Source: Nakamurella aerolata (lineage in GTDB: Bacteria > Actinomycetota > Actinomycetes > Mycobacteriales > Nakamurellaceae). Taken from it: 64,000 nucleotides of DNA. The notes beneath the pieces are model-generated. The model made no database searches and was not told where the DNA came from. It saw only the letters and a program-made list of their open reading frames with translations. Positions 1 to 64,000 of this stretch are shown piece by piece (position 1 is the first letter of the stretch; the number at the start of each line of letters is the position of its first letter). The position numbers and the translations under genes are program-made. The stretch is from NCBI RefSeq assembly GCF_013002705.1, contig NZ_JABEND010000001.1, forward strand, positions 62,001 to 126,000. Reading direction: 5' to 3'.

Positions 1-732
1 GGCGGCGATCTCCGGGGTGTCCGGGGCGCCCGCGCACAGCAAGAGCTGGGTGCCGGCCGGAAAGTCGTGGGCGGCGGCGATCAGGTGCCCGACGCCCTTC
101 TGCCTGGTGATCCGGCCGACGAACGCCACGATCGGTGCGTCCAGGTCGACGCCGAGATCGGTGAGCAGCGACCGGTCGTCCACCGGTGCGTAGATGTCGG
201 TGTCGATGCCGTTGCGGATCACGTGCACCCGCTCCGGGTCGAGCTCGGGATACACCTCTAGCACGTCGGCGCGCATACCGTCGGACACCGCCACCACCGC
301 GTCCGCGCCCAGGTAGGCGGTGCGCTCCGCCCAGGACGAAAGCCGGTACCCACCACCGAGTTGCTCGGCCTTCCACGGTCTCCGCGGTTCCAGCGAGTGC
401 GCGGTCGCCACGTGCGGGATGTCGTAGAGCAGCTTGCTCCAGTGCCCGGCCATGTTGGCGTACCAGGTGTGCGAGTGCACCAGATCGGCGGGCGTCGGGA
501 CACCGACAGCGGCGGCCATCGCCAGGTCGACGTCGAGGGTGGCGAGCGCCGCGTTGGCGTCCGCCATGGCCGGCCCCGCCACGTGCCCCATGGCTCCCGG
601 GCGGTCCGCCCCGAAGGCGTGCACGTCCACCTCGATGAGCTTGCGCAGTTCCCGCACCAGGTAGTCGACGTGCACCCCGGCACCGCCGTAGATGTCCGGC
701 GGGAACTCCTTGGTCAGCAGTGCGGTCCGCAT
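1..732 (-). CDS. glgA: Glycogen synthase / alpha-maltose-1-phosphate synthase (GT4), 5' part only
   Basis: The gene reads leftward off the window edge. The ATG at 732 opens 244 codons with no stop, so the C-terminal half is missing. The protein starts MRTALLTKEFPPDIYGG, with the glycine-rich loop found at the N-terminus of GT4 glycosyltransferases. It continues with VHSHTWYANMAGHW, AVSDGMRADV and VIRNGIDTDIY, all typical of the actinobacterial GlgA/GlgM family. Family members use ADP-glucose to build maltose-1-phosphate or extend alpha-glucan in the cytoplasm. The gene is divergent from glgC, which makes ADP-glucose, with only 64 bp between them. Whether it acts as GlgA or GlgM cannot be decided from this part. 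Confidence 0.9.
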   Translation of the reverse strand, partial: MRTALLTKEFPPDIYGGAGVHVDYLVRELRKLIEVDVHAFGADRPGAMGHVAGPAMADANAALATLDVDLAMAAAVGVPTPADLVHSHTWYANMAGHWSKLLYDIPHVATAHSLEPRRPWKAEQLGGGYRLSSWAERTAYLGADAVVAVSDGMRADVLEVYPELDPERVHVIRNGIDTDIYAPVDDRSLLTDLGVDLDAPIVAFVGRITRQKGVGHLIAAAHDFPAGTQLLLCAGAPDTPEIAA

Positions 733-784
733 GAACAGTGATCTTTGCACCTGCCTGCGGATGCCGGAGGGGTGCGCCGCCCAC

Positions 785-790
785 TAGCCT
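785..790 (+). promoter_or_regulatory. -10 box TAGCCT of a leaderless glgC promoter
   Basis: TAGCCT lies 6 nt before the glgC ATG, with no ribosome-binding site between them. The predicted transcript would start at or next to the start codon. The same geometry recurs throughout the window. Confidence 0.55.
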
Positions 791-796
791 TCGAGC

Positions 797-2023
797 ATGG
801 CCGCGAAGAAACCGAGAGTTCTTGGAATTGTCCTCGCCGGTGGGGAAGGCAAGCGGCTGTGGCCCCTGACCGCCGACCGGGCCAAGCCCGCTGTGCCGTT
901 CGGCGGCAACTATCGGCTGATCGATTTCGTGCTGTCCAACCTGGTGAACGCCGACCATCTACGGATCTGCGTGCTGACCCAGTACAAGTCGCACTCGCTG
1001 GACCGGCACATCACCACCACCTGGCGGATGAGCCAAACTCTCGGCAACTACGTGACCCCGGTGCCGGCGCAGCAGCGCCTGGGGCCGCGTTGGTACACCG
1101 GCAGTGCCGACGCCATCTATCAGAGTTTGAACCTGGTGTTTGACGACGACCCCGACTACGTGGTGGTTTTCGGTGCCGACCACGTCTATCGGATGGATCC
1201 GTCGCAGATGGTGGCCGATCACATCGATTCGGGTGCCGACGCCACCGTCGCCGGGATCCGGGTTCCGCGTTTGGAGGCAACGGCTTTCGGCGTCATCGAC
1301 ACCGCCGAGGACGGCCGCAGGATCACCCAGTTCCTGGAGAAGCCCGCCGATCCGCCAGGGGTGCCGGACGATCCGTCGGTCGCCTACGCCTCGATGGGCA
1401 ACTATGTCTTCACCACCGACGCGCTGGTGGAGATGCTGCGCCGCGACGCCGCCGACGAGAACTCCATGCACGACATGGGCGGCAACATCATTCCGAACTT
1501 TGTCGACAAGGGCACCGCCAGCGTCTACGACTTCGCCCGCAACGAGATTCCCGGTGCCACCGACCGTGATCGCGGCTACTGGCGTGATGTCGGCACCATC
1601 GACTCGTATCGCGACGCGCACCTCGACCTGGTGTCGGTGCATCCAATCTTCAACCTTTACAACCAGGACTGGCCGATCATCACCTACCAGTCGCCGCTGC
1701 CGCCGGCCAAGTTCGTCGAGGACGGCATCGCCAAGGAATCGATGATCGGCGCCGGCACCATCATCTCCGGTGGCGAGGTGAACCGGTCGGTGCTGTCGCC
1801 GGACGTCCGGGTGCAGGCCGGCAGTCAGGTGGACGGCTCGGTGATCATGGACGGGGTCCGGATCGGACGAAATGCGGTGGTGCGCAACGCGATTCTGGAC
1901 AAGAACGTGATGCTGCCGGACGGCGCGACCGTAGGGGTGGACATCGAACGCGACCGGGACCGGTTCACCGTCACCCCGTCAGGGATCACCGTTGTCGGCA
2001 AGGGCGTGCGGGTCGAGGTGTGA
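797..2023 (+). CDS. glgC: Glucose-1-phosphate adenylyltransferase GlgC
   Basis: A 408-aa protein of normal length for bacterial ADP-glucose pyrophosphorylase. It converts glucose-1-phosphate and ATP to ADP-glucose, the committed step of glycogen synthesis. The N-terminal nucleotide-binding signature [20 protein letters not shown] is intact, followed by the sugar-nucleotide transferase domain ([24 protein letters not shown]). The last ~100 residues form a left-handed beta-helix with [13 protein letters not shown] hexapeptide turns. The ATG at 797 follows a -10-like box by 6 nt and is the natural start. It is divergent from glgA, giving a compact glycogen locus. Confidence 0.97.
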
Positions 2024-2030
2024 GCGGGCC

Positions 2031-2046
2031 AGCCGCGCCGGCGGCT
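2031..2046. terminator. Possible bidirectional hairpin between convergent genes
   Basis: AGCCGC-GCCG-GCGGCT forms a 6-bp G+C stem between the glgC stop and the last codon of the convergent M15 peptidase. There is no T-tract on either side, so it is only a weak terminator candidate. Confidence 0.3.
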
Positions 2047-2935
2047 AGCGTTCCGGCTTCGGTAGCCGCGCAGGGCAGCCGTCGGTGAAGTAGCCGGCGT
2101 CGTACTCGAAGTGCCAGGGCTCGTTGTCGTAGCGCCGGCAAAAGCCGTACGCCCCATCGGTTTTCTGCAGCCAGCGGTAGGCGGCGGCCGGCTGGATGTC
2201 GATGGCGACGCCGGTCACGTGCGCCGACTTCTCCGGGCGCAGCACCAGCTGGTCTGCGGACTTCTTGCCGTAGTCGCGCACGTACTCGTCGTACTGCGCC
2301 TGCTGTTGCGCGGTACTGCGCTTGCCGTCGTTCAGGCAGACGATGACGCCGTCGGCGTTGGCGTGCTTCTCGACGTTCCGCCAGGCCTTGATCACGTCCG
2401 GACGCAGCCCGGTCGGTTCCTCGTCGACGTAGGTGTCGTTGGTGGCGCACACCCGCCCGCCCTCGGGACCGGGGTCCTCGCGCGGCACATCGGGTTCGTT
2501 GCTGGTCGGGTGATCTCCGGTACCGCCCGATCCGCCGGTCGAGCTGGACGCGGCGGTCGGCTGTTTGCTCGCTGAGCTCGGGCGGCTCGCCGTGCTCTTG
2601 GTGGCCGGGCTGGGCGTCGACGTCGCCGCGGTCGACCGGGGCCTGGCGCTGCGCGTAGCGGTGGTGGACGGGGCGGGGCTCGGTGCCGGCGCGTTCGAGT
2701 CGGTGTCGGTGGACGCCGGGGCGGTGGCGCCCGGGACGGCCGGCGGGTTGCTGCCGCCGACGGTCACCCTGGGCGGATCGGCGGGCGCGCCGGTCGGCGC
2801 CGGAACGGTTGTGGTGACGACGACCGGCTCGGCCGCGGTGTCCGATCCGCAGCCGGTCAGCACCGTCAGGCCGACGACGACCGACAGCAGGCAGCTGCCA
2901 GCGACGGCGCCGCGGCGCCGCGGTGTTGTGGTCAT
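2045..2935 (-). CDS. M15-family D-alanyl-D-alanine carboxypeptidase lipoprotein
   Basis: A 296-aa predicted lipoprotein. The signal peptide ends in the lipobox LTGC (Cys ~28). A Thr/Ser/Pro/Ala-rich linker follows to about residue 145, then the catalytic domain. The zinc-site signature SAHVTGVAIDI (His239, Asp246) and the late EPWHFEY (His275) match VanY/DacB-type M15B peptidases, which remove terminal D-Ala from peptidoglycan stems. The ATG overlaps the TGA of the upstream methyltransferase by one base, so the two are probably co-transcribed. It would act outside the membrane on the cell wall. Confidence 0.85.
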   Translation of the reverse strand: MTTTPRRRGAVAGSCLLSVVVGLTVLTGCGSDTAAEPVVVTTTVPAPTGAPADPPRVTVGGSNPPAVPGATAPASTDTDSNAPAPSPAPSTTATRSARPRSTAATSTPSPATKSTASRPSSASKQPTAASSSTGGSGGTGDHPTSNEPDVPREDPGPEGGRVCATNDTYVDEEPTGLRPDVIKAWRNVEKHANADGVIVCLNDGKRSTAQQQAQYDEYVRDYGKKSADQLVLRPEKSAHVTGVAIDIQPAAAYRWLQKTDGAYGFCRRYDNEPWHFEYDAGYFTDGCPARLPKPER

Positions 2936-3636
2936 CAGCTCGGCTTCGCAGCAGTGGTATCGCCGGAACGCGGCGTGCCGGTCTTGACCGCGGCCAGCAA
3001 CCCGTCGCCGAGCGGAATCAGCACGGGGACAAGGGTGTCGTCCTCCCGGACCGCCCTTCCGGTCTCGCGCACCGCGACGGTGTCGGCGTCCCGCTGCGTC
3101 GGGTCGGCGACCTTGTCGTGCCAGAGCGCGTTGTCGATCACCAGCATGCCGCCCACCCGCAGCAACCGGACCGCCTCGGTGAGGTATTGGGCGTACTCGC
3201 CCTTGGCCGCGTCGATCAGCACCAGGTCGTAGGCGCCGTCGGTGAGCCGGGGCAGCACCTCGAGGGCGCGGCCGTTGATCAGCCTGGCCCTGGCCGGCGC
3301 GATCCCGGCCTCGGTGAACGCCTGCTTGGCCGCGCGCTGGTTCTCGGCCTCGACGTCGATGGAGGTGAGCACGCCGTCCTTGGCCATCCCGGCGAACAGG
3401 GCCAGACCTGACACCCCGGCCCCTGTGCCGATCTCGACGGCGGTCTTGGCGCCGACGGCGGCGGCCAAAAAGGTCAGTGCGGTCGCCGCTCCGGCGCCCA
3501 CCGGGGTGCAGCCCAGTTCCGCCGCGCGGGCGCGGGCGGCCGAGGCGGTCTCGGATTCGGGGATGAAGAATTCGGCGTACGAGCGGCTGTTGGACACGAA
3601 CGCGACGGTATCGGAAATCGGCCGGGAACTTCTCAC
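2935..3636 (-). CDS. Class I SAM-dependent O-methyltransferase
   Basis: About 233 aa from the GTG at 3636, which has GAGAG upstream; a longer open frame extends to 3744, but its extra residues look non-coding. Motif I is AVEIGTGAGVSGL, followed by TSIDVEAEN and YDLVLIDAAKGEYAQYL, as in the catechol/caffeoyl-CoA O-methyltransferase family. In M. tuberculosis the counterpart (Rv1220c) also sits divergent from sigE, and that order is kept here. The substrate is unknown. The next gene, an M15 peptidase, starts at its stop codon. Confidence 0.85.
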   Translation of the reverse strand: MRSSRPISDTVAFVSNSRSYAEFFIPESETASAARARAAELGCTPVGAGAATALTFLAAAVGAKTAVEIGTGAGVSGLALFAGMAKDGVLTSIDVEAENQRAAKQAFTEAGIAPARARLINGRALEVLPRLTDGAYDLVLIDAAKGEYAQYLTEAVRLLRVGGMLVIDNALWHDKVADPTQRDADTVAVRETGRAVREDDTLVPVLIPLGDGLLAAVKTGTPRSGDTTAAKPS

Positions 3637-3785
3637 CCGACTCTCAGAGTTGTCCGAAAGAATGACGAGCGAGCCAAGGCCTGCGACCAGGGGCTGACCT
3701 GCCAGCAATGGCGGACCCCGCCGGCCCACCGGCAGAATGAGCATCCATCAGCAAGCAACAGCGAGCTCGTCAGGAGAGGACCTTC

Positions 3786-4400
3786 GTGGCCGAATCGATC
3801 AGCACAGACCAGGCGACCTGGACGCCGCCGGCCTGGGAGTCGATCGTCCGCGACCACGGCGACCGGGTGTACCGGTTGGCCTACCGGCTCGCCGGCAATC
3901 AGCACGACGCCGAAGACATCACCCAAGAGACCTTCATCCGGGTCTTCCGCTCGCTGCACAGCTTCAAGCCTGGTTCCTTCGAGGGCTGGCTGCACCGGAT
4001 CGCCACCAACGTCTTCCTCGACCTGGTGCGCCGCCGTGCGCGGATCCGGATGGAGGCCCTGCCGGAAGATACCGATCGCATCGCCGGGCACTCGCTCTCG
4101 CCCGAGCAGTCGTACGCCGAGAACAATCTGGATCCCGATCTGCAGGCCGCGCTGGACGAGCTGCCGCCCGACTTCCGGGCCGCCGTGGTGCTGTGCGACG
4201 TCGAAGGCCTTTCCTACGAAGAGATCGGAGCCACCCTCGGCATCAAGATGGGCACCGTGCGGTCGCGCATCCACCGCGGTCGGCACGCCCTGCGTCTCGG
4301 GCTGGAGCGGCGCCGGGAGGCCGCGGCGCAGCCCGAACCCGCCGAGCCCGCGGTGCTCGAGCCCCGTCCCGCTGAGCGCACCGGAGGGAAGCTGACGTGA
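3786..4400 (+). CDS. sigE: ECF RNA polymerase sigma factor SigE
   Basis: A 204-aa ECF sigma factor. Region 2 (residues ~17-90) includes [20 protein letters not shown] and the -10-recognition helix, and region 4 (~125-180) includes [21 protein letters not shown] Pro/Glu/Ala-rich tail follows. The GTG at 3786 has a strong AGGAGAGG Shine-Dalgarno. It overlaps the anti-sigma gene by 4 nt (GTGA), so production of the two is coupled. Order sigE-rseA-htrA-tatB matches the mycobacterial envelope-stress locus, where SigE answers surface stress and is held by RseA. Confidence 0.95.
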
Positions 4401-4741
4401 CCTTCTTCGGTTTCACCGGTCTGTCCGACGCGTTCGTCGACCACCTCAACTTCGACGCGGTGGTGGCCTTCGCCGACGGTGAGATGAGCCTGTCCGCCTA
4501 CCAACGGGCCGCCGCCCACCTGGCGCGCTGCGAACAGTGCGCCGCCGAGGTGGCTGAGCAGACCAGCGCGCGGGAGGCGCTGCGCAGCGCCTTCGTCCCA
4601 CGGATGCCCGGCAGCCTCTTCGAGCAGCTGCGGTCGATTCCGGTTGCGCTGCCTGCGGTGTCGTCGCCGAACGGCCGCGACTCCACCAGCGACCCGACCG
4701 GCGGCTGGTCCGAGCGGCGGCCGCGTTTCGGATCTCGCTGA
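4397..4741 (+). CDS. rseA: Zinc-binding anti-sigma factor RseA
   Basis: A 114-aa protein with the zinc anti-sigma (ZAS) signature His41-x3-Cys45-x2-Cys48 in [12 protein letters not shown], and no membrane segment. Its GTG overlaps the sigE stop. Proteins of this type bind region 2/4 of their ECF partner in the cytoplasm and release it when the zinc site is oxidised or the protein is degraded. The position directly after sigE and before htrA supports assignment as the SigE anti-sigma factor (Rv1222 type). The last ~40 residues are charged and low in complexity. Confidence 0.9.
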
Positions 4742-4761
4742 CGCGGCACAACCGCGGTCAG

Positions 4762-4767
4762 TACGCT
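4762..4767 (+). promoter_or_regulatory. -10 box TACGCT, leaderless htrA promoter
   Basis: TACGCT ends 7 nt before the htrA ATG and no ribosome-binding site is present. This suggests htrA has its own leaderless promoter in addition to read-through from sigE-rseA. Confidence 0.5.
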
Positions 4768-4774
4768 GCCAGCA

Positions 4775-6247
4775 ATGAGCACCACGCCACCCGAGGGAAG
4801 CCGCCAGGGCACCCCGGGATTCCCGTCCGAGGCCGCGGTGTTCGGGCGACCGGAACGCGTCGGGGGATCGTTCGGTCCCCGCCAACAGCCACCGGACCGG
4901 CGGATCAGCCAGCAGCCGGTGGTGTCGGACATGCTCGCCGAAGCGTTCGGCCGGCCGGCCCCGGCGGCGCCGGGCTTGGAACGCCCCGCTGCCGACACCG
5001 CCCCCAACGGCGGGGCCGAAGCAGATCCCGGACCGCAACCCGGCGATGAGTGGCGCGACCCGCAGGCCCCCGTGGTACTCGGCGAGCCGGCGCAGCAACC
5101 CGAAGGCGAGCCAGCGGTGCAGCGTGCGCCGGCGCCGCGATTCACCTTGCGGCAGGCGCTGTTTCGGCGCCGGCTGCGGCCGTCCGCGTTGATCGCGCTG
5201 GCCGTCTGCGCGCTGCTGATCGGCGCCGTCGGCGCGGTGATCGGCGGGCTGTTGGTCCGCGGCGATCAGTCGACCTCGGCGGCCGACGTCAACCTCGCGA
5301 CGGTGAATCCCGACATCGAGCGCCCGGCCGGTTCGGTCGCCGACGTGGCCAAGCGGATCACCCCCGCGGTGGTGTCGCTCGAGGTGCGGGTGGGCAACAC
5401 CGGCGACACCGGATCCGGTGTTGTCATCGACTCCAGCGGGCACATCCTCACCAACAACCATGTGGTGTCGATGGCGTCCGACGCCGCCGGCGCCAAGCTC
5501 ACCGTGGTCTTCTCCGGTGGCGCCAGGGTGGCCGGCAGCATCGTCGGGCGCGACCCGGCCTCCGATCTCGCAGTGGTCAAGGTCAACCCGCCGGAGGGCA
5601 TGACGGTCGCCCCGCTCGGCAACTCCGACAAGCTCGCCGTCGGCGACCCGGTGATCGCTGTCGGTTCGCCGCTGGGTCTGCAATCCACCGTCACCACCGG
5701 CATCGTGTCAGCGGTGCAGCGGCCGCTGCGGTTGTCCGGCGAGGGCACCGACACCAACGCCGTCATCGACGCGGTGCAGACCGACGCCGCGGTCAACCCC
5801 GGCAACTCCGGCGGCCCGCTGATCGACGCCGCGGGAGCCGTCATCGGCATCAACACCGCGATCCGCACGCTGGGCGAAGCCACCAACGCCGGGTCGATCG
5901 GCCTCGGCTTCGCGATCCCGATCAACGACGCAAGGGCGGTGGCCCAGGAGTTGATCAAGACCGGCAAGATGCAGCATCCAAGCCTCGGCGTCAACGCCAA
6001 GTCGGTGACCGACGGCACCACCGACGGCGCTCAGGTGCAGAACGTGCAGACCGGCGGCCCGGCCGAGCGGGCCGGCATCGCCGAGGGCGACGTGATCGTC
6101 AAGGTGGGCGGCCGGTCGGTCGGCAACGCCGACGAGCTGGTGGTCGCGGTGCAGGAGCACCCGGTCGGCGCCACCGTGCCGGTCGAGCTGACCCGCGCCG
6201 GGCGCACGATGACCGTCCAAGTCACCCTGTCCGCCGCGCAGTCGTAA
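4775..6247 (+). CDS. htrA: HtrA/DegP-like membrane-anchored serine protease
   Basis: A 490-aa trypsin-like protease with a Pro/Gln-rich cytoplasmic N-terminus, one membrane segment (about residues 143-165, ALIALAVCALLIGAVGAVIG) and an extracytoplasmic protease domain. The catalytic triad is visible: His229 in TNNHVV, Asp264 in DPASDLAVVKV and Ser345 in NPGNSGGPL. A single PDZ domain fills the C-terminus (GLGFAIPIND onwards, then GGPAERAGIAEGDVIV). Family members degrade damaged envelope proteins and tune stress signalling. The position downstream of sigE-rseA is conserved in actinobacteria. Confidence 0.94.
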   Translation: MSTTPPEGSRQGTPGFPSEAAVFGRPERVGGSFGPRQQPPDRRISQQPVVSDMLAEAFGRPAPAAPGLERPAADTAPNGGAEADPGPQPGDEWRDPQAPVVLGEPAQQPEGEPAVQRAPAPRFTLRQALFRRRLRPSALIALAVCALLIGAVGAVIGGLLVRGDQSTSAADVNLATVNPDIERPAGSVADVAKRITPAVVSLEVRVGNTGDTGSGVVIDSSGHILTNNHVVSMASDAAGAKLTVVFSGGARVAGSIVGRDPASDLAVVKVNPPEGMTVAPLGNSDKLAVGDPVIAVGSPLGLQSTVTTGIVSAVQRPLRLSGEGTDTNAVIDAVQTDAAVNPGNSGGPLIDAAGAVIGINTAIRTLGEATNAGSIGLGFAIPINDARAVAQELIKTGKMQHPSLGVNAKSVTDGTTDGAQVQNVQTGGPAERAGIAEGDVIVKVGGRSVGNADELVVAVQEHPVGATVPVELTRAGRTMTVQVTLSAAQS

Positions 6248-6254
6248 GAGCCGC

Positions 6255-6334
6255 ATGTCGTGAATCCGGGTCTGGTGGCCCGCTGAGGCCCGATGTGCAC
6301 CCCGAGAAGTGCACTGGACCCGGATTGACGACAT
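6255..6334. repeat. Long nested inverted repeat between htrA and tatB
   Basis: The arms ATGTCGTGAATCCGGGTC (6255-6272) and GACCCGGATTGACGACAT (6317-6334) pair over 17 of 18 positions around a 44-nt centre. The centre itself holds GTGCAC (6295-6300) and GTGCAC (6309-6314) around an 8-nt loop. It could be a terminator for htrA, a structured RNA, or a palindromic mobile element such as a REP/MITE. No second copy was noticed in the window. Confidence 0.7.
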
Positions 6335-6364
6335 CATCGGGGTCAGCATCGGTGTCCGGCCGCG

Positions 6365-6370
6365 TAGGCT
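6365..6370 (+). promoter_or_regulatory. -10 box TAGGCT, leaderless tatB promoter
   Basis: TAGGCT is 6 nt before the tatB GTG, directly downstream of the large inverted repeat. No Shine-Dalgarno sequence is present. Confidence 0.5.
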
Positions 6371-6376
6371 GAACGT

Positions 6377-7057
6377 GTGTTCGGCCTGTCGTGGACCCAG
6401 ATCCTGCTGATCGTGGTCATCGGCGTGTTCCTGCTCGGCCCCGAGCGAATCCCGGTGGCGGTGCAGTGGGTGTTCTCCAGCCTGCGCAAGGTGCGGGAGA
6501 TGGCCACCGGCGCCCAGCAGCAGCTGCACTCCGAATTCGGCGGCGAGATCGCCGAGTTGCGTCGGCAGGTGTCCGAACTGCAGTCGCTGCGCGACATGAA
6601 AGAACTGCAGGAGCTGCGCCAACTGCGCGACCTGCACCCCAAGAACCTGATCAGCCGCGGCATTTTCGGCGACGCTCCGGCCCCCAGCTCGGCCGGGGGT
6701 GCGCTCGGCATCAACCCGGGTGAGGCCAAGAGCCTGTTCGCCGCACCGGACACCCCGGGCCCGAGCCTGACCTCGATGGTCAAACCCGATCCGATCAAAC
6801 CGGTCAGCGCCGGCGCGCCCGAACCGGTGCCAGCCGCTGCTGCGCCCGATCCGCTGCCAGGCGCAGTGCACCCGACCCCCGCCCAGCAGCATGGGGCCGG
6901 CCAGCAGCCGGTGCCCGATCCGCTGCCATCGTCCGGAGTGCCGGTTGCCGATCCGGCGCCGGCAGCCGGTGCGTCACAGCCGGGCGGCGACCCGTTGCCC
7001 AGCGTTGCCGCCGCCGCGGCTCCGGCCGGCGATCCGTTGCCGCTGCCCCGCGGCTGA
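6377..7057 (+). CDS. tatB: Sec-independent protein translocase TatB
   Basis: A 226-aa protein with the TatB layout. A short N-terminal membrane helix (FGLSWTQILLIVVIGVFLLG) ends at the PERIPV hinge, and is followed by an amphipathic helix (AVQWVFSSLRKVREMA) and a charged coiled region to about residue 95. The C-terminal ~100 residues are Pro/Ala-rich with repeated DPLP motifs and probably disordered. TatB receives twin-arginine substrates with TatC. The start is the GTG at 6377, 6 nt after a -10-like box. Location after htrA matches Rv1223-Rv1224. Confidence 0.93.
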   Translation: MFGLSWTQILLIVVIGVFLLGPERIPVAVQWVFSSLRKVREMATGAQQQLHSEFGGEIAELRRQVSELQSLRDMKELQELRQLRDLHPKNLISRGIFGDAPAPSSAGGALGINPGEAKSLFAAPDTPGPSLTSMVKPDPIKPVSAGAPEPVPAAAAPDPLPGAVHPTPAQQHGAGQQPVPDPLPSSGVPVADPAPAAGASQPGGDPLPSVAAAAAPAGDPLPLPRG

Positions 7058-7095
7058 CTCCGCGGGGGAACGCCGAGCGAGCCGGCGCGCGCCGG

Positions 7096-7200
7096 CACAA
7101 CGAGTCGGCCGGGCGCCGGGCACAACGAGTCGGCCGGGCGCCGGGCACAACGAGACGGCCGGGTGCCGGCACAACGAGCCGCCGGGTACCGGCAGCACAA
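7096..7200. repeat. 25-bp tandem repeat between tatB and mrp
   Basis: The core CACAACGAG recurs at 7096, 7121, 7146 and 7170, giving a 25-bp period with units of the form GCCGGGYGCCGGGCACAACGAG. A degenerate further copy ends at the mrp stop. It lies between convergent genes and may act as a structured 3' end or simply be a minisatellite. Confidence 0.85.
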
Positions 7201-7201
7201 G

Positions 7202-8365
7202 TCAGCGGCGCGGGGAAATGCCCAGCGACACCCCGGCGAGCGGCTTGGTGCGGGCGGCCAGATTGCCGGCCACCGTGTTCAACGCCTGCGCGGCGGGGGA
7301 GTCAGCGGCCTCAGGCCGCAGCACCAGCGGACGGCCGGTGTCGCCGGCAACGCGCAGCGCCGGGTCCAGCGGCACCTGGGCCAGCAGCGGCACCTCGTGC
7401 CCGGTCAGCTGGGTAAGTGAGTTCGCGACCTGCTCGCCGCCGCCGGAGCCGAACACGTCGAGCACGGTGCCGTCCGGCAGCGTCATCCCTGACATGTTCT
7501 CCACCACCCCGGCCACCTTCTGCCGGGTCTGCAGCGCGATCGCGCCGGCCCGCTCAGCCACCTCGGCGGCGGCCTGCTGCGGGGTGGTCACCACCAGGAT
7601 CTCGGTGGACGGGATCAGCTGCCCGACCGAGATCGCGACGTCGCCGGTGCCGGGCGGCAGGTCGAGCAGCAGCACGTCAAGGTCGCCCCAGAACACGTCG
7701 GCGAGAAACTGCTGCAGCGCCCGGTGCAGCATCGGTCCGCGCCACACCACTGGGGTGTTGCCCTCGACGAACATGCCGACGCTGATCACCTTCACCTCGG
7801 CCGGGCTGCCCTCCCAGCGCGCCACCGGCGGCAGGATCATGTCGTCCACCCTGGTCGGATTGCCTGTCACGCCGAGCATCCGGGGGATGGAGAAGCCGTA
7901 GATGTCGGCGTCGAGCACGCCCACCGACAGGCCCTTGGCGGCCAGCGCGGCTGCCAGGTTCACCGTCACCGTCGACTTGCCGACGCCGCCCTTGCCGGAC
8001 GCGATCGCGTACACCCTGGTCCGCGAGGACGGCTGTGCGAACGGGATCTCCCTGGTGGCGCCGCCGCGCAGGTTCTCCCGCAGCTGGGTGCGCTGCTCGT
8101 CGGTCATCACCCCGAGGGTGAGCCGCACCTCCGACACACCGGGGACGGCCCTGACCGCGGCCGTGACGTCGTTGGTGAGAGTTTCCCGCAGCGGGCAGCC
8201 GGCGATGGTGAGCAACACCGTCAGATCGACAACACCGCCGGGCAGCACCTCGACCCGGTCGACCATGCCGAGCTCGGTGATCGGGCGCCGGATCTCTGGG
8301 TCCTTGACGCCGGCCAGCGCGGTGCGAATATCGTCCGGGTTCAGGGTTTTCTCGGTGACGGCCAC
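7202..8365 (-). CDS. mrp: Mrp/NBP35 family P-loop ATPase, iron-sulfur cluster carrier
   Basis: A 387-aa protein. An N-terminal MIP18/DUF59 domain (residues ~8-95, with GCPLRETL) precedes a ParA-like ATPase with the deviant Walker A SGKGGVGKSTVTVNLA and a WRGPMLHRALQQFL signature. Homologues bind and transfer 4Fe-4S clusters in the cytoplasm. The CxxC cluster ligand pair of E. coli ApbC is absent, and the only Cys is in the DUF59 domain. The GTG at 8365 is preferred over the ATG at 8368 because TAACCT lies 6 nt before it. Confidence 0.92.
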   Translation of the reverse strand: MAVTEKTLNPDDIRTALAGVKDPEIRRPITELGMVDRVEVLPGGVVDLTVLLTIAGCPLRETLTNDVTAAVRAVPGVSEVRLTLGVMTDEQRTQLRENLRGGATREIPFAQPSSRTRVYAIASGKGGVGKSTVTVNLAAALAAKGLSVGVLDADIYGFSIPRMLGVTGNPTRVDDMILPPVARWEGSPAEVKVISVGMFVEGNTPVVWRGPMLHRALQQFLADVFWGDLDVLLLDLPPGTGDVAISVGQLIPSTEILVVTTPQQAAAEVAERAGAIALQTRQKVAGVVENMSGMTLPDGTVLDVFGSGGGEQVANSLTQLTGHEVPLLAQVPLDPALRVAGDTGRPLVLRPEAADSPAAQALNTVAGNLAARTKPLAGVSLGISPRR

Positions 8366-8371
8366 CATCCC

Positions 8372-8377
8372 AGGTTA
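8372..8377 (-). promoter_or_regulatory. -10 box TAACCT, leaderless mrp promoter
   Basis: On the minus strand TAACCT is followed by GGGATG and then GTG, so the predicted start site coincides with the GTG at 8365. Confidence 0.5.
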
Positions 8378-8430
8378 ACCGCGTGATCATTCACCGTTCG
8401 CCGTCGGCGAGCGGCCGGGCCTGCGATCTG

Positions 8431-8519
8431 CCACACGTCGCTGGCCACATGTCGAGCTGCCACCGTTCCATCCGCCACCCGTCCATCCGCCACCCGTCGA
8501 TCCGCCGCCGCTCGATCCG
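8431..8519. repeat. 15-bp tandem repeat, six units, mrp/stress-protein intergenic region
   Basis: Six units, one of 14 and five of 15 bp, begin CCAC or CCGC, for example CCACCCGTCCATCCG (8475-8489) and CCACCCGTCGATCCG (8490-8504). They fill the middle of the 340-bp gap between the divergent mrp and 8706 genes. The rest of the gap shows no convincing gene. Confidence 0.8.
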
Positions 8520-8705
8520 TCCCGGCCGCCTCCCCATACGGCCGGTGGCGGGCACCCGATGGCCGGTGCACTCACCCTTCATCCATGTCTGGCACAAGTT
8601 GCCTGGTTGCGGGGTGTCTACCATCGTTGTCAGCGGGTACCAGTGTGACCCGCGGGTCGTTGATTCTGTGCTGTTGCTGTGTTGATCCGAGTGGAGGTTC
8701 GCGAG

Positions 8706-9254
8706 ATGAGTTCGCCGATGGGTTTTCGTGGTGCCGCGGGTGCCGGCGTGCCCAACGTGCCGACCCTGCCGACCGGGTTCGCGGTGGCCGCCTATCCGAC
8801 GTACCTGCAGGCGCAGCGCGCGGTGGAGCACTTGGCGCAGAACGACTTTGCCATTCAAGACGTCACCATCGTCGGGACCGACCTGCAGATGGTGGAGCGG
8901 GTCACCGGCAAGCTCACCTCCGGCAAGGTGATCGGCGCCGGGGCCGCCTCCGGTGCCTGGATGGGTCTGTTCTTCGGCCTGCTGATGAGCTTCTTCTCGC
9001 AGGTGGAGGGCGGCGTGCTGCTGCTGATTCTGGTGGCTGTGCTGGTTGGTGCGTTGTTCGGGGCCGGCATGGGCTGGCTCGGCTACTCGATGACGAAGGG
9101 GCGCCGGGACTTCACCTCGGCCAGCCAGGTGGTGGCCCGCCGGTACGACGTGCTGTGCGAACCGCGGACCGCCGAGGCGGCCCGGAACCTGTTGGCGCGC
9201 ATGGAGTTGGGCGGCAACAACCCGCCGCCGCGGCCGGCCGCCAGCGCGTTCTGA
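8706..9254 (+). CDS. Stress-protein-17M-like integral membrane protein
   Basis: 182 aa from the ATG at 8706, which has GGAGG 9 nt upstream. The N-terminal part (AAYPTYLQAQRAVEHLAQNDFAIQDVTIVG) resembles the general stress protein 17M/YflT domain. Two or three glycine-rich membrane segments follow (VIGAGAASGAWMGLFFGLLM, LLLILVAVLVGALFGAGMGW). A cytoplasmic C-terminal part reads RYDVLCEPRTAEAARNLLAR. Mycobacteria carry a similar gene near corA, as here. No enzymatic motif is visible, and its role is unknown beyond a possible link to stress or membrane integrity. Confidence 0.75.
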   Translation: MSSPMGFRGAAGAGVPNVPTLPTGFAVAAYPTYLQAQRAVEHLAQNDFAIQDVTIVGTDLQMVERVTGKLTSGKVIGAGAASGAWMGLFFGLLMSFFSQVEGGVLLLILVAVLVGALFGAGMGWLGYSMTKGRRDFTSASQVVARRYDVLCEPRTAEAARNLLARMELGGNNPPPRPAASAF

Positions 9255-9258
9255 GGCG

Positions 9259-10350
9259 CTACAGCCAGCCGCGCTTGCGCAGCGTGCGGTACAGCAGCAC
9301 GCATACCGAGACGATCACCAGGATCACCATCGGGTAGCCGAAGGGCCAGCTGAGTTCGGGCATGTAGTCGAAGTTCATCCCGTAGATGCCGGCGATCGCG
9401 GTGGGCACCAGAGCGATCGCCGCCCACGCCGAGATCTTGCGCATGTCCTCGTTCTGCTGCACGGTGGCCTCGGCCAACGAAGCGTCCACCAACGACGACA
9501 GCAGCTGATCGAACGTCCACACCTGTTCAGCCACCTGGTTGAGGTGGTCCTCGACGTCGCGGAAGTACTCCCGCACCGGGGCCGGCACCAGCGGGTTCTC
9601 GGTCTGCGCCAGCCGCTGCAGCGGGATGCGCAGCGGCGCCACCGCGCGACGCATCTCCAGCACTTCCCGTTTGAGCAGGTAGATCTGCTCGATCGAGACG
9701 TCCTTGGACGGGTTGAAGACGTAGCTCTCGATCTCGTCGATGTCGTCCTCGATGTCCTCCACCACGGTCAGGTAGTGGTCGACCACCCGGTCGGTGATGG
9801 CGTGCAGCACGGTGGCCGGACCCAGCGCCAGCTGCTCCGGGTCGTCCTCGAGGTCCCGGCGCAGCCCGGACAGCTCCGAGTGCGGCCCGTGCCGCACGGT
9901 GAGGATGAAGTCGGAGCCCAGAAAAGTGAGGATCTCGCCGGTCTCGACAATCTCCATCGCAGTGGTCGGCGACTCGTGCTCGATGTAGTTGAGGGTTTTG
10001 ATCACCATCAACGCATAGCGCTTGTAGTTCTCCAGTTTCGGTCGCTGGTGCGCGGTGACGGCATCCTCCACCGCCAGCTCGTGCAGCCCGAAGATCTCCG
10101 CGACACCCGCCATGTCGTCGGCGTCCGGCTCGAACATGCCGACCCAGACGAAGCCCTTGCCGGCCTTGCGGACGTGCGCCAGCGCGGTCGCCGGGTCGTT
10201 GGTTTCCGGTACCGCGACGCCGTCGACGTAAGCGACGCAATTCACCAGGTACGAATTCCGGGCGGGAGGAGCCACCGGCTCGCCGGCTCTTCGCCCGCCG
10301 CTGGGCAGCAGTGGGCGAATCGTCGGTCGAATCGAGGGAAGTCGTGGCAC
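9259..10350 (-). CDS. corA: CorA-type magnesium/cobalt transporter
   Basis: About 363 aa. A long cytoplasmic funnel domain ends in two C-terminal membrane helices. The signature YGMN (GIYGMNFDYMPELSWPFGYP) sits at the end of the first helix and the protein closes with a basic tail, RTLRKRGWL. CorA pentamers carry Mg2+ or Co2+ down the membrane potential. The GTG at 10350 is chosen because TAAGTT lies exactly 6 nt before it; a GTG at 10356 is possible. The gene is convergent with the stress-like protein gene, with 4 bp between their stops. Confidence 0.95.
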   Translation of the reverse strand: MPRLPSIRPTIRPLLPSGGRRAGEPVAPPARNSYLVNCVAYVDGVAVPETNDPATALAHVRKAGKGFVWVGMFEPDADDMAGVAEIFGLHELAVEDAVTAHQRPKLENYKRYALMVIKTLNYIEHESPTTAMEIVETGEILTFLGSDFILTVRHGPHSELSGLRRDLEDDPEQLALGPATVLHAITDRVVDHYLTVVEDIEDDIDEIESYVFNPSKDVSIEQIYLLKREVLEMRRAVAPLRIPLQRLAQTENPLVPAPVREYFRDVEDHLNQVAEQVWTFDQLLSSLVDASLAEATVQQNEDMRKISAWAAIALVPTAIAGIYGMNFDYMPELSWPFGYPMVILVIVSVCVLLYRTLRKRGWL

Positions 10351-10356
10351 CTGCAC

Positions 10357-10362
10357 AACTTA
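10357..10362 (-). promoter_or_regulatory. -10 box TAAGTT, leaderless corA promoter
   Basis: TAAGTT is followed by GTGCAG and then GTG (10350). It faces the PHP-gene -10 TAGGTT (10371-10376) on the other strand, so the two divergent promoters overlap closely. Confidence 0.45.
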
Positions 10363-10370
10363 ACCGCCGA

Positions 10371-10376
10371 TAGGTT
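10371..10376 (+). promoter_or_regulatory. -10 box TAGGTT for the PHP-domain gene
   Basis: TAGGTT ends 9 nt before the ATG at 10386, which would give a leader of only a few bases. Confidence 0.4.
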
Positions 10377-10385
10377 GGACGCACT

Positions 10386-11312
10386 ATGTCAGCTGCACCT
10401 GCGCCGGACGGCTCGTCGCGGCCCGGCACCGCGCCCGGGTCGCTGATCGACCTGCACACCCACTCGTCGGCGTCCGACGGCACCGACAGCCCGGCCGAGC
10501 TGGTGGCCAAGGCCGCCGCCGCCGGTATCGGCACCCTGGCCGTCACCGATCACGACACCACGGTGAGCTGGGCGGCCGCCGCCGCGGCGCTGCCGGACGG
10601 CATGACGCTGATTCCCGGCACCGAGTTCTCCACCGTGGTCGCGGCACCGGAGCGGTTGGTCAGCGTGCATTTGCTCGGCTATCTTTTCGACCCGCTCGAC
10701 CCGACGATCGTCGCCGAACATCAGCGGCTGGTGGCGGAGCGGCTGAACCGCGGGCTGGCCATGGTGGACCGGATGGTGGCCGACAAGGTGCCGATCAGTC
10801 GTCAGCAGGTGCTCGACATCGCCGCCGGCGCGCCGGTCGGCCGACCCCACCTCGGGATGGCTCTGGTGCAGGCCGGGCTGGTCGGGTCGGTGACCGAAGC
10901 TTTCACAAGCTATCTGGCGTTCCGTGGGCCGTACTACGTCGCCAAGGCCGACACCGACCTGCCGGCGGCGGTGGAGATGATCGCCGCGGCCGGCGGCGTC
11001 CCGGTGTTGGCTCACCCACGCGGGCGGGGCGAGGTCAGGGTGCTCTCCAGCGACTACATCGGCTCGCTGGTCGACCGCGGGCTGGCCGGCCTTGAGATCG
11101 ACCATCCCGACCACGATGCCGCGGCCCGCGCCGAGCTGGCCGAGATCGCCGATCGGTTCGCGCTGATCGGCACCGGCAGCTCCGACTACCACGGCCACAA
11201 CAAGACTCTCCGCTTGGCGCAGGAACACACCGCACCGGAAGCGTTGGCGCAGTTGGTTTCTCGCGGGTCGGGGTCGTTGCCGGTGGTCGGTGCGAGCGTG
11301 GGAAGCAGCTGA
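10386..11312 (+). CDS. PHP-domain phosphoesterase
   Basis: A 308-aa protein of the polymerase and histidinol phosphatase superfamily. Metal-ligand motifs are DLHTHSSASDGTDSP (residues ~21-35), AVTDHDTT, IPGTEFST, LAHPRGRGEV and a C-terminal GSSDYHGHN. This layout fits the YciV/RNase AM and nucleoside 3',5'-bisphosphate phosphatase group, which acts on short RNA or phosphorylated nucleotides. Its TGA overlaps the ATG of the next gene, so the two are translationally coupled. The exact substrate is not predictable. Confidence 0.85.
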   Translation: MSAAPAPDGSSRPGTAPGSLIDLHTHSSASDGTDSPAELVAKAAAAGIGTLAVTDHDTTVSWAAAAAALPDGMTLIPGTEFSTVVAAPERLVSVHLLGYLFDPLDPTIVAEHQRLVAERLNRGLAMVDRMVADKVPISRQQVLDIAAGAPVGRPHLGMALVQAGLVGSVTEAFTSYLAFRGPYYVAKADTDLPAAVEMIAAAGGVPVLAHPRGRGEVRVLSSDYIGSLVDRGLAGLEIDHPDHDAAARAELAEIADRFALIGTGSSDYHGHNKTLRLAQEHTAPEALAQLVSRGSGSLPVVGASVGSS

Positions 11313-11755
11313 TGCCAGGTACCGCGCCGCTGCCGCGCGTGCCCGAGCCCGAGCGGCCCCGCCCGGGCGACCATCCGGACGCCCCGACGCACCGCATCGC
11401 CCCGGCGCCGGCCGCGCGCGGATCAAGGACGGCAGCGGCGCCGCCGGCACCGTCGGGGCAGCAGGCTCGCGTGCCGCGGCCGCTGCGGATTCTCGAGGGA
11501 GTGTCCGGCCTGCTCGGCGCCGGGCTGCTGTTGCTCGGGGTGCTGCTGTTGGTGGCGCAGCTGCTGGCGCCGCGCCTGGTGGATGCCGCGGACGGCCCGC
11601 GCTGGTGGGTGGTCGGGCTGCATCTTGGGGTGGGCATCGCGGCCGAGGCGCTGCGCGGGCTGCGCCGTCGGTGCCCGGTCGGCATCCGATACCTGTTGGC
11701 CTGCTTGACGATCACCGCTGTAGCCGTGGTGCTGGTCGTCACCTGGTGGCGGTGA
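11312..11755 (+). CDS. Small membrane protein of unknown function
   Basis: 147 aa starting in the stop codon of the PHP gene. The first ~60 residues are Pro/Arg/Ala-rich and probably cytoplasmic. Three hydrophobic stretches follow: LEGVSGLLGAGLLLLGVLLL, WWVVGLHLGVGIAAEAL and YLLACLTITAVAVVLVV. Arg-rich loops lie between them. No family is recognised. Its stop lies 3 bp before the -10 box of the trpS leader, so it probably shares no transcript with trpS unless read-through occurs. Confidence 0.7.
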   Translation: MPGTAPLPRVPEPERPRPGDHPDAPTHRIAPAPAARGSRTAAAPPAPSGQQARVPRPLRILEGVSGLLGAGLLLLGVLLLVAQLLAPRLVDAADGPRWWVVGLHLGVGIAAEALRGLRRRCPVGIRYLLACLTITAVAVVLVVTWWR

Positions 11756-11758
11756 CGC

Positions 11759-11764
11759 TATGCT
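11759..11764 (+). promoter_or_regulatory. -10 box TATGCT of the trpS leader transcript
   Basis: TATGCT lies 7 nt before the GTG at 11772, so the leader peptide would be read from a leaderless RNA, as for many genes in this window. Confidence 0.5.
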
Positions 11765-11771
11765 GTGCCGC

Positions 11772-11825
11772 GTGCAGCGATTCGCCGTCCAGTCTTGGTG
11801 GCCGTCCGCGACGGACGGCTCCTGA
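11772..11825 (+). CDS. Tryptophan leader peptide of the trpS attenuator (VQRFAVQSWWPSATDGS)
   Basis: A 17-residue open frame with two adjacent Trp codons (TGG TGG, 11796-11801), ending in TGA at 11823-11825. An in-frame ATG at 11760 would add four residues, but it overlaps the -10 box. The Trp pair sits immediately before the first stem of the attenuator, and the stop lies just after its second arm, as in classical trp leaders. Its role would be to report the level of charged tRNA-Trp, not to make a functional peptide. Confidence 0.75.
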   Translation: MQRFAVQSWWPSATDGS

Positions 11826-11866
11826 CCCTGCGCATTCACCCACCAGCAGCCGCCCGTCCGGGCGGC
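11801..11866 (+). promoter_or_regulatory. Tryptophan transcription attenuator upstream of trpS
   Basis: Segments 1 and 2 form a perfect hairpin, GCCGTCCG (11801-11808), CGA loop, CGGACGGC (11812-11819). Segments 3 and 4 form the terminator GCCGCCC-GTCC-GGGCGGC (11849-11866). Segment 2 extended to ACGGACGGCT (11811-11820) can pair with AGCCGCCCGT (11848-11857) at 9 of 10 positions, forming an antiterminator that consumes the left terminator arm. Ribosome stalling at the tandem Trp codons would mask segment 1 and free segment 2, allowing read-through into trpS. Confidence 0.82.
11849..11866 (+). terminator. Intrinsic terminator of the trpS attenuator
   Basis: A 7-bp perfect G+C stem, GCCGCCC/GGGCGGC, with a GTCC loop, extendable by one A-U pair. 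It is followed by TTCGCTGT, a weak U-tract of the kind usual in high-G+C actinobacteria. Confidence 0.65.
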
Positions 11867-11941
11867 TTCGCTGTGCAGATCCGAAGGTGAGCACGTTCGC
11901 GGAAGTCCCGCCCGGCGGGCCTTATCGCGAAAGCCACCACC

Positions 11942-13081
11942 GTGATCACTTCCCGCACCAGCTCCGCGCCCGATCCAGCCGCCGACCGCTCCGAGGTCGC
12001 GGCTGACCGTTGCCTGCACTCGCTGTCGCCGCAGAGCCGCGAGCTCTCCGGCATCACGCCGTCCGGCGCGCTCACCCTCGGCAACTATCTCGGGGCGCTG
12101 CGGCGTTTCACCGAGCATCAGGACGACGCGTTCTATTTCGTCGCCAATCTCCATGCGCTGACCACCGATCACCACCCGGAGCAGCTGCGCCGCGCCACGC
12201 TCTCCACGGCAGCGCTGTTCATCGCCGCCGGGCTGGATCCGGAACGAGCGACCGTCTTTCTGCAGTCGGACGTGCCGGCCCACGTCGAGTTGAGCTACCT
12301 GCTCGAGTCGACGGCGCACCTCGGCGAGCTGAGCCGGATGATCCAGTTCAAACAGAAGGGCGGCCGCCCCGGCACCCGCGCGTCGTTGTTCACCTATCCG
12401 TGCCTGATGGCCGCCGACATCCTGCTGTACGACGCCACTGACGTCCCGGTCGGCGGCGACCAGTCCCAGCATCTTGAGCTGGCCCGCGACCTGGCGATCA
12501 GGTTCAACACGCTGTACGGCAGGACGTTCGTGGTGCCGCGGCTGGCGCCGGCCGCGTTCACCACCAGGGTGCGCGACCTGGCCGACCCGACAACGAAGAT
12601 GAGCAAGTCCGCGCCGGCCGACGCGCCCGGCGTCATCCGGATGCTCGACGACCCTGACACGATTTCCCGCAAGGTGCGCCGCGCCGTCACCGACAGCGAC
12701 GGCGAGCTGCGCTACGACCCTGACGTCAAACCCGGCATCGCCAACCTTGCCGAGATCCTCGCCGCCCTCACCGCCGGGACGCCCGAGCAGGTGCTCGATT
12801 CGGTCAGCGGATACGGTGCGCTGAAACAACTCTGCACCGATGTGGTGATCGCCGAGCTGGAGCCGGTGCGCCGCAGACACCAGGAATTGTTCGCCGACCC
12901 GGCAGAGCTGCTCGGCATGCTGGCCGTTGGCGCCGCCAGGGCCAGAACGGTCGCCGACGCTGTGGTCACCAGGGCAAGGGCGGCCATCGGTGTGGTCAGC
13001 GCTGTCGGCGCGTCCGGCGTTGCCGACCCGCCGGCCGGCTACCACGCGGTGCACACGGTGAAGCGGTTGCCCCCGAGCTAG
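11942..13081 (+). CDS. trpS: Tryptophan--tRNA ligase TrpS
   Basis: A 379-aa class I aminoacyl-tRNA synthetase. The HIGH-like motif is PSGALTLGNYLG (residues ~40-51) and the KMSKS loop is intact (Lys219-Ser223 in TKMSKSAPADAPG). Additional TrpRS features are DVPVGGDQSQHLELARDLA and the TYPCLMAADILLYDA-like segment. It charges tRNA-Trp. The GTG at 11942 has only a weak GAAAG upstream. The gene follows a tryptophan attenuator. Its TAG shares the palindrome CTAG with the TAG of the convergent hydrolase gene. Confidence 0.96.
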   Translation: MITSRTSSAPDPAADRSEVAADRCLHSLSPQSRELSGITPSGALTLGNYLGALRRFTEHQDDAFYFVANLHALTTDHHPEQLRRATLSTAALFIAAGLDPERATVFLQSDVPAHVELSYLLESTAHLGELSRMIQFKQKGGRPGTRASLFTYPCLMAADILLYDATDVPVGGDQSQHLELARDLAIRFNTLYGRTFVVPRLAPAAFTTRVRDLADPTTKMSKSAPADAPGVIRMLDDPDTISRKVRRAVTDSDGELRYDPDVKPGIANLAEILAALTAGTPEQVLDSVSGYGALKQLCTDVVIAELEPVRRRHQELFADPAELLGMLAVGAARARTVADAVVTRARAAIGVVSAVGASGVADPPAGYHAVHTVKRLPPS

Positions 13082-14118
13082 CTCGAGACGGACCGCACCA
13101 GCGGCAGCACCGCCCGCAGCAGGCGGTCGGGCTGCTCGGTGTTGGGGGAGTGCCCGGCGCCGGGGATCAATACCAGCGAGGTGCCCAGCCGGTTCGCCAT
13201 CTCGCTCTGCTGGGCCACACCCCAGGCGTCGTCGGCCTCGCCGGAGATCACCGCGATGAGCGTCTGCCGGTCCGCCAGCACCGCCGCGAGCTCGTCCACC
13301 CGGTCCGGCTCGGTCAACAACGACTGGCCCATGCCGAGCAGGCCGGCGGCGGTGGACGCCAGGAACCGGCGCTGCAGAAACTCCGCGAGTTCCGGCGGCG
13401 GAGCCAGCTGCCCCCGCAACCGCTCGGTGAGCGCGGTGCGCAGCGCATACGCTCCTGCCACGCCCTGCTGCTGCAGCACCGGGATGCCCAGCTGCAATGC
13501 CTGCACCCGAGGGCCGGCCGGCAATGCGCCGGGGCCGGAGTCCAGCAGCACCAGGCCGGCCACCCTGGCACCGGCAAGGACGGCAGCCCTGGCCACCAGT
13601 CCACCGTACGAATGACCCAGCAACACAACGGGTTCCGGCAACGCCGCGACCAGCTCGGCCACCACGTCGCCGAGCGCGGCCGGCGTGTAGTCGCGTGGAT
13701 CGTCCGGCCCCGGCGATTCGTACTGACCCGGAAGGTCGATGGCGAGCGCGGCGACGCCGTTGTCGGCCAAGGCATCGAGCAGCGGGGCGAAGTCTTCCTT
13801 GGACCCGGTGTAGCCGGGTACCAGCAGCAGCGTCGGGGGCTGTGCTGCGGCGGCGTCGCGGCCGGCCGGCACCGAAGCTGCCGAAGCCGAAGCAGCGGCC
13901 GGAGCGAACAGCGCGGCCAGTCGCCGCGTCCCGACGGTCAGCGTGCGGTGTTCGGCATGGTGCGGGAAAAGCTGTGCACCGCCGGGTGTTTGCCTGGCGG
14001 CGGCATCAGGCAGCTCAGACTGCTCACCCTGCCCAGACAGCTCACCCTGCTCTGGCAGCTCGGACTGCTGAGGCCGCCTTGACAACTCAGATTGCTCGGC
14101 GCCCTTGTCGAGCGTCAC
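13078..14118 (-). CDS. Alpha/beta-hydrolase fold protein
   Basis: 346 aa from the GTG at 14118, which overlaps the stop of the upstream gene (GTGA); a longer open frame running further upstream is a shadow. The catalytic core has an LLLVPGYTGSKEDF oxyanion-hole region, nucleophile elbow GHSYGG, acid loop GEADDAWG and catalytic His in PGAGHSPNTE. The first ~75 residues are low-complexity, with repeated (Q/E)xxQSEL units. No signal peptide is apparent. The substrate is unknown. It is translationally coupled to the beta-propeller membrane protein gene. Confidence 0.85.
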   Translation of the reverse strand: MTLDKGAEQSELSRRPQQSELPEQGELSGQGEQSELPDAAARQTPGGAQLFPHHAEHRTLTVGTRRLAALFAPAAASASAASVPAGRDAAAAQPPTLLLVPGYTGSKEDFAPLLDALADNGVAALAIDLPGQYESPGPDDPRDYTPAALGDVVAELVAALPEPVVLLGHSYGGLVARAAVLAGARVAGLVLLDSGPGALPAGPRVQALQLGIPVLQQQGVAGAYALRTALTERLRGQLAPPPELAEFLQRRFLASTAAGLLGMGQSLLTEPDRVDELAAVLADRQTLIAVISGEADDAWGVAQQSEMANRLGTSLVLIPGAGHSPNTEQPDRLLRAVLPLVRSVSS

Positions 14119-15704
14119 GAGCCGAGCACCGCCACCGACGACCCGCGCAATTCCACCACGTTGTTCCCGACCACGCGCACGTCCACCCGCGCCGGGTTGC
14201 CGGCCCGGTTCACCGCGATGGTGCGCTCGACTGTGCCCTGCTCGCGCGGGACGACGGCGAGCCCGCCCCTGGTGGGCACCAGCAGGGTCGAGCCCGCTGT
14301 CACCCCACGGCTGTCCGGGGCGCTGGTGACGCCGGGCAGGCCGATCACGTCGGTGAGTGCCCACGACACCGTTGGGGTGGTCCGTGAGTAGGTCTCGGTG
14401 TTCGACTTCGGTGCCGAACTGCTCGCGCCGACACCGAGCCGGTCGGCCACCGCATCGGTCTGCGGGCTGCTGGTGGTGGTGGTGGGGTTGACCTGCACCG
14501 TCTGCTGCATCGACTCGGTGCCGGTGGCCACCAGCGAGCTGCCGATCAGCGAGTAGCTGGTGTCGCCGATGGTCAGTCGTGGAGTGGCCTTGCCGGGGGT
14601 GTCCGGACCGAACGACTCGGCCGGAATGTCCAGCCGGCTGCGGGCCACCTCGCTGCCGTCGGAGTCGTAGATGATCACCTGCGGCTCCGGCTGGCTCACC
14701 ACAACGGCGACCCGTCCGGCTGCCGGCTTCGGTTCCGAATCCGATTCCACCGCAAGGATTCTGGCCTGTGCCGACTTGGTGTCGATCTCGGCGAGCGGCG
14801 AGTGCTTCATCACGTTGTAGTCGAGCTTGAGATCCTTGTTGTTGTCGCTGATGTTGCTGGGGTCGGTGTAGTTGATCACCAGCTGCGCGGTGTTGCCCTT
14901 GTCGGCGCAGTGCTCGATGGTGGCGACGATCTTGTCGCTGACCGCCGCGTCGGTGAAGGTGCACCCGGTGGTGGCGCCGCCTGGCTGATCGGGACTCGGC
15001 TGCTCGCCGAGCTGAACGGTGCGGAACAGGTCGTAGCGGTAGACCTCGGTACGGGACGGGCCCATCCACCCCATCCACTGGTCGCCGTAGAACACCGAGC
15101 CGCCGGTCTGGTTCGGCGACGTGCGCTGGTATCGACGCTCCCCGGTCTTCGGGTCGAGCAGGATCAGCTCCTGGCACATGCCGTTGGTCTGGTAGGCCGC
15201 GAAGATGCCGAGCCCGCGGTTGGCGTCGGCGCTAGGGGTGACGAACGGCTTGTCGTACGCGGGGATGCTGACGTCATTGGAGGCCACCGCGCACAACTGC
15301 TTGTTGCTGCGCTCGTACTTCCAGCGCTGCTGTCCGGTGGCGACGTCGCGGCCGACGACGCTGTGCTGGTCGGTGGTCACCACGGTGCCGTAGGCGGACG
15401 TCGCCGCGCCGGTCGCCGGGTCGGTCGGCTGGCTCCACAGTTGCCGCAGCGCGGTCGGGGCGGTGGTCATCGGGGCCACCGCGTCGAAGTCCGGTGCGGT
15501 GTCGCTGGCGGTGGCCCTGATGTCGCTGGTCAGATAGATGGTGCCGGCGACGAGCGCCGCCACCACCGCGATCGCCCCGGCCACGATCCAGTCCCGACGG
15601 CGCCTACGACGGTAGTCGGACCCGGGCCCGGTGCTGCGCGGCAGCACCGGGCCGTCCGGCGGAGCCGACTCGGGCGTCGGTTCGCTGGAGGCGCTGTCGG
15701 TCAC
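14115..15704 (-). CDS. Membrane-anchored PQQ-like beta-propeller protein
   Basis: A 529-aa protein with a basic cytoplasmic N-terminus (RRRRRRDW), one membrane helix (about residues 39-60, IVAGAIAVVAALVAGTIYL) and an extracytoplasmic domain with repeated blades such as VVTTDQHSVVGRDVATGQQRWKY and LILLDPKTGERRYQ. These resemble PQQ-binding-like/BamB propellers. M. tuberculosis has a similar protein (Rv3212) next to rhlE (Rv3211), as here. No catalytic residues are evident. Thr/Ser-rich patches lie around residues 405-440. It may be a scaffold in the cell envelope. Confidence 0.75.
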   Translation of the reverse strand: MTDSASSEPTPESAPPDGPVLPRSTGPGSDYRRRRRRDWIVAGAIAVVAALVAGTIYLTSDIRATASDTAPDFDAVAPMTTAPTALRQLWSQPTDPATGAATSAYGTVVTTDQHSVVGRDVATGQQRWKYERSNKQLCAVASNDVSIPAYDKPFVTPSADANRGLGIFAAYQTNGMCQELILLDPKTGERRYQRTSPNQTGGSVFYGDQWMGWMGPSRTEVYRYDLFRTVQLGEQPSPDQPGGATTGCTFTDAAVSDKIVATIEHCADKGNTAQLVINYTDPSNISDNNKDLKLDYNVMKHSPLAEIDTKSAQARILAVESDSEPKPAAGRVAVVVSQPEPQVIIYDSDGSEVARSRLDIPAESFGPDTPGKATPRLTIGDTSYSLIGSSLVATGTESMQQTVQVNPTTTTSSPQTDAVADRLGVGASSSAPKSNTETYSRTTPTVSWALTDVIGLPGVTSAPDSRGVTAGSTLLVPTRGGLAVVPREQGTVERTIAVNRAGNPARVDVRVVGNNVVELRGSSVAVLGS

Positions 15705-15710
15705 GACGCG

Positions 15711-15716
15711 AGCTTA
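15711..15716 (-). promoter_or_regulatory. -10 box TAAGCT, leaderless promoter of the beta-propeller gene
   Basis: On the minus strand TAAGCT is followed by CGCGTC and then GTG (15704). Confidence 0.5.
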
Positions 15717-15732
15717 CGGGCGGTGGCTGTCA

Positions 15733-17712
15733 CTACCGGTCGGCACCGGCCGGAGCGGCCGCACCGTCGCCGGCAGCACCCTGGGAACCGGCGCCGCCAG
15801 TCCCTCCGGCCGTGGTCTCGCCGGATGCACCGCCGGAGGCCGGCCGACCCCCGCGGGTGCGGCGGCGGCTGCGCTGGCGGCGCCGGCCCGCGGTGTCCGA
15901 GCTGCCGCCGGCCGAGCCGCCAGATGCCGAGCCGCCGGATGCCGAGCCGCCGGATGCCGAGCTGCTGGTGCTGTCCCGCCGCTCGCCGGTGGGCTCGCTG
16001 CCGGTGGAATCCGAGCGTCGGGTGCGGCGGCGCCGGCCGCCGGAACCGGCCTGGTCTCCGTGGTCGGCGCGGCCGCGGCCACCGTGCTGTCCGTGGCTCT
16101 GGCCGCCACTGCTCTGGCCGCGGCGGCCGGCGTGACCGCCGGAGCGGCTGCGGGTCTTGCCGGTCTCGCCCAGATCTTCGACCTGCTCGGCCGCCAGCCC
16201 GGCGCGGGTGCGCTGGCTGCGCGGCAGCCGGCCGGTGGCCGACTCCGGGATGTCAAGGTCGGAGCGCAGATGTGTTGAGGTGGAATAGGTCTCGGCCGGT
16301 TCCGGCACCCCAAGTTCCAGCGCGTCGTTGATCAACTTCCAGCGCGGGATGTCGTCCCAGTCGACCAGCGTCACGGCGACGCCGGTGCGCCCGGCCCGGC
16401 CGGTGCGGCCGATCCGGTGCACGTAGGTCTTCTCGTCCTCGGGGCACTGATAGTTGATGACGTGGGTGACGCCTTCGACATCGATGCCGCGGGCGGCCAC
16501 GTCGGTGGCGACCAGCACGTCGACCTTGCCGGAGCGGAACGCCCGCAGCGCCTGCTCACGGGCGCCCTGGCCGAGGTCGCCGTGCACGGCGGCGGCGGCG
16601 AATCCACGCTCGGCGAGTTCGTCGGCGACCTTTTGCGCGGTGCGCTTGGTGCGGGTGAACACCATGGTCAGCCCGCGGCCCTGGGCCTGCAGCACCCGCG
16701 ACAGCAGCTCGACCTTGTCCAGCGCGTGCGCCCGGTAGATGAACTGCGTTGTGGTGCGGTGGGTCTGGCCCTCGCCCGGCGACTCGGCGCGAATGTGCAG
16801 CGGCTGGGTCATGAACGAGCGGGCCAGGGTGATGATCGGCCCCGGCATGGTGGCGGAGAACAGCATGGTCTGGCGCTGCTGCGGCACCATGCCGAGCACC
16901 TTCTCGATGTCCGGCAGGAAGCCGAGGTCAAGCATTTCGTCGGCCTCGTCCAGCACCAGGATCGAGATGTTGCCGAGTACCAGGCTTCCGGAGTTGGCCA
17001 GGTCGAGCAGCCGGCCCGGGGTGCCGACCACCACGTCGACGCCGGCCTGCAGCGCGGCGATCTGCGGCTCGTAGGCGCGGCCGCCGTACACCGCGGCCAC
17101 CGTCAGGTCGACATGCTTGGCCGCGTCATGCAGATCCCTGGTGACCTGCACGCAGAGCTCGCGGGTCGGCACCATCACCAGCGCGCGTGGTGCCCGGCCG
17201 GCGGCCGGTTGCGGCGCGGCGCGGTGCTCGCTCGGATCGCCGTCCCTGGCACCGTCAGGGCCCACCGCGTCGGCGCGCTCGGCCAACAACCGGTGCAGCA
17301 GCGGCACCCCGAAGCCAAGGGTCTTGCCCATGCCGGTGCGGGCCTGCCCGATCAGGTCGGAGCCGACCAACGCCACCGGCAGCGTCAGCGCCTGGATGGC
17401 GAAGGTGTGCTCGATGCCGGCCTCGGCCAGCGCCTGCACGATCAGCGGGTTCACCTGCAGATCGGCGAAGCTGGGGGAGCTCTCGGCGACCGGGGCGTCG
17501 GCGGTCAGCGGATGCGACTGCGAGACGTCCTCGGGGGCGAGGCCCTCATTCTGCAGTTCGGCGGCGCTGGTGTCGCTCGTGGTGCCGGTGCCGTCCGTGG
17601 CGGTGGCACCGGGGGACTCGGTGGTGGCGGAAGTGGTGGTGGGGGAAGTGGTGGTGGGGGAATCGGTATCGCTGGAGTGGTCAGCCGGAGCTGCCACGGA
17701 TGAATCGGTCAC
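15733..17712 (-). CDS. rhlE: DEAD-box ATP-dependent RNA helicase (RhlE type)
   Basis: A 659-aa helicase. A Ser/Thr-rich N-terminal extension (~80 aa) precedes the Q motif and motif I (GQARTGMGKTLGFG), motif Ia PTRELCVQV, motif II VLDEADEMLDLG, motif III LFSATMPG, motif V ATDVAARGIDVEGV and motif VI YVHRIGRTGRAG. The last ~170 residues are Arg/Gly/Ser-rich with GSASGGSASGG repeats and RRRxRR runs, probably an RNA-binding tail. Such proteins remodel rRNA or mRNA in ribosome assembly, decay or cold response. The GTG has AGGAAGG upstream. The neighbouring genes match Rv3210c-Rv3212. Confidence 0.93.
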   Translation of the reverse strand: MTDSSVAAPADHSSDTDSPTTTSPTTTSATTESPGATATDGTGTTSDTSAAELQNEGLAPEDVSQSHPLTADAPVAESSPSFADLQVNPLIVQALAEAGIEHTFAIQALTLPVALVGSDLIGQARTGMGKTLGFGVPLLHRLLAERADAVGPDGARDGDPSEHRAAPQPAAGRAPRALVMVPTRELCVQVTRDLHDAAKHVDLTVAAVYGGRAYEPQIAALQAGVDVVVGTPGRLLDLANSGSLVLGNISILVLDEADEMLDLGFLPDIEKVLGMVPQQRQTMLFSATMPGPIITLARSFMTQPLHIRAESPGEGQTHRTTTQFIYRAHALDKVELLSRVLQAQGRGLTMVFTRTKRTAQKVADELAERGFAAAAVHGDLGQGAREQALRAFRSGKVDVLVATDVAARGIDVEGVTHVINYQCPEDEKTYVHRIGRTGRAGRTGVAVTLVDWDDIPRWKLINDALELGVPEPAETYSTSTHLRSDLDIPESATGRLPRSQRTRAGLAAEQVEDLGETGKTRSRSGGHAGRRGQSSGGQSHGQHGGRGRADHGDQAGSGGRRRRTRRSDSTGSEPTGERRDSTSSSASGGSASGGSASGGSAGGSSDTAGRRRQRSRRRTRGGRPASGGASGETTAGGTGGAGSQGAAGDGAAAPAGADR

Positions 17713-18075
17713 GGCGGGAAGCCTTCCTGAAAAGAACGCCTTTGCGGCGGCGCGCGAGGCTCCCGGAACAGTGGCTCGAACGTTCGGTGACGTCCGCGCC
17801 CGCGGTCATCGGTTGGTGCGGATCCCCCGGCAGGTGCTCGGGCTCGCACAGGCATCGCGCGCACAAGTCGAGCGGCGCCGATCGGCGCCGCCGGTGTGTC
17901 AGTCTACCGGTTCGGGCGATAACCTCGGCAGCAAGCCCGAACGGACGCACCGACGGCGGTTCCACATCGTCTGGATCTGCCGGCGTGGATCTGGCCAGTG
18001 TGGATCCGGACAGCGAGGATCCGGACAGTCGCGCGACACCACGGGCGCGACACCACGAGTTCGAGATGACGACAG
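17713..18075. other. Divergent intergenic region rhlE / ferritin-like gene
   Basis: No gene is supported here. The 3' third holds short tandem repeats, 15-bp units of GTGGATCCGGACAGC type at 17985-18029 and a 14-bp GCGCGACACCACGG type at 18030-18058. The rest should hold the rhlE promoter. Confidence 0.6.
17985..18058. repeat. Short tandem repeats before the ferritin-like gene
   Basis: Three 15-bp units (GTGGATCTGGCCAGT, GTGGATCCGGACAGC, GAGGATCCGGACAGT) are followed by two 14- to 16-bp units containing GCGCGACACCACG. Confidence 0.7.
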
Positions 18076-18882
18076 ATGACAGGGGTGCAGGTGGAGGGTC
18101 AGCTCAGCGATCCGGGCACGGACGCTGCCGGCACCGCCGCCGGCGCTAACGGCACCGCCGCCGGCGCTGACGACACGGCTGCCGGCGCTACCGGCACCGC
18201 AGCCGCCACCGACGGTGCGATGCGGCGCGAACCGAGGGGCGAGCCGTTGTCCGCGGGGGTCGTCGATCTGCTGGGAGTGCTGGCCTACGGCGAGCTCTCC
18301 GCTTTCGATCGGATGGCCGCCGACGCCCGCTACGCGCCGACGTTCGCCGGCCGGGTGGCGCTGGCGCAGATGGCGTCAGCCGAGATGGGTCACTTCCAGC
18401 TGCTGTCGGACTACCTGGCCACGCACGGCCGCTCGGTCGAAGAGGCGATGGCGCCGTTCGCCGGTCCGATCGAGGCCTTTCACGACTCGACGGCGCCGCA
18501 CTCCTGGCTGGAGTCGTTGGTCAAGGCGCATGTCGGCGACGGGCTGGCCGCCGACTTTTATCGGGAGATCGCCGAGTGGCTGGACCCGCGGTCGCGTGAG
18601 CTGGTGTTCGGGGTGCTGGCGGACACCGGTCACTCGGCTTTCGCGGTGCGTGAGGTGCGCAGGGCCTGCCACGACGATCCGCGGCTGTCCGGTCCGCTGG
18701 CATTGTGGGGACGACGGCTGTTGGGTGAGGCGCTGACTCAGGCGCAGTACGTCGTTGCCGAGCGAGAGTCGTTGGCGGAGCTGATCATCGGCGGTTCCGG
18801 CGATCTGGCCGGCATCGGCGCGCTGTTCCGCCGGCTGCAGATGGGGCACGGCGAACGGATGAAGTCGCTCGGCCTGGCCTGA
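18076..18882 (+). CDS. Ferritin-like protein related to tRNA hydroxylase MiaE
   Basis: A 268-aa protein. Residues ~12-48 are a low-complexity array of GTAAGA-type repeats (three to four near-identical 24- to 27-bp DNA units). From residue ~58 the sequence is helical: [40 protein letters not shown] and [19 protein letters not shown]. The Glu/His spacing is that of a di-iron ferritin-like bundle. In M. tuberculosis the RhlE neighbour Rv3210c is of this type. Whether it hydroxylates tRNA is not shown. The repeat-rich N-terminus may be dispensable, and a start downstream is possible. Confidence 0.75.
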
Positions 18883-18893
18883 GCCCGAGCCGC

Positions 18894-20012
18894 TCAGACC
18901 GCTTGCGCCGCGACAGTACCGGCGCGCTCCAGCCACCGGACCGGATCGTCCATCGCGGCCTGTTGGCTGCCCGCCAGGTCGTCGAGTGCGATTCCGGCGA
19001 CACCGTCGGGCGGCGGGGACTGCAGCACGCCGGCAATCACCAGGCGATGCCCCGGACCCGGCTGCTCCAGCAGATAACCGACCACCTTGCCGGTACCGCT
19101 GGAGTTGTCGAAGGCGCCCTCACCGGAGATCAGCACGTCCGCTCCGGGCAGCTCGTCGCGCACCCCGGTCAGCGCAGCGACCTCGGCGGCGCCCGGCACC
19201 AGACGGGCGTCCCACAGCGCGGCCAGTCCGTACCCGGCGCCACCGGCGGCACCGCTGCCGGGTGCGCTGGGATCGGCGCTGAAGCCGTTGTCCCGCAACA
19301 CGGATGCCAGCCGGCTCAGCCCTTGGTCGAGCAGCTCGACCTGGGTCGGGTCGGCGCCCTTCTGCGGTCCGAAGACGGCCGCGGCACCGTGCGGACCGGT
19401 CAGTGGTGCGGTGACGTCGGTGAGCACCCGCACCCCGCCGTCCGGGGGTCGGACGAGCGCCGAAACGTCAACAGCGGCAAGGTGATCGAGTGCTCCACCG
19501 CCGGTTGGAAGTGGTTCTCCGGCTGCATCGCTGAACCCCGCGCCGAGCGCCGACAGCGCACCCGTGCCACCGTCGGTGGCAGCCGAACCGCCGACGGTGG
19601 CGACGATCCGGCGGGTGCCGGGATGGGCGGCCGCGGCCCGCAACTGCTCGCCGAACCCGACGGTCTGGGCATGGAGCGGATCCAGCGCCCGCAGCAACGG
19701 CAGCCCGGAGGCGCGTGCCAACTCGACAACGGCGGTGCCGTCGGGCAGCAGCAGCCAGGCGGAGTCGACGCGGCGACCGTCCGGACCCGTTGCGGGGCAA
19801 GCGATCCAGCTGGCTCCCGCGGACGCGCCGGCGATCGCGTCGGCGGTGCCCTCGCCGCCGTCCGCCATCGGGCGGAGTACCAGCTTGTCGTCCGGCCGCA
19901 CCGACCGCCAGCCGTCGGCAATCGCGTCGGCGGCCTGTCGGGCGGTGGCCGTTCCCTTCAAGGAATCTGGTGCAATCAGCACGCTGAGCGGCTTGCCGGA
20001 TTGCCGGGTCAT
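18894..20012 (-). CDS. glxK: Glycerate kinase
   Basis: A 372-aa member of the GlxK/GarK glycerate kinase family, of usual length. The N-terminus SVLIAPDSLKGTATARQAADAI and the loop PMADGGEGTADAI are family signatures. IVATVGGSAATDGGTGAL, the AAVFGPQKGA motif and DVLISGEGAFDNSSGTGKVVG follow. It phosphorylates D-glycerate with ATP, giving 2- or 3-phosphoglycerate. It is divergent from the fructosamine-kinase-like gene. No RBS is obvious before the ATG at 20012. Confidence 0.93.
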   Translation of the reverse strand: MTRQSGKPLSVLIAPDSLKGTATARQAADAIADGWRSVRPDDKLVLRPMADGGEGTADAIAGASAGASWIACPATGPDGRRVDSAWLLLPDGTAVVELARASGLPLLRALDPLHAQTVGFGEQLRAAAAHPGTRRIVATVGGSAATDGGTGALSALGAGFSDAAGEPLPTGGGALDHLAAVDVSALVRPPDGGVRVLTDVTAPLTGPHGAAAVFGPQKGADPTQVELLDQGLSRLASVLRDNGFSADPSAPGSGAAGGAGYGLAALWDARLVPGAAEVAALTGVRDELPGADVLISGEGAFDNSSGTGKVVGYLLEQPGPGHRLVIAGVLQSPPPDGVAGIALDDLAGSQQAAMDDPVRWLERAGTVAAQAV

Positions 20013-20047
20013 GTTGTCGATCTTGCCGGGTGTCGCCGCTGTCGTCC

Positions 20048-20053
20048 TACCGT
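20048..20053 (+). promoter_or_regulatory. -10 box TACCGT, leaderless promoter of the fructosamine-kinase gene
   Basis: TACCGT is 6 nt before the GTG at 20060 and supports that start over the upstream codon at 20030. Confidence 0.5.
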
Positions 20054-20059
20054 GGGGGT

Positions 20060-20812
20060 GTGAGCAAGGACTTCCGCAAGACGCGATCGGATGCGCCGAA
20101 GGGATTCTTCGAGTTCGAGGCGGCCGGGCTGAGCTGGCTGGCCGCGGCCGGCGGCGCCAAGACCGTGCCGGTGGTGGCGGTCGAACCCGAGGCGATTGTG
20201 CTGCAGCGCTTGATTTCAGGTCCGGTCACCGCCGCCGCGGCCGAGGAGTTCGGCGCGGCGCTCGCGGTGACCCACGACGCCGGAGCGGAGGCGTTCGGCT
20301 CGCCGCCGGACGGCTGGCAGGGCGCGGGCTGGATCGGCCGGCAGCGCCAGGCGATGGATCCGACACCGACGTGGGGTGCCTTCTACGCGCAGCAGCGGGT
20401 GCGCCCGTTTGTCGAGAAGGCCGTGCGGAACGGCAATCTCGACGCCGCCGGGGCCAGCGTGGTGGATGCGCTGTGCGACCGGATCGCCGCGGGGGAGTTC
20501 GATGACGACAGGTCACCGGCCCGGCTGCACGGCGATCTGTGGTCGGGCAACGTGCAGTACACCGACAACGGCGTGGTGCTGATCGATCCGGCCGCGCACG
20601 GCGGGCACCCGCTCACCGACATCGCCATGCTGCACCTGTTCGGTGCGCCGGGGCTGGACCGGATCACCGCCGCCTACCTGGAAGCCAACCCCATCCAGCA
20701 GTGGCGGGAGCTGCTCGGTCTGCATCAGCTGCACCCGCTCGCGGTGCACGCCGCCAGCCACGGGCCGAGCTACGGCGCCGAGCTGGTCCGAACCGCGCAG
20801 CGGTATCGCTGA
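20060..20812 (+). CDS. Fructosamine kinase family protein
   Basis: A 250-aa protein-kinase-fold phosphotransferase of the fructosamine-3-kinase (FN3K/YniA) family. The catalytic loop is HGDLWSGNVQYTDNG (His157, Asp159), followed by the metal motif LIDPAAHGGHPLTDIAML. Family members phosphorylate ketoamine adducts or free fructosamines so that the adduct breaks down, a form of deglycation. The protein is shorter than the ~290 aa of E. coli YniA, mainly at the N-terminus. It is divergent from glycerate kinase by 47 bp. Confidence 0.85.
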   Translation: MSKDFRKTRSDAPKGFFEFEAAGLSWLAAAGGAKTVPVVAVEPEAIVLQRLISGPVTAAAAEEFGAALAVTHDAGAEAFGSPPDGWQGAGWIGRQRQAMDPTPTWGAFYAQQRVRPFVEKAVRNGNLDAAGASVVDALCDRIAAGEFDDDRSPARLHGDLWSGNVQYTDNGVVLIDPAAHGGHPLTDIAMLHLFGAPGLDRITAAYLEANPIQQWRELLGLHQLHPLAVHAASHGPSYGAELVRTAQRYR

Positions 20813-20884
20813 GCCACCGGCTGGCTTCCCCCGGCGGCCGCCGGGCCGGGCGGACTGGTCAGTCTTTTCGGGGCGACAACGTGA

Positions 20885-20890
20885 GACGAT
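20885..20890 (+). promoter_or_regulatory. -10-like GACGAT before the DUF1707 gene
   Basis: GACGAT lies 6 nt before the GTG at 20897; it is a weaker match to TAnnnT. Confidence 0.35.
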
Positions 20891-20896
20891 GGCGCC

Positions 20897-21406
20897 GTGT
20901 CCGAGAATCCTGGCGTCGGGGCCAGTTCGAGCAACCCGGCCGCCACACCTGACCCTGCACCCAGCGCACCGCCCCCGGTGCGTATCGGCAACTCCGAACG
21001 TGACGCCGCCCTGCAGGCACTGGGTGTGCACATGCGGGCCGGCCGGCTGTCGCCGGACGAGTACTCCGAGCGCGCCAACCATGTGGCGACCGCTACCAAC
21101 CAGCTGCAGCTGAACGCCCAGTTCGTCGATCTCCCCGGCGGCTACGGCAGCGCAGCGAGCACCGGCAACTCCGGCGTCGCCGGTCCGGTGGAGCTGGCCA
21201 AACCTGCCGCCCCGGCCACCGCGGCATCGGCGCAACCACAGCCGAAGGCGGGTTTTGACGCCAACCGGCTGGTGGCAATCGCCGGCGCGCTGGCGGTGCC
21301 GCTGCTGCTGATCTGCGGGTTCGTCTTCGACGGCTGGGCCTGGTCGTGGCTGTTCATCTTCCTGCCGGCCATCGTCGCCGCCGTCGTTCGCGCCGGCCGC
21401 GACTGA
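20897..21406 (+). CDS. DUF1707 domain membrane protein
   Basis: 169 aa. The DUF1707 (SHOCT-like) domain covers residues ~28-80: RIGNSERDAALQALGVHM, then AGRLSPDEYSERANHVATA. A Pro/Ala-rich linker follows, then two C-terminal membrane segments (LVAIAGALAVPLLLICGFVF and AWSWLFIFLPAIVAAVV). The actinobacterial family is common and its function is not established; the domain is thought to mediate small contacts at the membrane. It lies directly upstream of the three-paralogue cluster. Confidence 0.85.
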   Translation: MSENPGVGASSSNPAATPDPAPSAPPPVRIGNSERDAALQALGVHMRAGRLSPDEYSERANHVATATNQLQLNAQFVDLPGGYGSAASTGNSGVAGPVELAKPAAPATAASAQPQPKAGFDANRLVAIAGALAVPLLLICGFVFDGWAWSWLFIFLPAIVAAVVRAGRD

Positions 21407-21495
21407 CCCGCCCGCGCCGGCAACGACTGACCCGCCCGCGCTGGCCGCGATCATCGTCCCGGCTCGTCGCGAGGGCGGAACCCACCGATGCGGCC

Positions 21496-21501
21496 TAGCC
21501 T
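21496..21501 (+). promoter_or_regulatory. -10 box TAGCCT, leaderless promoter, paralogue 1
   Basis: TAGCCT is 6 nt before the ATG at 21508. The same TAGCCTGCCT context precedes paralogue 2. Confidence 0.5.
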
Positions 21502-21507
21502 GCCTAC

Positions 21508-22419
21508 ATGTCGGGGTTGAGCCAGCGGCGGGGTGTGCTCGGGATCGCGGTGATCGCATTGGGTGCCCTGCTGGTGTTGGCGGTGAATGTGATCAGTGGG
21601 CGGGCGGTCGACGGGGTGGCGGCACCCGGACCGCCGCCGCCGTTGCCGGCGCCGAACTCCTGCCTGCAGCTGCGCGGGCAGCAGACCTGGCAACCGGCCA
21701 GCTGCACCGCCCCGCACCGGGCCACGGTGATCGTGTCATGGAGCTCGACCGCCCCGGCCGACCAGCGCACCCTCAAGAGCCGGCGCTGTGCCACCCAGAC
21801 GCTGGCAAATCAGGATGGCGCCGCGTCCTGGCCGCCCGCAGGAGTCCGCACCAGGACCGACTCCGCATCGCCGTGGCTGGAACCCGGCGTGCCGTGGACC
21901 GCGATGACGGTGTCCGGCGGCGGTTCGGGCGGCTGGACGTCCTGTGTGATGGTGGCCTGGCCGTTCGGCCGGGCTGCCGACACCCCGCTGACCGACCTGG
22001 CCGAGTTCACAATTCCGGCCGGCGACATCGTCAGCGCGGCGCAGCTGCCGGTGAGCCTGCGCCGCTGCAACGCCGGCGAGGCGCCGCTGGTGGGCGGCCC
22101 GGCCGTCCCCAATGACGATCGGGTGCCGTGCACCCAACCTCATCAGTGGGAGCAGGTCGCCGCGATGGAGGATCCGGCCGGTGACCCGAGCCGCCTCCCG
22201 ACACCGGCCGAGCAGCAGGTCATCATCCAGAACTACGGCGACGGATTGACGGGCCTGTCGCCGGTCGAGGTCACCGACCCCGGCGAGGGTGCGAACACCT
22301 TTGCCATGCCGGGAGCGATGCCCAGCGGCTGCTACCTGCGGACCAAGCGTGCCAAGTTCGTGGCAACTTCGCTGGCCGGCATCGGCGAGCGTCCGATCCC
22401 CTACGTCTCCGGCGGATGA
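21508..22419 (+). CDS. Membrane-anchored Cys-rich protein, septum-formation-like, paralogue 1
   Basis: 303 aa. One N-terminal membrane helix (GVLGIAVIALGALLVLAVNV, residues ~9-28) is followed by a Pro-rich hinge (GPPPPLPAP) and an extracytoplasmic domain with regularly spaced cysteines. Two segments with a Cys-x2-Pro-His core, SCTAPHRATV and VPCTQPHQWEQVA, recall the actinobacterial Septum_form family. No catalytic motif is seen. It is the first of three tandem paralogues that share start context and architecture. The family assignment is tentative; the role in division is only inferred from similarity of short motifs. Confidence 0.65.
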   Translation: MSGLSQRRGVLGIAVIALGALLVLAVNVISGRAVDGVAAPGPPPPLPAPNSCLQLRGQQTWQPASCTAPHRATVIVSWSSTAPADQRTLKSRRCATQTLANQDGAASWPPAGVRTRTDSASPWLEPGVPWTAMTVSGGGSGGWTSCVMVAWPFGRAADTPLTDLAEFTIPAGDIVSAAQLPVSLRRCNAGEAPLVGGPAVPNDDRVPCTQPHQWEQVAAMEDPAGDPSRLPTPAEQQVIIQNYGDGLTGLSPVEVTDPGEGANTFAMPGAMPSGCYLRTKRAKFVATSLAGIGERPIPYVSGG

Positions 22420-22469
22420 CGATGCGCCCGGCACCCGCCGCCGCCCCGGTGTTGTCACTGGAAAGGGCC

Positions 22470-22475
22470 TAGCCT
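22470..22475 (+). promoter_or_regulatory. -10 box TAGCCT, leaderless promoter, paralogue 2
   Basis: TAGCCT is 6 nt before the ATG at 22482 and copies the promoter of paralogue 1. Confidence 0.5.
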
Positions 22476-22481
22476 GCCTTC

Positions 22482-23495
22482 ATGTCGGGGTTCAGCCAGC
22501 GGCGGGGTGTGCTCGGGATCGCGATGATCGCATTGGGTGCCCTGCTGGTGTTGGCGGTGAACGTGATCAGTGGGCGGGCGGTCGACGGGGTGGCGGCACC
22601 GGGACCGCCGCCGCCGGTACCCGCGCCCGGCTCCTGCCTGAAGCTGACCAGCTCGCAGCGCTGGGTCCCGGCCGACTGCCGCACCCCGTACCAGGCGACC
22701 GTGCACCAGGCGTGGCGCACCAGCACCGCCCCGGCCGCGCAGGGTGCGGCACCGGGAAACTGCCCGGCGCCACGGCAATACCCGCCGTCGGCACCCACCA
22801 TCGACGAGTCCGGCGTGCGTTGGCTGCCACCGGATGTTCCGTGGACTCCGCTCACGGTGGCGGCGGGCGGTGCCAGCGGCTGGACGGCGTGCGTCGCGGT
22901 GGCGTACGTGCTGGACCGCAGGAACGCCGCCGACCTGCGCGACCTGGCCATCTTCACTGTCCCACCGGACGAGCTGACCAGCACCGCCCAGCTGCCGGCC
23001 AGCCTGCGCCGCTGCTACGCCGGCTCCGCACCCGTGCTGCTCGACCCGGCCGCGGCGCCGCTGGGACAGGGCCAGGTGCCCTGCCACCGGCCGCACCAGT
23101 GGGAGCTGCTCGCGGCGGCAGAGCCGGCCAGCTTCAGCAACACCATCGCCGAGAAGATGAACGACGGCGCCGGTGGGCAGTCGGCCACCGGGCCCGCGGA
23201 CCGGCAGGCCGCGTCGTCGGCCGGGTCGTGCCGGAAGCTGGCGGATGTGTTGCTGGGCAACGGCCGCCGGTTGGACGAGCCCGACGCTCCCGGCATTGTT
23301 GTCCAGTTGGCGGCCGACAGCGCGGCCGGCTCATCGGTGAGCTTCGAGGTGCCTGCGGGAGCACCGGCGGCAGGGATGTTCGCCTCGTCGACCCCTGCGG
23401 GACCGCCCGGCTGTTATCTGGTGGCGCCGCGAGACAAGTATCTGACCGCGTCCGTCGTCGGGCTGGGGAACCGGCCGTTCCCGTACCGGCGCTGA
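22482..23495 (+). CDS. Membrane-anchored Cys-rich protein, septum-formation-like, paralogue 2
   Basis: 337 aa, with the same plan as paralogue 1: N-terminal membrane helix, GPPPPVPAP hinge, and a Cys-containing ectodomain with ADCRTPYQATV and VPCHRPHQWELLA. The first ~120 bp of coding sequence differ from paralogue 1 at only about three positions, including synonymous sites, whereas the remainder has diverged to weak similarity. That pattern suggests recent local gene conversion of the 5' end. It probably has its own leaderless promoter. Function is unknown. Confidence 0.65.
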   Translation: MSGFSQRRGVLGIAMIALGALLVLAVNVISGRAVDGVAAPGPPPPVPAPGSCLKLTSSQRWVPADCRTPYQATVHQAWRTSTAPAAQGAAPGNCPAPRQYPPSAPTIDESGVRWLPPDVPWTPLTVAAGGASGWTACVAVAYVLDRRNAADLRDLAIFTVPPDELTSTAQLPASLRRCYAGSAPVLLDPAAAPLGQGQVPCHRPHQWELLAAAEPASFSNTIAEKMNDGAGGQSATGPADRQAASSAGSCRKLADVLLGNGRRLDEPDAPGIVVQLAADSAAGSSVSFEVPAGAPAAGMFASSTPAGPPGCYLVAPRDKYLTASVVGLGNRPFPYRR

Positions 23496-23556
23496 ACTGC
23501 GCCGATGGTGCGGCTCAGCGGTGAAAACGGTGATGGAATGTGGCGCCGATCACGCC

Positions 23557-23562
23557 TAAGCT
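23557..23562 (+). promoter_or_regulatory. -10 box TAAGCT, leaderless promoter, paralogue 3
   Basis: TAAGCT is 6 nt before the ATG at 23569. Confidence 0.5.
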
Positions 23563-23568
23563 CACGGC

Positions 23569-24576
23569 ATGACGCGGCTGGCCGAGCGGCGCAGCGTCGT
23601 CGGCGGGCTGCTGGTCTTCGCCGGCGCGCTGCTGGTGCTCGCGGTCAACGTGCTCAGCGGCCGCGCCGTCGACGGCGCCGCGACCGCCGGCCCACCGCCG
23701 CCCGCCCCGGAAGTCGGCGCCTGTGTGCTCAACTACCAGGTGGGCAGTTGGCGCGAGGTGCCGTGCTCCGCATCGCACAACGGCGAAGTGGTAAAGGCCA
23801 TCAACGGCATCGACATTCCTTCCGGCACAACCATTTCCACTGCGCAGCGCCGCGAACTGTCGACCAGGCGGGCACAACTCGCGGCGGGCTGCGGCGCTCC
23901 CGCAACCGGCCTGCCCGCAACGCCGCTCGCGCCCTGGCCGACGTCGCCGGGGAATGCGCCGGGCGGCGGCCGGTGGATCCCACCGCCGGTTACCACCGGC
24001 TCGGTGATCGCCACCTCCGCCGGCGACGCCGGGTGGGCGGCGTGCGTGCAGGTTCCGCAACGCGCCTACCCCGGTAGTGGCCTGGTGACGTACAGCGGGA
24101 AACTGGAGGAGATCACCTCCGTCCGCGAACTGCCGGTTGACCTGCGGTTCTGTGCCCAGGTCGATACCACGTCGGCCTTCGCGCCCCCGCCGTCGGCCGC
24201 CGGCCCGGTCGACGTCCAGCCGACGCTCGTCAGCTTCGGCCAGGTCGACAACGTCATCAACGTGCCGTGCAGTGAGCCACACAACTGGGAGCTGCTGGCC
24301 GCCACCGCCGACTACCGGATGCCAGCACAGTCGTGCCGCGAGTTGGCGGTCGCCATGATCGGGTCGGCCGCGCCGCTGCGGGGCTGGGACGCGCTGTCGG
24401 TCGGATCGCTGCCGGACAATCGGATGTCGTACCTGCAGGTCAAAGATCCGGAAACGGGTTTGCTTGTCTATCGGGCGGCACCCAGCTGCGCCGTTGCGGC
24501 ACCACCGGAACGGTTACTGACCGCCTCGGTGGTCGGCCTCGGTGGGCGCCCGGTACCCCTGCAACTCGATCGCTGA
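23569..24576 (+). CDS. Membrane-anchored Cys-rich protein, septum-formation-like, paralogue 3
   Basis: 335 aa. It has the same layout: membrane helix (VVGGLLVFAGALLVLAVNVL), Pro-rich hinge (GPPPPAPEVG) and ectodomain motifs EVPCSASHNGEVV and VPCSEPHNWELLA. The protein N-terminus is homologous to paralogues 1 and 2 (LVLAVNV-SGRAVDG), but its DNA has diverged fully, unlike the near-identical 5' ends of those two. The ectodomain is Pro-rich around residues 130-145. Function is unknown; it is presumably secreted-side and membrane-bound. Confidence 0.65.
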   Translation: MTRLAERRSVVGGLLVFAGALLVLAVNVLSGRAVDGAATAGPPPPAPEVGACVLNYQVGSWREVPCSASHNGEVVKAINGIDIPSGTTISTAQRRELSTRRAQLAAGCGAPATGLPATPLAPWPTSPGNAPGGGRWIPPPVTTGSVIATSAGDAGWAACVQVPQRAYPGSGLVTYSGKLEEITSVRELPVDLRFCAQVDTTSAFAPPPSAAGPVDVQPTLVSFGQVDNVINVPCSEPHNWELLAATADYRMPAQSCRELAVAMIGSAAPLRGWDALSVGSLPDNRMSYLQVKDPETGLLVYRAAPSCAVAAPPERLLTASVVGLGGRPVPLQLDR

Positions 24577-24630
24577 CCGGGCCCGCGCGCGGACCGGCCG
24601 GATCGCCCGAGGTGAGACACTGGAGCCATC

Positions 24631-25740
24631 ATGAGCAAACCGCTGCCCCTGGTCTTCACCGCGCCCCGCCGCGGCAAGCCGCCGACCCATCTGGCCGATC
24701 TCGACCTCGAGCAGCGCAAGCAGACCGTCCGGGATGCCGGGCAGCCGGCCTTCAGGGCCGACCAGCTCGCCCGGCACTACTACGGCGGCCTGACCAGGGA
24801 CGCCGATCAGATGACCGACCTGCCCAGGGCGCAGCGGCAGGAGTTGGTCGACGCGCTGCTGCCGGAGCTGCTCACCGAGGTGCGCTCCATCGCCTGCGAT
24901 GCCGGTGACACCCGAAAGACGCTCTGGCGCGCGCACGACGGGACCCTCATCGAATCGGTGCTGATGCGCTACCCGGACCGGATCACGCTGTGTGTTTCCA
25001 GCCAGGCCGGCTGCGGCATGGCCTGCCCGTTCTGCGCCACCGGCCAGGGCGGGCTGCAACGCAATCTGTCCACCGCGGAGATCGTTGAGCAGGTGCGGCT
25101 GGCCGCCGCTGCCGCCCGCGACGGCGCGCTGGGGGAGCCTGGGCGGTTGTCCAACATCGTCTTCATGGGGATGGGGGAGCCGCTGGCCAACTACAACAGG
25201 GTGCTGTCGGCAATCCGGCAGATCACCGCCCCCAGCCCAGCCGGCCTGGGGATATCGGCGCGGTCCATCACCGTCTCGACGGTGGGTCTGGTGCCCGCGA
25301 TCGATCGGCTCACCGCGGAGAAACTGCAAGTGCGCCTTGCGATCTCGCTGCACACCCCGGACGACGAACTGCGCGACACCCTGGTGCCGATCAACGACCG
25401 CTGGAAGGTCGACGAGGTGCTGCAGGCCGCCCGCAGATACGCCGACGCCACCGGCCGGCGGGTGTCCATCGAATACGCATTGATCCGCGACATCAACGAC
25501 CAGCCCTGGCGCGCCGACCTGCTCGGCCAGAAACTGAAGCAACACCTCGGTCAGCTGGTGCACGTCAACCTCATCCCGCTGAACCCGACCCCCGGGTCGC
25601 AGTGGGACGCCTCCCCGCGCGACGTGCAGGACGAGTTCGTCCGCCGGGTGCGCGCCCAGGGCGTCGCCTGCACGGTGCGTGACACCCGCGGCCAGGAGAT
25701 CGCCGCCGCCTGCGGCCAGCTCGCCGCCGCCGGCGCGTGA
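24631..25740 (+). CDS. rlmN: Dual-specificity rRNA/tRNA adenine C2-methyltransferase RlmN
   Basis: A 369-aa radical-SAM methyltransferase that methylates A2503 of 23S rRNA and A37 of some tRNAs. The cluster motif Cys128-x3-Cys132-x2-Cys135 ([13 protein letters not shown]) is present. [14 protein letters not shown] and the late [18 protein letters not shown], which carries the mechanistic Cys, are intact. Length is normal. The ATG at 24631 has TGGAG close upstream. The gene follows the paralogue cluster and is the last conserved gene before a low-G+C patch. Confidence 0.96.
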
Positions 25741-25834
25741 CGGCGTCGCCGCGCTGGGCAATCGCGCACAACGACGGGGGTCCTCCTCGGCCACACTCCG
25801 CGCTGGGAACGCCGGGGAGAATACCCGCAGCCGA

Positions 25835-26347
25835 TCAGTTACCGTCGGTTCCGGAATAGCGGTCCGCGTCCGACAAGGAGTACGCATCGCCCTGCTTGGC
25901 GCGCGCAACCCGAACGGCGTCCTGGTATTGATTTCTCAGACTGGCGACCAGCGAAACGGGAGCAGTGTCAAGCAGAGTTATTGTGACAACATTATTCTCG
26001 GGATGAATTCCCGCCCCCGTGATATAGCCGGGTGGCCGGCCGATTCGATCACTCAGCTCAGCTTGAATTTGCTCCAGCCGTCCAAGGCTATATCTGGCCG
26101 CGCGGAACTCCAGACGAGGCGTGGCCGCCCGGGACGACGCTGCAATTTTGGCCCTGACTTCCTGTTCGACGGTTGATCGTTCAGTCGGTGAATTCGCGTC
26201 GATCGCTGGGTCCGTTGTGATGGCTACTATCAGCTTTTCACCGTCTTGCTGATCGATCCAAACACCGGCTAACTTCGATCGAAGTGCAAGGTCTTCTTGG
26301 AGATGTTGAGCGACAATGACGAGGGCGTTGCGATTTTCGGTTTCCAT
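25835..26347 (-). CDS. Orphan hypothetical protein in a lower-G+C patch
   Basis: 170 aa from the ATG at 26347, with AGGTGGAG just upstream; a GTG at 26356 is also possible. The sequence is compact and non-repetitive, with a predicted mixed fold: LRSKLAGVWIDQQDGEKLIV, then RYSLGRLEQIQAELSDRIGR and NVVTITLLDTAPVSLVASLR. The alternation faintly resembles pro-domains of actinobacterial S1 proteases, but no protease domain follows. G+C is visibly lower than in the neighbours, with ordinary codons such as AAT, ATT and TTT present. The gene stands alone on the minus strand between two plus-strand genes. Acquisition by transfer is likely. Function unknown. Confidence 0.55.
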   Translation of the reverse strand: METENRNALVIVAQHLQEDLALRSKLAGVWIDQQDGEKLIVAITTDPAIDANSPTERSTVEQEVRAKIAASSRAATPRLEFRAARYSLGRLEQIQAELSDRIGRPPGYITGAGIHPENNVVTITLLDTAPVSLVASLRNQYQDAVRVARAKQGDAYSLSDADRYSGTDGN

Positions 26348-26356
26348 AATCTCCAC

Positions 26357-26850
26357 CTGGTGACAGCTATTTCGAGTAGATTCCTTTTGGTCTCGGAGTT
26401 CGCGCCAACTTCGGAGTCTTCCCGTTGGCTATGGTCGCAGACAAGTTCCGGAAAAAACAACGAGCTGAGTTCGCATGGCGAGTCTTCCGGGGGCTTGGTG
26501 GGTAGTCACCTGCGGAAGCCACGTCTCTTCGGCAGCAACACTATCCGGTCGTCGAGACCTGACCTTGCTCATCTGGCGGATGCAGTCGACGGTAGGGATC
26601 GACGTTCATCTGGTTGTGGTGCGCTGGGTCCGCCTGCCTCTGGGGCACGGACCCGGAAAGCGGCTGACGGACCAGGAGGCGCTGAGGCCGGCCCTGGCCC
26701 AGGGGTCGGGACCTTCCTGGTTGGCCTGCTGCCGACAAAGGTTTGCGGTCGTGCCGCGCCGAGTGAGGCGGCCTGGCAGGATCGGGGGCGAGAGCGCTAC
26801 TCGAACACGACCGCGTCCGACCCACCCGCCCCGATCTGAAGGAGCGAGAA
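26357..26850. other. Non-coding gap before the Ter genes
   Basis: No convincing gene is visible. The first ~100 bp share the low G+C of the orphan gene (26 of 60 bases in 26341-26400 are G or C); the rest returns to high G+C. A Shine-Dalgarno, AAGGAG, at the right edge serves the Ter fusion gene. Confidence 0.5.
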
Positions 26851-28707
26851 GTGACCGTCAGCCTCGTCAAGGGACAGAACGCACCACTGCCGCCCGGGCC
26901 CATCCAGATCACCGTCGCCGTGCAGGCGCCGATCGATCTGTCCGCGCTGCTGGTGACCGAGTCAGGGAAGGTGCGCTCGGACGCCGACTTCGTGTTCTTC
27001 AACCAGCCGGACGGTCCCGGGGTGCGCTGCACCAAGGATGGCGCGGATTGGCGGCTGCAGATCGACCCGAGCCAGATTCCGCCGGACATCAGCACGGTGC
27101 GCGCGGTGGTCAACCTGGAGACCGACGGCCAGCGCTTCGGGCAGCTGGCACCCCCGGTGGTGCTGATCTCTGATTCCGGCGGAAACCCGTTGGCGCAGTA
27201 CGAGGTCACCGGACTGGACACCGAAATGATCATGGTCGGTGTCGAGCTGTACAGGCGCGGGTCGGAGTGGAAGGCCAGGGCCGTCGGGCAGGGCTATGCC
27301 GGTGGCCTGGCCGACCTGATCCGCGATCACGGCGTCTCGGTGGACGACGCCCCGGCCGGCGGCCCGAGCGCCCCGGCCAGCCCCCCAACCAGCCCCTCAA
27401 CCAGCCCCTCAACCAGCGCGGCTGCCGGCGCCGCCGGTGCCCCCGGCACCAGCGCGGCGTCCGGACCGGCATCGGCGGAGGCGTCCGAGCGCGACACCGG
27501 CGGCGCTTTCGGACATCTCACCCCGTCGGCGCCAGCGGCCCAGCGTGCACCCTCGGCGCCGGCTGCACCCTCAGCGCCCTCAGCACCCGCAGCACCGTCG
27601 GCCCCGGCGGCACCCTCAGGGCCGGCAGCACCGTCAGCACCGGCGGCGGCTGCTGCGCCGGCTGCTGGACCGTCCGGGTCCGAGCGCGACACCGGCGGCG
27701 CCTTCGGACACATGGCGCCGCCCCCGGGTGACGCGCCGCCGGCCGGCTCGTACCCGCCGCCCGGCCAGCCGGCGCAGTCCGCCGGGCCCGGGAGCAGCTA
27801 CCCGCCGCCCGGAGCGGCACCTTCCGGCCCGCCGGCCGGGCCACCCGGAGGTGCTCCCGCCGACTTCCCGCCACCGCCCGGCGGTGCTCCCGCCGGGTAC
27901 CCACCGCCACCCGGTGGTGCTCCGGCCGGCTATCCGCCGCCGCCGAGCGGTGCTCCCGCCGGGTACCCGCCACCAGGCGCAGGTGCGCCGCCAACCGGTG
28001 CCGGCGCACCGTCGGCCGGCGGTGCCGGCGGCTTCCCACCGCCCGGTGGTGCTCCGGCGGCTGCCTATCCGCCGCCGGCGGGCGCCCCGTCTGCTGGTTC
28101 ACCGCCTGGGGCCGACCAGGGCCTTTCGGCCAGCCGGCCGGTGAATCTGCAGAAGGGCCAACGGGTTTCGCTGCGCAAAGACACCGGCGGAGACCTGACC
28201 CTGGTGCGGATGGGCCTGGGTTGGGACCCGGTGCAAAAGCGCGGTCTGTTCGGCAGCCGCGACGTCGACATCGACCTGGACGCCTCTGCGGTGCTGCTCG
28301 CCGACCAGCAGGTGGTCGACATCGCTTTCTACAACCAGCTGTCCAGCAAGGACGGCTCGGTGCAGCACCAGGGTGACAACCGCACCGGCGTAGGCGACGG
28401 CGACGACGAGACCGTGGTGGTCGACCTGAGCCGGGTCGCTGCGCACGTCAACAACATCGTCTTCATCGTCACCAGCTACGAAGGGCAGTCGTTCGAACAG
28501 GTGCAGAATGCGTTCTGCAGGCTGGTCGACCACCCCAACAACGCCGAGCTGGCCAGGTACACGCTCTCCGGCGGCGGTCAGTTCACCGGCATGGTGATGG
28601 CCAAGCTGACCAGGGCCGGCGACGGCTGGCAGATGCAGGCCATCGGCGAGGGCATCCAGGCCCGCACCCCGTCCGAGGCGTTCAGCCAGCTCGGAAGATT
28701 CCTGTAG
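26851..28707 (+). CDS. TerA-TerD fusion protein with Pro-rich linker
   Basis: 618 aa in three parts. Residues ~1-168 are a TerA/TerD-like domain (MTVSLVKGQNAPL, FFNQPDGPGVRC, GVELYRRGSEWKARAVGQGY). Residues ~170-425 are a Pro/Ala/Gly linker with PPPGGAPAGYP repeats and two copies of SERDTGGAFGH. Residues ~430-618 are a complete TerD domain with the metal-binding DIDLDASAVLL and the acidic NRTGVGDGDDE loop. TerD proteins bind Ca2+ and belong to tellurite/chemical-stress membrane complexes. Start GTG with AAGGAG. The gene is followed by a second Ter-like gene after 50 bp. Confidence 0.85.
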   Translation: MTVSLVKGQNAPLPPGPIQITVAVQAPIDLSALLVTESGKVRSDADFVFFNQPDGPGVRCTKDGADWRLQIDPSQIPPDISTVRAVVNLETDGQRFGQLAPPVVLISDSGGNPLAQYEVTGLDTEMIMVGVELYRRGSEWKARAVGQGYAGGLADLIRDHGVSVDDAPAGGPSAPASPPTSPSTSPSTSAAAGAAGAPGTSAASGPASAEASERDTGGAFGHLTPSAPAAQRAPSAPAAPSAPSAPAAPSAPAAPSGPAAPSAPAAAAAPAAGPSGSERDTGGAFGHMAPPPGDAPPAGSYPPPGQPAQSAGPGSSYPPPGAAPSGPPAGPPGGAPADFPPPPGGAPAGYPPPPGGAPAGYPPPPSGAPAGYPPPGAGAPPTGAGAPSAGGAGGFPPPGGAPAAAYPPPAGAPSAGSPPGADQGLSASRPVNLQKGQRVSLRKDTGGDLTLVRMGLGWDPVQKRGLFGSRDVDIDLDASAVLLADQQVVDIAFYNQLSSKDGSVQHQGDNRTGVGDGDDETVVVDLSRVAAHVNNIVFIVTSYEGQSFEQVQNAFCRLVDHPNNAELARYTLSGGGQFTGMVMAKLTRAGDGWQMQAIGEGIQARTPSEAFSQLGRFL

Positions 28708-28757
28708 CGGGCAACGGTGTTGGTGGCGTTGATGGTTCGGCGGGCGGCGCGGCGGCC

Positions 28758-30356
28758 GTGACGCCGCGCCGAGAGCTGCGACCGGGCGAGAACGCCGAGT
28801 TGGCCGACATCACGGTCGACGTGCAGGTGCGGCCGTCGGCGGCCGGCTGGATTCTCCCGCTCGCCGCTGACGACACTCCCGCCGGCCCGGTCGGCAGCTT
28901 CGACGGCTCGGTGCAACTGCGCCTTGCCGAGCTGTCCGCCGGTGTCGCCCGACTGCTCGTTGTGGTGAAACCGGCTGCACCGCAAGCTGTCTCGCCGGCG
29001 GCCGCCGCTCTCGACGTGCTGGTGGGTTCGGCAACGGATGACGCCACCGCGTTGGTGTTCCGACCACCCAGCCCACTGCCGGTCACCGAACTGCTCGAGC
29101 TTTACCGCCGCGGCACCGGGTGGAAGGTGCGCGCCCTTGGCCAGGGATACGCCGGTGGCGCGGCCGAGTTCGCGGGTCGCTACCGCATCACCCTGCCGGA
29201 CGCCGCACCATCGGGTGCGGCGGCGCCATCGGGTGCGGCAGCCGCAGCATCGCCGGCGCGGCCCGCGCACCAGGGCGCACCGCCGGGCCCGTCGCACCCG
29301 GCCCAGCCACCGGCTGCACCGTCGGTGGGGGTGTCAGCAGCAACGGCCGCGGCGGAACCGCCGGCCCAGCTGCTGACCCTGCTGCGCGCCTGCACCGGAA
29401 TCTGGCGGGATGCCGCGCACAGCACCTCCGCCTACACCGATGCAGTGGCCTACGCCGAACACCGCCGGGACACCGAGATCGAGCAGCTGCTCGCCGATCC
29501 CGCCGCCCGCGGAGCGGACCACCCGGGCCGCCGGGCCGCGGAAGAACGTTGTCAGCAACTCGTGGACGTCGCCAGCAGCCGCCGACTCAGCGACCTCGAC
29601 CAGTTGATCGGCGAGCTCGCAGACCTGGAGACCGAGCTGCCACCCGCCGCCGCCCGCTGGGACGCCGCGGTGTGGCAACGCCCGCTGCCGCCGGACGGCG
29701 GGATGGTGATCCGTATCGGGGAGTTCACCAGGCCGGACTCGCAGGCACTGCGGATACCGGTGCTGCATCCGCTACTGGTACCCGGCGGCCTGCTGCTCGA
29801 TCGGCAGTCCAGCGAGCCGGCCGATCCTGCGGTTGTCGCTGCGCTGCAACGCATCTGCGCAGCGGTACCGGACGACCGTGAGGTGCGGGTGATCGGCGCG
29901 GATCCGACACTGCTTGCGGCGCTGCAGCTGTCGCCGGCGGCCGGCGTCGACCATCGCGAGAACGAACTTGCCGGGCTGGCGATGGCACTGGATCTGTGGT
30001 CGATGGCCCGCTCCGGCGGTGTCGAGGCAGAGCTGGAGCGGTTGCCCGCCGTTGCGGTGGTGCCGTGGCCGGCGCCGGGGGATCCGGCCGGCGAGCCAAC
30101 TCAGGCCGAGACCGAGGCGCTGAGCATCATCGCCGAACGTGGGCCCGAAGCCGGGCTCGGACTGGTGCTCGTCGCCAGTCTGACCGAACCTGGTGGGTGG
30201 CGTCAGCACCTCGACCCCTCGCCGGTGCCGCTGGTACCCGCTCGGGTGCGCGACTCCTGGACCGGCCAGAGCTGGGAGTTCGTCCCCGACGCCGGCGGCC
30301 CGACGCCGCAACTCGGCGAGCGGTTGCGCGCTCGGCTGTCACGCCACCAGAAGTAG
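28758..30356 (+). CDS. Ter-type protein with N-terminal TerD-like domain and unassigned C-terminal region
   Basis: 532 aa, GTG start. Residues ~1-150 are a diverged TerD-like domain ending in LYRRGTGWKVRALGQGYAGG, nearly the same as in the gene upstream, but the acidic Ca2+ loop is missing. A Pro/Ala linker (~155-195) leads to a helical segment (LLRACTGIWRDAAHSTSAYT onwards, with ERCQQLVDVASS). The C-terminal ~220 residues (VIRIGEFTRPDSQ, LLVPGGLLLDRQ, ERGPEAGLGLVLVASL) faintly recall FtsK/HerA-type proteins of Ter systems, yet no Walker A is seen. It is probably co-transcribed with the TerA-TerD gene. Confidence 0.65.
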   Translation: MTPRRELRPGENAELADITVDVQVRPSAAGWILPLAADDTPAGPVGSFDGSVQLRLAELSAGVARLLVVVKPAAPQAVSPAAAALDVLVGSATDDATALVFRPPSPLPVTELLELYRRGTGWKVRALGQGYAGGAAEFAGRYRITLPDAAPSGAAAPSGAAAAASPARPAHQGAPPGPSHPAQPPAAPSVGVSAATAAAEPPAQLLTLLRACTGIWRDAAHSTSAYTDAVAYAEHRRDTEIEQLLADPAARGADHPGRRAAEERCQQLVDVASSRRLSDLDQLIGELADLETELPPAAARWDAAVWQRPLPPDGGMVIRIGEFTRPDSQALRIPVLHPLLVPGGLLLDRQSSEPADPAVVAALQRICAAVPDDREVRVIGADPTLLAALQLSPAAGVDHRENELAGLAMALDLWSMARSGGVEAELERLPAVAVVPWPAPGDPAGEPTQAETEALSIIAERGPEAGLGLVLVASLTEPGGWRQHLDPSPVPLVPARVRDSWTGQSWEFVPDAGGPTPQLGERLRARLSRHQK

Positions 30357-30378
30357 CCGGACGAGCGCTGTGCCTGGG

Positions 30379-30476
30379 TGCCGTCAGGGCCGGCTGTGTT
30401 GGATTGCCGTCACGGACGGCTGTGCCGGATTGCCGTCAGGGCCGGCGGTATTGAATTGCCGTCAGGGCCGGCGGCG
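30379..30476. repeat. 26-bp tandem repeat after the Ter genes
   Basis: The core TGCCGTCA recurs at 30379, 30405, 30431 and 30457, an exact 26-bp period, and three units continue as GGGCCGGC. It fills the space between the convergent Ter-type and DUF2631 genes and runs into the last codons of the latter. Confidence 0.88.
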
Positions 30477-30884
30477 GCGTTCCTTGCGGGCGGCGACCTC
30501 ACGGCTGGCGATCCAGATCAACATGCCGACGCCGATCACGGCCAGCCACCAGTCTTCGACGCGGCTCACGTGGTTGCCGAACAGCATCAGGAAGATCACC
30601 GCGGTGAACACCAACAGCAGCAGCCGAGAACCCTTGCTGGCAAACAGCTTCCACTCGCCGTGCCAGCCCCACGCCTCGCTCGGGGCGTCCGGGTTGTAGC
30701 GCAGCACGTGGCCGCTGCCGTGCTCGGCCTCAGCGGGCAGATGAGCAGCGTCGTCGACGCGTTCCTGGTTGTACCGGGACGGGGTGGCCAACCGCTCGTC
30801 GGAGCTCTGCACCACCGCGGCGACCGAGCCGGCCTCCGCAGGGTCCGACTGCGTCGAATACGGGCCGGACGTTACTTTCGCCAC
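30462..30884 (-). CDS. DUF2631 membrane protein
   Basis: 140 aa from the GTG at 30884, with AGGAG 8-9 nt upstream (a longer frame to 31028 is open but has no start signal). A hydrophilic first half ([14 protein letters not shown]) includes a [18 protein letters not shown] stretch. Two membrane segments follow ([16 protein letters not shown] and [15 protein letters not shown]), and the protein ends in a basic tail (ARKERRRRP). M. tuberculosis carries a similar small DUF2631 membrane protein close to its dxr-rip1-ispG genes. Function is unknown. It is divergent from dxr. Confidence 0.75.
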
Positions 30885-31073
30885 CAGAATGCTCCTGCCT
30901 GCCGAGATCCACTGTTCCCATCTTCGCACGGGTGGCCCGGCGAACGGCGTCGGCACCGCGGGGAAGCGGCCCGGCAGCGGGCAAGCCACCCGGTACAGCC
31001 GCCCTGGCACACCCCCATCGCGGCACATCCGAGATCACCGCCGCAGCCGGTCTCACCAGCCCCGACGCTGGGG

Positions 31074-31079
31074 GACAAT
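31074..31079 (+). promoter_or_regulatory. -10-like GACAAT, leaderless dxr promoter
   Basis: GACAAT lies 6 nt before the GTG at 31086 and helps choose that start within a much longer open frame. Confidence 0.45.
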
Positions 31080-31085
31080 GGTGCG

Positions 31086-32207
31086 GTGCGACGCGTGATT
31101 GTGCTCGGATCCACCGGATCGATCGGGCAGCAGGCTCTTGAGGTGATCGCCCGGCACCCAGAGCAGTTCGAGCTCGCCGGGCTGGTGGCCGGCGGCAGCC
31201 GGCCCGAGGTGTTCACCGCCCAGCAGCGGCAGTTCCCCGCGGCGACGGCGGCCACCGGCGTCGACGGCGCGCTGGCCGTCATCGGCGACGTGGACGCCGA
31301 CATCGTGCTCAACGGCATCACCGGCTCGGTAGGTCTGCGGCCCACCCTGGCTGCGCTGGCCGCCGGCCGGACGCTGGCGCTGGCCAACAAGGAATCGCTG
31401 ATTGCCGGCGGCCCGCTGGTGCTGGCCGCCGCCGCCCCTGGGCAGCTGGTGCCGGTCGACTCCGAGCACAGCGCGCTGGCGCAGGCGTTACGCGGCGGAC
31501 GCGCCGACGAGGTTGCCACGCTGGTGCTGACCGCGTCCGGCGGGCCGTTCCGCGGCCGCACGGTCCAGCAGCTGCGCGAGGTCACCGTCGAGCAGGCGAT
31601 GGCGCACCCCACCTGGGACATGGGCCCGGTGATCACCATCAACTCGGCGACGCTGGTCAACAAGGGGCTTGAACTGATCGAGGCGCACCTGCTGTTCGGC
31701 GTGCCGTACCGGCAGATCGACGTGGTGGTGCACCCGCAGTCGATCGTGCACTCGATGGTCACCTTCCGCGACGGGTCGACGTTGGCGCAGGCCAGCCCAC
31801 CGGACATGCGGCTGCCGATCGCGCTCAGCCTGAGCTGGCCGGATCGCCTCGGCGACGTCGCCGCCGCCTGCGATTTCTCCACAGCGTCCAGCTGGACCTT
31901 CGAGCCGCTGGACGACGAGGCCTTCCCCGCGGTGCGGCTGGCCCGGCAGGCCGGCGAGGCCGGCGGGCTGCTGCCGGCGGTCTACAACGCCGCCAACGAG
32001 ACGGCCGTGGACGCCTTTCGCCGTGGCCAATTGTCGTATCTGGGCATCACCGGCCTGTTGGCTGGCATCCTGGACGAGGCCGACGAGTACCGGCACGATC
32101 CGCGTGATGTGCAGGACGTGCTCGCCGCCGAAGACTGGGCCCGTAGCGCCGCTGCCGAGCGGATCGCGCGGGCCGATCGGCTGACCGGGCAAGGAGCGCA
32201 GCACTGA
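31086..32207 (+). CDS. dxr: 1-deoxy-D-xylulose 5-phosphate reductoisomerase Dxr
   Basis: 373 aa from the GTG at 31086. The NADPH-binding start [18 protein letters not shown] is immediately N-terminal, as in all Dxr proteins, so the open frame upstream to 30378 is not part of the gene. Active-site motifs [29 protein letters not shown], the flexible loop [21 protein letters not shown] (Met-Gly-Pro context) and [11 protein letters not shown] are intact. It makes 2-C-methyl-D-erythritol 4-phosphate in the MEP pathway. The TGA overlaps the start of the site-2 protease gene. Confidence 0.96.
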
Positions 32208-33523
32208 TGTGGATGGCGATCGGCATTGTGCTGTTTGCGCTGGGGCTGCTGTTCTCCATCGCCTGGCACGAGCTCGGGCACCTCACCTTCGCCAAGTTGT
32301 TCAAGGTCCGCACTACGCAGTACATGGTGGGTTTCGGCAAGACGCTGTGGTCCAAGAAGGTCGGTGAAACCGAGTACGGCCTGAAGGCCATCCCGCTGGG
32401 CGGCTACATCCGCATGGTCGGCATGGTGCCGCCGGACCGGCACGGCCGGCAGCGCATCACCAGCACCGCGCTGGGTCCCGCCGGCTTCTTCCGGCAGATG
32501 ATCGAGGACTCCCGCTCGGCCGACCGCGCCCAGGTGCAGGAGACCGACGACGGCCGACAGTTCTACCAGCTGCACCCGTTCAAACGCATCGTCATCATGT
32601 TCGCCGGGCCCTTCATGAACCTGGTGCTGGCGGTGGGGCTGTTCGCGATCGTGATGACGACCATCGGCACGCCGCAGTCCACCACGACCGTCCAGCAGGT
32701 CAGCGCCTGCGTTGTGCCGGCGTCGGCGCCGGCGGCCGAGCAGAACCGCACCGACTGCGGCCGCGACACCTGGACGCCGGCGCGGTTGGCCGGGCTGCAG
32801 GCCGGCGACCGGATCACCACCTTCGCCGGGCAGCAGATCACCAGCTGGGACCAGCTCACCGAGCTGATCAGGGCGGCGGCCGGCACCACGGTGCCGATCA
32901 CCGTCGACCGCGCCGGACGCAGCGTCACCACGCAGGTGCCGATCGTGCGGACCGAACGCCCGGTGCTGGACGACCGTGGGCGCCTGGCCGGCACCGTCGA
33001 GACCGGTTTCCTCGGGGTGCAGTCGCAGCAGCAGTACCAGACCGCGTCGATCGGCTCGGCCTTCACCCGCACCGGCGAGTTCATCGCGACCGCCGCGCGG
33101 GCGGTGGTCGCCATCCCGGCCCGCATCCCGGCGTTGTGGGAGGCCGCGTTCACCGGGGAGGAACGCGATCCGGACTCACCGGTCGGCGTTGTCGGCGCCG
33201 GCCGGCTGGCCGGCGACATCCTGGAGGCGGACACCCAGGCCAAGGACAAGCTCTCGCTGTTCCTGACGCTGCTGGCCGGCTTCAACATGAGCCTGTTCCT
33301 GCTGAACCTGCTGCCGCTGCTGCCGCTGGACGGCGGGCACATCCTCGGGGCCGTCATCGAGTGGATTCGGCGCGGCTGGGCCAAGCTCCGGCGCGCCGCC
33401 ACGCCGCCCCCGTTCGACGTCGCCAAGCTGATGCCGGTGGCCTACGTGGTGGCATTGTTGTTCATAGCGTTGTCGGCGCTCACCCTGGTCGCCGACATCG
33501 TCAACCCAGTCAAGATCTTCTAG
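32207..33523 (+). CDS. rseP: Site-2 intramembrane metalloprotease RseP/Rip1
   Basis: 438 aa. The zinc motif His21-Glu-Leu-Gly-His25 (AWHELGHL) sits in the first membrane helix and the partner motif [10 protein letters not shown] (Asp375) near the C-terminus. Between them are a membrane segment ([20 protein letters not shown]), one extracytoplasmic PDZ domain ([18 protein letters not shown]) and the last helices. Rip1-type enzymes cut membrane anti-sigma factors and other single-pass proteins. Order dxr-rip-ispG equals Rv2870c-Rv2868c. The ATG overlaps the dxr stop by one base. Confidence 0.95.
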
Positions 33524-33537
33524 TGCGGGAGCGTTCG

Positions 33538-34734
33538 ATGACCAGCGCCAACACCTCGGTGGACCTGGGCTCTGTGGGGCTTGGCATGCCAAGCATGCCG
33601 GCCGACCGGGAGGTGCCGGTGCTGGCGCCGCGGCGGCCCACCCGGCAGTTGGACGTCGGCGGCGTCGGCGTTGGCTCGGAGCACCCGGTCTCGGTGCAGT
33701 CAATGACCACCACCCAGACCGCGGACGTCAACGCCACCCTGCAACAGATTGCCGAGCTCACCGCGGCCGGCTGCCAGATCGTGCGGGTGGCGGTGCCCAC
33801 CAACGACGACGCCGCCGCCCTGGCCCAGATCGTTCAGCACTCGCAGCTGCCGGTGATCGCCGACATTCATTTCCAGCCCAAGTATGTGTTCGCCGCCATC
33901 GACGCCGGTTGCGCCGCGGTTCGGGTGAACCCGGGGAACATCAAGGCTTTCGACGATCGGGTCGCCGAGATCGCGCAGGCCGCGAAAGAGCACCACACCC
34001 CGATCCGGATCGGGGTGAACGCCGGGAGCCTGGACAAGCGGCTGCTGGCCAAGTACGGCAGGGCCACCCCTGAGGCGCTGGTCGAGTCGGCACTGTGGGA
34101 GTGCTCGCTGTTCGAGGAGCACGATTTCCGCGACATCAAGATCTCGGTCAAGCACAACGACCCCGTGGTGATGGTGCGGGCGTACGAGCTGCTCGCCGAA
34201 AAGTGTGACTATCCCTTGCATCTCGGCGTCACCGAGGCCGGGCCGGCGTTCCAGGGCACCATCAAATCGTCGGTTGCCTTCGGCGCGTTGCTGAGCCGCG
34301 GCATCGGCGACACCATCAGGGTCTCGCTGTCCGCACCGCCGGTGGAAGAGGTCAAGGTCGGGCTGCAGATCCTGGAATCGCTGAACCTGCGGGAGCGGGG
34401 CCTCGAGATTGTCTCGTGCCCGTCGTGCGGGCGGGCGCAGGTCGATGTCTACACCCTGGCGAACGAGGTGACCGCCGGCCTCGAGGGCATGGACGTGCCG
34501 CTGCGGGTCGCGGTGATGGGGTGTGTGGTCAACGGGCCGGGGGAGGCCCGGGAGGCCGATCTCGGGGTGGCATCCGGCAACGGCAAGGGGCAGATCTTCG
34601 TCAAAGGCGAGGTGATCCGCACCGTCCCCGAATCGCAGATCGTCGAGACCCTGATCGATGAGGCCATGCGGATCGCGGAGACCATGAAGGCCGACGGGGT
34701 GCCGTCCGGCGAGCCGTCGGTCACCACTGTCTGA
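33538..34734 (+). CDS. ispG: 4-hydroxy-3-methylbut-2-en-1-yl diphosphate synthase IspG (GcpE)
   Basis: 398 aa from the ATG at 33538, with GGGAG 7-8 nt upstream, 14 nt after the rseP stop. The N-terminal TIM barrel ([53 protein letters not shown]) and the 4Fe-4S domain with [10 protein letters not shown] and [11 protein letters not shown] are complete. IspG is the penultimate MEP-pathway enzyme and needs reduced ferredoxin or flavodoxin. Its grouping with dxr makes this the isoprenoid part of the window. Confidence 0.97.
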
Positions 34735-34786
34735 CCATGCGTCGGCAGCGGAGCCGCGGCCGCGCGGAGCGTCGAATGTCGGCGTC

Positions 34787-35638
34787 GTGCTGACCGCACT
34801 GTCGGCCCGCACCCTCGGCCCGGCCAACCGCGAGCAGATCGTCGCGGCGCTGCAGGCCGACCCGATCGCCAACTGCCTGGTAGCCGAACGCTGGGAGCAG
34901 GCCGAGTCCGGTCGCGCGCTCGGCGGCACCTTCTGGGGAGTGGGCGGTGGCCGGGACGCGCTGGTGTTCGCGGGTGGCAATCTGATCCCGGTGAGCGGCA
35001 CCCCGGCCGGCCTGCGCCCCATCGCCACGACGTTGGGCCGGCGCCGCCGCACGGTCGCCTCGCTGGTGGGTAGCGCACCGCTGGTGTTGCCGCTGTGGCA
35101 ATACCTGCAGCCGCACTGGGGAGTGGCCCGTGAGGTCCGCCCCGACCAGCCGCTGCTGGCCTGCGCCGAGCCGCCGCTGCTGCCACCCGACCCGCGGATC
35201 CGTGCCGTACCAGCCGATTTCATCGACAGCTACCTGCCTGCCGCGGTGGCGATGTTCACCGAGGAGGTGGGCGCCGATCCGCTGGCCGGCGACGACGGTC
35301 GCAGCTATCGGGGCAGGGTCAGCGAGCTGCTGCAACAGGGCAGGGCGTTCGCGCTGCTGACCGACCCGGACGCAGGCGGCCGGCAGCGCGTGCTGTTCAA
35401 GGCCGAGATCGGGGCCCTGTCCCGCGACACCGCGATGATCCAGGGGGTGTGGGTCGACCCGGCCTGGCGTGGTCGAGGTATCGCGGCCCCGGCATTGGCA
35501 GCGGTGGTACAGCAGGTGCAGCAACGGTTTCGCCGGCTGCCCTGCCTGTATGTGAACCAGTACAACGTGATTGCCCGCTCGGTGTACCGCCGCATCGGCT
35601 TCCAGCAGGTCGGCACCTACGCCACGGTGCTGTTCTGA
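34787..35638 (+). CDS. GNAT acetyltransferase with DUF4081-type N-terminal region
   Basis: A 283-aa protein. An N-terminal ~130-residue domain (ALQADPIANCLVAERWEQA, GGNLIPVSG) of the DUF4081 type precedes a C-terminal GNAT domain with the acetyl-CoA loop VWVDPAWRGRGIAAPALAAV and the late LYVNQYNVIARSVYRRIGFQ. The same gene follows ispG in mycobacteria (Rv2867c). The substrate is unknown. The start is a GTG, with a weak -10-like GAATGT 7 nt upstream. Its stop codon is embedded in the first unit of a 17-bp tandem repeat. Confidence 0.87.
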   Translation: MLTALSARTLGPANREQIVAALQADPIANCLVAERWEQAESGRALGGTFWGVGGGRDALVFAGGNLIPVSGTPAGLRPIATTLGRRRRTVASLVGSAPLVLPLWQYLQPHWGVAREVRPDQPLLACAEPPLLPPDPRIRAVPADFIDSYLPAAVAMFTEEVGADPLAGDDGRSYRGRVSELLQQGRAFALLTDPDAGGRQRVLFKAEIGALSRDTAMIQGVWVDPAWRGRGIAAPALAAVVQQVQQRFRRLPCLYVNQYNVIARSVYRRIGFQQVGTYATVLF

Positions 35639-35693
35639 GCACTCTGCCGTTCTGAGCACTGTGCCGTTCTGACTGCGGTGCTGTTCTGATTGC
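35626..35693. repeat. 17-bp tandem repeat covering the GNAT stop codon
   Basis: Four 17-bp units begin at 35626, 35643, 35660 and 35677, each containing GCYGTTCTGA. The TGA of the first unit is the stop codon of the GNAT gene, so the repeat seems to have grown from its last codons. It lies between convergent genes. Confidence 0.88.
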
Positions 35694-35696
35694 ACG

Positions 35697-36533
35697 TCAC
35701 CCGGGGTCGGGCGGCGCGGCGGGCGCCCCGGCGAGCGCCAGCGTGCGGCGGGCCTGCCGCAGCACCGCCTCGTCGACAAAACGCCCGTCCGGCAACGCGT
35801 TGGCGCCGTTGCCAGCGGCGAGCAGTTGCCGAGCCGCGCTGATCTCGCCGGCGCTGGGGATGAAGGCGTCCCGGATCACCGGTAGCTGCGCCGGATGCAG
35901 CGCGGCCCGGCCCAGAAAGCCCCGGGCCCGCCCGCGGCGGCACGAGTCCGCCAGCCCCGCCAGATCGCGCAGCTGGGTGTACACCGACATGATCGGGGCC
36001 GGCAGACCCGCTGCCGCGCAGGCGTTCACCAGCCGAGACCTGGCCCAGTCGAGCCCGGCGTCGTCGGTGACGCCAAGGTCGGCGCGCAGGTCCGCCTCGC
36101 CGAGTCCGAGTGAGGCGACCCCGGGGAGCTGAGCCAACTCGAAGGCCCGCTCAACCCCGAGCGCGGACTCCAGCAGCAGGTGGGCCGGCCGGTCACCCGC
36201 GCCGGCGATCTGCGCGCTCACCACGGCCGGGTTCGCGCACTTCGGAATCCGCACACCGACCACTGTCGGCAGTTCCGCGACCAGCGCCAGATCGGCTGCG
36301 CCCCAGGCGGTGTCGGCGGCATTGACCCGCACCTGTGACGGCCGGTCGACGCGGTCCAGCAGCTCAGGCAGCGCGCGCCGCGCGGCGGCCTTGTGCGCCG
36401 GGGCGACGGCGTCTTCCAGATCGATCAGCACCACATCGGCCGCCGAGGCGAGCGCCTTGCGAACGCGATCAGGGCGGTCGGCCGGAACGTAGAGGTACGT
36501 GAGGGCCGGCCGCTTGCTCACCTCGCCGGTCAC
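35697..36533 (-). CDS. HpcH/HpaI aldolase-citrate lyase family protein (CitE-like CoA-ester lyase)
   Basis: A 278-aa TIM-barrel protein of the CitE/malyl-CoA lyase group. The substrate/phosphate loop TYLYVPADRPDRVRKAL, the metal-site VVLIDLEDAVAPAHKAAARR, and LLLESALGVE and GLGEADLRADLG are visible. Free-standing CitE-like enzymes cleave malyl-, methylmalyl- or citramalyl-CoA to acetyl-CoA (or propionyl-CoA) and an oxoacid. It is the last gene of the nine-gene operon, and its GTG overlaps the CoA-transferase stop by 4 nt. The pairing suggests it cleaves the CoA thioester made by that transferase. Confidence 0.85.
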   Translation of the reverse strand: MTGEVSKRPALTYLYVPADRPDRVRKALASAADVVLIDLEDAVAPAHKAAARRALPELLDRVDRPSQVRVNAADTAWGAADLALVAELPTVVGVRIPKCANPAVVSAQIAGAGDRPAHLLLESALGVERAFELAQLPGVASLGLGEADLRADLGVTDDAGLDWARSRLVNACAAAGLPAPIMSVYTQLRDLAGLADSCRRGRARGFLGRAALHPAQLPVIRDAFIPSAGEISAARQLLAAGNGANALPDGRFVDEAVLRQARRTLALAGAPAAPPDPG

Positions 36534-37780
36534 GATTCGTCCGCCCGGCCGCCGCCGGTATCGGCGCCGACGGCACCGTCGGCCGCGGCGACAACACCGT
36601 CGGCGAGCAGCCGATCCACCTCCGGTTCGCTGTAGCCGAGTTCGGTGAGCACCGCTCGAGTGTCGGCGCCGGGGTCCCTACCGGTGTGCCGGACCGGCCC
36701 GGCACCCTCGGCCATCCGGAACAGTGGTCCCTGCATGGCGAACTCTCCGAAGTCGGGGTCAGCCACCCGCAGCACCGTGCCGAGCGCCTGGAACTGCGGA
36801 TCGGCCAGGATGTCCGCCGGCTGGTAGATGGGCGCGACGGCCGCCTGTGCCGCCTCGAACTGCTCGATGACATCCTGCTGGGTACGGTCGGCGATCCAGC
36901 CGCCCACCGTCGCGTCCAATTCGTCGGCGTGCTCGGCCCTGGTGTGCCCGCTGGAGAACCAGGGCTGCGCAACGAGATCGGGGCGTCCCACCAGCCTGAC
37001 GACCCGTTCGGCGATGCTCTGCGAGCTGGTCGAGACGGCTACCCACTTGTCGTCGGAGGTGCGGTAGATGTTGCGTGGCGCATTGTTCGCCGATCGATTA
37101 CCCAGCCGCGGAGCCGCGGTACCGAGCAGATCCCAGCGGGACAGCTGCGGGCCGAGCATGGCCATGATCGGCTCAACGATGGCCAGGTCGATCACTGTGC
37201 CTTTGCCCGTCATGGTGCGCTGGTACAGCGCGGTGGAGATGGCGAAAGCCGCTGCCAGCGAGGCGATTCCGTCGGCCAGCCCGAACGGCGGCAGCGTTGG
37301 CGGGCCGTCCGGGTCGCCGGTGGCGGCGGCGAAACCGCTCATCGCCTCGGCCAGGGTGCCGAAGCCCGGCCGCCGCCGGTACGGCCCGATCTGGCCGAAC
37401 CCGGTGATCCTGGCCAGTACCAGGCCGGGGTTGTCGACAGACAGCTCCGGGTAGCCGAGGCCCCAGCGTTCCAGTGTGTCGGGCCGGAAGTTCTCGATCA
37501 CCACATCGGCGCCGGCCGCCAGCCGGCGGAACACCGCGGCTCCCTCCGGCGTCGCCAGATCGATCTGAACGGTGCGTTTGTTGCGGCCCAGCGTTTTTGA
37601 CCAGATGTTCTGGCCGTTCAGTTCCGGCCCGTGCCCACGCGCCGGATCGGGGCGGCGCGGGTGCTCCACCTTGATCACCTCGGCACCGACGTCACCGAGA
37701 TGCATCGCCGTCATCGGGCCGGCGAACAGGGTCGACGCGTCGATCACGGTGATCCCGTGCAGCGCTGCGGTTCCGGTCAC
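36530..37780 (-). CDS. Family III CoA-transferase (CaiB/BaiF)
   Basis: A 416-aa type III CoA-transferase. Its N-terminus ITVIDASTLFAGPMTAMHL is followed by LGDVGAEVIKVEHPRRPDPAR, NKRTVQIDLATPEGAAVFRR and VVIENFRPDTLERWGLGY, the family hallmarks. The likely nucleophile is the Asp in PPFGLADGIASL, aligned with Asp169 of formyl-CoA transferase. It transfers CoA between carboxylates. Start GTG overlaps the upstream gene by 4 nt, and its own stop overlaps the CitE-like gene. In this operon it could activate a hydroxy acid derived from the imported compound. Confidence 0.9.
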   Translation of the reverse strand: MTGTAALHGITVIDASTLFAGPMTAMHLGDVGAEVIKVEHPRRPDPARGHGPELNGQNIWSKTLGRNKRTVQIDLATPEGAAVFRRLAAGADVVIENFRPDTLERWGLGYPELSVDNPGLVLARITGFGQIGPYRRRPGFGTLAEAMSGFAAATGDPDGPPTLPPFGLADGIASLAAAFAISTALYQRTMTGKGTVIDLAIVEPIMAMLGPQLSRWDLLGTAAPRLGNRSANNAPRNIYRTSDDKWVAVSTSSQSIAERVVRLVGRPDLVAQPWFSSGHTRAEHADELDATVGGWIADRTQQDVIEQFEAAQAAVAPIYQPADILADPQFQALGTVLRVADPDFGEFAMQGPLFRMAEGAGPVRHTGRDPGADTRAVLTELGYSEPEVDRLLADGVVAAADGAVGADTGGGRADES

Positions 37781-40128
37781 CGGGCGGCGTCACTCGGGTT
37801 CGTTGCCGGGCCACCGGGTGCGTCCCAGGCGACCCGGAAGCCGATGTTCACCGATCGGCCGAGACCCATGCCCGGGAGCAGATACTTGGCCGAAAACTCA
37901 GGGTCCTGCGGTCCGCCGTCGAAGTACCAGGCCGATCCGGTCGGCTGGTAATCGGATCCGCCCTTGAGCATGACGAACCGGGTGCGCCCGTCGGTGTATT
38001 CACTTTCGGTGAGATTCCAGACCAGTGGGGTGCGGCGGCCGAACCGGCGGTCGCCGGCAGCCAGCTGCCATTCGTCCTCGGTGGGCAACCGGCCGCCGAC
38101 CCAGCGGGCGTATGCCCTGGCATCGGGCAGATCCACCTCGGTGACCGGCCGGTCGGCGTCCGCCTCGGACACCGCGCGACCCCACCAACTCGGCAGGATG
38201 CGGCTACGGGTGGCTGCGCGGTAGCCGGTGGCGGCAACGAACCTCGCGAACTCCCGCTCGCTCACCTCGGCGACCGCGACCGCCAGCGGGACGATGAGCT
38301 CGCCGGACCGCTCCAGCGTGCGCAGATCGTGCAGGCGTGGTGGCAGTGGCTTCCATTCGTTGACGAACGGCGCGCCCTCGTACATGCCGGTCTCGCGGCT
38401 GCGGTAGCGCACAGTGAGCCGGTACGGCCCGGCAGGCACCGTCACGGTCGGAACGGTCGGCGCTGTTGCGGTCGGTGCTGTTGCGGTCGGAACGGTCGGC
38501 GCTGTTGCGGTCGGTGCCGTTGCGGTCGGAACGGTCGGCACCGGTGAGGTCGGGGCCGGCAGTCGCTGCCGACGCTGTGCCGCGGTGACCCGTTGCGGTG
38601 CAAGGGATCCGCTCGCAGCACCGGCAGCACCAGGTTCGCCCGGTGCGCCGGCCGGGTCGACCACCCGCACCGGCGCGCGGTGCCGGAACGCGGAGGACGC
38701 CGGTTCCGGTGGCTCCGTCGGCAGCCAATCCGGGCGGTCGGTTGAGCCGGCGCGCTGCCAGGCGCCGCCGATGCCGCCGGCCGGTACCGTGATCGCCGGA
38801 ATGCCGTCGACCAGCGGTGCCGGCGCGCCGGACCATACGTCCCAGACCCGGCCGTCCGGGGTGAGCGGGAGCGGCACCGTCACATCGACATCGGAACGAT
38901 TGATCAGTGCCAGCAGTACCTGGTCACGGTCGCGGAAGCTGGAACCGTAGACCCCGGCGTCGGCGGTGTCGTCGCCCAGATCAACCAGTGGCGTCCATTC
39001 CCCGTCGGCGAGCAGATCGGCGAGACCCCGCTGTATCGCTGCCGCCCGGCGCAGCATCTGGGCATCCCGATCCGACCAACCCACCCAGACCCCGAAGACG
39101 ACCTCCCACACCATCACCCCGACACCGTTGAACCAGGCCGACTGCAACTCCTCGGCATGGTTGCGGTGCCAGCGCCGGACGTGGTGCAGCATGTGCCGCC
39201 GCTCGAACCAGTGTGCCCGGATCACCCCGGGCACCGGGGAGTCGGCGAACCACTGCGCCCACGACAACGGATGGTCGGCGAGCGCCGCCACCGAGACCCT
39301 GGACTCACCTTGCACCGCCACGCCTTCGACGCTCCAGTTGACCCTGGACAGCAGCCCGGAACTGCCCTCGCGCATGGTGTCGAGGAAGATCCCGTCAACG
39401 GCGAACTCGCCGGCAAGCGCACTCAGTGCCTCAGGGTCGCCGCCCGCAGCCAGACCCGGCCGGCTGCCGACGTCCCACGGGTTGTAGTCGACGAAAACCC
39501 GCACCCCGGCGTTGTGCAGCTGGGCGACCAGTTCGTCCAACCCCGCGATGTCGCGATAGAAGTCCCACTGGTTGCGGTCGTCGATGCCGATCACCGGATA
39601 GGCATGCCAGAGCACAATCGCATCGAAGCCGCCGAACCGGAAACGGGCGTCGGCGAGCAGCCGCTCCGGGGTGAACCGGTGCTCGTCCCAGTCGTAGAGC
39701 AGCTCGTCCCACAGCCATACCTGGGAGATGACGAAGCAGCGCCGGATCCACTCCATGTCGGCACGCCGGTACATGGTGTCGTCGTACGAGAACCGGGCGA
39801 CCGCCTCGCGTCGCCAGCGCTGCAGTTGCTGCCGCCACGCCGGCCAGAGCGCCGGATCATCCGGTGCCGCAAGGATTTTCGCGTCGTCCAGCCCTGACAG
39901 GTCGGCGTCGGGATCGAGCGGAACCTGCTGTGGCCGGTCCAGCGGCCGCGGGATCAGCGGGTTGAACGCGAGTTCGATGCCGGGGTACTCGCTGACCGAC
40001 GGGCCAGTGATCGGGCCGGGCGTCGGCCCTGCGTGCCGGCCGGGGCGGCGTCCGGCCCCGACGGTGACAGCCGCCCGGGCGGGCGCCCCGGACACGGTCG
40101 GCCGCGCCGGGCGGGTCAGGAACGACAT
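37777..40128 (-). CDS. Glycosidase-like TIM-barrel protein fused to a Cys-free FGE/SUMF1-type domain
   Basis: 783 aa. Residues ~50-450 look like a glycoside-hydrolase barrel (FGGFDAIVLWHAYPVIGIDD, AGVRVFVDYNPWD, VDGIFLDTMREGSSG) followed by a beta-sandwich. Residues ~525-570 are an ATAPT/TVPT tandem linker encoded by 39-bp repeats. The C-terminal ~220 residues have the formylglycine-generating-enzyme fold signatures (REFARFVAATGY, RLPTEDEWQLAAG, SVNIGFRVAWD) but contain no cysteine, so sulfatase activation is unlikely. No signal peptide is seen, which implies cytoplasmic action. It overlaps LacI by 13 nt and the CoA-transferase gene by 4 nt. Confidence 0.75.
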   Translation of the reverse strand: MSFLTRPARPTVSGAPARAAVTVGAGRRPGRHAGPTPGPITGPSVSEYPGIELAFNPLIPRPLDRPQQVPLDPDADLSGLDDAKILAAPDDPALWPAWRQQLQRWRREAVARFSYDDTMYRRADMEWIRRCFVISQVWLWDELLYDWDEHRFTPERLLADARFRFGGFDAIVLWHAYPVIGIDDRNQWDFYRDIAGLDELVAQLHNAGVRVFVDYNPWDVGSRPGLAAGGDPEALSALAGEFAVDGIFLDTMREGSSGLLSRVNWSVEGVAVQGESRVSVAALADHPLSWAQWFADSPVPGVIRAHWFERRHMLHHVRRWHRNHAEELQSAWFNGVGVMVWEVVFGVWVGWSDRDAQMLRRAAAIQRGLADLLADGEWTPLVDLGDDTADAGVYGSSFRDRDQVLLALINRSDVDVTVPLPLTPDGRVWDVWSGAPAPLVDGIPAITVPAGGIGGAWQRAGSTDRPDWLPTEPPEPASSAFRHRAPVRVVDPAGAPGEPGAAGAASGSLAPQRVTAAQRRQRLPAPTSPVPTVPTATAPTATAPTVPTATAPTATAPTVPTVTVPAGPYRLTVRYRSRETGMYEGAPFVNEWKPLPPRLHDLRTLERSGELIVPLAVAVAEVSEREFARFVAATGYRAATRSRILPSWWGRAVSEADADRPVTEVDLPDARAYARWVGGRLPTEDEWQLAAGDRRFGRRTPLVWNLTESEYTDGRTRFVMLKGGSDYQPTGSAWYFDGGPQDPEFSAKYLLPGMGLGRSVNIGFRVAWDAPGGPATNPSDAAR
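38447..38545. repeat. 39-bp tandem repeat encoding the Pro-Thr linker
   Basis: About two and a half units, each encoding roughly TVPTATAPTATAP, lie within the glycosidase-FGE fusion gene between its two folded parts. Confidence 0.8.
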
Positions 40129-41117
40129 GTCGACTCCCGCACCACCAGCCGGGGCGTCACCGTTCGCATCTGCGGGGGCGCCGACGGCTCGGACATCCTG
40201 TGCTGCAACAGCTCAGCGGCAAGCCTGCCGCGCTCGCGCGAACGCAGGCTGACGCTGGTGAGCGCCGGCGAGAACACCCTGGCGAAGGTGATGTCGTCGA
40301 TGCCGGCGACGGCGAGCTGTTCGGGTACCGCCACGCCCGCGCTGAGCGCGCCGCGGAGAATACCCAGCGCCAACAAATCGTTGGCGGCCAGCACCGCATC
40401 AGGGCGCTCTGCTTTCGACAAGGCCGCGAGCTTGTTCCACGCGCGCTCGCCGGAGCGCACCGTGAACGAGCCGGTGACCAGTACCCGGCCGTCATCGTGC
40501 TGCGCGAGCTGCCGGAACGCGGTGAGCCGGGCGGAGCCGGGCGCGGTGTCCGGCGGCCCGCCGACAAAGGCGATCCGAGCCGCGCCCATCGACTGCAGGT
40601 GCCGGTAGGCCAACCGCACCGCGCCGGCCGAATCGATCCGGACGCTGTCCAGCGGTACCGCGTCGGCCAGGTTGCCGACCACCACCACCGGGATGGGAGA
40701 GTCGACCAGGCTGCGCAGCAACTCGCTGCTGCGGCGCAGCGGGCTGATCACCAGCCCGTCGGCGAGCCCGCGAGAAAGGTTGCGTACCAACGCCGAGAGC
40801 TCGGACGGCTCCTGCCCGGTGGAAGCGATGCTGAGCCGGGCCCCTGATCCGCTGAGTCCGTCGACGACGCCCTGCATCAGCTCGCTGTAGACCGGGTTCC
40901 CGATGTCGTCGACGGCCAGTGTCACCTGCCGGCCGCTGCCAAGTTTCAGGCTCCGTGCGGCGGCGTCCGGCAGGTAGCCGAGCTCGGCAGCAGCCGCGCG
41001 TACCCGATCCGTGGTGTCCGGTCGTGCGGCCTTGCCGTTGAGCACCCGTGATACCGAGGCGATCGACACCCCGGCCCTCCTGGCCACCTGCACCACGGTC
41101 GGGCGGCGGGTCGTCAC
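40116..41117 (-). CDS. LacI-family transcriptional repressor
   Basis: 333 aa from the GTG at 41117, which overlaps the upstream stop (GTGA). The N-terminal helix-turn-helix is VVQVARRAGVSIASVSRVLN, followed by the hinge PDAAARSLKLG and a periplasmic-binding-protein core (LAVDDIGNPVYSELMQGVVD, IAFVGGPPDT, DAVLAANDLLALGI, AVAGIDDITFA). It should bind the sugar-like inducer and the palindrome at 47183-47194. It is encoded in the middle of the operon, so expression would be autoregulated. Its stop lies 13 nt inside the next gene. Confidence 0.93.
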   Translation of the reverse strand: MTTRRPTVVQVARRAGVSIASVSRVLNGKAARPDTTDRVRAAAAELGYLPDAAARSLKLGSGRQVTLAVDDIGNPVYSELMQGVVDGLSGSGARLSIASTGQEPSELSALVRNLSRGLADGLVISPLRRSSELLRSLVDSPIPVVVVGNLADAVPLDSVRIDSAGAVRLAYRHLQSMGAARIAFVGGPPDTAPGSARLTAFRQLAQHDDGRVLVTGSFTVRSGERAWNKLAALSKAERPDAVLAANDLLALGILRGALSAGVAVPEQLAVAGIDDITFARVFSPALTSVSLRSRERGRLAAELLQHRMSEPSAPPQMRTVTPRLVVRESTCRS

Positions 41118-42556
41118 GAGCGTTCCGATGTGAGCACCGGTGACGCGACGGCCGCGGCAACCGCGGCGGTCCGCTCGATCAACGTGTCGACGGCGACCCC
41201 GTTCTCGCCGGGAATGCTGGTGTGCAAGCCGCCGGCCAACGGCCGGGTCCAGTGTTCGGCGATGGCCCCGGGACCGGCCGCGGCGCCGATCAGACCCCCG
41301 ACGGTGGCACCGTTGGAGTCGGTGTCCCAACCGCCCATCACCGTCAGGCCCAAGGTTCTGGTCACGTCGCCGCGGCCTGCGGTCAGCGCGAAACATACCA
41401 ATGCCATGTTGTTGAGCGCGTGCACCCAGTGCACATCCGCGAACGCTGTCTCCAGGGCCTGGTACGCGCCGCGCGGATCCTGCTGATACCGCGGGTCGGC
41501 GCCGAGTTCGCGGCCCAGCCTGATGGCGGTTGCCATTCGGCTGGTCGGTGGCACCACGGCGGTGCCGGCGTCGATGGCCGCGTCGATCCCGGCGCCGGTC
41601 ACCGCGACGGAGGCGGCAGCGGCGACAAACATGGCACCGTACAAGCCGTTCCGCGCGTGGCTGACCGAGGCGTCCCGCCATGCCCATTCCGCGGCCCTGC
41701 GGGGGCGCCCCGGGTTGACCCAGCCGTACAGATCGGTGCGGATCTGCGCGCCGATGAACTCCCTGAAGGGATTGTGGGTCAGCGCCGTCGCCGGCGGGCT
41801 GAGGCCTTCCAGCAGGTTGCGCAAGGCGACTCGCTCGGCGGTGAAGGCACGACCCACCGGCAGATCCAGCAGCCAGGCCCGCGCCACGTCGTCGGCGGTG
41901 AAGTCGGCACCGTGCTGCTCGGCCGCCCGGTGCGGCCGCAACCGGTTCTCCCGCAACCGGTTCTCCCGCAACCGGTTCTCGAGTAAGCGGAGCGCCATCA
42001 GCGTGTAGTTGATGTCGTCGTCCTCCGGTACCCCGGAGATGTTCTCCTCGAGGCTGGTACCGCGGCTGGCCTTGTTCCACGGCCAGCGCCCGGTGACGTC
42101 CGGATCGAGTCCGACGGCGGTGAAGTAGCGCTGCAGTGGCCACCTTCCGGTGCCGCGCAGGATCTCCTCAATGCCTTGCCGCGGAATCTTTTCCACCGGC
42201 TTGCCCAGCACACAACCGACGATCCGGCCCCACCAGGCACCGCGCAGCCGCGTCCGGTCCACCGCGGCGGGTGAGTCGGTGTCGGGGCCGAGGGTGGCGA
42301 CGATCTCGGGCCAGCCGTCCGGCTCGGCTCCGGCGGTGGGGTCCGGCATCCGGTCGAGCTCGTCCAGGAGTTCGACGGCCAGCGCCCGTTGCCGCGGGTC
42401 GGCGACATCGCCCGAGGCCCCGCCGTAGGGCGGGGCCACCGGCAACCCGGTAGCCGCCCACCGGCGCCGGATGTCGGCGACGTCGCGACCCTGCTGGGCC
42501 GACTGCCGCAGTTCATGGCGGATCAGGTCTTCCGGTTGTACCCAGGTCAACCGCAT
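41114..42556 (-). CDS. ADP-ribosylglycohydrolase family protein 2 (long form)
   Basis: 480 aa from the ATG at 42556, which overlaps the TGA of the upstream paralogue. A ~110-residue N-terminal extension precedes the fold: LRGAWWGRIVGCVLGKPVEK, the first metal cluster EDDDINYTLMALRLLE, and the second, MGGWDTDSNGATVGGLIGAA. These Asp residues bind the Mg2+ pair in ADP-ribosyl hydrolases. A 15-bp DNA repeat inserts NRLRE three times near residues 190-205. The closing SIPGENGVAVDTLI is unlike DraG. The substrate may be a glycoside or nucleoside conjugate and not ADP-ribosyl-protein, judging by the operon. Confidence 0.83.
   Translation of the reverse strand: MRLTWVQPEDLIRHELRQSAQQGRDVADIRRRWAATGLPVAPPYGGASGDVADPRQRALAVELLDELDRMPDPTAGAEPDGWPEIVATLGPDTDSPAAVDRTRLRGAWWGRIVGCVLGKPVEKIPRQGIEEILRGTGRWPLQRYFTAVGLDPDVTGRWPWNKASRGTSLEENISGVPEDDDINYTLMALRLLENRLRENRLRENRLRPHRAAEQHGADFTADDVARAWLLDLPVGRAFTAERVALRNLLEGLSPPATALTHNPFREFIGAQIRTDLYGWVNPGRPRRAAEWAWRDASVSHARNGLYGAMFVAAAASVAVTGAGIDAAIDAGTAVVPPTSRMATAIRLGRELGADPRYQQDPRGAYQALETAFADVHWVHALNNMALVCFALTAGRGDVTRTLGLTVMGGWDTDSNGATVGGLIGAAAGPGAIAEHWTRPLAGGLHTSIPGENGVAVDTLIERTAAVAAAVASPVLTSERS
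41938..41982. repeat. 15-bp tandem repeat inside the long ADP-ribosylglycohydrolase gene
   Basis: Three copies of GCAACCGGTTCTCCC or a near variant encode the peptide repeat NRLRE on the minus strand. The insertion follows the DDDINY metal helix. Confidence 0.85.
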
Positions 42557-43746
42557 CAGGCCGGCTCGCCCCCTGGCCGGGAGGTAGCGGCGACCGGCGG
42601 GGCGGTGAGAGCGCTGAAAGCGTTGTCGCGGGCCGCGAATGCTGCCTTGTCGGCGGCGTGGATCTCGCTGGCGATCTCGGCCATTGCGATGCCACCGGCG
42701 CGCAGGTCGAGCTGGGAGCCGGTGGAGACCGCATCCACCCACTCGGCCGGCACCGCGGCGGCGCCGCCGAGCGCCCCGGCGATCGCCCCACCCATGGTGG
42801 CGATGGAGTCCGAGTCCCTGCCGTAATTGGTGGCACCCAGGATGCAGCCGGCAACATCTCCGTTGGTGGCCTTGAGGAAGCCGAGCGCCACCGGAAGTTC
42901 TTCGATGGACTTGAGCCGGCTGGGTCGGCGGGAGTCCTGCGCCGGGGTGCGGTACTGCTCGCCGACGGTGTCGAACGGCCGGATCGCTTCCCGCAACGGC
43001 GAAATCGCCTGCTGCCAATCGGTGCCGGGCTCGACGGACGCCAGTACCGCGGCGATGGCGTCGGCGGTGCCGTCCTTGGCCAGCGCGGTGACGGCGGCGA
43101 GCACGTCGTCGACGGTGGCGCCCGGCGCCATGGCGGCGGCGACGGCGGCGGCGAACACCGCGGCGGCCTCCCGTCCGTAGCTGGACTGGTGCGCGCCGGT
43201 GATCTCGATGGCCTCGGCGTAGGCGCCGGCCGGGTCGCCGGCGTTGGCGATCCCTACCGGTGCCATGTACATGGCCGCCCCGCAGTTCACCACGTTACCG
43301 ACACCCGCCTCGCGGGGGTCGTTGTGCCCGTAGTACAGCCTGGTGACCAACCACTTCTCGGCCAGGAAGACCCGCAGAATCGGTACGGTCTCGGTCTCCA
43401 GCTCGGGGATCCAGGTCTTGTCCGTCATCATCAACGGCACCAGGTCGCTGGCCATGTCGAATGCCGTCAAGTGCCTGCGGTGCTTGGCATACACCTTGAT
43501 CAACAGGTTGGTCATCAGGGTGTCGTCGGTGACGTGCCCGTCGCCCTTGTGATACGGCGACATTGGTTTTGCGGTGCGCCAGTCCTTCATGAAGTAGTCG
43601 ACGATGCCGGTCACCGGCCCGTCGTAGCGTTGCACGATCTCGGTGTGCGAACGACCCTCGGTGGCGCCGCCGATGGCGTCACCTACGGCGGCGGCAGAGA
43701 GGGCGCCGATAGCTTTGTCCTGCAACAGGTTTGCGGGGGATGTCAT
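42556..43746 (-). CDS. ADP-ribosylglycohydrolase family protein 1
   Basis: A 396-aa ARH-fold hydrolase. ALSAAAVGDAIGGATEG opens the fold. The first metal motif is GHVTDDTLMTNLLIKV (Thr-Asp-Asp-Thr) and the second is YGRDSDSIATMGGAIAGALG. NCGAAMYMAPVGIANAGD is also typical. All residues needed for a binuclear Mg2+ site seem present. It is only distantly similar to the adjacent long form, so the pair is unlikely to be a recent duplication. In the operon it follows the solute-binding protein gene after 93 bp that can form a small G+C hairpin. Confidence 0.87.
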   Translation of the reverse strand: MTSPANLLQDKAIGALSAAAVGDAIGGATEGRSHTEIVQRYDGPVTGIVDYFMKDWRTAKPMSPYHKGDGHVTDDTLMTNLLIKVYAKHRRHLTAFDMASDLVPLMMTDKTWIPELETETVPILRVFLAEKWLVTRLYYGHNDPREAGVGNVVNCGAAMYMAPVGIANAGDPAGAYAEAIEITGAHQSSYGREAAAVFAAAVAAAMAPGATVDDVLAAVTALAKDGTADAIAAVLASVEPGTDWQQAISPLREAIRPFDTVGEQYRTPAQDSRRPSRLKSIEELPVALGFLKATNGDVAGCILGATNYGRDSDSIATMGGAIAGALGGAAAVPAEWVDAVSTGSQLDLRAGGIAMAEIASEIHAADKAAFAARDNAFSALTAPPVAATSRPGGEPA

Positions 43747-43839
43747 GAGTTGCTTTCAGTGCGGTGCTGATCGTGGATCGGTGGTTGGGTGGGTGCTGGT
43801 GCGTGCGGGACGGCGCCGGTGGCCGGACGCCGGCGGTGG

Positions 43840-45153
43840 TCAGGACTTCCAGCCGTCGGTGAGCTCCTTGGTGAGTCCGGCCTCGTCGATCTCCCCGGCC
43901 AGGAACTTCTGGTAGGCAGGGGTGGCGTAGTTCTCCTTCCAGTCGGGGAACTGGTCGGCCTTGTTCCACGGGGCGTCGACCAGCTGGTCGGCCGCGGCGA
44001 GCATGGCGGGCCAGCCGTTGGCATCGCCGACGTTCTTGGCGACCAGGTCGGCGGCCGGTTTGGTGACCGGGATCAGCGAGTCGCCCTGCGCGATCGCGGC
44101 GAGATTCTTGGCCTGCATGTAGTACGCAATGAACTGGGCTGCCTGCGCCGGGTACTTGCTCTGCCTGGCCACCGACAGCGTCTGCGGATTGCTGGCCTGG
44201 TGCTGGTTGGTGCCCTTCAGCAAGGGCAGCATGGTCCAGTTGAATCCGTCGGGCGCTTCTTCCTGGATCTGGGTGGCGACGTAGTTGCCGGCCATCACCA
44301 TCGCGTATTTGCCGGCATAGAAGCCTTTGAGGGTGTCGGTCCCGGACAGGCTGGTGGAGTCGGCTGCCATGCTCTTGTCCTGCAGCATCTTCCGCAGCAG
44401 GCTGGGCACGGCGAGTTCTTTGTCGGTGATGGAGATCTTGGGTTTGGCCTCGTCGCCGGTGACGAAGGTGCCGTCGAAGCCGAGCGAGGTGCTCATGATG
44501 CCGGCGGTGGGCGACTTGAGGCCCCAGGCGAAGCCGCTGGTGCCGCCCTTGGTGAGCTTGTTGGCGTTGGCGTGCATGGCGTCCCAGGTCCACGGTGCGT
44601 CAGCGGTCGGTACCGCCACACCGGCGGCCTTGAGCAGGTCGGTGTTGGCGAAGACGGTGTACACCTGGGCGATGGTGGGCACCGCGGTGATCTTGCCGCC
44701 GTAGGTGACCGAGTCCCAGACCGATTGCGGTACCTGCTGTTTCAGATCGGCCGGGATCAGTGAGCTCAGGTCGGCCAGGTTGCCCTGCCGGGAGAACCCG
44801 GCGATGTCGGCGGCCTCGTCGTGAATGATGTCGGGCGCCTGCTTACCGGCGAACTGGGTGACCAGCTTGTCGTGCACCGAGTTCGGGTCGACCTTCTGCA
44901 CGGTCACCTGGATGTTCGGGTTGGCGGCGTTCCACGACGCCACGATGTCTTCGGTGGCTTTCACGGTTGCGTCCTGGAAGGCATAGGTGGAGAACGTCAG
45001 CGACACCTTCTGATCGGCGGCCAGCGACGACGGGGCGGGGGACTCACCGCCGGAGCCGCTACCGGAGCCGCTGACGCAGCCGGCCAGCAGGGTGAGCGCG
45101 GCCGCCGTCGAGCCCAGCATCAGGCTGGAGCGGGCAATTCGGGTACGGGTCAC
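43840..45153 (-). CDS. Carbohydrate ABC transporter solute-binding lipoprotein
   Basis: 437 aa from the GTG at 45153, with AGGAA 9 nt upstream. The signal peptide ends in lipobox LLAGC (Cys26), followed by a Gly/Ser spacer. The mature part is a family 1 sugar-binding protein: VSLTFSTYAFQDATVKATED, APDIIHDEAADIAGFS, AVPTIAQVYTVFANTDLLKA, WTWDAMHANANKL and YAMVMAGNYVATQ. It captures the substrate outside the membrane for the two permeases encoded just upstream. The ligand cannot be named. No ATPase gene is in the operon, so a shared MsiK-type ATPase is probable. Confidence 0.92.
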   Translation of the reverse strand: MTRTRIARSSLMLGSTAAALTLLAGCVSGSGSGSGGESPAPSSLAADQKVSLTFSTYAFQDATVKATEDIVASWNAANPNIQVTVQKVDPNSVHDKLVTQFAGKQAPDIIHDEAADIAGFSRQGNLADLSSLIPADLKQQVPQSVWDSVTYGGKITAVPTIAQVYTVFANTDLLKAAGVAVPTADAPWTWDAMHANANKLTKGGTSGFAWGLKSPTAGIMSTSLGFDGTFVTGDEAKPKISITDKELAVPSLLRKMLQDKSMAADSTSLSGTDTLKGFYAGKYAMVMAGNYVATQIQEEAPDGFNWTMLPLLKGTNQHQASNPQTLSVARQSKYPAQAAQFIAYYMQAKNLAAIAQGDSLIPVTKPAADLVAKNVGDANGWPAMLAAADQLVDAPWNKADQFPDWKENYATPAYQKFLAGEIDEAGLTKELTDGWKS

Positions 45154-45284
45154 GGCTGGAGTTCCTTTCCGGTGGTCGCCGGGCCGATGGCCGGGCGATG
45201 CGAGATTCGGCTGGGGCGCAACGGTTGTGGCGTCGGCACGATCGGGGTGAGGCACAGCGCTTGGCGTCCGGCACACATTCGGCA

Positions 45285-46190
45285 TCAACCCTTGACCGAT
45301 CCGGACATGATCCCGGCGACCAGCTTGCGTTGCGCGATCGAGAAGATGAGCAGGCTGGGCAGAGTGGTGAGCAGCGCCGTGGCCGCCAGCGGGCCGAGAT
45401 TGACCGAACCTTCGGCCCCGACGTAGCGGGCAAGCAGCAGCGGTGCGGTCTCCTTGGCCGGGTCGGTGATGATCACCAGCGCGAAGAAGAACTCGTTCCA
45501 GGCGGAGATGAACGCGAACATTCCGGTGGCAACGATCCCGGGCAGCAGCAGCGGAAACACCACCCTGGCAAGGATGTTCAGCTTGGAGGCGCCGTCCATG
45601 GCCGCGGCCTCCTCAAGCTCTTTGGGGATGGCCGACACGTACCCCATCAACATCCACAGGGTGAAGGGCAGCGCCCACACCACGTACACCACCACCAGTC
45701 CGGTCAGCGTGTTCAGCAACCCGAGGTTGTTGAGCAGTACGAAGACCGGGATCACGATGAGGATGAACGGGAAGATCTGGCTGACCAGGATCCAGCCGAC
45801 GCTGACCGTGCGCACCACGCTGCGCAGCCGTGCCAGCGCGTAGGCCGCCGGCATGGCGATCACCGTGGTGACCACGGCGGTGGACGCGGCCACGATCAGC
45901 GAGTTCAGCAGCGCCTGCGGCAGTTGGGTCTGCTCGAAGGCGATCCGGAAGTTCTCCGTCGTCCAGTCGACCGGGAACAACGTCGGGGTGAGCTTGGCCA
46001 GCTCCTGCGGCGACTTGAACGCTGTGGACAGCAGCCACAGCAACGGGAATCCGAGGAAGACGATGTAACCGACCAGCGCGACGTACTGGCCGAACCGCCC
46101 CCACAGGCGCAGCCAGTTGCGGCGGCGTGGGGCCGCGGGCGTGCGGCCGGCCTGCTTCCCAGTGGAGAGCTGCTCGCTGACGATGCTCAT
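45285..46190 (-). CDS. Carbohydrate ABC transporter permease (MalG type)
   Basis: 301 aa with six predicted membrane helices. The first is LVGYIVFLGFPLLWLLSTAF. The EAA loop that docks the ATPase is intact (ELEEAAAMDGASKLNILARVV). The C-terminus ends KLVAGIMSGSVKG, as is typical of MalG-like permeases. The ATG overlaps the MalF-type stop by 4 nt, so the two permeases are coupled. It is followed by 131 bp before the binding-protein gene. Confidence 0.93.
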   Translation of the reverse strand: MSIVSEQLSTGKQAGRTPAAPRRRNWLRLWGRFGQYVALVGYIVFLGFPLLWLLSTAFKSPQELAKLTPTLFPVDWTTENFRIAFEQTQLPQALLNSLIVAASTAVVTTVIAMPAAYALARLRSVVRTVSVGWILVSQIFPFILIVIPVFVLLNNLGLLNTLTGLVVVYVVWALPFTLWMLMGYVSAIPKELEEAAAMDGASKLNILARVVFPLLLPGIVATGMFAFISAWNEFFFALVIITDPAKETAPLLLARYVGAEGSVNLGPLAATALLTTLPSLLIFSIAQRKLVAGIMSGSVKG

Positions 46191-47137
46191 TGCGATTGCC
46201 TCATCTGCCGCCACAGGTACACGCCCATGATGGCGAGGACAACGACCACCATGGCGTTGCCGAGCGCCGAGGCGTAGCCGAAGTTGCCGGACTGGAAGGC
46301 CGCGTTGTACGCGAACAGCATCGGCAACATGGTGCGGCCACCGGGGCCGCCCTCGGTGAGCACATAGACAAGGCCGAAAGAGTTGAAGTTCCAGACGAAA
46401 TCGAGGCTGGTGATGGCCACCACCACCGGGCGGATCGCCGGCCAGGTGACCGTCCGGAAACGCGTCCAAGCGCCGGCCCCGTCCAGCGCCGCGGCCTCGT
46501 GCAGATCGGCCGAGACGTTCTGCAGCCCGGCGAGCAGTGCGATGGTGGTCTGCGGCATCCCCGCCCAGACCCCGACCACGATGACCGCGGGCAATGCCAT
46601 CGAAAAGTCGCCGAGCCAGTTGATGTTGCGGTCGGTGATGTTCAGACCCTGCAGCGCGGCGTTCAGAATCCCGCCGTCGGGCGCATAGATCAGTTTCCAC
46701 AGGATCGCCACGATCACCGACGGCATCGCCCACGGCACCAGCGCCAGTGGCCGGACCAGCCACTGCAGCCGCAGGCCGGCGTTCAGCAGTAGTGCAAGGC
46801 CGAGCGCCAGCAGGAACTGCAGAATGGTGACGCTGAACGCCCAGATCAACCCGATCTTGAACGACTGCCAGAACAGGTTGTCCTGGAACAGTTGTCGGTA
46901 GTTCTCCAGCCCGTTGAAGCGGTACTGGACGTCGAAGCCGGCCTTGGCATCGGTAAATCCCAGCCAGATGCCGTTGAGCAGCGGGTAGACGCTGAACAGC
47001 ACAACCGGGAGCAGGCTGGGCAGCAGCAGGAACCAGGTGCTGCGGCCACCGATTCCGCCGCTGCTGCGGCGCTTTCGACCCGGCGGCGGTTGCGGTGCTG
47101 CCGGTGCGCCAGCTGGTGACGCAACGGAGGTCTGCAT
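46187..47137 (-). CDS. Carbohydrate ABC transporter permease (MalF type)
   Basis: 316 aa from the ATG at 47137, preceded by GGGAG at 7-8 nt; a longer open frame upstream is not used because it would cross the operator. Six membrane helices are visible, from WFLLLPSLLPVVLFSVYPLL to AMVVVVLAIMGVYLW. The EAA motif is LHEAAALDGAGAWTRFRTVTWP. A ~35-residue basic, Pro-rich cytoplasmic N-terminus precedes helix 1. It is the first gene of the operon, next to the LacI-type operator. Confidence 0.93.
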   Translation of the reverse strand: MQTSVASPAGAPAAPQPPPGRKRRSSGGIGGRSTWFLLLPSLLPVVLFSVYPLLNGIWLGFTDAKAGFDVQYRFNGLENYRQLFQDNLFWQSFKIGLIWAFSVTILQFLLALGLALLLNAGLRLQWLVRPLALVPWAMPSVIVAILWKLIYAPDGGILNAALQGLNITDRNINWLGDFSMALPAVIVVGVWAGMPQTTIALLAGLQNVSADLHEAAALDGAGAWTRFRTVTWPAIRPVVVAITSLDFVWNFNSFGLVYVLTEGGPGGRTMLPMLFAYNAAFQSGNFGYASALGNAMVVVVLAIMGVYLWRQMRQSQ

Positions 47138-47182
47138 CGACTCCCTGTCCTCATCCGGATCGGCGCTCGCGTCGCCCGTGCC

Positions 47183-47194
47183 GTAAACGTTTAC
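47183..47194. promoter_or_regulatory. LacI-family operator palindrome GTAAACGTTTAC
   Basis: A perfect 12-bp palindrome with the central CG and flanking AAA/TTT typical of LacI/GalR operators. It lies 45 bp before the first permease gene and 13 bp before the divergent DUF456 gene. TACAGT on the plus strand (47192-47197) and TACTGT on the minus strand (47193-47198) are -10-like hexamers that overlap it, so a bound repressor would cover both promoters. Confidence 0.8.
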
Positions 47195-47207
47195 AGTACG
47201 GCCGATC

Positions 47208-47744
47208 GTGCCTGTCGCCGACGCCACTGTCAAGCACTCGGGCACACTGCCACCCGTGACTGGGACAGAACTGACGGTGGTGGTCGGCGTGGTGATGCTG
47301 CTCGGCCTGCTCGGCGTTGCGGTCCCGCTGCTGCCCGGCCTTGCCCTGATTGCGGCTGCCGCATTGTGGTGGACGCTGGCCGACGGCCCCTCGGCCGGAC
47401 ACTGGGTGGTGTTTGCGGTGATCGTCGTGGTCTGGGGCGTCGGCTTCGCGCTGAAGTACGCGGTACCGGCCAAACGCACCACCGCTTCCGGTGCTGTCGG
47501 CAGCTCGCTGCTGTTGGCGGCGCTGCTCGGAGTGGTGGGGCTGTTCGTCATCCCGGTGATCGGTGCGCCCGTAGGGTTCGTGCTCGGCATCTATCTGGCC
47601 GAACTGCGACGGCAGCGCTCGTCCGGGGCGGCGTGGCGCAGCACCAAGGCTGCTCTCACCGGGATAGCCCTCGGCATGCTGATCGAGTTCTGCGCCGGCG
47701 CGTTGATGATCGGCGTGTGGGTGCTCGGGCTGATCCTGGTGTGA
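47208..47744 (+). CDS. DUF456 integral membrane protein
   Basis: 178 aa, GTG start at 47208; a GTG at 47256 is an alternative that would begin directly before the first helix. Four or five hydrophobic segments cover most of the protein (LTVVVGVVMLLGLLGVAVPL, WVVFAVIVVVWGVGFAL, SSLLLAALLGVVGLFVIPVI, GIALGMLIEFCAGALMIGVW). The GxxxGxxxP-rich pattern and the conserved PVIGAPVGFVLGIYLAEL fit DUF456, a family of unknown function. Its promoter region is shared with the LacI-controlled operon. Confidence 0.8.
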   Translation: MPVADATVKHSGTLPPVTGTELTVVVGVVMLLGLLGVAVPLLPGLALIAAAALWWTLADGPSAGHWVVFAVIVVVWGVGFALKYAVPAKRTTASGAVGSSLLLAALLGVVGLFVIPVIGAPVGFVLGIYLAELRRQRSSGAAWRSTKAALTGIALGMLIEFCAGALMIGVWVLGLILV

Positions 47745-47798
47745 GCCCACCGGTTCGGCGATCCGGCGTTGCCTACCAGGCTGCCGAGCGACAGCCGG

Positions 47799-47804
47799 GA
47801 TACT
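47799..47804 (+). promoter_or_regulatory. -10-like GATACT, leaderless promoter of the penicillin-binding lipoprotein
   Basis: GATACT is 6 nt before the GTG at 47811. Confidence 0.45.
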
Positions 47805-47810
47805 GGGCGG

Positions 47811-49709
47811 GTGTCGATCCTGCCTACCGCCGCTGCCTCGCCGGCACGGCGGCATGTCCGTCGCCGCCGGACCGGCGCGCTGCTGGCGGCGCTGTCGGTG
47901 GCGCTGCTGACCGCACTGACGGCGTGCACCTCGACCCCGGCACCGGACAACAAGACGCCCGACCCGATCGCCCCGATGCAGCAGTTCATCACCCACCTGC
48001 AGGCCGGCGAGATCGACGCCGCCGCAGCCATGACGTCCGACCCCGGTGCGGCACAGCAGCAGCTGCAACGGGTGACGGACGATCTGGCCGCCAAAGAAGT
48101 GCAGGTGCAGCCGGGCGTCATCGACCGCCGCAGCGACGACGTGGCGGTGACGGCGGTGCGGTACACCTGGCAGCTGCCCACGGCGGGCTCCTGGAGTTAC
48201 GACGACAGCTGGACCTGGCGGCGATCAGGCACCGGTGTCAAGGCCGACTGGATCCTGGAGTGGGCGCCGACGGTGATCCACCCGCAACTCGGTGCGCAGC
48301 AGAGCATCGGGCTGCGGGTCGATGAGGCCGACGCCGGGATCCTGGTCGACCGCAACAACCGACAACTGGTGGCGCCGGTCAAGGTGTACTCGGTGCAGGC
48401 CAAGCGTTCTGCGATCAAGGACGTGCCTGGTACCGCCGCTGCGCTGGTGGCGCTGCTGCGCGGCTACGACAAGACACTCGACGCCAAGACCATCGCCGAC
48501 GGGATCGGCAAGGCCGACCCGTCCATCGGGTACACCGTGATCAACCTGCGGGAGCCGGAGTTCGCTCAGGTCCGCCCGAAGCTGGAGTCGATCGCCGGGC
48601 TGTCTTTCCCGTCACAGCTGCGAAACCTCGGGCCCAGCAAGAACTTTGCCAGGACGGTGCTGGCACAGGCGGAGCCGGTGGCGGCCAAGCTGGCCAACGG
48701 CAGCGCGGGGTGGAAGATCGTCTCGATGGATTCCACCGGGGCGGCGGTGAAGACACTGTCCCAGCGCGCCGGCGAGAAGGGCAGCAAAGTCACGCTGACG
48801 CTTGACATTCCGACGCAGCAGGCGGCGGAGCAGGCCATCGCCGGCATCAAGGAGCCGGCCGTGATCGTGGCGATCCAGCCGTCCAGCGGCGACATCCTCG
48901 CGGTGGCGCAGAACGAACCGGCCGACGTACAGGGTGCGATAGCGCTGACCGGGCGATATCCGCCGGGGTCGACCTTCAAGATCGTCACCGCGACGGCCGC
49001 GGTCGACACCCTGTCGGCCACCGCCGACACCGTGCTGCCGTGCCCTGGGCAGTGGACGGTGAACTCCCAGGTGATCCGTAACGAGGGTTTCGAGCTGGGT
49101 GACGTGCCGATGCGGCTGGCCTTCGCCAAATCGTGCAACACCACCTTCGCCGAGTTGGCCAGCAAGATGCCCGACCCGGCGCTGCCGGACACCGCCAAGC
49201 AGTACGGCATCGGCCTCGACTTCGTGATCCCCGGCATCACCACGCTCACCGGCTCGATCCCGATGCCCGCCAACATCAATCAGCGCGCCGAAGCCGGCTT
49301 CGGCCAGGGCCGTGACCTGGTGACGCCGTTCTCGGCGGCGCTGATGGCGGCCACCGCCGCGACCGGGAACATGCCGGTGCCCACCCTGATCCGCGGACAG
49401 AAAACCACGGTGGATCAAAAGGTTCCGCCGCGCAGCCCCGCCGCAAGGCAAACCGTCAACTCGCTGATGCGCGCCGTGGTGACCGACGGCACCGCCACCC
49501 TGCTGTCCGCCGACGGCACCGCCGCCCAGCCGGTCTTCGCCAAGACCGGCACCGCCGAGTACGGCGAGAAGGGCAAGATCAAGGCGCACGCCTGGACCGT
49601 CGGCTTCCGCGGCGATCTCGCCTTCTCCGCGCTGATCGTCGGTGGCGACACCTCCAAGCGCACCAACGAAGTGCTGCACCAGTTCCTCGCCAAGGTGCCC
49701 GCGTCCTAA
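47811..49709 (+). CDS. Class B penicillin-binding lipoprotein (peptidoglycan transpeptidase)
   Basis: 632 aa from the GTG at 47811. An Arg-rich N-region and lipobox LTAC lead into a MecA_N/NTF2-like domain ([20 protein letters not shown]), a linker/dimerisation region and a C-terminal transpeptidase domain. The active-site motifs are Ser387-Thr-Phe-Lys390 (PPGSTFKIV), Ser441-Cys-Asn443 (AKSCNTTF) and Lys578-Thr-Gly ([10 protein letters not shown]). M. tuberculosis Rv2864c has this architecture and lies in the same neighbourhood as ispG and map. It cross-links peptidoglycan outside the membrane. Confidence 0.94.
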
Positions 49710-49852
49710 GTCGCGCGCTCGAAGCCGGCCAGCAATCGGATGGTCGGCAGGTTCACCAGGAAGACGCCCAGATAACCGACACCCGCGACCGCCCAGATCC
49801 AGCGGTGACGCGGGCACGCAGGACAGGCCCGGCGCCGCCGCCGGTCTCGCCG
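49706..49852 (-). CDS. Possible small membrane protein, start unresolved
   Basis: A minus-strand frame ending at TAG (49706) reads [20 protein letters not shown], then [19 protein letters not shown]. That gives a convincing single membrane helix after a Cys-Pro-x-Cys and basic segment. It overlaps the stop of the lipoprotein gene by 4 nt, in a 166-bp gap otherwise empty. No ATG or GTG is found in frame, so the start may be a rare codon or the frame may be a relic. The upstream end given here is arbitrary. Confidence 0.25.
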
Positions 49853-49862
49853 CTGACTTGCG

Positions 49863-49868
49863 TAGGGT
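49863..49868 (+). promoter_or_regulatory. -10 box TAGGGT, leaderless map promoter
   Basis: TAGGGT lies 7 nt before the GTG at 49876 and supports that start against a longer open frame. Confidence 0.5.
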
Positions 49869-49875
49869 CGCTGGG

Positions 49876-50742
49876 GTGAGTCGTCAACCCGTTGCAGCCG
49901 GTGTCGTCGGGCCGTTGCGCCAGGTGCCGGCGAAGATCGCCCGGCCCGAATACGTCAGGAAGAAGGGGCCGACGCGGTCAACCGGCGGCGACGTCCAGAC
50001 GCCGGAAACCGTGGAGAAGATGCGGGTGGCCGGGCGGATTGCGGCCAATGCGATGGCGGCGGCGGGCGCGGCGGTAGCGCCGGGCGTGAGCACCGACCAA
50101 CTGGACGCGATCGTGCACGAGTACCTGCTGGACAACGGTGCCTACCCGTCCACTCTTGGCTACCGAGGTTTCCCGAAGTCGTGCTGCACCTCGCTGAACG
50201 AGGTGATCTGCCACGGCATCCCGTCGTCCACCGTGATCGAGGACGGCGACATCGTGAAGATCGACGTCACCGCCTACCTCGACGGCGTGCACGGCGACAA
50301 CTGCGCCACCTACCTCGCCGGCGAGGTGGCTGAGCCGGTGCGGCTGCTCACCGAACGCACCGAGCAGGCGCTGCAGCGGGCGATCAAGGCGGTCCGCCCC
50401 GGCCGGCAGCTCAACGTGATCGGCAGGGTGATCGACACTTACGCGCGGCGGTTCGGCTACGGCGTTGTCCGCGACTACACCGGCCACGGTATCGCCGACA
50501 CCTTCCATTCCGGCCTGGTGATTCTGCACTACGACGACCCGACATCCGCTGTGGGGCAACGCATCATCGAGCCGGGCATGACGTTCACCATCGAGCCGAT
50601 GATCACCCTCGGCGGCGTCGACTGGGAACTGTGGAGCGATGGCTGGACGGTGACAACCAAAGACCTCTCGTGGTGCGCGCAGTTCGAGCACACGCTGGTG
50701 GTCACCGACACCAGCGCCGAGATCCTCACCCTGCCGGGCTGA
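49876..50742 (+). CDS. map: Type I methionine aminopeptidase
   Basis: 288 aa from the GTG at 49876. An N-terminal extension of ~40 residues ([20 protein letters not shown]), with the SH3-type binding-like PxxP features seen in the mycobacterial MapB, precedes the pita-bread fold. Motifs are [49 protein letters not shown], the ligand His in [14 protein letters not shown], and [10 protein letters not shown]. It removes the initiator Met from new proteins. The position near the penicillin-binding lipoprotein and mtr follows the Rv2855-Rv2864c region. Confidence 0.95.
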
Positions 50743-50867
50743 TCAGCAGTGGCCGCCGGGGGCGGTCGGCAAGTTTCGACCCGAGCTGCCTCCAGTGCGC
50801 CGGAAACCGCGAAAATGCCGGGAGTCGCGACATTGGAGGCAGCTCAGGTACAAGCGCGGCCGCGCAC

Positions 50868-52082
50868 TCAGCCGCCGAACACCGAACCGATCGAGCTGCC
50901 CCATTCGGATGCCTTGCCGGAGGCCGCCGAACCCCATTCGGATGCTTTGCCGGCCGCCGCGGAACCCCATTCGGACGCCTTGCCCGCGGCCGCGGAACCC
51001 CACTCGGCGGCCTTGCTCGCCGCGTGGTCGCCGGCCGCCTTGGCGGCGTTCTTGGTCTTCGCCCAGGCCGCCGCAGCTGCCTTGTCGGCGGCCTTCAGCT
51101 GGTCAAGGTCGATGCCGGCTCTGGCTGCGGCGGCCTTGGCGGCCGGCGAATCCAGGTCGGGCTTGGCGAACTTCTTCGGCTGCACGGTGCGGTCGGTGGC
51201 AGCGTCGGGGCGCACCCGCGCGGTGAGCGTGTCGGCCGAGGCCGCCGCCCTGGCCAGCACCTCGGGCGAGGCGACGGCGGTGGTGTTGGCCGCGGCGGAC
51301 ACCAGGGGCAGATAGCCGCTGGCCTGGCCGGCCCGGTTCGGGTGGTACGACTCGGTGATCGGCCAGGACAGCCCGTTCAACCACTCCGGGTTGTCGCAAA
51401 CCGCATGTCCGACAAAGGCATTGGTCGGATCGGCGAACCGGTAGCCGGCATTGCCTGCCGCGGTGCGCAGGGTCGCGTTGAGCAGATCGGCGGTGGCGTT
51501 CAGCCTGGATTCTTCCGCGGGGGAGAACCAGGTGCCGGCGTTGCAGTCTTCACCGTTGAACAGCCGCGGATAGCCGACCACCACCACCTCGGCGGCGCCG
51601 GCGCGAGCGCGGATGTCGGAGTACAGCCCGGAGAGCCGGCCGGGCAGGGTGTCGCGGATGTAGCCCTGGGCGCCGTCGATGGCGCGGTTGCAGTTGCTCA
51701 TCCAGCCGGGCAGGGCACACTCGGTGAGCACGTCGGCGAAACCCGCGTCATTGCCACCGACGGAGATGCTGACCCGCCCCGTGCCGGCCGACAGCGAGCT
51801 CAGTTGGCCACTGCTGACGTCGGCGACGGTGGCGCCGCTGCACGCCCGAAAGGTGAGTTGCCAGCCCGTGGCCGCAGCCAGCAGCGACGGATAGGCGTAG
51901 GTACTGCGCTGGCAGTTGGTGCCGTCGTTCAGATAGCTGCCGGTGCCGACCCCGGAGGAATAGGAATCGCCGAGCGCCACATAGCTGACGGGTGTTGCGG
52001 CTGCCGCCGGATTCACCCACCCCGCCGCCACCAGCATCGACGCGCCGCATACCGCGGCCGACCTCTTGATCACCGTGCGCAT
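50868..52082 (-). CDS. Secreted SGNH/GDSL hydrolase with C-terminal WGS repeats
   Basis: 404 aa from the ATG at 52082 (AAGGGCGGGG upstream); a GTG at 52109 is possible. The signal peptide (VCGASMLVAAGWVNPAAAA) precedes an SGNH domain with nucleophile Ser40 in GDSYSSGVGTGSY, SVGGNDAGF and the catalytic SYHPNRAG. Cysteines NCQRST, FRACSG, TECALPG and SNCNRAI suit disulfides in a Rv0518-like lipase/esterase. From residue ~265 the tail is Ala/Lys-rich, then has four AAGKASEWGS-type repeats (33 bp in DNA). The tail may bind the cell surface. Confidence 0.87.
   Translation of the reverse strand: MRTVIKRSAAVCGASMLVAAGWVNPAAAATPVSYVALGDSYSSGVGTGSYLNDGTNCQRSTYAYPSLLAAATGWQLTFRACSGATVADVSSGQLSSLSAGTGRVSISVGGNDAGFADVLTECALPGWMSNCNRAIDGAQGYIRDTLPGRLSGLYSDIRARAGAAEVVVVGYPRLFNGEDCNAGTWFSPAEESRLNATADLLNATLRTAAGNAGYRFADPTNAFVGHAVCDNPEWLNGLSWPITESYHPNRAGQASGYLPLVSAAANTTAVASPEVLARAAASADTLTARVRPDAATDRTVQPKKFAKPDLDSPAAKAAAARAGIDLDQLKAADKAAAAAWAKTKNAAKAAGDHAASKAAEWGSAAAGKASEWGSAAAGKASEWGSAASGKASEWGSSIGSVFGG
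50890..51010. repeat. 33-bp tandem repeat encoding the WGS tail of the SGNH hydrolase
   Basis: Four units encode (A/G)KASEWGSAA-like peptides on the minus strand, giving a Trp every 11 residues. Confidence 0.8.
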
Positions 52083-52290
52083 TCCGACCCCGCCCTTTCG
52101 CCTGCTCACTGGACATGTCCGGGCAGCCAGGTCGCCGGTGCTCGGGTGCGCTCACCGGTGTCCCGCCGCGCTGCCTACCGACGAGTATCTCCTGACGGCG
52201 CCGGGGTCGGCCAGCCGAAGGCATGGGCACCGCAGCCCAGGCGGCGTGTCGGACCCCACCGGCCGGCGCCGCCGGCAGCGGGTTTCCCGG

Positions 52291-53721
52291 TCAGCCGGCC
52301 GTGCCGGCCAGCGGCAACTTGAGCAGCGCGTTCTCCACCAGCTCGGTGAGCGCGGGATGGATCCAGAACTGTCCGCGCGCCATCTTGTCGGCGGGCAGAC
52401 CGAAAGACATCGCCTGGATCAGCGGCTGGATCAGCGTCGCCGCCTCCGGGCCGATGATGTGCGCGCCGAGCAGCAGCCCGGTGTCCGGGTCGGCGAGCAG
52501 CTTGGCGAAGTTGACGCCGTCCTCCCTTGCCCAGCCGGCGGCGATGCCGGCATACGGCTGCTCGGCGGTCACATACCTGACGCCCTTCGCGTCGGCGTCC
52601 TGCTGGGTGAGGCCGACCCCGGCGATCTGCGGCTCGGTGAACACCGCCCACGGGATGAATCGATGATCAATGGAAATCGGGGCGTCGGGATGCAGGATGT
52701 TGTAGAAGACCACCTTGGCCTCCCGATTCGCCACGTGCTTGAGCTGCATCGGCGAGCAGATGTCGCCGAGCGCCCAGACGTCCGGCTCGGTGGTGAGCTG
52801 ATGGTCGTCGACGATCACCCGGCCGGCCGCGTCCATCTGCACCCCGGTCGCGGTGACGTTCAACTCGTCGCCGTTGGGCCGGCGTCCGACGGCGATCAGC
52901 AGCAGGTCGGTGCTGATACTGCTGGCCCCGTCGGGACCCGCGAGGTCGATGCGCAACCCGTCGCCGTCCGGGCTGATCCGGCTGACGGTGGTGTTCAGCA
53001 GCACGTCGTACTCGTGCCGGGCGTCGATGGTGAAGGCCTTGCTGACGGAAATGTCCTGCGAGCTCAAAAGCCTGTCGCCACGGGCGATCTGCGTCACCGC
53101 GGTGCCGAACGAGGAGAACACGTGGGCGAACTCGGCGGCGATGTAGCCGCTGCCGAGAATCACCATCCGCTGCGGCAGCGCCGGAATGCGCATCACGGTG
53201 TCTGAGGTGTGCACCTTGCCGGCGACCGCGGGGGAGTCAAGACCGGGAATGTCGGGGATGATCACCCTGGAACCCGCTGCGAGCACGAACTTCTCGCCGA
53301 CAATCGTCTGGGTGCTGCCGTCGTGCAGCTTGACCTCGAGCGTCTTGTCCCCGACGAACCTGCCGCGGCCGGCATACACGGTGATGTTCGGGGTCTCTGG
53401 GCCGGAGCGGTACGCCCGGCCGCCGGCCTCGATGGCGTCGATCCGGGTGAAGATGCGGTCCCTGATGGCGGTCCAGTCCACCTTGTCGACGTGTGCGCTG
53501 ACGCCGAGGTCGGCGGCCCGCCGGGTGCCCCAGGCCAGGTCGGCCGGATAGACGAACATCTTGGTGGGGATGCAGCCGACGTTGAGGCAGGTGCCGCCGA
53601 ACTTGCCGTCCTCCACCATCGCGATGTCGACGTGCTCGTAGCCGGGCGGGATGCTGTTGCCCGAACCGGTTCCGATGATCACCAGCTCGTGCCGGCGTAC
53701 CTCGGGTGTTGTCACTTGCAT
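52291..53721 (-). CDS. mtr: Mycothione reductase
   Basis: A 476-aa flavin disulfide reductase. The FAD loop is ELVIIGTGSGNSIPPGYEHV; the unusual GTGSGN with NSIPP is typical of mycothione reductase. The redox pair is Cys45/Cys50 in GGTCLNVGCIPTKM. The NADPH loop is VILGSGYIAAEFAHVFSSFG and the C-terminal catalytic dyad is in FWIHPALTELVENAL. It reduces mycothiol disulfide with NADPH. The ATG at 53721 sits very close to GGAGAG, so the GTG at 53715 may be the true start. Presence of this gene implies mycothiol use. Confidence 0.95.
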   Translation of the reverse strand: MQVTTPEVRRHELVIIGTGSGNSIPPGYEHVDIAMVEDGKFGGTCLNVGCIPTKMFVYPADLAWGTRRAADLGVSAHVDKVDWTAIRDRIFTRIDAIEAGGRAYRSGPETPNITVYAGRGRFVGDKTLEVKLHDGSTQTIVGEKFVLAAGSRVIIPDIPGLDSPAVAGKVHTSDTVMRIPALPQRMVILGSGYIAAEFAHVFSSFGTAVTQIARGDRLLSSQDISVSKAFTIDARHEYDVLLNTTVSRISPDGDGLRIDLAGPDGASSISTDLLLIAVGRRPNGDELNVTATGVQMDAAGRVIVDDHQLTTEPDVWALGDICSPMQLKHVANREAKVVFYNILHPDAPISIDHRFIPWAVFTEPQIAGVGLTQQDADAKGVRYVTAEQPYAGIAAGWAREDGVNFAKLLADPDTGLLLGAHIIGPEAATLIQPLIQAMSFGLPADKMARGQFWIHPALTELVENALLKLPLAGTAG

Positions 53722-53799
53722 CTCTCCGTCCCACCGCGATTGGTCGTCATTGCGCCCAACGGCCGGCCGCCCCGGCGCATTCCCTTTCGGGTGTACCGC

Positions 53800-54351
53800 T
53801 CAGGCGGCGTGCGTTCCGACCAGGATGGCCCGGCCGAGGGTGTGGAAGGCGAGGTTGAACGACACCACAGCGGGCGAAGCGTCAGCGTCGACGTCCAGCT
53901 CGGGCACGTCCACGGCGTGCACCACGAAGTAGTAGCGGTGCGCCGGGTCGCCCTCGGGCGGCGCGGCCCCGACGAACTGCGCCTGCGACATGTCGTTGCG
54001 CACATGAAAAGCCTTGTCGCCGGCGACCTTCTGTAGCTCGGCGTCGGAGCTGCCGGCGCCGGCGGGCAGTTCCGTCACCGAGGCCGGCAGGTTGACCGCC
54101 ACCCAGTGCCAGAAGCCGGAGGGGGTCGGGGCGTCCGGGTCGTACGAGGTGACGACGTACGACCGGGTACCTTCGGGCGCGCCGCTCCAGCTCAGCGCCG
54201 GCGAGATGTTCTGACCGCCGGACGACTCGGCCAGCTGCGCCTTGCCCAGTGGCTGCCCCTCGGTGACGTCGGTGCTGGTGACGGTGAACGACGGCACCTG
54301 CGGCAGCAGCTGGTACGGGTCCGGCGCGGTGGGGCGGTCTAGTCCTGGCAC
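53800..54351 (-). CDS. YbhB/YbcL-type PEBP (Raf-kinase-inhibitor-like) protein
   Basis: 183 aa, GTG start with AAGGAG 7 nt upstream. The phosphatidylethanolamine-binding fold motifs are NISPALSWSGAPEGTRSYVV, TSYDPDAPTPSGFWHWVAVN and HRYYFVVHAVDVPELD. No signal peptide is present, so it should be cytoplasmic. Bacterial members have no settled role; binding of anionic ligands is conserved. It lies upstream of mtr on the same strand, separated by 78 bp. Confidence 0.93.
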   Translation of the reverse strand: MPGLDRPTAPDPYQLLPQVPSFTVTSTDVTEGQPLGKAQLAESSGGQNISPALSWSGAPEGTRSYVVTSYDPDAPTPSGFWHWVAVNLPASVTELPAGAGSSDAELQKVAGDKAFHVRNDMSQAQFVGAAPPEGDPAHRYYFVVHAVDVPELDVDADASPAVVSFNLAFHTLGRAILVGTHAA

Positions 54352-54492
54352 GGTGCGCTCCTTTGCTCGGGTGGTCGGTACCCCGACGCTACCGCCGCCC
54401 CGGCTGTCGGTGCCGACCGGCCGGGCTCGCCCGGGTGCCTCGCCGGGGCTCTCGCGAGGGCGCTCACCGGTGCTCGCGCGGGGCGGCGGGAC

Positions 54493-55308
54493 TCAGCCGA
54501 CGCGCGCGATGATCTCCCCGTGTGGGATGACGATCCAGCCGTCAGGGTCGTCGGCCCAGGCCAGCCAGCCCTCGGCGATCGCGGCCAGTTCGCCGTCGCC
54601 GACGCCGGATTCCTTGGCCTGTTCGGCGATCCGCGAGTGCCGAATCCGATCGGCCCATGACGATCCCCATGCCCGCCGGCTCTCCGGGTCGGCGTACGTC
54701 CAGACCGACGCGGTTGCCGTCACGGCGCCGAGCCCCGCGGCATGTGCCCAGGCCAGCAACCGGCGGCCGGCCTCCGGCTCGCCGGCGTTGGCCCTGGCCA
54801 GCCGTCGGTACAGCTCGCGCCAGCGGTCCAACTCCGGCAGTTCCGGGTACCAGGTGAAACCGGCGTAGTCGGCATCCCTGGCGGCGACGATGCCGCCGGG
54901 TCGGGTGACCCTGGCCATCTCACGCAGCGCCTGCACCGGATCAGCGACGTGTTGCAGCACCTGGTGGGCGTGCACCACGTCGAACTCGTCGTCGTCGAAC
55001 GGCAGCCGGTGCACATCCCCGACCACCAGTTCCACCGACTCCAGGTTGTGTGCCGCCAACTCGGATGCGGTGAGCCGCAACGCTTCCGGGTCCGATTCCA
55101 GCGCGGTGACGACGCCGGGAGCGACCAGCCGGGCCAGGTCGGCTGTGATGGTGCCGGCGCCGCTGCCGACATCGAGCACGCGGTGACCGGCTCGAAGCTC
55201 GGGGATCAGGTAGCTCGCCGAGTTCTCTGCGGTCCGTCGCCGATGCGAGCGGATCACGGAGTCGTGAAAGCCATGGGTGTAACGCCGTTCCGGGGATACG
55301 TTGGGCAT
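54493..55308 (-). CDS. SAM-dependent class I methyltransferase
   Basis: 271 aa from the ATG at 55308, chosen because a -10 box (TATAGT) lies 7 nt before it, which rules out the ATG at 55329. Motif I is HRVLDVGSGAGTITADLARL, then VTALESDPEAL, FDVVHAHQVLQHVADPVQAL and ARVTRPGGIVAARDADY, close to UbiE/menaquinone-type or small-molecule methyltransferases. The C-terminal half has FTWYPELPELDRWRELY. The substrate is unknown. An operator-like palindrome overlaps the -35 region. Confidence 0.85.
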   Translation of the reverse strand: MPNVSPERRYTHGFHDSVIRSHRRRTAENSASYLIPELRAGHRVLDVGSGAGTITADLARLVAPGVVTALESDPEALRLTASELAAHNLESVELVVGDVHRLPFDDDEFDVVHAHQVLQHVADPVQALREMARVTRPGGIVAARDADYAGFTWYPELPELDRWRELYRRLARANAGEPEAGRRLLAWAHAAGLGAVTATASVWTYADPESRRAWGSSWADRIRHSRIAEQAKESGVGDGELAAIAEGWLAWADDPDGWIVIPHGEIIARVG

Positions 55309-55315
55309 GCCTCGA

Positions 55316-55321
55316 ACTATA
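55316..55321 (-). promoter_or_regulatory. -10 box TATAGT, leaderless methyltransferase promoter
   Basis: TATAGT on the minus strand is the best -10 match in the window. It is 7 nt before the ATG at 55308, and an 18-bp spacer separates it from TTTCTC at 55340-55345. Confidence 0.6.
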
Positions 55322-55338
55322 GCGACCATATCGAATAA

Positions 55339-55354
55339 TGAGAAACAGTTCTCA
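55339..55354. promoter_or_regulatory. Operator-like palindrome TGAGAA-N4-TTCTCA
   Basis: A perfect 6+6 inverted repeat around ACAG in an A+T-rich stretch. It overlaps the -35 hexamer of the methyltransferase promoter, a position suited to repression. The regulator is unknown; a Fur/Zur-type or other dimeric repressor is possible but not indicated by a consensus match. Confidence 0.5.
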
Positions 55355-55385
55355 GAGTATGGGAGAGCGTTCCGGAGTCGGGAGG

Positions 55386-56681
55386 CTAGTCACCGTCCGG
55401 CGGCGGCAGCTCCCCGAGCAGCTGTGGCCGGGTGCCGACCGGCCGATCCGGGGCGGCATCCGACCCGCCGGCCAGCGCCCACAGGTGCTCGCTCAGTGCG
55501 TCGGCATCCGCCGCCAACACGCCCCGCCGGGAAAAGAAGTCGGTGATGTTGGTGCAGTCACGTCGCAGGAAGCTCAGCCCTTGCGGGTTGGCGATCACGT
55601 CGATCACTTGCGGCACATCGATGACGACGCAATGGCTTTCGCCGTCGGACGGGTCGGTCGACACCAACACGTTGTACGCCGACAGGTCGCCGTGCGTCAG
55701 GCCGGCCTCGGCGAAGATCTCCAGAGTGGCGACCAGGTCGTGATACAGCTCGGTGTACTCGCTGGAGTCGGCCTCGACTGCGGCCAGCCGCGGCGCCGCC
55801 GACCCCTGCTGATCGCCGACGAACTCCATCATCAGCTCGGAGCCGATCAGCTGTACCGGGTAGGGAACGCGCCCGCCCGCCAGCCAAACCTGGCTCAGCG
55901 CAGCGAATTCCGCCGCCGCCCACCGGCCGGACAGCAGCTCGCGGCCGAACGCGGTCCGCTTCGCCATCGCGCGGCCCTCCCGGCTGCGCCGGGTACGCCG
56001 GCCCTCGAGATAGCCGGCGTCTCGGTGGAACATCCGGTGCTGGGTGTCGCGGTAGGTCTTCACCGCTAGCAGACAGCCAGGCCCGCCGGGCAGCGACCGG
56101 TCCAGCAGCGAAACATCCGCCTCCTTACCGGTTTTCAGCACGCCGAGCCGGGTGTCCCTGGCGTTCAGGTCGGTGATCAGCCAGTCCGGAACCGGGTCGG
56201 GCCCGCGTTGGGCCACGTCGTACGACGACAGCGGCGAGGGTTCCACCTCGCGGCGGCTCTCGTCACCGACACCGACACCGGCAACGGCACCGATGCCGTC
56301 GCCGGTGCGGTCGGGATCGAACCAGTCGGGATCGGCCGGCGAACGCGTATCAGGGTCGCCCTCGTCGCGGTCGACCTCGGAGCGACCGGACCGGCCCTCC
56401 GCCACCAACCGGGGCCGGCGGGCCGACTTTCGGCGGCTGTGCTGCGACCGGCCGGCGCGGAGATCATCGTCAGTGTCGTCGTCGACGTAGTCGGCGTACC
56501 GCTCGTACGGGTCGGTCGGGTCCGTCAGCTCAGCCGAAGCAGTTGGGTTGGCCGAGTCGATTGGGGTGGAGTGCTCAGGGGTGCCATCGGCGGGATCGGT
56601 GCCGCCGGTACGGCCAAGCCGATCGTCGACCGGGGTGTGAGTGGACGAGTGAGAGGCGTTGCGGGACTTGCGGTGTGACAT
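55386..56681 (-). CDS. RIO-family serine protein kinase
   Basis: 431 aa. Residues ~1-170 are acidic, Ser/Asp/Arg-rich and likely disordered. The kinase domain begins near residue 175 (TDLNARDTRLGVLKTGKEADVSLLD). STGKEA-like LKTGKEA replaces the usual P-loop, the ATP-Lys is in CLLAVKTYR, the catalytic loop is LTHGDLSAYNVLV, and the metal Asp is in VVIDVPQVIDV. These are RIO1/RioB-type signatures, and archaeal/eukaryal homologues act in rRNA maturation. The bacterial role is unclear. The ATG is preceded by AGGAG, and a short leader ORF lies upstream. Confidence 0.88.
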   Translation of the reverse strand: MSHRKSRNASHSSTHTPVDDRLGRTGGTDPADGTPEHSTPIDSANPTASAELTDPTDPYERYADYVDDDTDDDLRAGRSQHSRRKSARRPRLVAEGRSGRSEVDRDEGDPDTRSPADPDWFDPDRTGDGIGAVAGVGVGDESRREVEPSPLSSYDVAQRGPDPVPDWLITDLNARDTRLGVLKTGKEADVSLLDRSLPGGPGCLLAVKTYRDTQHRMFHRDAGYLEGRRTRRSREGRAMAKRTAFGRELLSGRWAAAEFAALSQVWLAGGRVPYPVQLIGSELMMEFVGDQQGSAAPRLAAVEADSSEYTELYHDLVATLEIFAEAGLTHGDLSAYNVLVSTDPSDGESHCVVIDVPQVIDVIANPQGLSFLRRDCTNITDFFSRRGVLAADADALSEHLWALAGGSDAAPDRPVGTRPQLLGELPPPDGD

Positions 56682-56729
56682 GAGGTTCGAACTCCTGAAG
56701 GGGGCCGACCTCGACGCTGGCTGCTCGGT

Positions 56730-56795
56730 TCAGCAGCGTGGTGCGGGGGAGGTCGGGAGGCTGAAGGACGGGGCTGTTCCGCTTGGGACCGTCAT
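56730..56795 (-). CDS. Possible 21-aa leader ORF upstream of the RIO kinase
   Basis: ATG at 56795 is preceded by the very strong purine tract GGAGGGGAGG. The frame runs MTVPSGTAPSFSLPTSPAPR, then Cys and TGA. A hairpin GCTGCT-N6-AGCAGC straddles the stop. It could be a translated leader affecting kinase expression, or a chance Shine-Dalgarno. No known leader motif is present. Confidence 0.3.
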   Translation of the reverse strand: MTVPSGTAPSFSLPTSPAPRC

Positions 56796-56968
56796 GATGC
56801 GTGCCTCCCCTCCGCGGCGGCCGAGCCACCGCATCCGTCGATGTTCCGACGTGCTGCCCGGCTGGTCCGCCGGCTACCAGGACAGTGTGGCAAGCAGTGT
56901 CCGGCGCGACAACTGATTTTTTTGCGGCAGCAATCCCGGCTCAGCACAACTGCGTTGCACCCGCTGGC

Positions 56969-56974
56969 TACGGT
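56969..56974 (+). promoter_or_regulatory. -10 box TACGGT, leaderless promoter of the double-GNAT gene
   Basis: TACGGT lies 7 nt before the ATG at 56982, which selects that start over an open frame reaching 56841. Confidence 0.5.
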
Positions 56975-56981
56975 GAACATC

Positions 56982-58019
56982 ATGGACAGCGTCTCGACTC
57001 CCGCCACCGCCACCGCCGCCGATCTGGATCGGCTCACCGAACGGCCGTTGACCGTTGACGACGCGGCCCAGATCACCGAGTTGCTCTCCGAGGTGGAGGC
57101 GGCGGAGCCGGTTGAGGAGCACATCGACGAAGGCCAGGTGCGTCGTGAGCTCACCGGCCCGGCCGCCGATCTTGAGCGCGGCTCTGTCGGCTTGTTCGAC
57201 GGCGATCGGCTGGTCGGGTTCATCGCCGTCACCGGCATCGGCGACGGCGAGAAATGGAAGGCCTACCTGCACGGCGGCGTCCGCCCGGGGTGGACCAGGC
57301 TGGGCCTGGGCACCCGACTGGTGAACACGGCGCGCGAGCTGGCGGCCGCCTGGAAGGAGCGGGACGCGCCCGACCGCGAGGGCGAGCTGCAGATGTGGGC
57401 AGACACCAAGCAGACCGGCGCCATCGCGCTGGCCGAAAGCACCGGGTTCGATGTCTGGCGGCACTTCTACACCATGCGGCGCGATCTGACGGAAAACGCG
57501 GCACCGATCGAGACCACTGATGTCGCAAGCGGTTTCACTGTCCGGCCGTACGCCGAAGCAGATGGCGAGCCGGTGCGGTTGGCGCGCAACAACTCCTTCG
57601 CCGATCACTGGGGATCGGTGCCGACTCCGCCGGAGCGCTGGGAGGCATTCATGGTGGGCAGCCCCGACTTTCGGCCGCAGCACAGCCTTGTTGCCGAGTT
57701 CGATCAGGGCGACCCAGCTGTCGCCGAACTCGGCACCCGGATCGCCGCCTTCGTGATGGCCGAGGAGTTCGACGCCCAGACCAAGGCGGAAGGCTTCCGC
57801 ACCGGCTACATCGCCCTGGTCGGCACCACCCGGCCGGCCCGTGGCAAGGGGCTGGCCAGCGCCCTGCTCGGACGGCAGCTGCTTTCGATGCAGCGGGACG
57901 GCTACGCCAGGGCCGAGCTCGGGGTGGACTCGGATTCGCCGACCGGCGCCGGTCGCATCTACCAGCGGGCCGGTTTCATCGAGGCCAGAGCCAGCCGCAG
58001 CTACGGGCAAGCGCTGTAG
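56982..58019 (+). CDS. Tandem-GNAT acetyltransferase
   Basis: 345 aa with two GNAT domains. The first (residues ~17-170) carries HGGVRPGWTRLGLGTRLV and the second (~180-340) carries VGTTRPARGKGLASALLG and LGVDSDSPTGAGRIYQRAGF, the better-preserved acetyl-CoA loop. Mycothiol synthase MshD has this tandem layout, and the window also encodes mycothione reductase. However, MshD length is nearer 300 aa and specific substrate residues cannot be checked here, so assignment to MshD is not made. It is convergent with the DinB gene. Confidence 0.85.
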   Translation: MDSVSTPATATAADLDRLTERPLTVDDAAQITELLSEVEAAEPVEEHIDEGQVRRELTGPAADLERGSVGLFDGDRLVGFIAVTGIGDGEKWKAYLHGGVRPGWTRLGLGTRLVNTARELAAAWKERDAPDREGELQMWADTKQTGAIALAESTGFDVWRHFYTMRRDLTENAAPIETTDVASGFTVRPYAEADGEPVRLARNNSFADHWGSVPTPPERWEAFMVGSPDFRPQHSLVAEFDQGDPAVAELGTRIAAFVMAEEFDAQTKAEGFRTGYIALVGTTRPARGKGLASALLGRQLLSMQRDGYARAELGVDSDSPTGAGRIYQRAGFIEARASRSYGQAL

Positions 58020-58052
58020 CTGCTGCTGCCGCCGACGCAGAGGTGCTGCGGG

Positions 58053-58538
58053 TCAGCCGGGCGTCGACTGCCGGGCGCGCAGTTGCTCCACCAGAATGTC
58101 GCCATGCCCGGCATGCCGGGCCAACTCGGCGATCAGGTGCCCATAGATGAACCGCAGGTTCACCGGGTCGCGGTGCCAGTGGAACTGCTCGTCAAGATCG
58201 TGCTCGGCCGCGATCGTCCTGGACACCGCACAGGCGTCGACGAATGCCTGCCGCACGCCGGCGACGGTGTCGTCGTCGCTGAGGATGAAGCTCTCGTCAA
58301 CGGTGTCGGGCAAGCCCAGCTCCGCGCGCGCCACGTCGGCGACGCGGGAATGGAACCAGATCCGCTCGACAAAGGTGGCGTGTTTGACCAAGCCGAGCGG
58401 GGTGGTGAGCGACGGGACCAGGCGGGCGCGGGCCTGCGTCTCGTCGAGGCCGTCGAGGATGCCGGCGATGGCGTCCCGCTGCAGATCGAGCCGGGCTTCG
58501 AGGGCTTCGCGCTCGCCGGCGGTCTGAAGATGTGGCAT
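58053..58538 (-). CDS. DinB family protein (DUF664)
   Basis: 161 aa from the ATG at 58538; an open frame reaches 58685 but has no supported start. It is a four-helix DinB/YfiT-like bundle: LEARLDLQRDAIAGILDGLD, SLTTPLGLVKHATFVERIWF and LRFIYGHLIAELARHAGHGD. The three histidines in VKHATF and HLIAELARHAGH suit the usual metal site. Some relatives are mycothiol- or bacillithiol-dependent transferases; the actual reaction is unknown. Seven bases separate it from the upstream DUF4439 gene stop, so the two may be co-transcribed. Confidence 0.87.
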   Translation of the reverse strand: MPHLQTAGEREALEARLDLQRDAIAGILDGLDETQARARLVPSLTTPLGLVKHATFVERIWFHSRVADVARAELGLPDTVDESFILSDDDTVAGVRQAFVDACAVSRTIAAEHDLDEQFHWHRDPVNLRFIYGHLIAELARHAGHGDILVEQLRARQSTPG

Positions 58539-58545
58539 GGCGGGC

Positions 58546-59334
58546 CTACCGTTCGCCCGGAAACGCAACGGTGACCGGGTCGGCCTTGGCCAGCTGCCGC
58601 CAGCGCACCAGCCGGTTCGCGGTCTCAAGCAGTACTTGGGCCGCCAGCCGGCGCAGATCGGCATTGTCGGTGGAGCCCACCACATTTCGCCATGCGGCGG
58701 CGCAATCGCTCTCGATCTGAATCGCCAGTTCGCGGGCCTGCGCCTGGTTGCTCACCTTCGGTACTCGGTAGGCGGGGGCGGGCGGCGGGGCTTCTTGCTT
58801 GGCGGCAACCAGCAGACCCGCGGTGGCGTCCCGCCGCACCCGATGTGCCGCCACCATCGACCCGGTCACCGCGATGTCGTCCTTGTCGCTCGCGGCCACC
58901 AGCGCGTAGGCCCAGATGGCCGCGTTCTCGGTGCGCAGCGCGGTCTGCACAGCGGTGGTCGCGGTCTTGTCCAGCGGCATGGGTTGCGCCGACTCCGGGC
59001 TCTGCGGCCCCACCGACACCTCAGGGGGCGCCTGCGACGTGGCCGCACCCGAGCCGGCGCCCATCCCGCTCTCGGTGGCGGGCGTGCTGGACCCGGCGTC
59101 GCCGGCGCTGGGCGGCTCCGGAGGCCCGACGGGGGGCCCCGGCGGACCCGAGCCGGCCGCGCCGGATCCCACTGCTCCGGATCCCACGGCTGCTGAACCC
59201 ACTGGGCCCGAACCCACTGGGCCGGAAGCACCCGCCGGGTCGGAGCCGATCGGTTCGGAACCAACGGTGTCGGTTCCGGACGCCTGCACCTGTGCGCGCC
59301 GACCTGCCGGACGACTCACTCGCTTGCTGCTCAC
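58546..59334 (-). CDS. DUF4439 ferritin-like protein with low-complexity N-terminus
   Basis: About 262 aa from the GTG at 59334, preceded by GGAGG at 11 nt; the ATG at 59352 is an alternative start. Residues ~20-115 are Gly/Ser/Pro-rich with GPVGSG-type repeats. The C-terminal ~140 residues are a DUF4439 helical domain: VQTALRTENAAIWAYALVAA, AAHRVRRDATAGLLVAAK and ADLRRLAAQVLLETANRLVR. In M. tuberculosis the DUF4439 gene (Rv2844) and Rv2843 sit divergent from rimP, as here. The function is unknown. Confidence 0.8.
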   Translation of the reverse strand: MSSKRVSRPAGRRAQVQASGTDTVGSEPIGSDPAGASGPVGSGPVGSAAVGSGAVGSGAAGSGPPGPPVGPPEPPSAGDAGSSTPATESGMGAGSGAATSQAPPEVSVGPQSPESAQPMPLDKTATTAVQTALRTENAAIWAYALVAASDKDDIAVTGSMVAAHRVRRDATAGLLVAAKQEAPPPAPAYRVPKVSNQAQARELAIQIESDCAAAWRNVVGSTDNADLRRLAAQVLLETANRLVRWRQLAKADPVTVAFPGER

Positions 59335-59383
59335 TGCGGTCGATTCCTCCATCCGGCCCTGTCGTCCCGCTGCTTGCCCGCGC

Positions 59384-59511
59384 GGTCCGCTCCGTGCCTG
59401 TTCGATGCGCTCCCGCGGTCGCCGCGGGCCGGTCCGACGCTCCGTTGTGGCGTTGGTCCGTTGCCTGCGCTCGTGGTCGGCTCCGTGCTTGCTCGATTCG
59501 CTTCCGCGCTC
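59384..59511. repeat. Imperfect direct repeat (~37 bp) between DUF4439 and lipoprotein genes
   Basis: GGTCCGCTCCGTGCCTGTTC at 59384 and GGTCGGCTCCGTGCTTGCTC at 59475 open two similar ~37-bp copies, 91 bp apart. The intervening DNA shows no supported gene. Confidence 0.5.
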
Positions 59512-60151
59512 ACGACGGCGCCAAGACCGTTCGATGCGTCGCCAGGCAGGCAGCGATCGAGGCGAACAGCGCCGCCCGGTAGCGCGAGACGTTCGCGATC
59601 TGATCGGTGAAGGCGACCTGGGCGACCGAAGCGTCGTCGACGGCGGAACTGATCGCCGCGGCGGCGGACGCCGGCGGTGCAACGGTCTGCCCGGCCTGAG
59701 TGGCCGGCGCCGGGGTGCTGCGATTGGTTCGAGCCTGCTCGGCCAGCAGCCGTTTCAAGTGCTCGAGCCGATCTTTGGCCAGCGGCTCAAGCTTGGCGGC
59801 AGCTCCGCCGAGGCTCGCTCCGGCCTGCAACCGCAGATAGTGCAGCCTGGTCATCGAGATCAGGTTGTCCATCGGGTCGGTGGGTGGGGGAGCGGCCACC
59901 GTCTCGGTGCGAGTGGTGCGGCTGGACGAGAAGACCGTGCAGCCGGCCGTTGCCGAGAGCGCGACGGCGGCCCCCGCGGCGAAAACACCCCGGCGCGCCA
60001 TCCGCATTGACCTCACCGGCATCTGCTCGGCAGTTTGCGCGGTTGTTTCCGGCGGGTTTGTTGCCGGCACGATCATTTCCGGCACGGTCAATTCCCGCGC
60101 GCTCGGCGGCTCCTGGGCGCGGTCCAACCCGGGACGGTCGATGGCAGACAC
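59510..60151 (-). CDS. Hypothetical lipoprotein (Rv2843-like position)
   Basis: 213 aa from the GTG at 60151 (CATGAT lies 6 nt upstream); the ATG beginning MPVRSMRMARRGVF at residue 44 is an alternative. A basic stretch and hydrophobic core GVFAAGAAVALSATAGC end in a lipobox, and RMARRGVFAAG is twin-arginine-like. The mature part is helical (LISMTRLHYLRLQAGASLGG, LEHLKRLLAEQA, QIANVSRYRAALFASIAACL). It resembles a ferritin-like or DUF4439-type bundle without clear metal residues. It is divergent from rimP. Function unknown. Confidence 0.7.
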   Translation of the reverse strand: MSAIDRPGLDRAQEPPSARELTVPEMIVPATNPPETTAQTAEQMPVRSMRMARRGVFAAGAAVALSATAGCTVFSSSRTTRTETVAAPPPTDPMDNLISMTRLHYLRLQAGASLGGAAAKLEPLAKDRLEHLKRLLAEQARTNRSTPAPATQAGQTVAPPASAAAAISSAVDDASVAQVAFTDQIANVSRYRAALFASIAACLATHRTVLAPS

Positions 60152-60465
60152 TCGCCCATCATGTCAGCAACGGCGCAAACCCCGGCCCGCACGGGGGTGG
60201 TCCGCGCGGGCCGGGGCGGCGCCGAGCAGCCGGCCCATCAGACCGTCCCGGCCACCGGACGGACCCGACCGGCACGCCTAACAGCCATCCCAAACAACCG
60301 GACCCGAGAGCCGGACCCACGAGGCAGACGCAGCGGGCAGCGCCGTCATCGGCATCGGGGCCGCACTAAACTCGGGACGTTGCCGCGCCCTGGAAGGCGG
60401 GCAAGCCGCGTGACCGCCGAGCCCGGTGTGCCGTCACCGTGGGTCGCGCACTGGTACAACATCTG

Positions 60466-60522
60466 CATACCGACAACTGCCCACCGACAATTGCACACCG
60501 ATAACTGCACACCGACGAAGGA
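60466..60522. repeat. 14-bp tandem repeat leading into the rimP ribosome-binding site
   Basis: Units ACACCGATAACTGC (60495-60508), CCACCGACAATTGC (60481-60494), a 15-bp variant at 60466 and a partial copy at 60509 run directly into GAAGGA, the rimP Shine-Dalgarno. The rest of the 379-bp gap before rimP is high-G+C sequence without a recognised gene. Confidence 0.8.
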
Positions 60523-60530
60523 CGACTGAC

Positions 60531-61247
60531 ATGGCCACCGGCGAACAGCGCTGGCGAGAGATCGCGGAGCGGGTTGCGAACGAAGCGGGCTTTGACCTTG
60601 AGGACTTTTCCGTCGTCAACGCCGGCCGGCGCCGCATGGTGCGGGTGATCATCGACGCCGACGACGGAGTCGACCTTGACCAGGCCGCCACCGTGAGTCG
60701 GCGGCTGTCCGCGGCATTCGATGCCGACGAGGAACACCAGTCCGGCGCCCCGGTCGGCAGCCAGGCGTACACCCTCGAGGTCACCAGTCCCGGCATCGGC
60801 CGCCCACTCACCGAGCCCCGCCACTTCCACCGGGCTCGCGGCCGGCTGGTCACCCTCAACCGCACCGACGGCTCCAGCCTGTCCGCGCGCGTCGTCGGAA
60901 TCGACGCCGACGGTGTCGACCTGCTCGGCGGCAAGAGCGGCACCGATCCGGTCACCGTGCCCTTCGCCGATATCGCCAAGGCCCGCGTCGAGGTCGACTT
61001 CTCCGGACCGTCCGCCGCGGTGCTCGCCGCGCTCGCCGCCGACCCGCGTTCGGCCGATGTCGCGGCCAAGGCCGGGGGTGACCCCGTCAGCATCGACGCC
61101 GGTGACGATGCGGATGCCGCCGCCGCTGGCGACCCTGCCGCTGAGGACGCCGCCGACTCCGGTGACGCCGACGCCGAGCATCCCGATAGTGCAGACCAGG
61201 CCCGTGACGCCGCGGAGTCAGCACCGGCCGAAGGAGAGAATCGATGA
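60531..61247 (+). CDS. rimP: Ribosome maturation factor RimP
   Basis: 238 aa from the ATG at 60531 (AAGGA at 8-10 nt). The N-terminal domain ([40 protein letters not shown]) and the conserved [20 protein letters not shown] are typical. A C-terminal Sm-like domain ends near residue 170. The remaining ~65 residues are acidic and Ala-rich ([14 protein letters not shown]), an extension common in actinobacteria. RimP helps late 30S assembly. The TGA overlaps nusA (ATGA). Confidence 0.95.
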
Positions 61248-62464
61248 AGAACATCGACCTTGGCAACCTGCGGTTGCTCGCCGCGGACAAGGGCATCGCG
61301 GTGGAGTCGCTGATCCAGACCCTGGAGACCGCGCTGCTCACCGCCTACAAGCACACCGAGGGGCACGAGGGGCACGCCCGGGTCGAGGTGGACCGCACCA
61401 GCGGCGCCATCCGGGTGTTGGCGGCCGAGGTCGACGACGAGGGCAACGTCGTCCGCGAGTGGGACGACACCCCCGAGGACTTCGGGCGGATCGCCGCCGG
61501 CACCGCCCGGCAGGTCTTCACCCAGCGGTTCCGCGACGCCGACAACGAACGCGTCTTCGGCGACTTTGCCGGCCGCGAGCACGAGCTGATCACCGGGACC
61601 GTCACCGCCGACGCCAGGGTCAACGCCCGTGGTGTTGTGGTGGTGAGTCTCGGCGACGTCGAGGGCATCATCCCGGCCGCCGAGCAGGTGCCAGGCGAGA
61701 CCTATCAGCACGGCCAGCGACTGCGCTGCTATGTGGTGTCGGTGGCGCGCGGCCTGAAAGGTCCGCAGATCACGCTGTCGCGGACCCACCCCAATCTGGT
61801 GCGCAAGCTGTTCGCGCTCGAGGTGCCGGAGATCGCCGACGGCACCGTCGAGATCGCCGCTGTGGCAAGGGAAGCCGGGCACCGCACCAAGATCGCCGTC
61901 CGGCCGACGGTACCCGGCGTCAACGCCAAAGGCGCCTGCATCGGCCCGATGGGCGCCAGGGTGCGGGCGGTGATGAGCGAGCTGAACAGCGAGAAGATCG
62001 ACATCATCGACTACTCGGACGACCCTGCCACCTTTGTCGGCAACGCACTGTCGCCGTCCAACGTGGTGTCCAGCACCATCGTCGACGCGGCCGCCAAGGC
62101 CGCCAGGGTTGTTGTGCCCGATTTCCAGCTGTCGCTCGCCATCGGCAAGGAGGGTCAGAACGCGCGGTTGGCCGCCAGGCTCACCGGCTGGCGCATCGAC
62201 ATTCGCTCCGACGCCGAGACCCCACCAGCGCCGGCGGGCCAGGCAGGGCAGTCAGCGCCGGCCGGACAGGCAGGGCAGTCAGGACAGTCAGGGACGGCAG
62301 GTCGGTCGGACGGCGCGGCTGCCGATCGCGGTACCCCGAGCACCGCTGCCGGGCCGGCCGCGGCTGGGGCTGGTGGTGCCGGGACAGCTGGCGCCGGGAC
62401 CGCCGGCGGTTCCAGCACCGCGGACGCCGAGGCGGGCCGCACCGAGGATGCGGCGGGGACGTGA
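61244..62464 (+). CDS. nusA: Transcription termination/antitermination factor NusA
   Basis: 406 aa. The N-terminal RNA polymerase-binding domain ([40 protein letters not shown]) precedes an S1 domain ([20 protein letters not shown]) and two KH domains ([38 protein letters not shown]). The last ~70 residues are Gly/Ala/Ser-rich with GQAGQS repeats and probably flexible. As in mycobacteria, the E. coli acidic repeats are missing. It overlaps rimP by 4 nt and is followed by ylxR and infB. Confidence 0.97.
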
Positions 62465-62516
62465 CGGCGCCGGCGCGGGCGTGTGTCGGAGCACTGCGTC
62501 CCGGGCGTAGACTCTC

Positions 62517-62951
62517 TTGACGGACCGATCGGCGCCAAGCTCCAGCGGTGGGCCATCCCGTTCCGCTCGTCCCAGCGCAGCCGTGTCAGCTCGCCCAGCC
62601 CAACCAGCTGAAGCAGCCGACACAGCCAGCACGGCGCGGGCGAGCAGTAAGGGATGTCGCACCTGCGTTGGATGTCGCGGTAAAGACCGGCCCGTTGCTC
62701 TGCTCAGAGTCGTCGCCGCTACCGGCACCGACGCTCCGGAACGTTCCGGGGCGATCGCGCTGGTCCCGGACCCGCGGCGCCGGCTCCCCGGTCGGGGAGC
62801 GTGGATCCATCGTCACGACGAGTGTCTACGGCTGGCTGAGCGGCGCCGAGCGTTCAACCGAGCTCTCCGGCTTCCGGCCGGGCAGGCCGTTGACTCTCGG
62901 CAGGTCAAGCAGTACCTGGTGCGTAAGGAAAGTGCAGGCGATCCATTGTGA
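62517..62951 (+). CDS. ylxR: YlxR/DUF448 nucleic-acid-binding protein
   Basis: 144 aa if the TTG at 62517 is used; an in-frame GTG at 62583 would remove 22 low-complexity residues and may be the true start. The conserved part is CRTCVGCRGKDRPVALLRVV, then RGAWIHRHDECLRLAERRRA and FNRALR, characteristic of YlxR. It lies in its standard place between nusA and infB. YlxR binds RNA and has been described as a nucleoid-type regulator or RNase P modulator in some bacteria. TAGACT a few bases upstream of the TTG could be a -10 box. Confidence 0.88.
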   Translation: MTDRSAPSSSGGPSRSARPSAAVSARPAQPAEAADTASTARASSKGCRTCVGCRGKDRPVALLRVVAATGTDAPERSGAIALVPDPRRRLPGRGAWIHRHDECLRLAERRRAFNRALRLPAGQAVDSRQVKQYLVRKESAGDPL

Positions 62952-63080
62952 AGACCGTGAGCACACAAGGCTCAGCATCATGAGCGCGCAGTGAAGCCGC
63001 AACGATGAGCATCATCCACTAACCGGGGGCCGAGCCGGCTGGGACTACCTGCCGCCCGTCCTCCACCGACAAGGAGAGCA

Positions 63081-64000
63081 GTGGCAGGCAAGGCCCGCGT
63101 CAGCGCAATTGCAAAAGAGCTGGGACAGTCCAGCAAAGACGTCATCGCCAAGCTTCAGGAGCTCGGCGAGTTCGTGAAATCAGCGTCGTCCACCATCGAA
63201 GCGCCAGTGGTGCGCAAACTCCGCGATGCCTTCCCGGCGGCGGAGAACGGTGCGGCCGACGGTGCCAAGAAGGCACCGGCCAAGAGTGCCGGCAGCAAGG
63301 CTGCCGCCAAGAGCACCGGCAGCCCGAAGCCGGGTGCCCCGCGGCCCGGTAAGGCTGCTGCCGACGGCATCGCAGACACCAGTGCGGCAACCGCCGGTGC
63401 CGACAGTGCACCGGCGGCGAGTGCGCCCGCCGAAGCTGCTGCGGCCACCGCAAAGCCGGCGGCCCCGAAGACAACACCGGCTCCGGCCGCCGAGGCAGCA
63501 CCGTCGACCACCGATTCCGGCAGGGCCGCGCCGCGGCCGGCCCCGGCTCGGCCGGCCGCGAGCGCCCCGGCAGCAGCAAGTGCAGCCCCGGCCGAATCGG
63601 CGGGCGCCGCACCGGCTGCGGAACGGCCGGCCGCCCGCGCCGCCGACGGTGCCACCGGCGCCGCGGCGGCAGACGCCGGTGGTGAAGCGCCGGCGCGCCC
63701 GCGCCCGACCGGTGGCGTCCCCGGCGCCCCGCGGCCGCCGCGCATGGGCAACAACCCGTTCGGGGTCGGCGCCGGTTCCCGTACCCCGGCTCGGCCCGGC
63801 GGCGTTCCCGGTGCGCCTCGCCCCGGCGCCCGTCCTGGTGCCGGCGGTGCTCCCGGTGCCGGCGGCCCGCGTCCCGGTGGCGGCCGACCCGGCGTGCCCA
63901 GTGGTGCGCGCCCCGGTACTCCCGGCGGCCGGCCGCCGGCCATGGGCCGTCCCGGCGGTGGCGGCGGTGGCGGCTACCGCGGTCCGGGTGGACCCGGCGG
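63081..64000 (+). CDS. infB: Translation initiation factor IF-2, 5' part only
   Basis: The GTG at 63081 has AAGGAGAG upstream, and the frame stays open to the window end (about 306 codons). The N-terminal IF2_N domain reads [20 protein letters not shown], then [20 protein letters not shown]. It is followed by a long Ala/Pro/Lys and then Gly/Pro/Arg-rich disordered region ([14 protein letters not shown]), normal for actinobacterial IF-2. The GTPase domain lies beyond the window. IF-2 places initiator tRNA on the 30S subunit. It is the last gene of the nusA operon here. Confidence 0.95.

Follow-up and report, generated by a model that had tools for sequence, protein, structure and literature searches.

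The 64-kb window (the whole stretch of DNA that was analysed, 64,000 nucleotides from Nakamurella aerolata) contains a trpS gene for a tryptophanyl-tRNA synthetase (TrpRS), which is preceded by a short leader frame with tandem Trp codons and by two hairpins (Table 1). The original prediction had described this arrangement as a complete tryptophan attenuator, and each of the elements that it named is present in the sequence at its position: the box TATGCT, the 17-codon frame from the GTG at 11772 to the TGA at 11823-11825 with its tandem Trp codons, the perfect 1:2 hairpin that begins at the last base of the second Trp codon and has a 3-nt loop, the stop codon just past arm 2, the 3:4 hairpin with a weak U-tract (TCGCTGTG 3' of arm 4), and an alternative 2:3 pairing of 9 out of 10 base pairs, which is interrupted by a single A.C mismatch and competes with 3:4. 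TATGCT and the GTG are separated by 7 nt, and the GTG lies 96 nt from the end of arm 4. An ATG at 11760, within the -10 box, is in frame with the leader and would extend the frame to 21 codons if the transcript started further upstream. Between the attenuator and trpS there is an additional short GC hairpin (11907-11925, CCCGC / GCGGG with a 3-nt loop), followed by CCTTAT.

Table 1. Features of the trpS leader region and of trpS in the window
Feature	Position	Strand	Basis
-10-like box TATGCT	11759-11764	+	sequence
Leader peptide frame VQRFAVQSWWPSATDGS, from GTG to a TGA past arm 2	11772-11825	+	sequence
Tandem Trp codons TGG TGG (putative sensing codons)	11796-11801	+	sequence
1:2 hairpin: arm 1 11801-11808, loop 11809-11811, arm 2 11812-11819	11801-11819	+	
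3:4 terminator-like hairpin: arm 3 11848-11855, loop GTCC, arm 4 11860-11867	11848-11867	+	
Predicted 2:3 antiterminator: 11810-11814 and 11816-11820 with 11854-11858 and 11848-11852	11810-11858	+	
trpS, tryptophan--tRNA ligase, 379 aa, auxiliary copy	11942-13081	+	TIGR00233 278.3 bits, cut-off 176.75

The arrangement was also searched for as a pattern consisting of TANNNT, 5-8 nt, ATG or GTG, a frame of at most 30 codons with WW near its end, and two GC-rich stems of 7 or more each. The full pattern occurred once over the two strands of the 64-kb window together and in none of 60 windows simulated with matching dinucleotide composition; when the hairpin condition was dropped, 2 occurrences were found in the simulated windows.

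The identity of the target as a tryptophanyl-tRNA synthetase gene was borne out by the TIGR00233 score, which lies above the cut-off, and a search of solved structures with the trpS product confirmed a TrpRS. Two TrpRS genes were found in the genome (E 0.001 or better), and the other copy, located on contig C17, is 47% identical to that in the window. In a tree of 84 TrpRS sequences, obtained by a quick search with SH-aLRT support only, the C17 copy groups with the copies of two genus-mates, and the neighbours of the window copy are, with support of 100, those of a Propionibacteriales MAG (L032), of another family of the same order (L003) and of a Nocardioidaceae MAG (L033). The presence of two TrpRS genes and this placement therefore indicate that the trpS gene in the window encodes an auxiliary synthetase, which would serve as a reserve for times of TrpRS inhibition or Trp shortage. 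When the first PS/PT motif was located by a loose match, it was preceded by T in the window enzyme. Among the 32 lineage members with a match (15 had none), the preceding residue was K in 23, T in 6, Q in 2 and S in 1; outside them it was Q in 36 of 37 rows. This residue presumably bears on resistance to indolmycin.

The leader arrangement is found before 47 of the 48 genes of the TrpRS lineage to which the window copy belongs, in a sample that includes the loci of the 30 best-scoring matches among 394 genomes (29 of them new) and of 20 added by score or as second copies, and that leans to high-scoring genes, so that lower-scoring members of the lineage may be missing. The 48th gene was unreadable upstream (N), and the same arrangement was found before 0 of the 36 TrpRS genes outside the lineage in the tree of 84. 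One locus, L024, whose WW frame of 34 codons has no -10 box and is attributed to chance, was excluded before counting, and 18 loci named as Firmicutes or relatives, out of 22 from one search, were left out of the tree. Among the 47 leaders, 41 contain WW and 6 a single W (GLWR); in the aligned elements the first TGG is invariant (47/47) and the second reads CGG in 6. A Trp codon occupies the same place against arm 1 in all 47 elements, and a GC-rich hairpin begins 36-63 nt past the first base of the first Trp codon, again in 47 of 47. The single-Trp leaders (L082, L085, L092, L094, L095 and L096) belong to one family and run through arm 2 like that of the window. A TrpRS with 54% identity (L034), which in the trees branches immediately outside the lineage that bears the switch, is encoded by a gene without a leader and may mark the point where the switch was gained. 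Upstream of the trpS gene of a Bacillota MAG (L035) there is GGGTGGTACCGCGG, a putative T-box motif.

The arms of the hairpins match one another within each sequence. When arms were swapped among 19 chosen sequences of the lineage, 0 of 20000 permutations were as good as the real combination for 1:2 and likewise for 3:4, and 31 of 20000 were as good for 2:3; for 2:3 the number fell to 0 of 20000 with 35 sequences of two lineages (see below). Wrong small stems entered this test for L003 and, apparently, for two members of the second lineage, L112 and L116. In a MAFFT alignment of the 47 elements (A1), 1:2 plus 3:4 had 89.8% of cells paired and a covariation of 0.089, and 0 of 500 shuffles reached either value, but the double-sided changes and the further pair types were within the range of the shuffles (141/500 and 468/500 as high, respectively), and the 2:3 pairing was weakly above it (16/500 for cells paired, 26/500 for covariation); such shuffles ignore relatedness, and kin sequences can exceed them without structure. 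In our reading of A1, the weak pair counts result partly from a register shift between members with Pro and members with Ala after WW, which the alignment missed. Co-varying stems and a conserved WW had been expected in relatives: WW recurs in 41 of the 47 leaders and the arms fit their own partners, but the pair counts were mixed and six leaders have a single W. A covariance model built from an RNAalifold structure (R1) was discarded as a poor model with 9 pairs; it put the window element at the top of its ranking for the genome (36.3 bits), and its second place (27.4 bits) lay over the end of a permease-like frame with no WW leader there.

A like switch stands before a second group of TrpRS genes. 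Nine of 16 genus-mates have a second TrpRS with 34-38% identity to the window protein, and 25 such low-identity genes were taken from the order, which lie on one side of a further tree in two deep branches. A Trp leader, a -10-like box and hairpins were found before 16 of the 25 (L108, L109, L111-L119, L122-L124, L135 and L137), eight of which are in the genus of the window; MTSEFSSHQSWWRNA and VTSASVLRTSWWLPA are examples of the leaders in that genus. Two members deviate: in L116 the box is at 9 nt, and L122 has CACGAT and WRW. In the arm-swap test with this lineage, the permutations as good as the real combination numbered 0 for 1:2, 60 for 2:3 and 0 for 3:4, out of 20000 each. In the ninth gene from a genus-mate (L110), the hairpins and TGG TGG are kept and an in-frame TAG lies directly before the Trp codons.

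The 109-nt leader RNA of the window folds better than 200 of 200 dinucleotide shuffles (z -4.67). However, the best structure of the finished RNA pairs arm 1 with arm 4 around a nested 2:3 pairing and is not 1:2 plus 3:4, so that the terminator is not formed in it. The folding check thus bore out a structured leader, more stable than every shuffle, but not the terminated form as the preferred fold of the finished molecule. The local energies are -18.3 kcal/mol for 1:2, which includes an added G.U and two further pairs, -17.2 kcal/mol for 3:4, and -19.4 kcal/mol for 2:3, the last with everything up to 11808 masked to mimic a ribosome on the first Trp codon. When the ribosome was represented in this way as a mask on the RNA, its position decided the fold. 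In 47 of 47 elements of the lineage, a ribosome placed at the first Trp codon before the synthesis of arm 4 left 67-100% of arm 3 paired upstream, and a ribosome placed at the stop codon left 90-100% of arm 3 paired with arm 4. The corresponding values for the second lineage were 54-100% and 78-100%. In these models, 1:2, 2:3 and 3:4 are mutually exclusive and the outcome is set by the position of the ribosome. Once arm 4 was included while the ribosome stayed at the Trp codon, 3:4 won in 44 of 47 elements, the exceptions being L004, L083 and the window element, in which 2:3 still won. Most members would therefore have to make the choice while arm 4 is being transcribed. Likewise, since the finished RNA of the window prefers 1:4 plus 2:3, termination would have to be decided during RNA synthesis, and, as modelled, must be set there by early formation of 1:2 or by a ribosome over arm 2.

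The anatomy, its conservation with matching stems, its tie to one TrpRS lineage and the outcome of the masked folds make it very likely that a ribosome-mediated transcription attenuator governs the auxiliary trpS gene by the supply of charged Trp-tRNA; our confidence is high, if slightly reduced by the best fold of the finished RNA, and the weak U-tract also counts against the mechanism. The complete attenuator of the original prediction is in this respect supported by sequence, masked folding and comparison. We infer the start site, the termination, the order of folding and the response to tryptophan in the following scheme. RNA polymerase would start at or next to the GTG of the leader, and a ribosome would load on the 5' end of the RNA without a Shine-Dalgarno sequence. 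When Trp-tRNA is plentiful, the ribosome would reach the stop codon past arm 2 and cover this arm, 3:4 would form, and transcription would end. When Trp-tRNA is scarce, the ribosome would stall on UGG UGG and cover arm 1, the 2:3 pairing would form, and trpS would be transcribed. If the leader is not translated, 1:2 would form first as the RNA emerges, leaving 3:4 free.

Translation of the leader peptide from the 5' end of the RNA, or from next to it, is supported by the spacing of the promoter-like box. In 40 of the 47 elements an in-frame leader start follows TANNNT at a distance of 5-8 nt, compared with on average 0.83 and at most 4 in 100 rounds of dinucleotide shuffles, which argues for leaderless translation; six of the 7 elements without TANNNT at this distance have, as judged by eye, CANNNT 6-7 nt before the start. 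Alternatively, the leader could be carried on a read-through RNA from the upstream gene, with the ribosome re-starting at the ATG at 11760 to make a peptide of 21 codons, so that the attenuator would not be leaderless. This ATG indeed shares the reading frame of the leader and is found 4 nt past the stop codon (11753-11755) of a 147-aa frame (11312-11755), but it is embedded in the TATGCT whose TANNNT form recurs at 5-8 nt in those 40 elements; furthermore, the flanks of five genus-mates are without trpS, and coupling to that neighbour would therefore be recent. We consider such re-initiation improbable. Still less credit can be given to the view that the hairpins are a mere terminator at the start of the gene, limiting trpS or ending transcription from upstream, and that the WW frame arose by chance: the hairpins are strong by themselves, as this would require, yet chance does not account for a Trp codon at the same place against arm 1 in every one of the 47 elements, for arms that match within each sequence, or for a pattern that was absent from all 60 simulated windows. 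Finally, although T-boxes govern most synthetase genes of Firmicutes according to PMC1262725, control of trpS by such a tRNA-sensing element, or by a riboswitch, is hardly conceivable here, as no Rfam family, T-box included, reached its gathering score anywhere in the 64-kb window and the GTG and the end of arm 4 span 96 nt. The proposed attenuator does not appear to be shared with Trp biosynthesis, a candidate that was rejected: the 500 nt upstream of trpE (L103, a stronger match to the trpE family than L104) contain a WW frame, but no such frame there is preceded by a -10 box.

The neighbourhood of the gene suggests how the attenuator and trpS came to this place. The upstream PHP-domain gene was found in 16 of 16 genus-mates searched and the downstream hydrolase gene within the locus in 6 of the 16, the other ten loci not showing it within 1.5 kb and so having no bearing on the empty site. 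In five genus-mates that were measured, the stop-to-stop gap between the flanking genes is 346-736 nt, compared with 1766 nt in the window, and the window TrpRS, used as a query, had no match in any of the 16 genus-mate loci. The extra length in the window corresponds to the module that extends from the -10 box through trpS and begins 4 nt past the stop codon of the small upstream frame; the GC content is alike (69.2% vs 70.2%). Since the flanking genes adjoin without trpS in five genus-mates, the simplest reading of these sequences is that the switch and the gene were probably gained together. Alternatively, the trpS module may have been lost in the relatives. It may also be, and this we advance only tentatively, that the attenuator and the spare synthetase form a mobile cassette that is inserted as a unit, and that the switch reached two distant TrpRS lineages by transfer or convergence. 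If so, the switch would be a general means of keeping a reserve synthetase silent until charging fails. Plasmid-borne trpS genes of Corynebacterium glyciniphilum (pCgly1) and Tsukamurella tyrosinosolvens (plasmid 25), which form the L105/L106 pair, and a Nonomuraea record were considered and rejected; they group with the housekeeping copies, and a Trp leader was not found before the two plasmid trpS genes (L105, L106) or in the Nonomuraea record.

The logic of the proposed switch is familiar. The attenuator of the E. coli trp operon shares with the window element the tandem Trp codons, the four segments and the alternation of 1:2, 2:3 and 3:4; it differs in its ribosome-binding site, in its strong U-tract and in acting on biosynthesis. 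The subject of a 2010 study by Vecchione and Sello was reportedly trpRS1 of S. coelicolor. By its title, as quoted in PMC4787780, that study concerns ribosome-mediated transcriptional attenuation of an auxiliary, antibiotic-resistant TrpRS gene, and to the extent of the title it is thus like the system proposed here. According to two reviews, Streptomyces or the producers of indolmycin have a second TrpRS that is resistant to this antibiotic. In PMC1262725, Seliverstov and others predicted attenuators in front of trpS2 of S. avermitilis as well as in front of the trp operons of Corynebacterium and Streptomyces. These candidates are like ours in the leader with repeated UGG, the alternative hairpins, the GC-rich terminator and the inclusion of trpS among the targets; unlike ours, the terminators of the trp operons have poly-U tracts, the word leaderless does not occur in the text examined, and the window genome's own trpE is without such a leader, in contrast to the trp operons treated there.

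The closest precedent is trpL2 of S. lividans TK24, which an RNA-seq study describes as a leaderless frame with one Trp codon before trpS, with two hairpins and with no uridine-enriched sequence found downstream (PMC8079986). The window element resembles it in the Trp leader before trpS, here putatively leaderless, and in two hairpins without a strong U-tract, and differs in having two Trp codons instead of one, in the remainder of the peptide and in the organism; in addition, its leader has 17 codons and stops past arm 2, whereas leaders like TrpL2 stop in the 1:2 loop. TrpL2 of S. lividans (MMTRTCTQLWRAA) is nearly equal to VMTRTCTQLWWAA, the leader of one member of the window's lineage, and from the likeness of their leaders to TrpL2 we infer that family f33 of the lineage is Streptomyces. 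In the tree of 84, the window trpS thus stands inside the TrpRS lineage that carries these leaders in Streptomyces-like genomes. The novelty of trpS as a target, which the original prediction had implied by setting it against biosynthetic operons, does not hold, as Trp attenuators before trpS of Streptomyces are already on record, including the leaderless one of S. lividans. Given the precedents in S. lividans and S. avermitilis, the target, the leaderless leader and the mechanism are known in kind. As far as the literature was searched, what is new here is the organism, the wide link between the switch and one TrpRS lineage, the probable acquisition of the module as a whole, and a second lineage that bears a like switch; some of this may already be contained in the study of Trp attenuators in Actinobacteria that Korolev and others published in 2015 and that is cited in PMC4833913. 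Our results suggest that a Trp attenuator is a regular companion of an auxiliary TrpRS lineage in several actinobacterial families. They make testable both the reason for a silent second synthetase, namely TrpRS inhibitors or Trp shortage, and attenuation from leaderless RNAs, in which the start site and the point of ribosome loading would be no more than a few bases apart.
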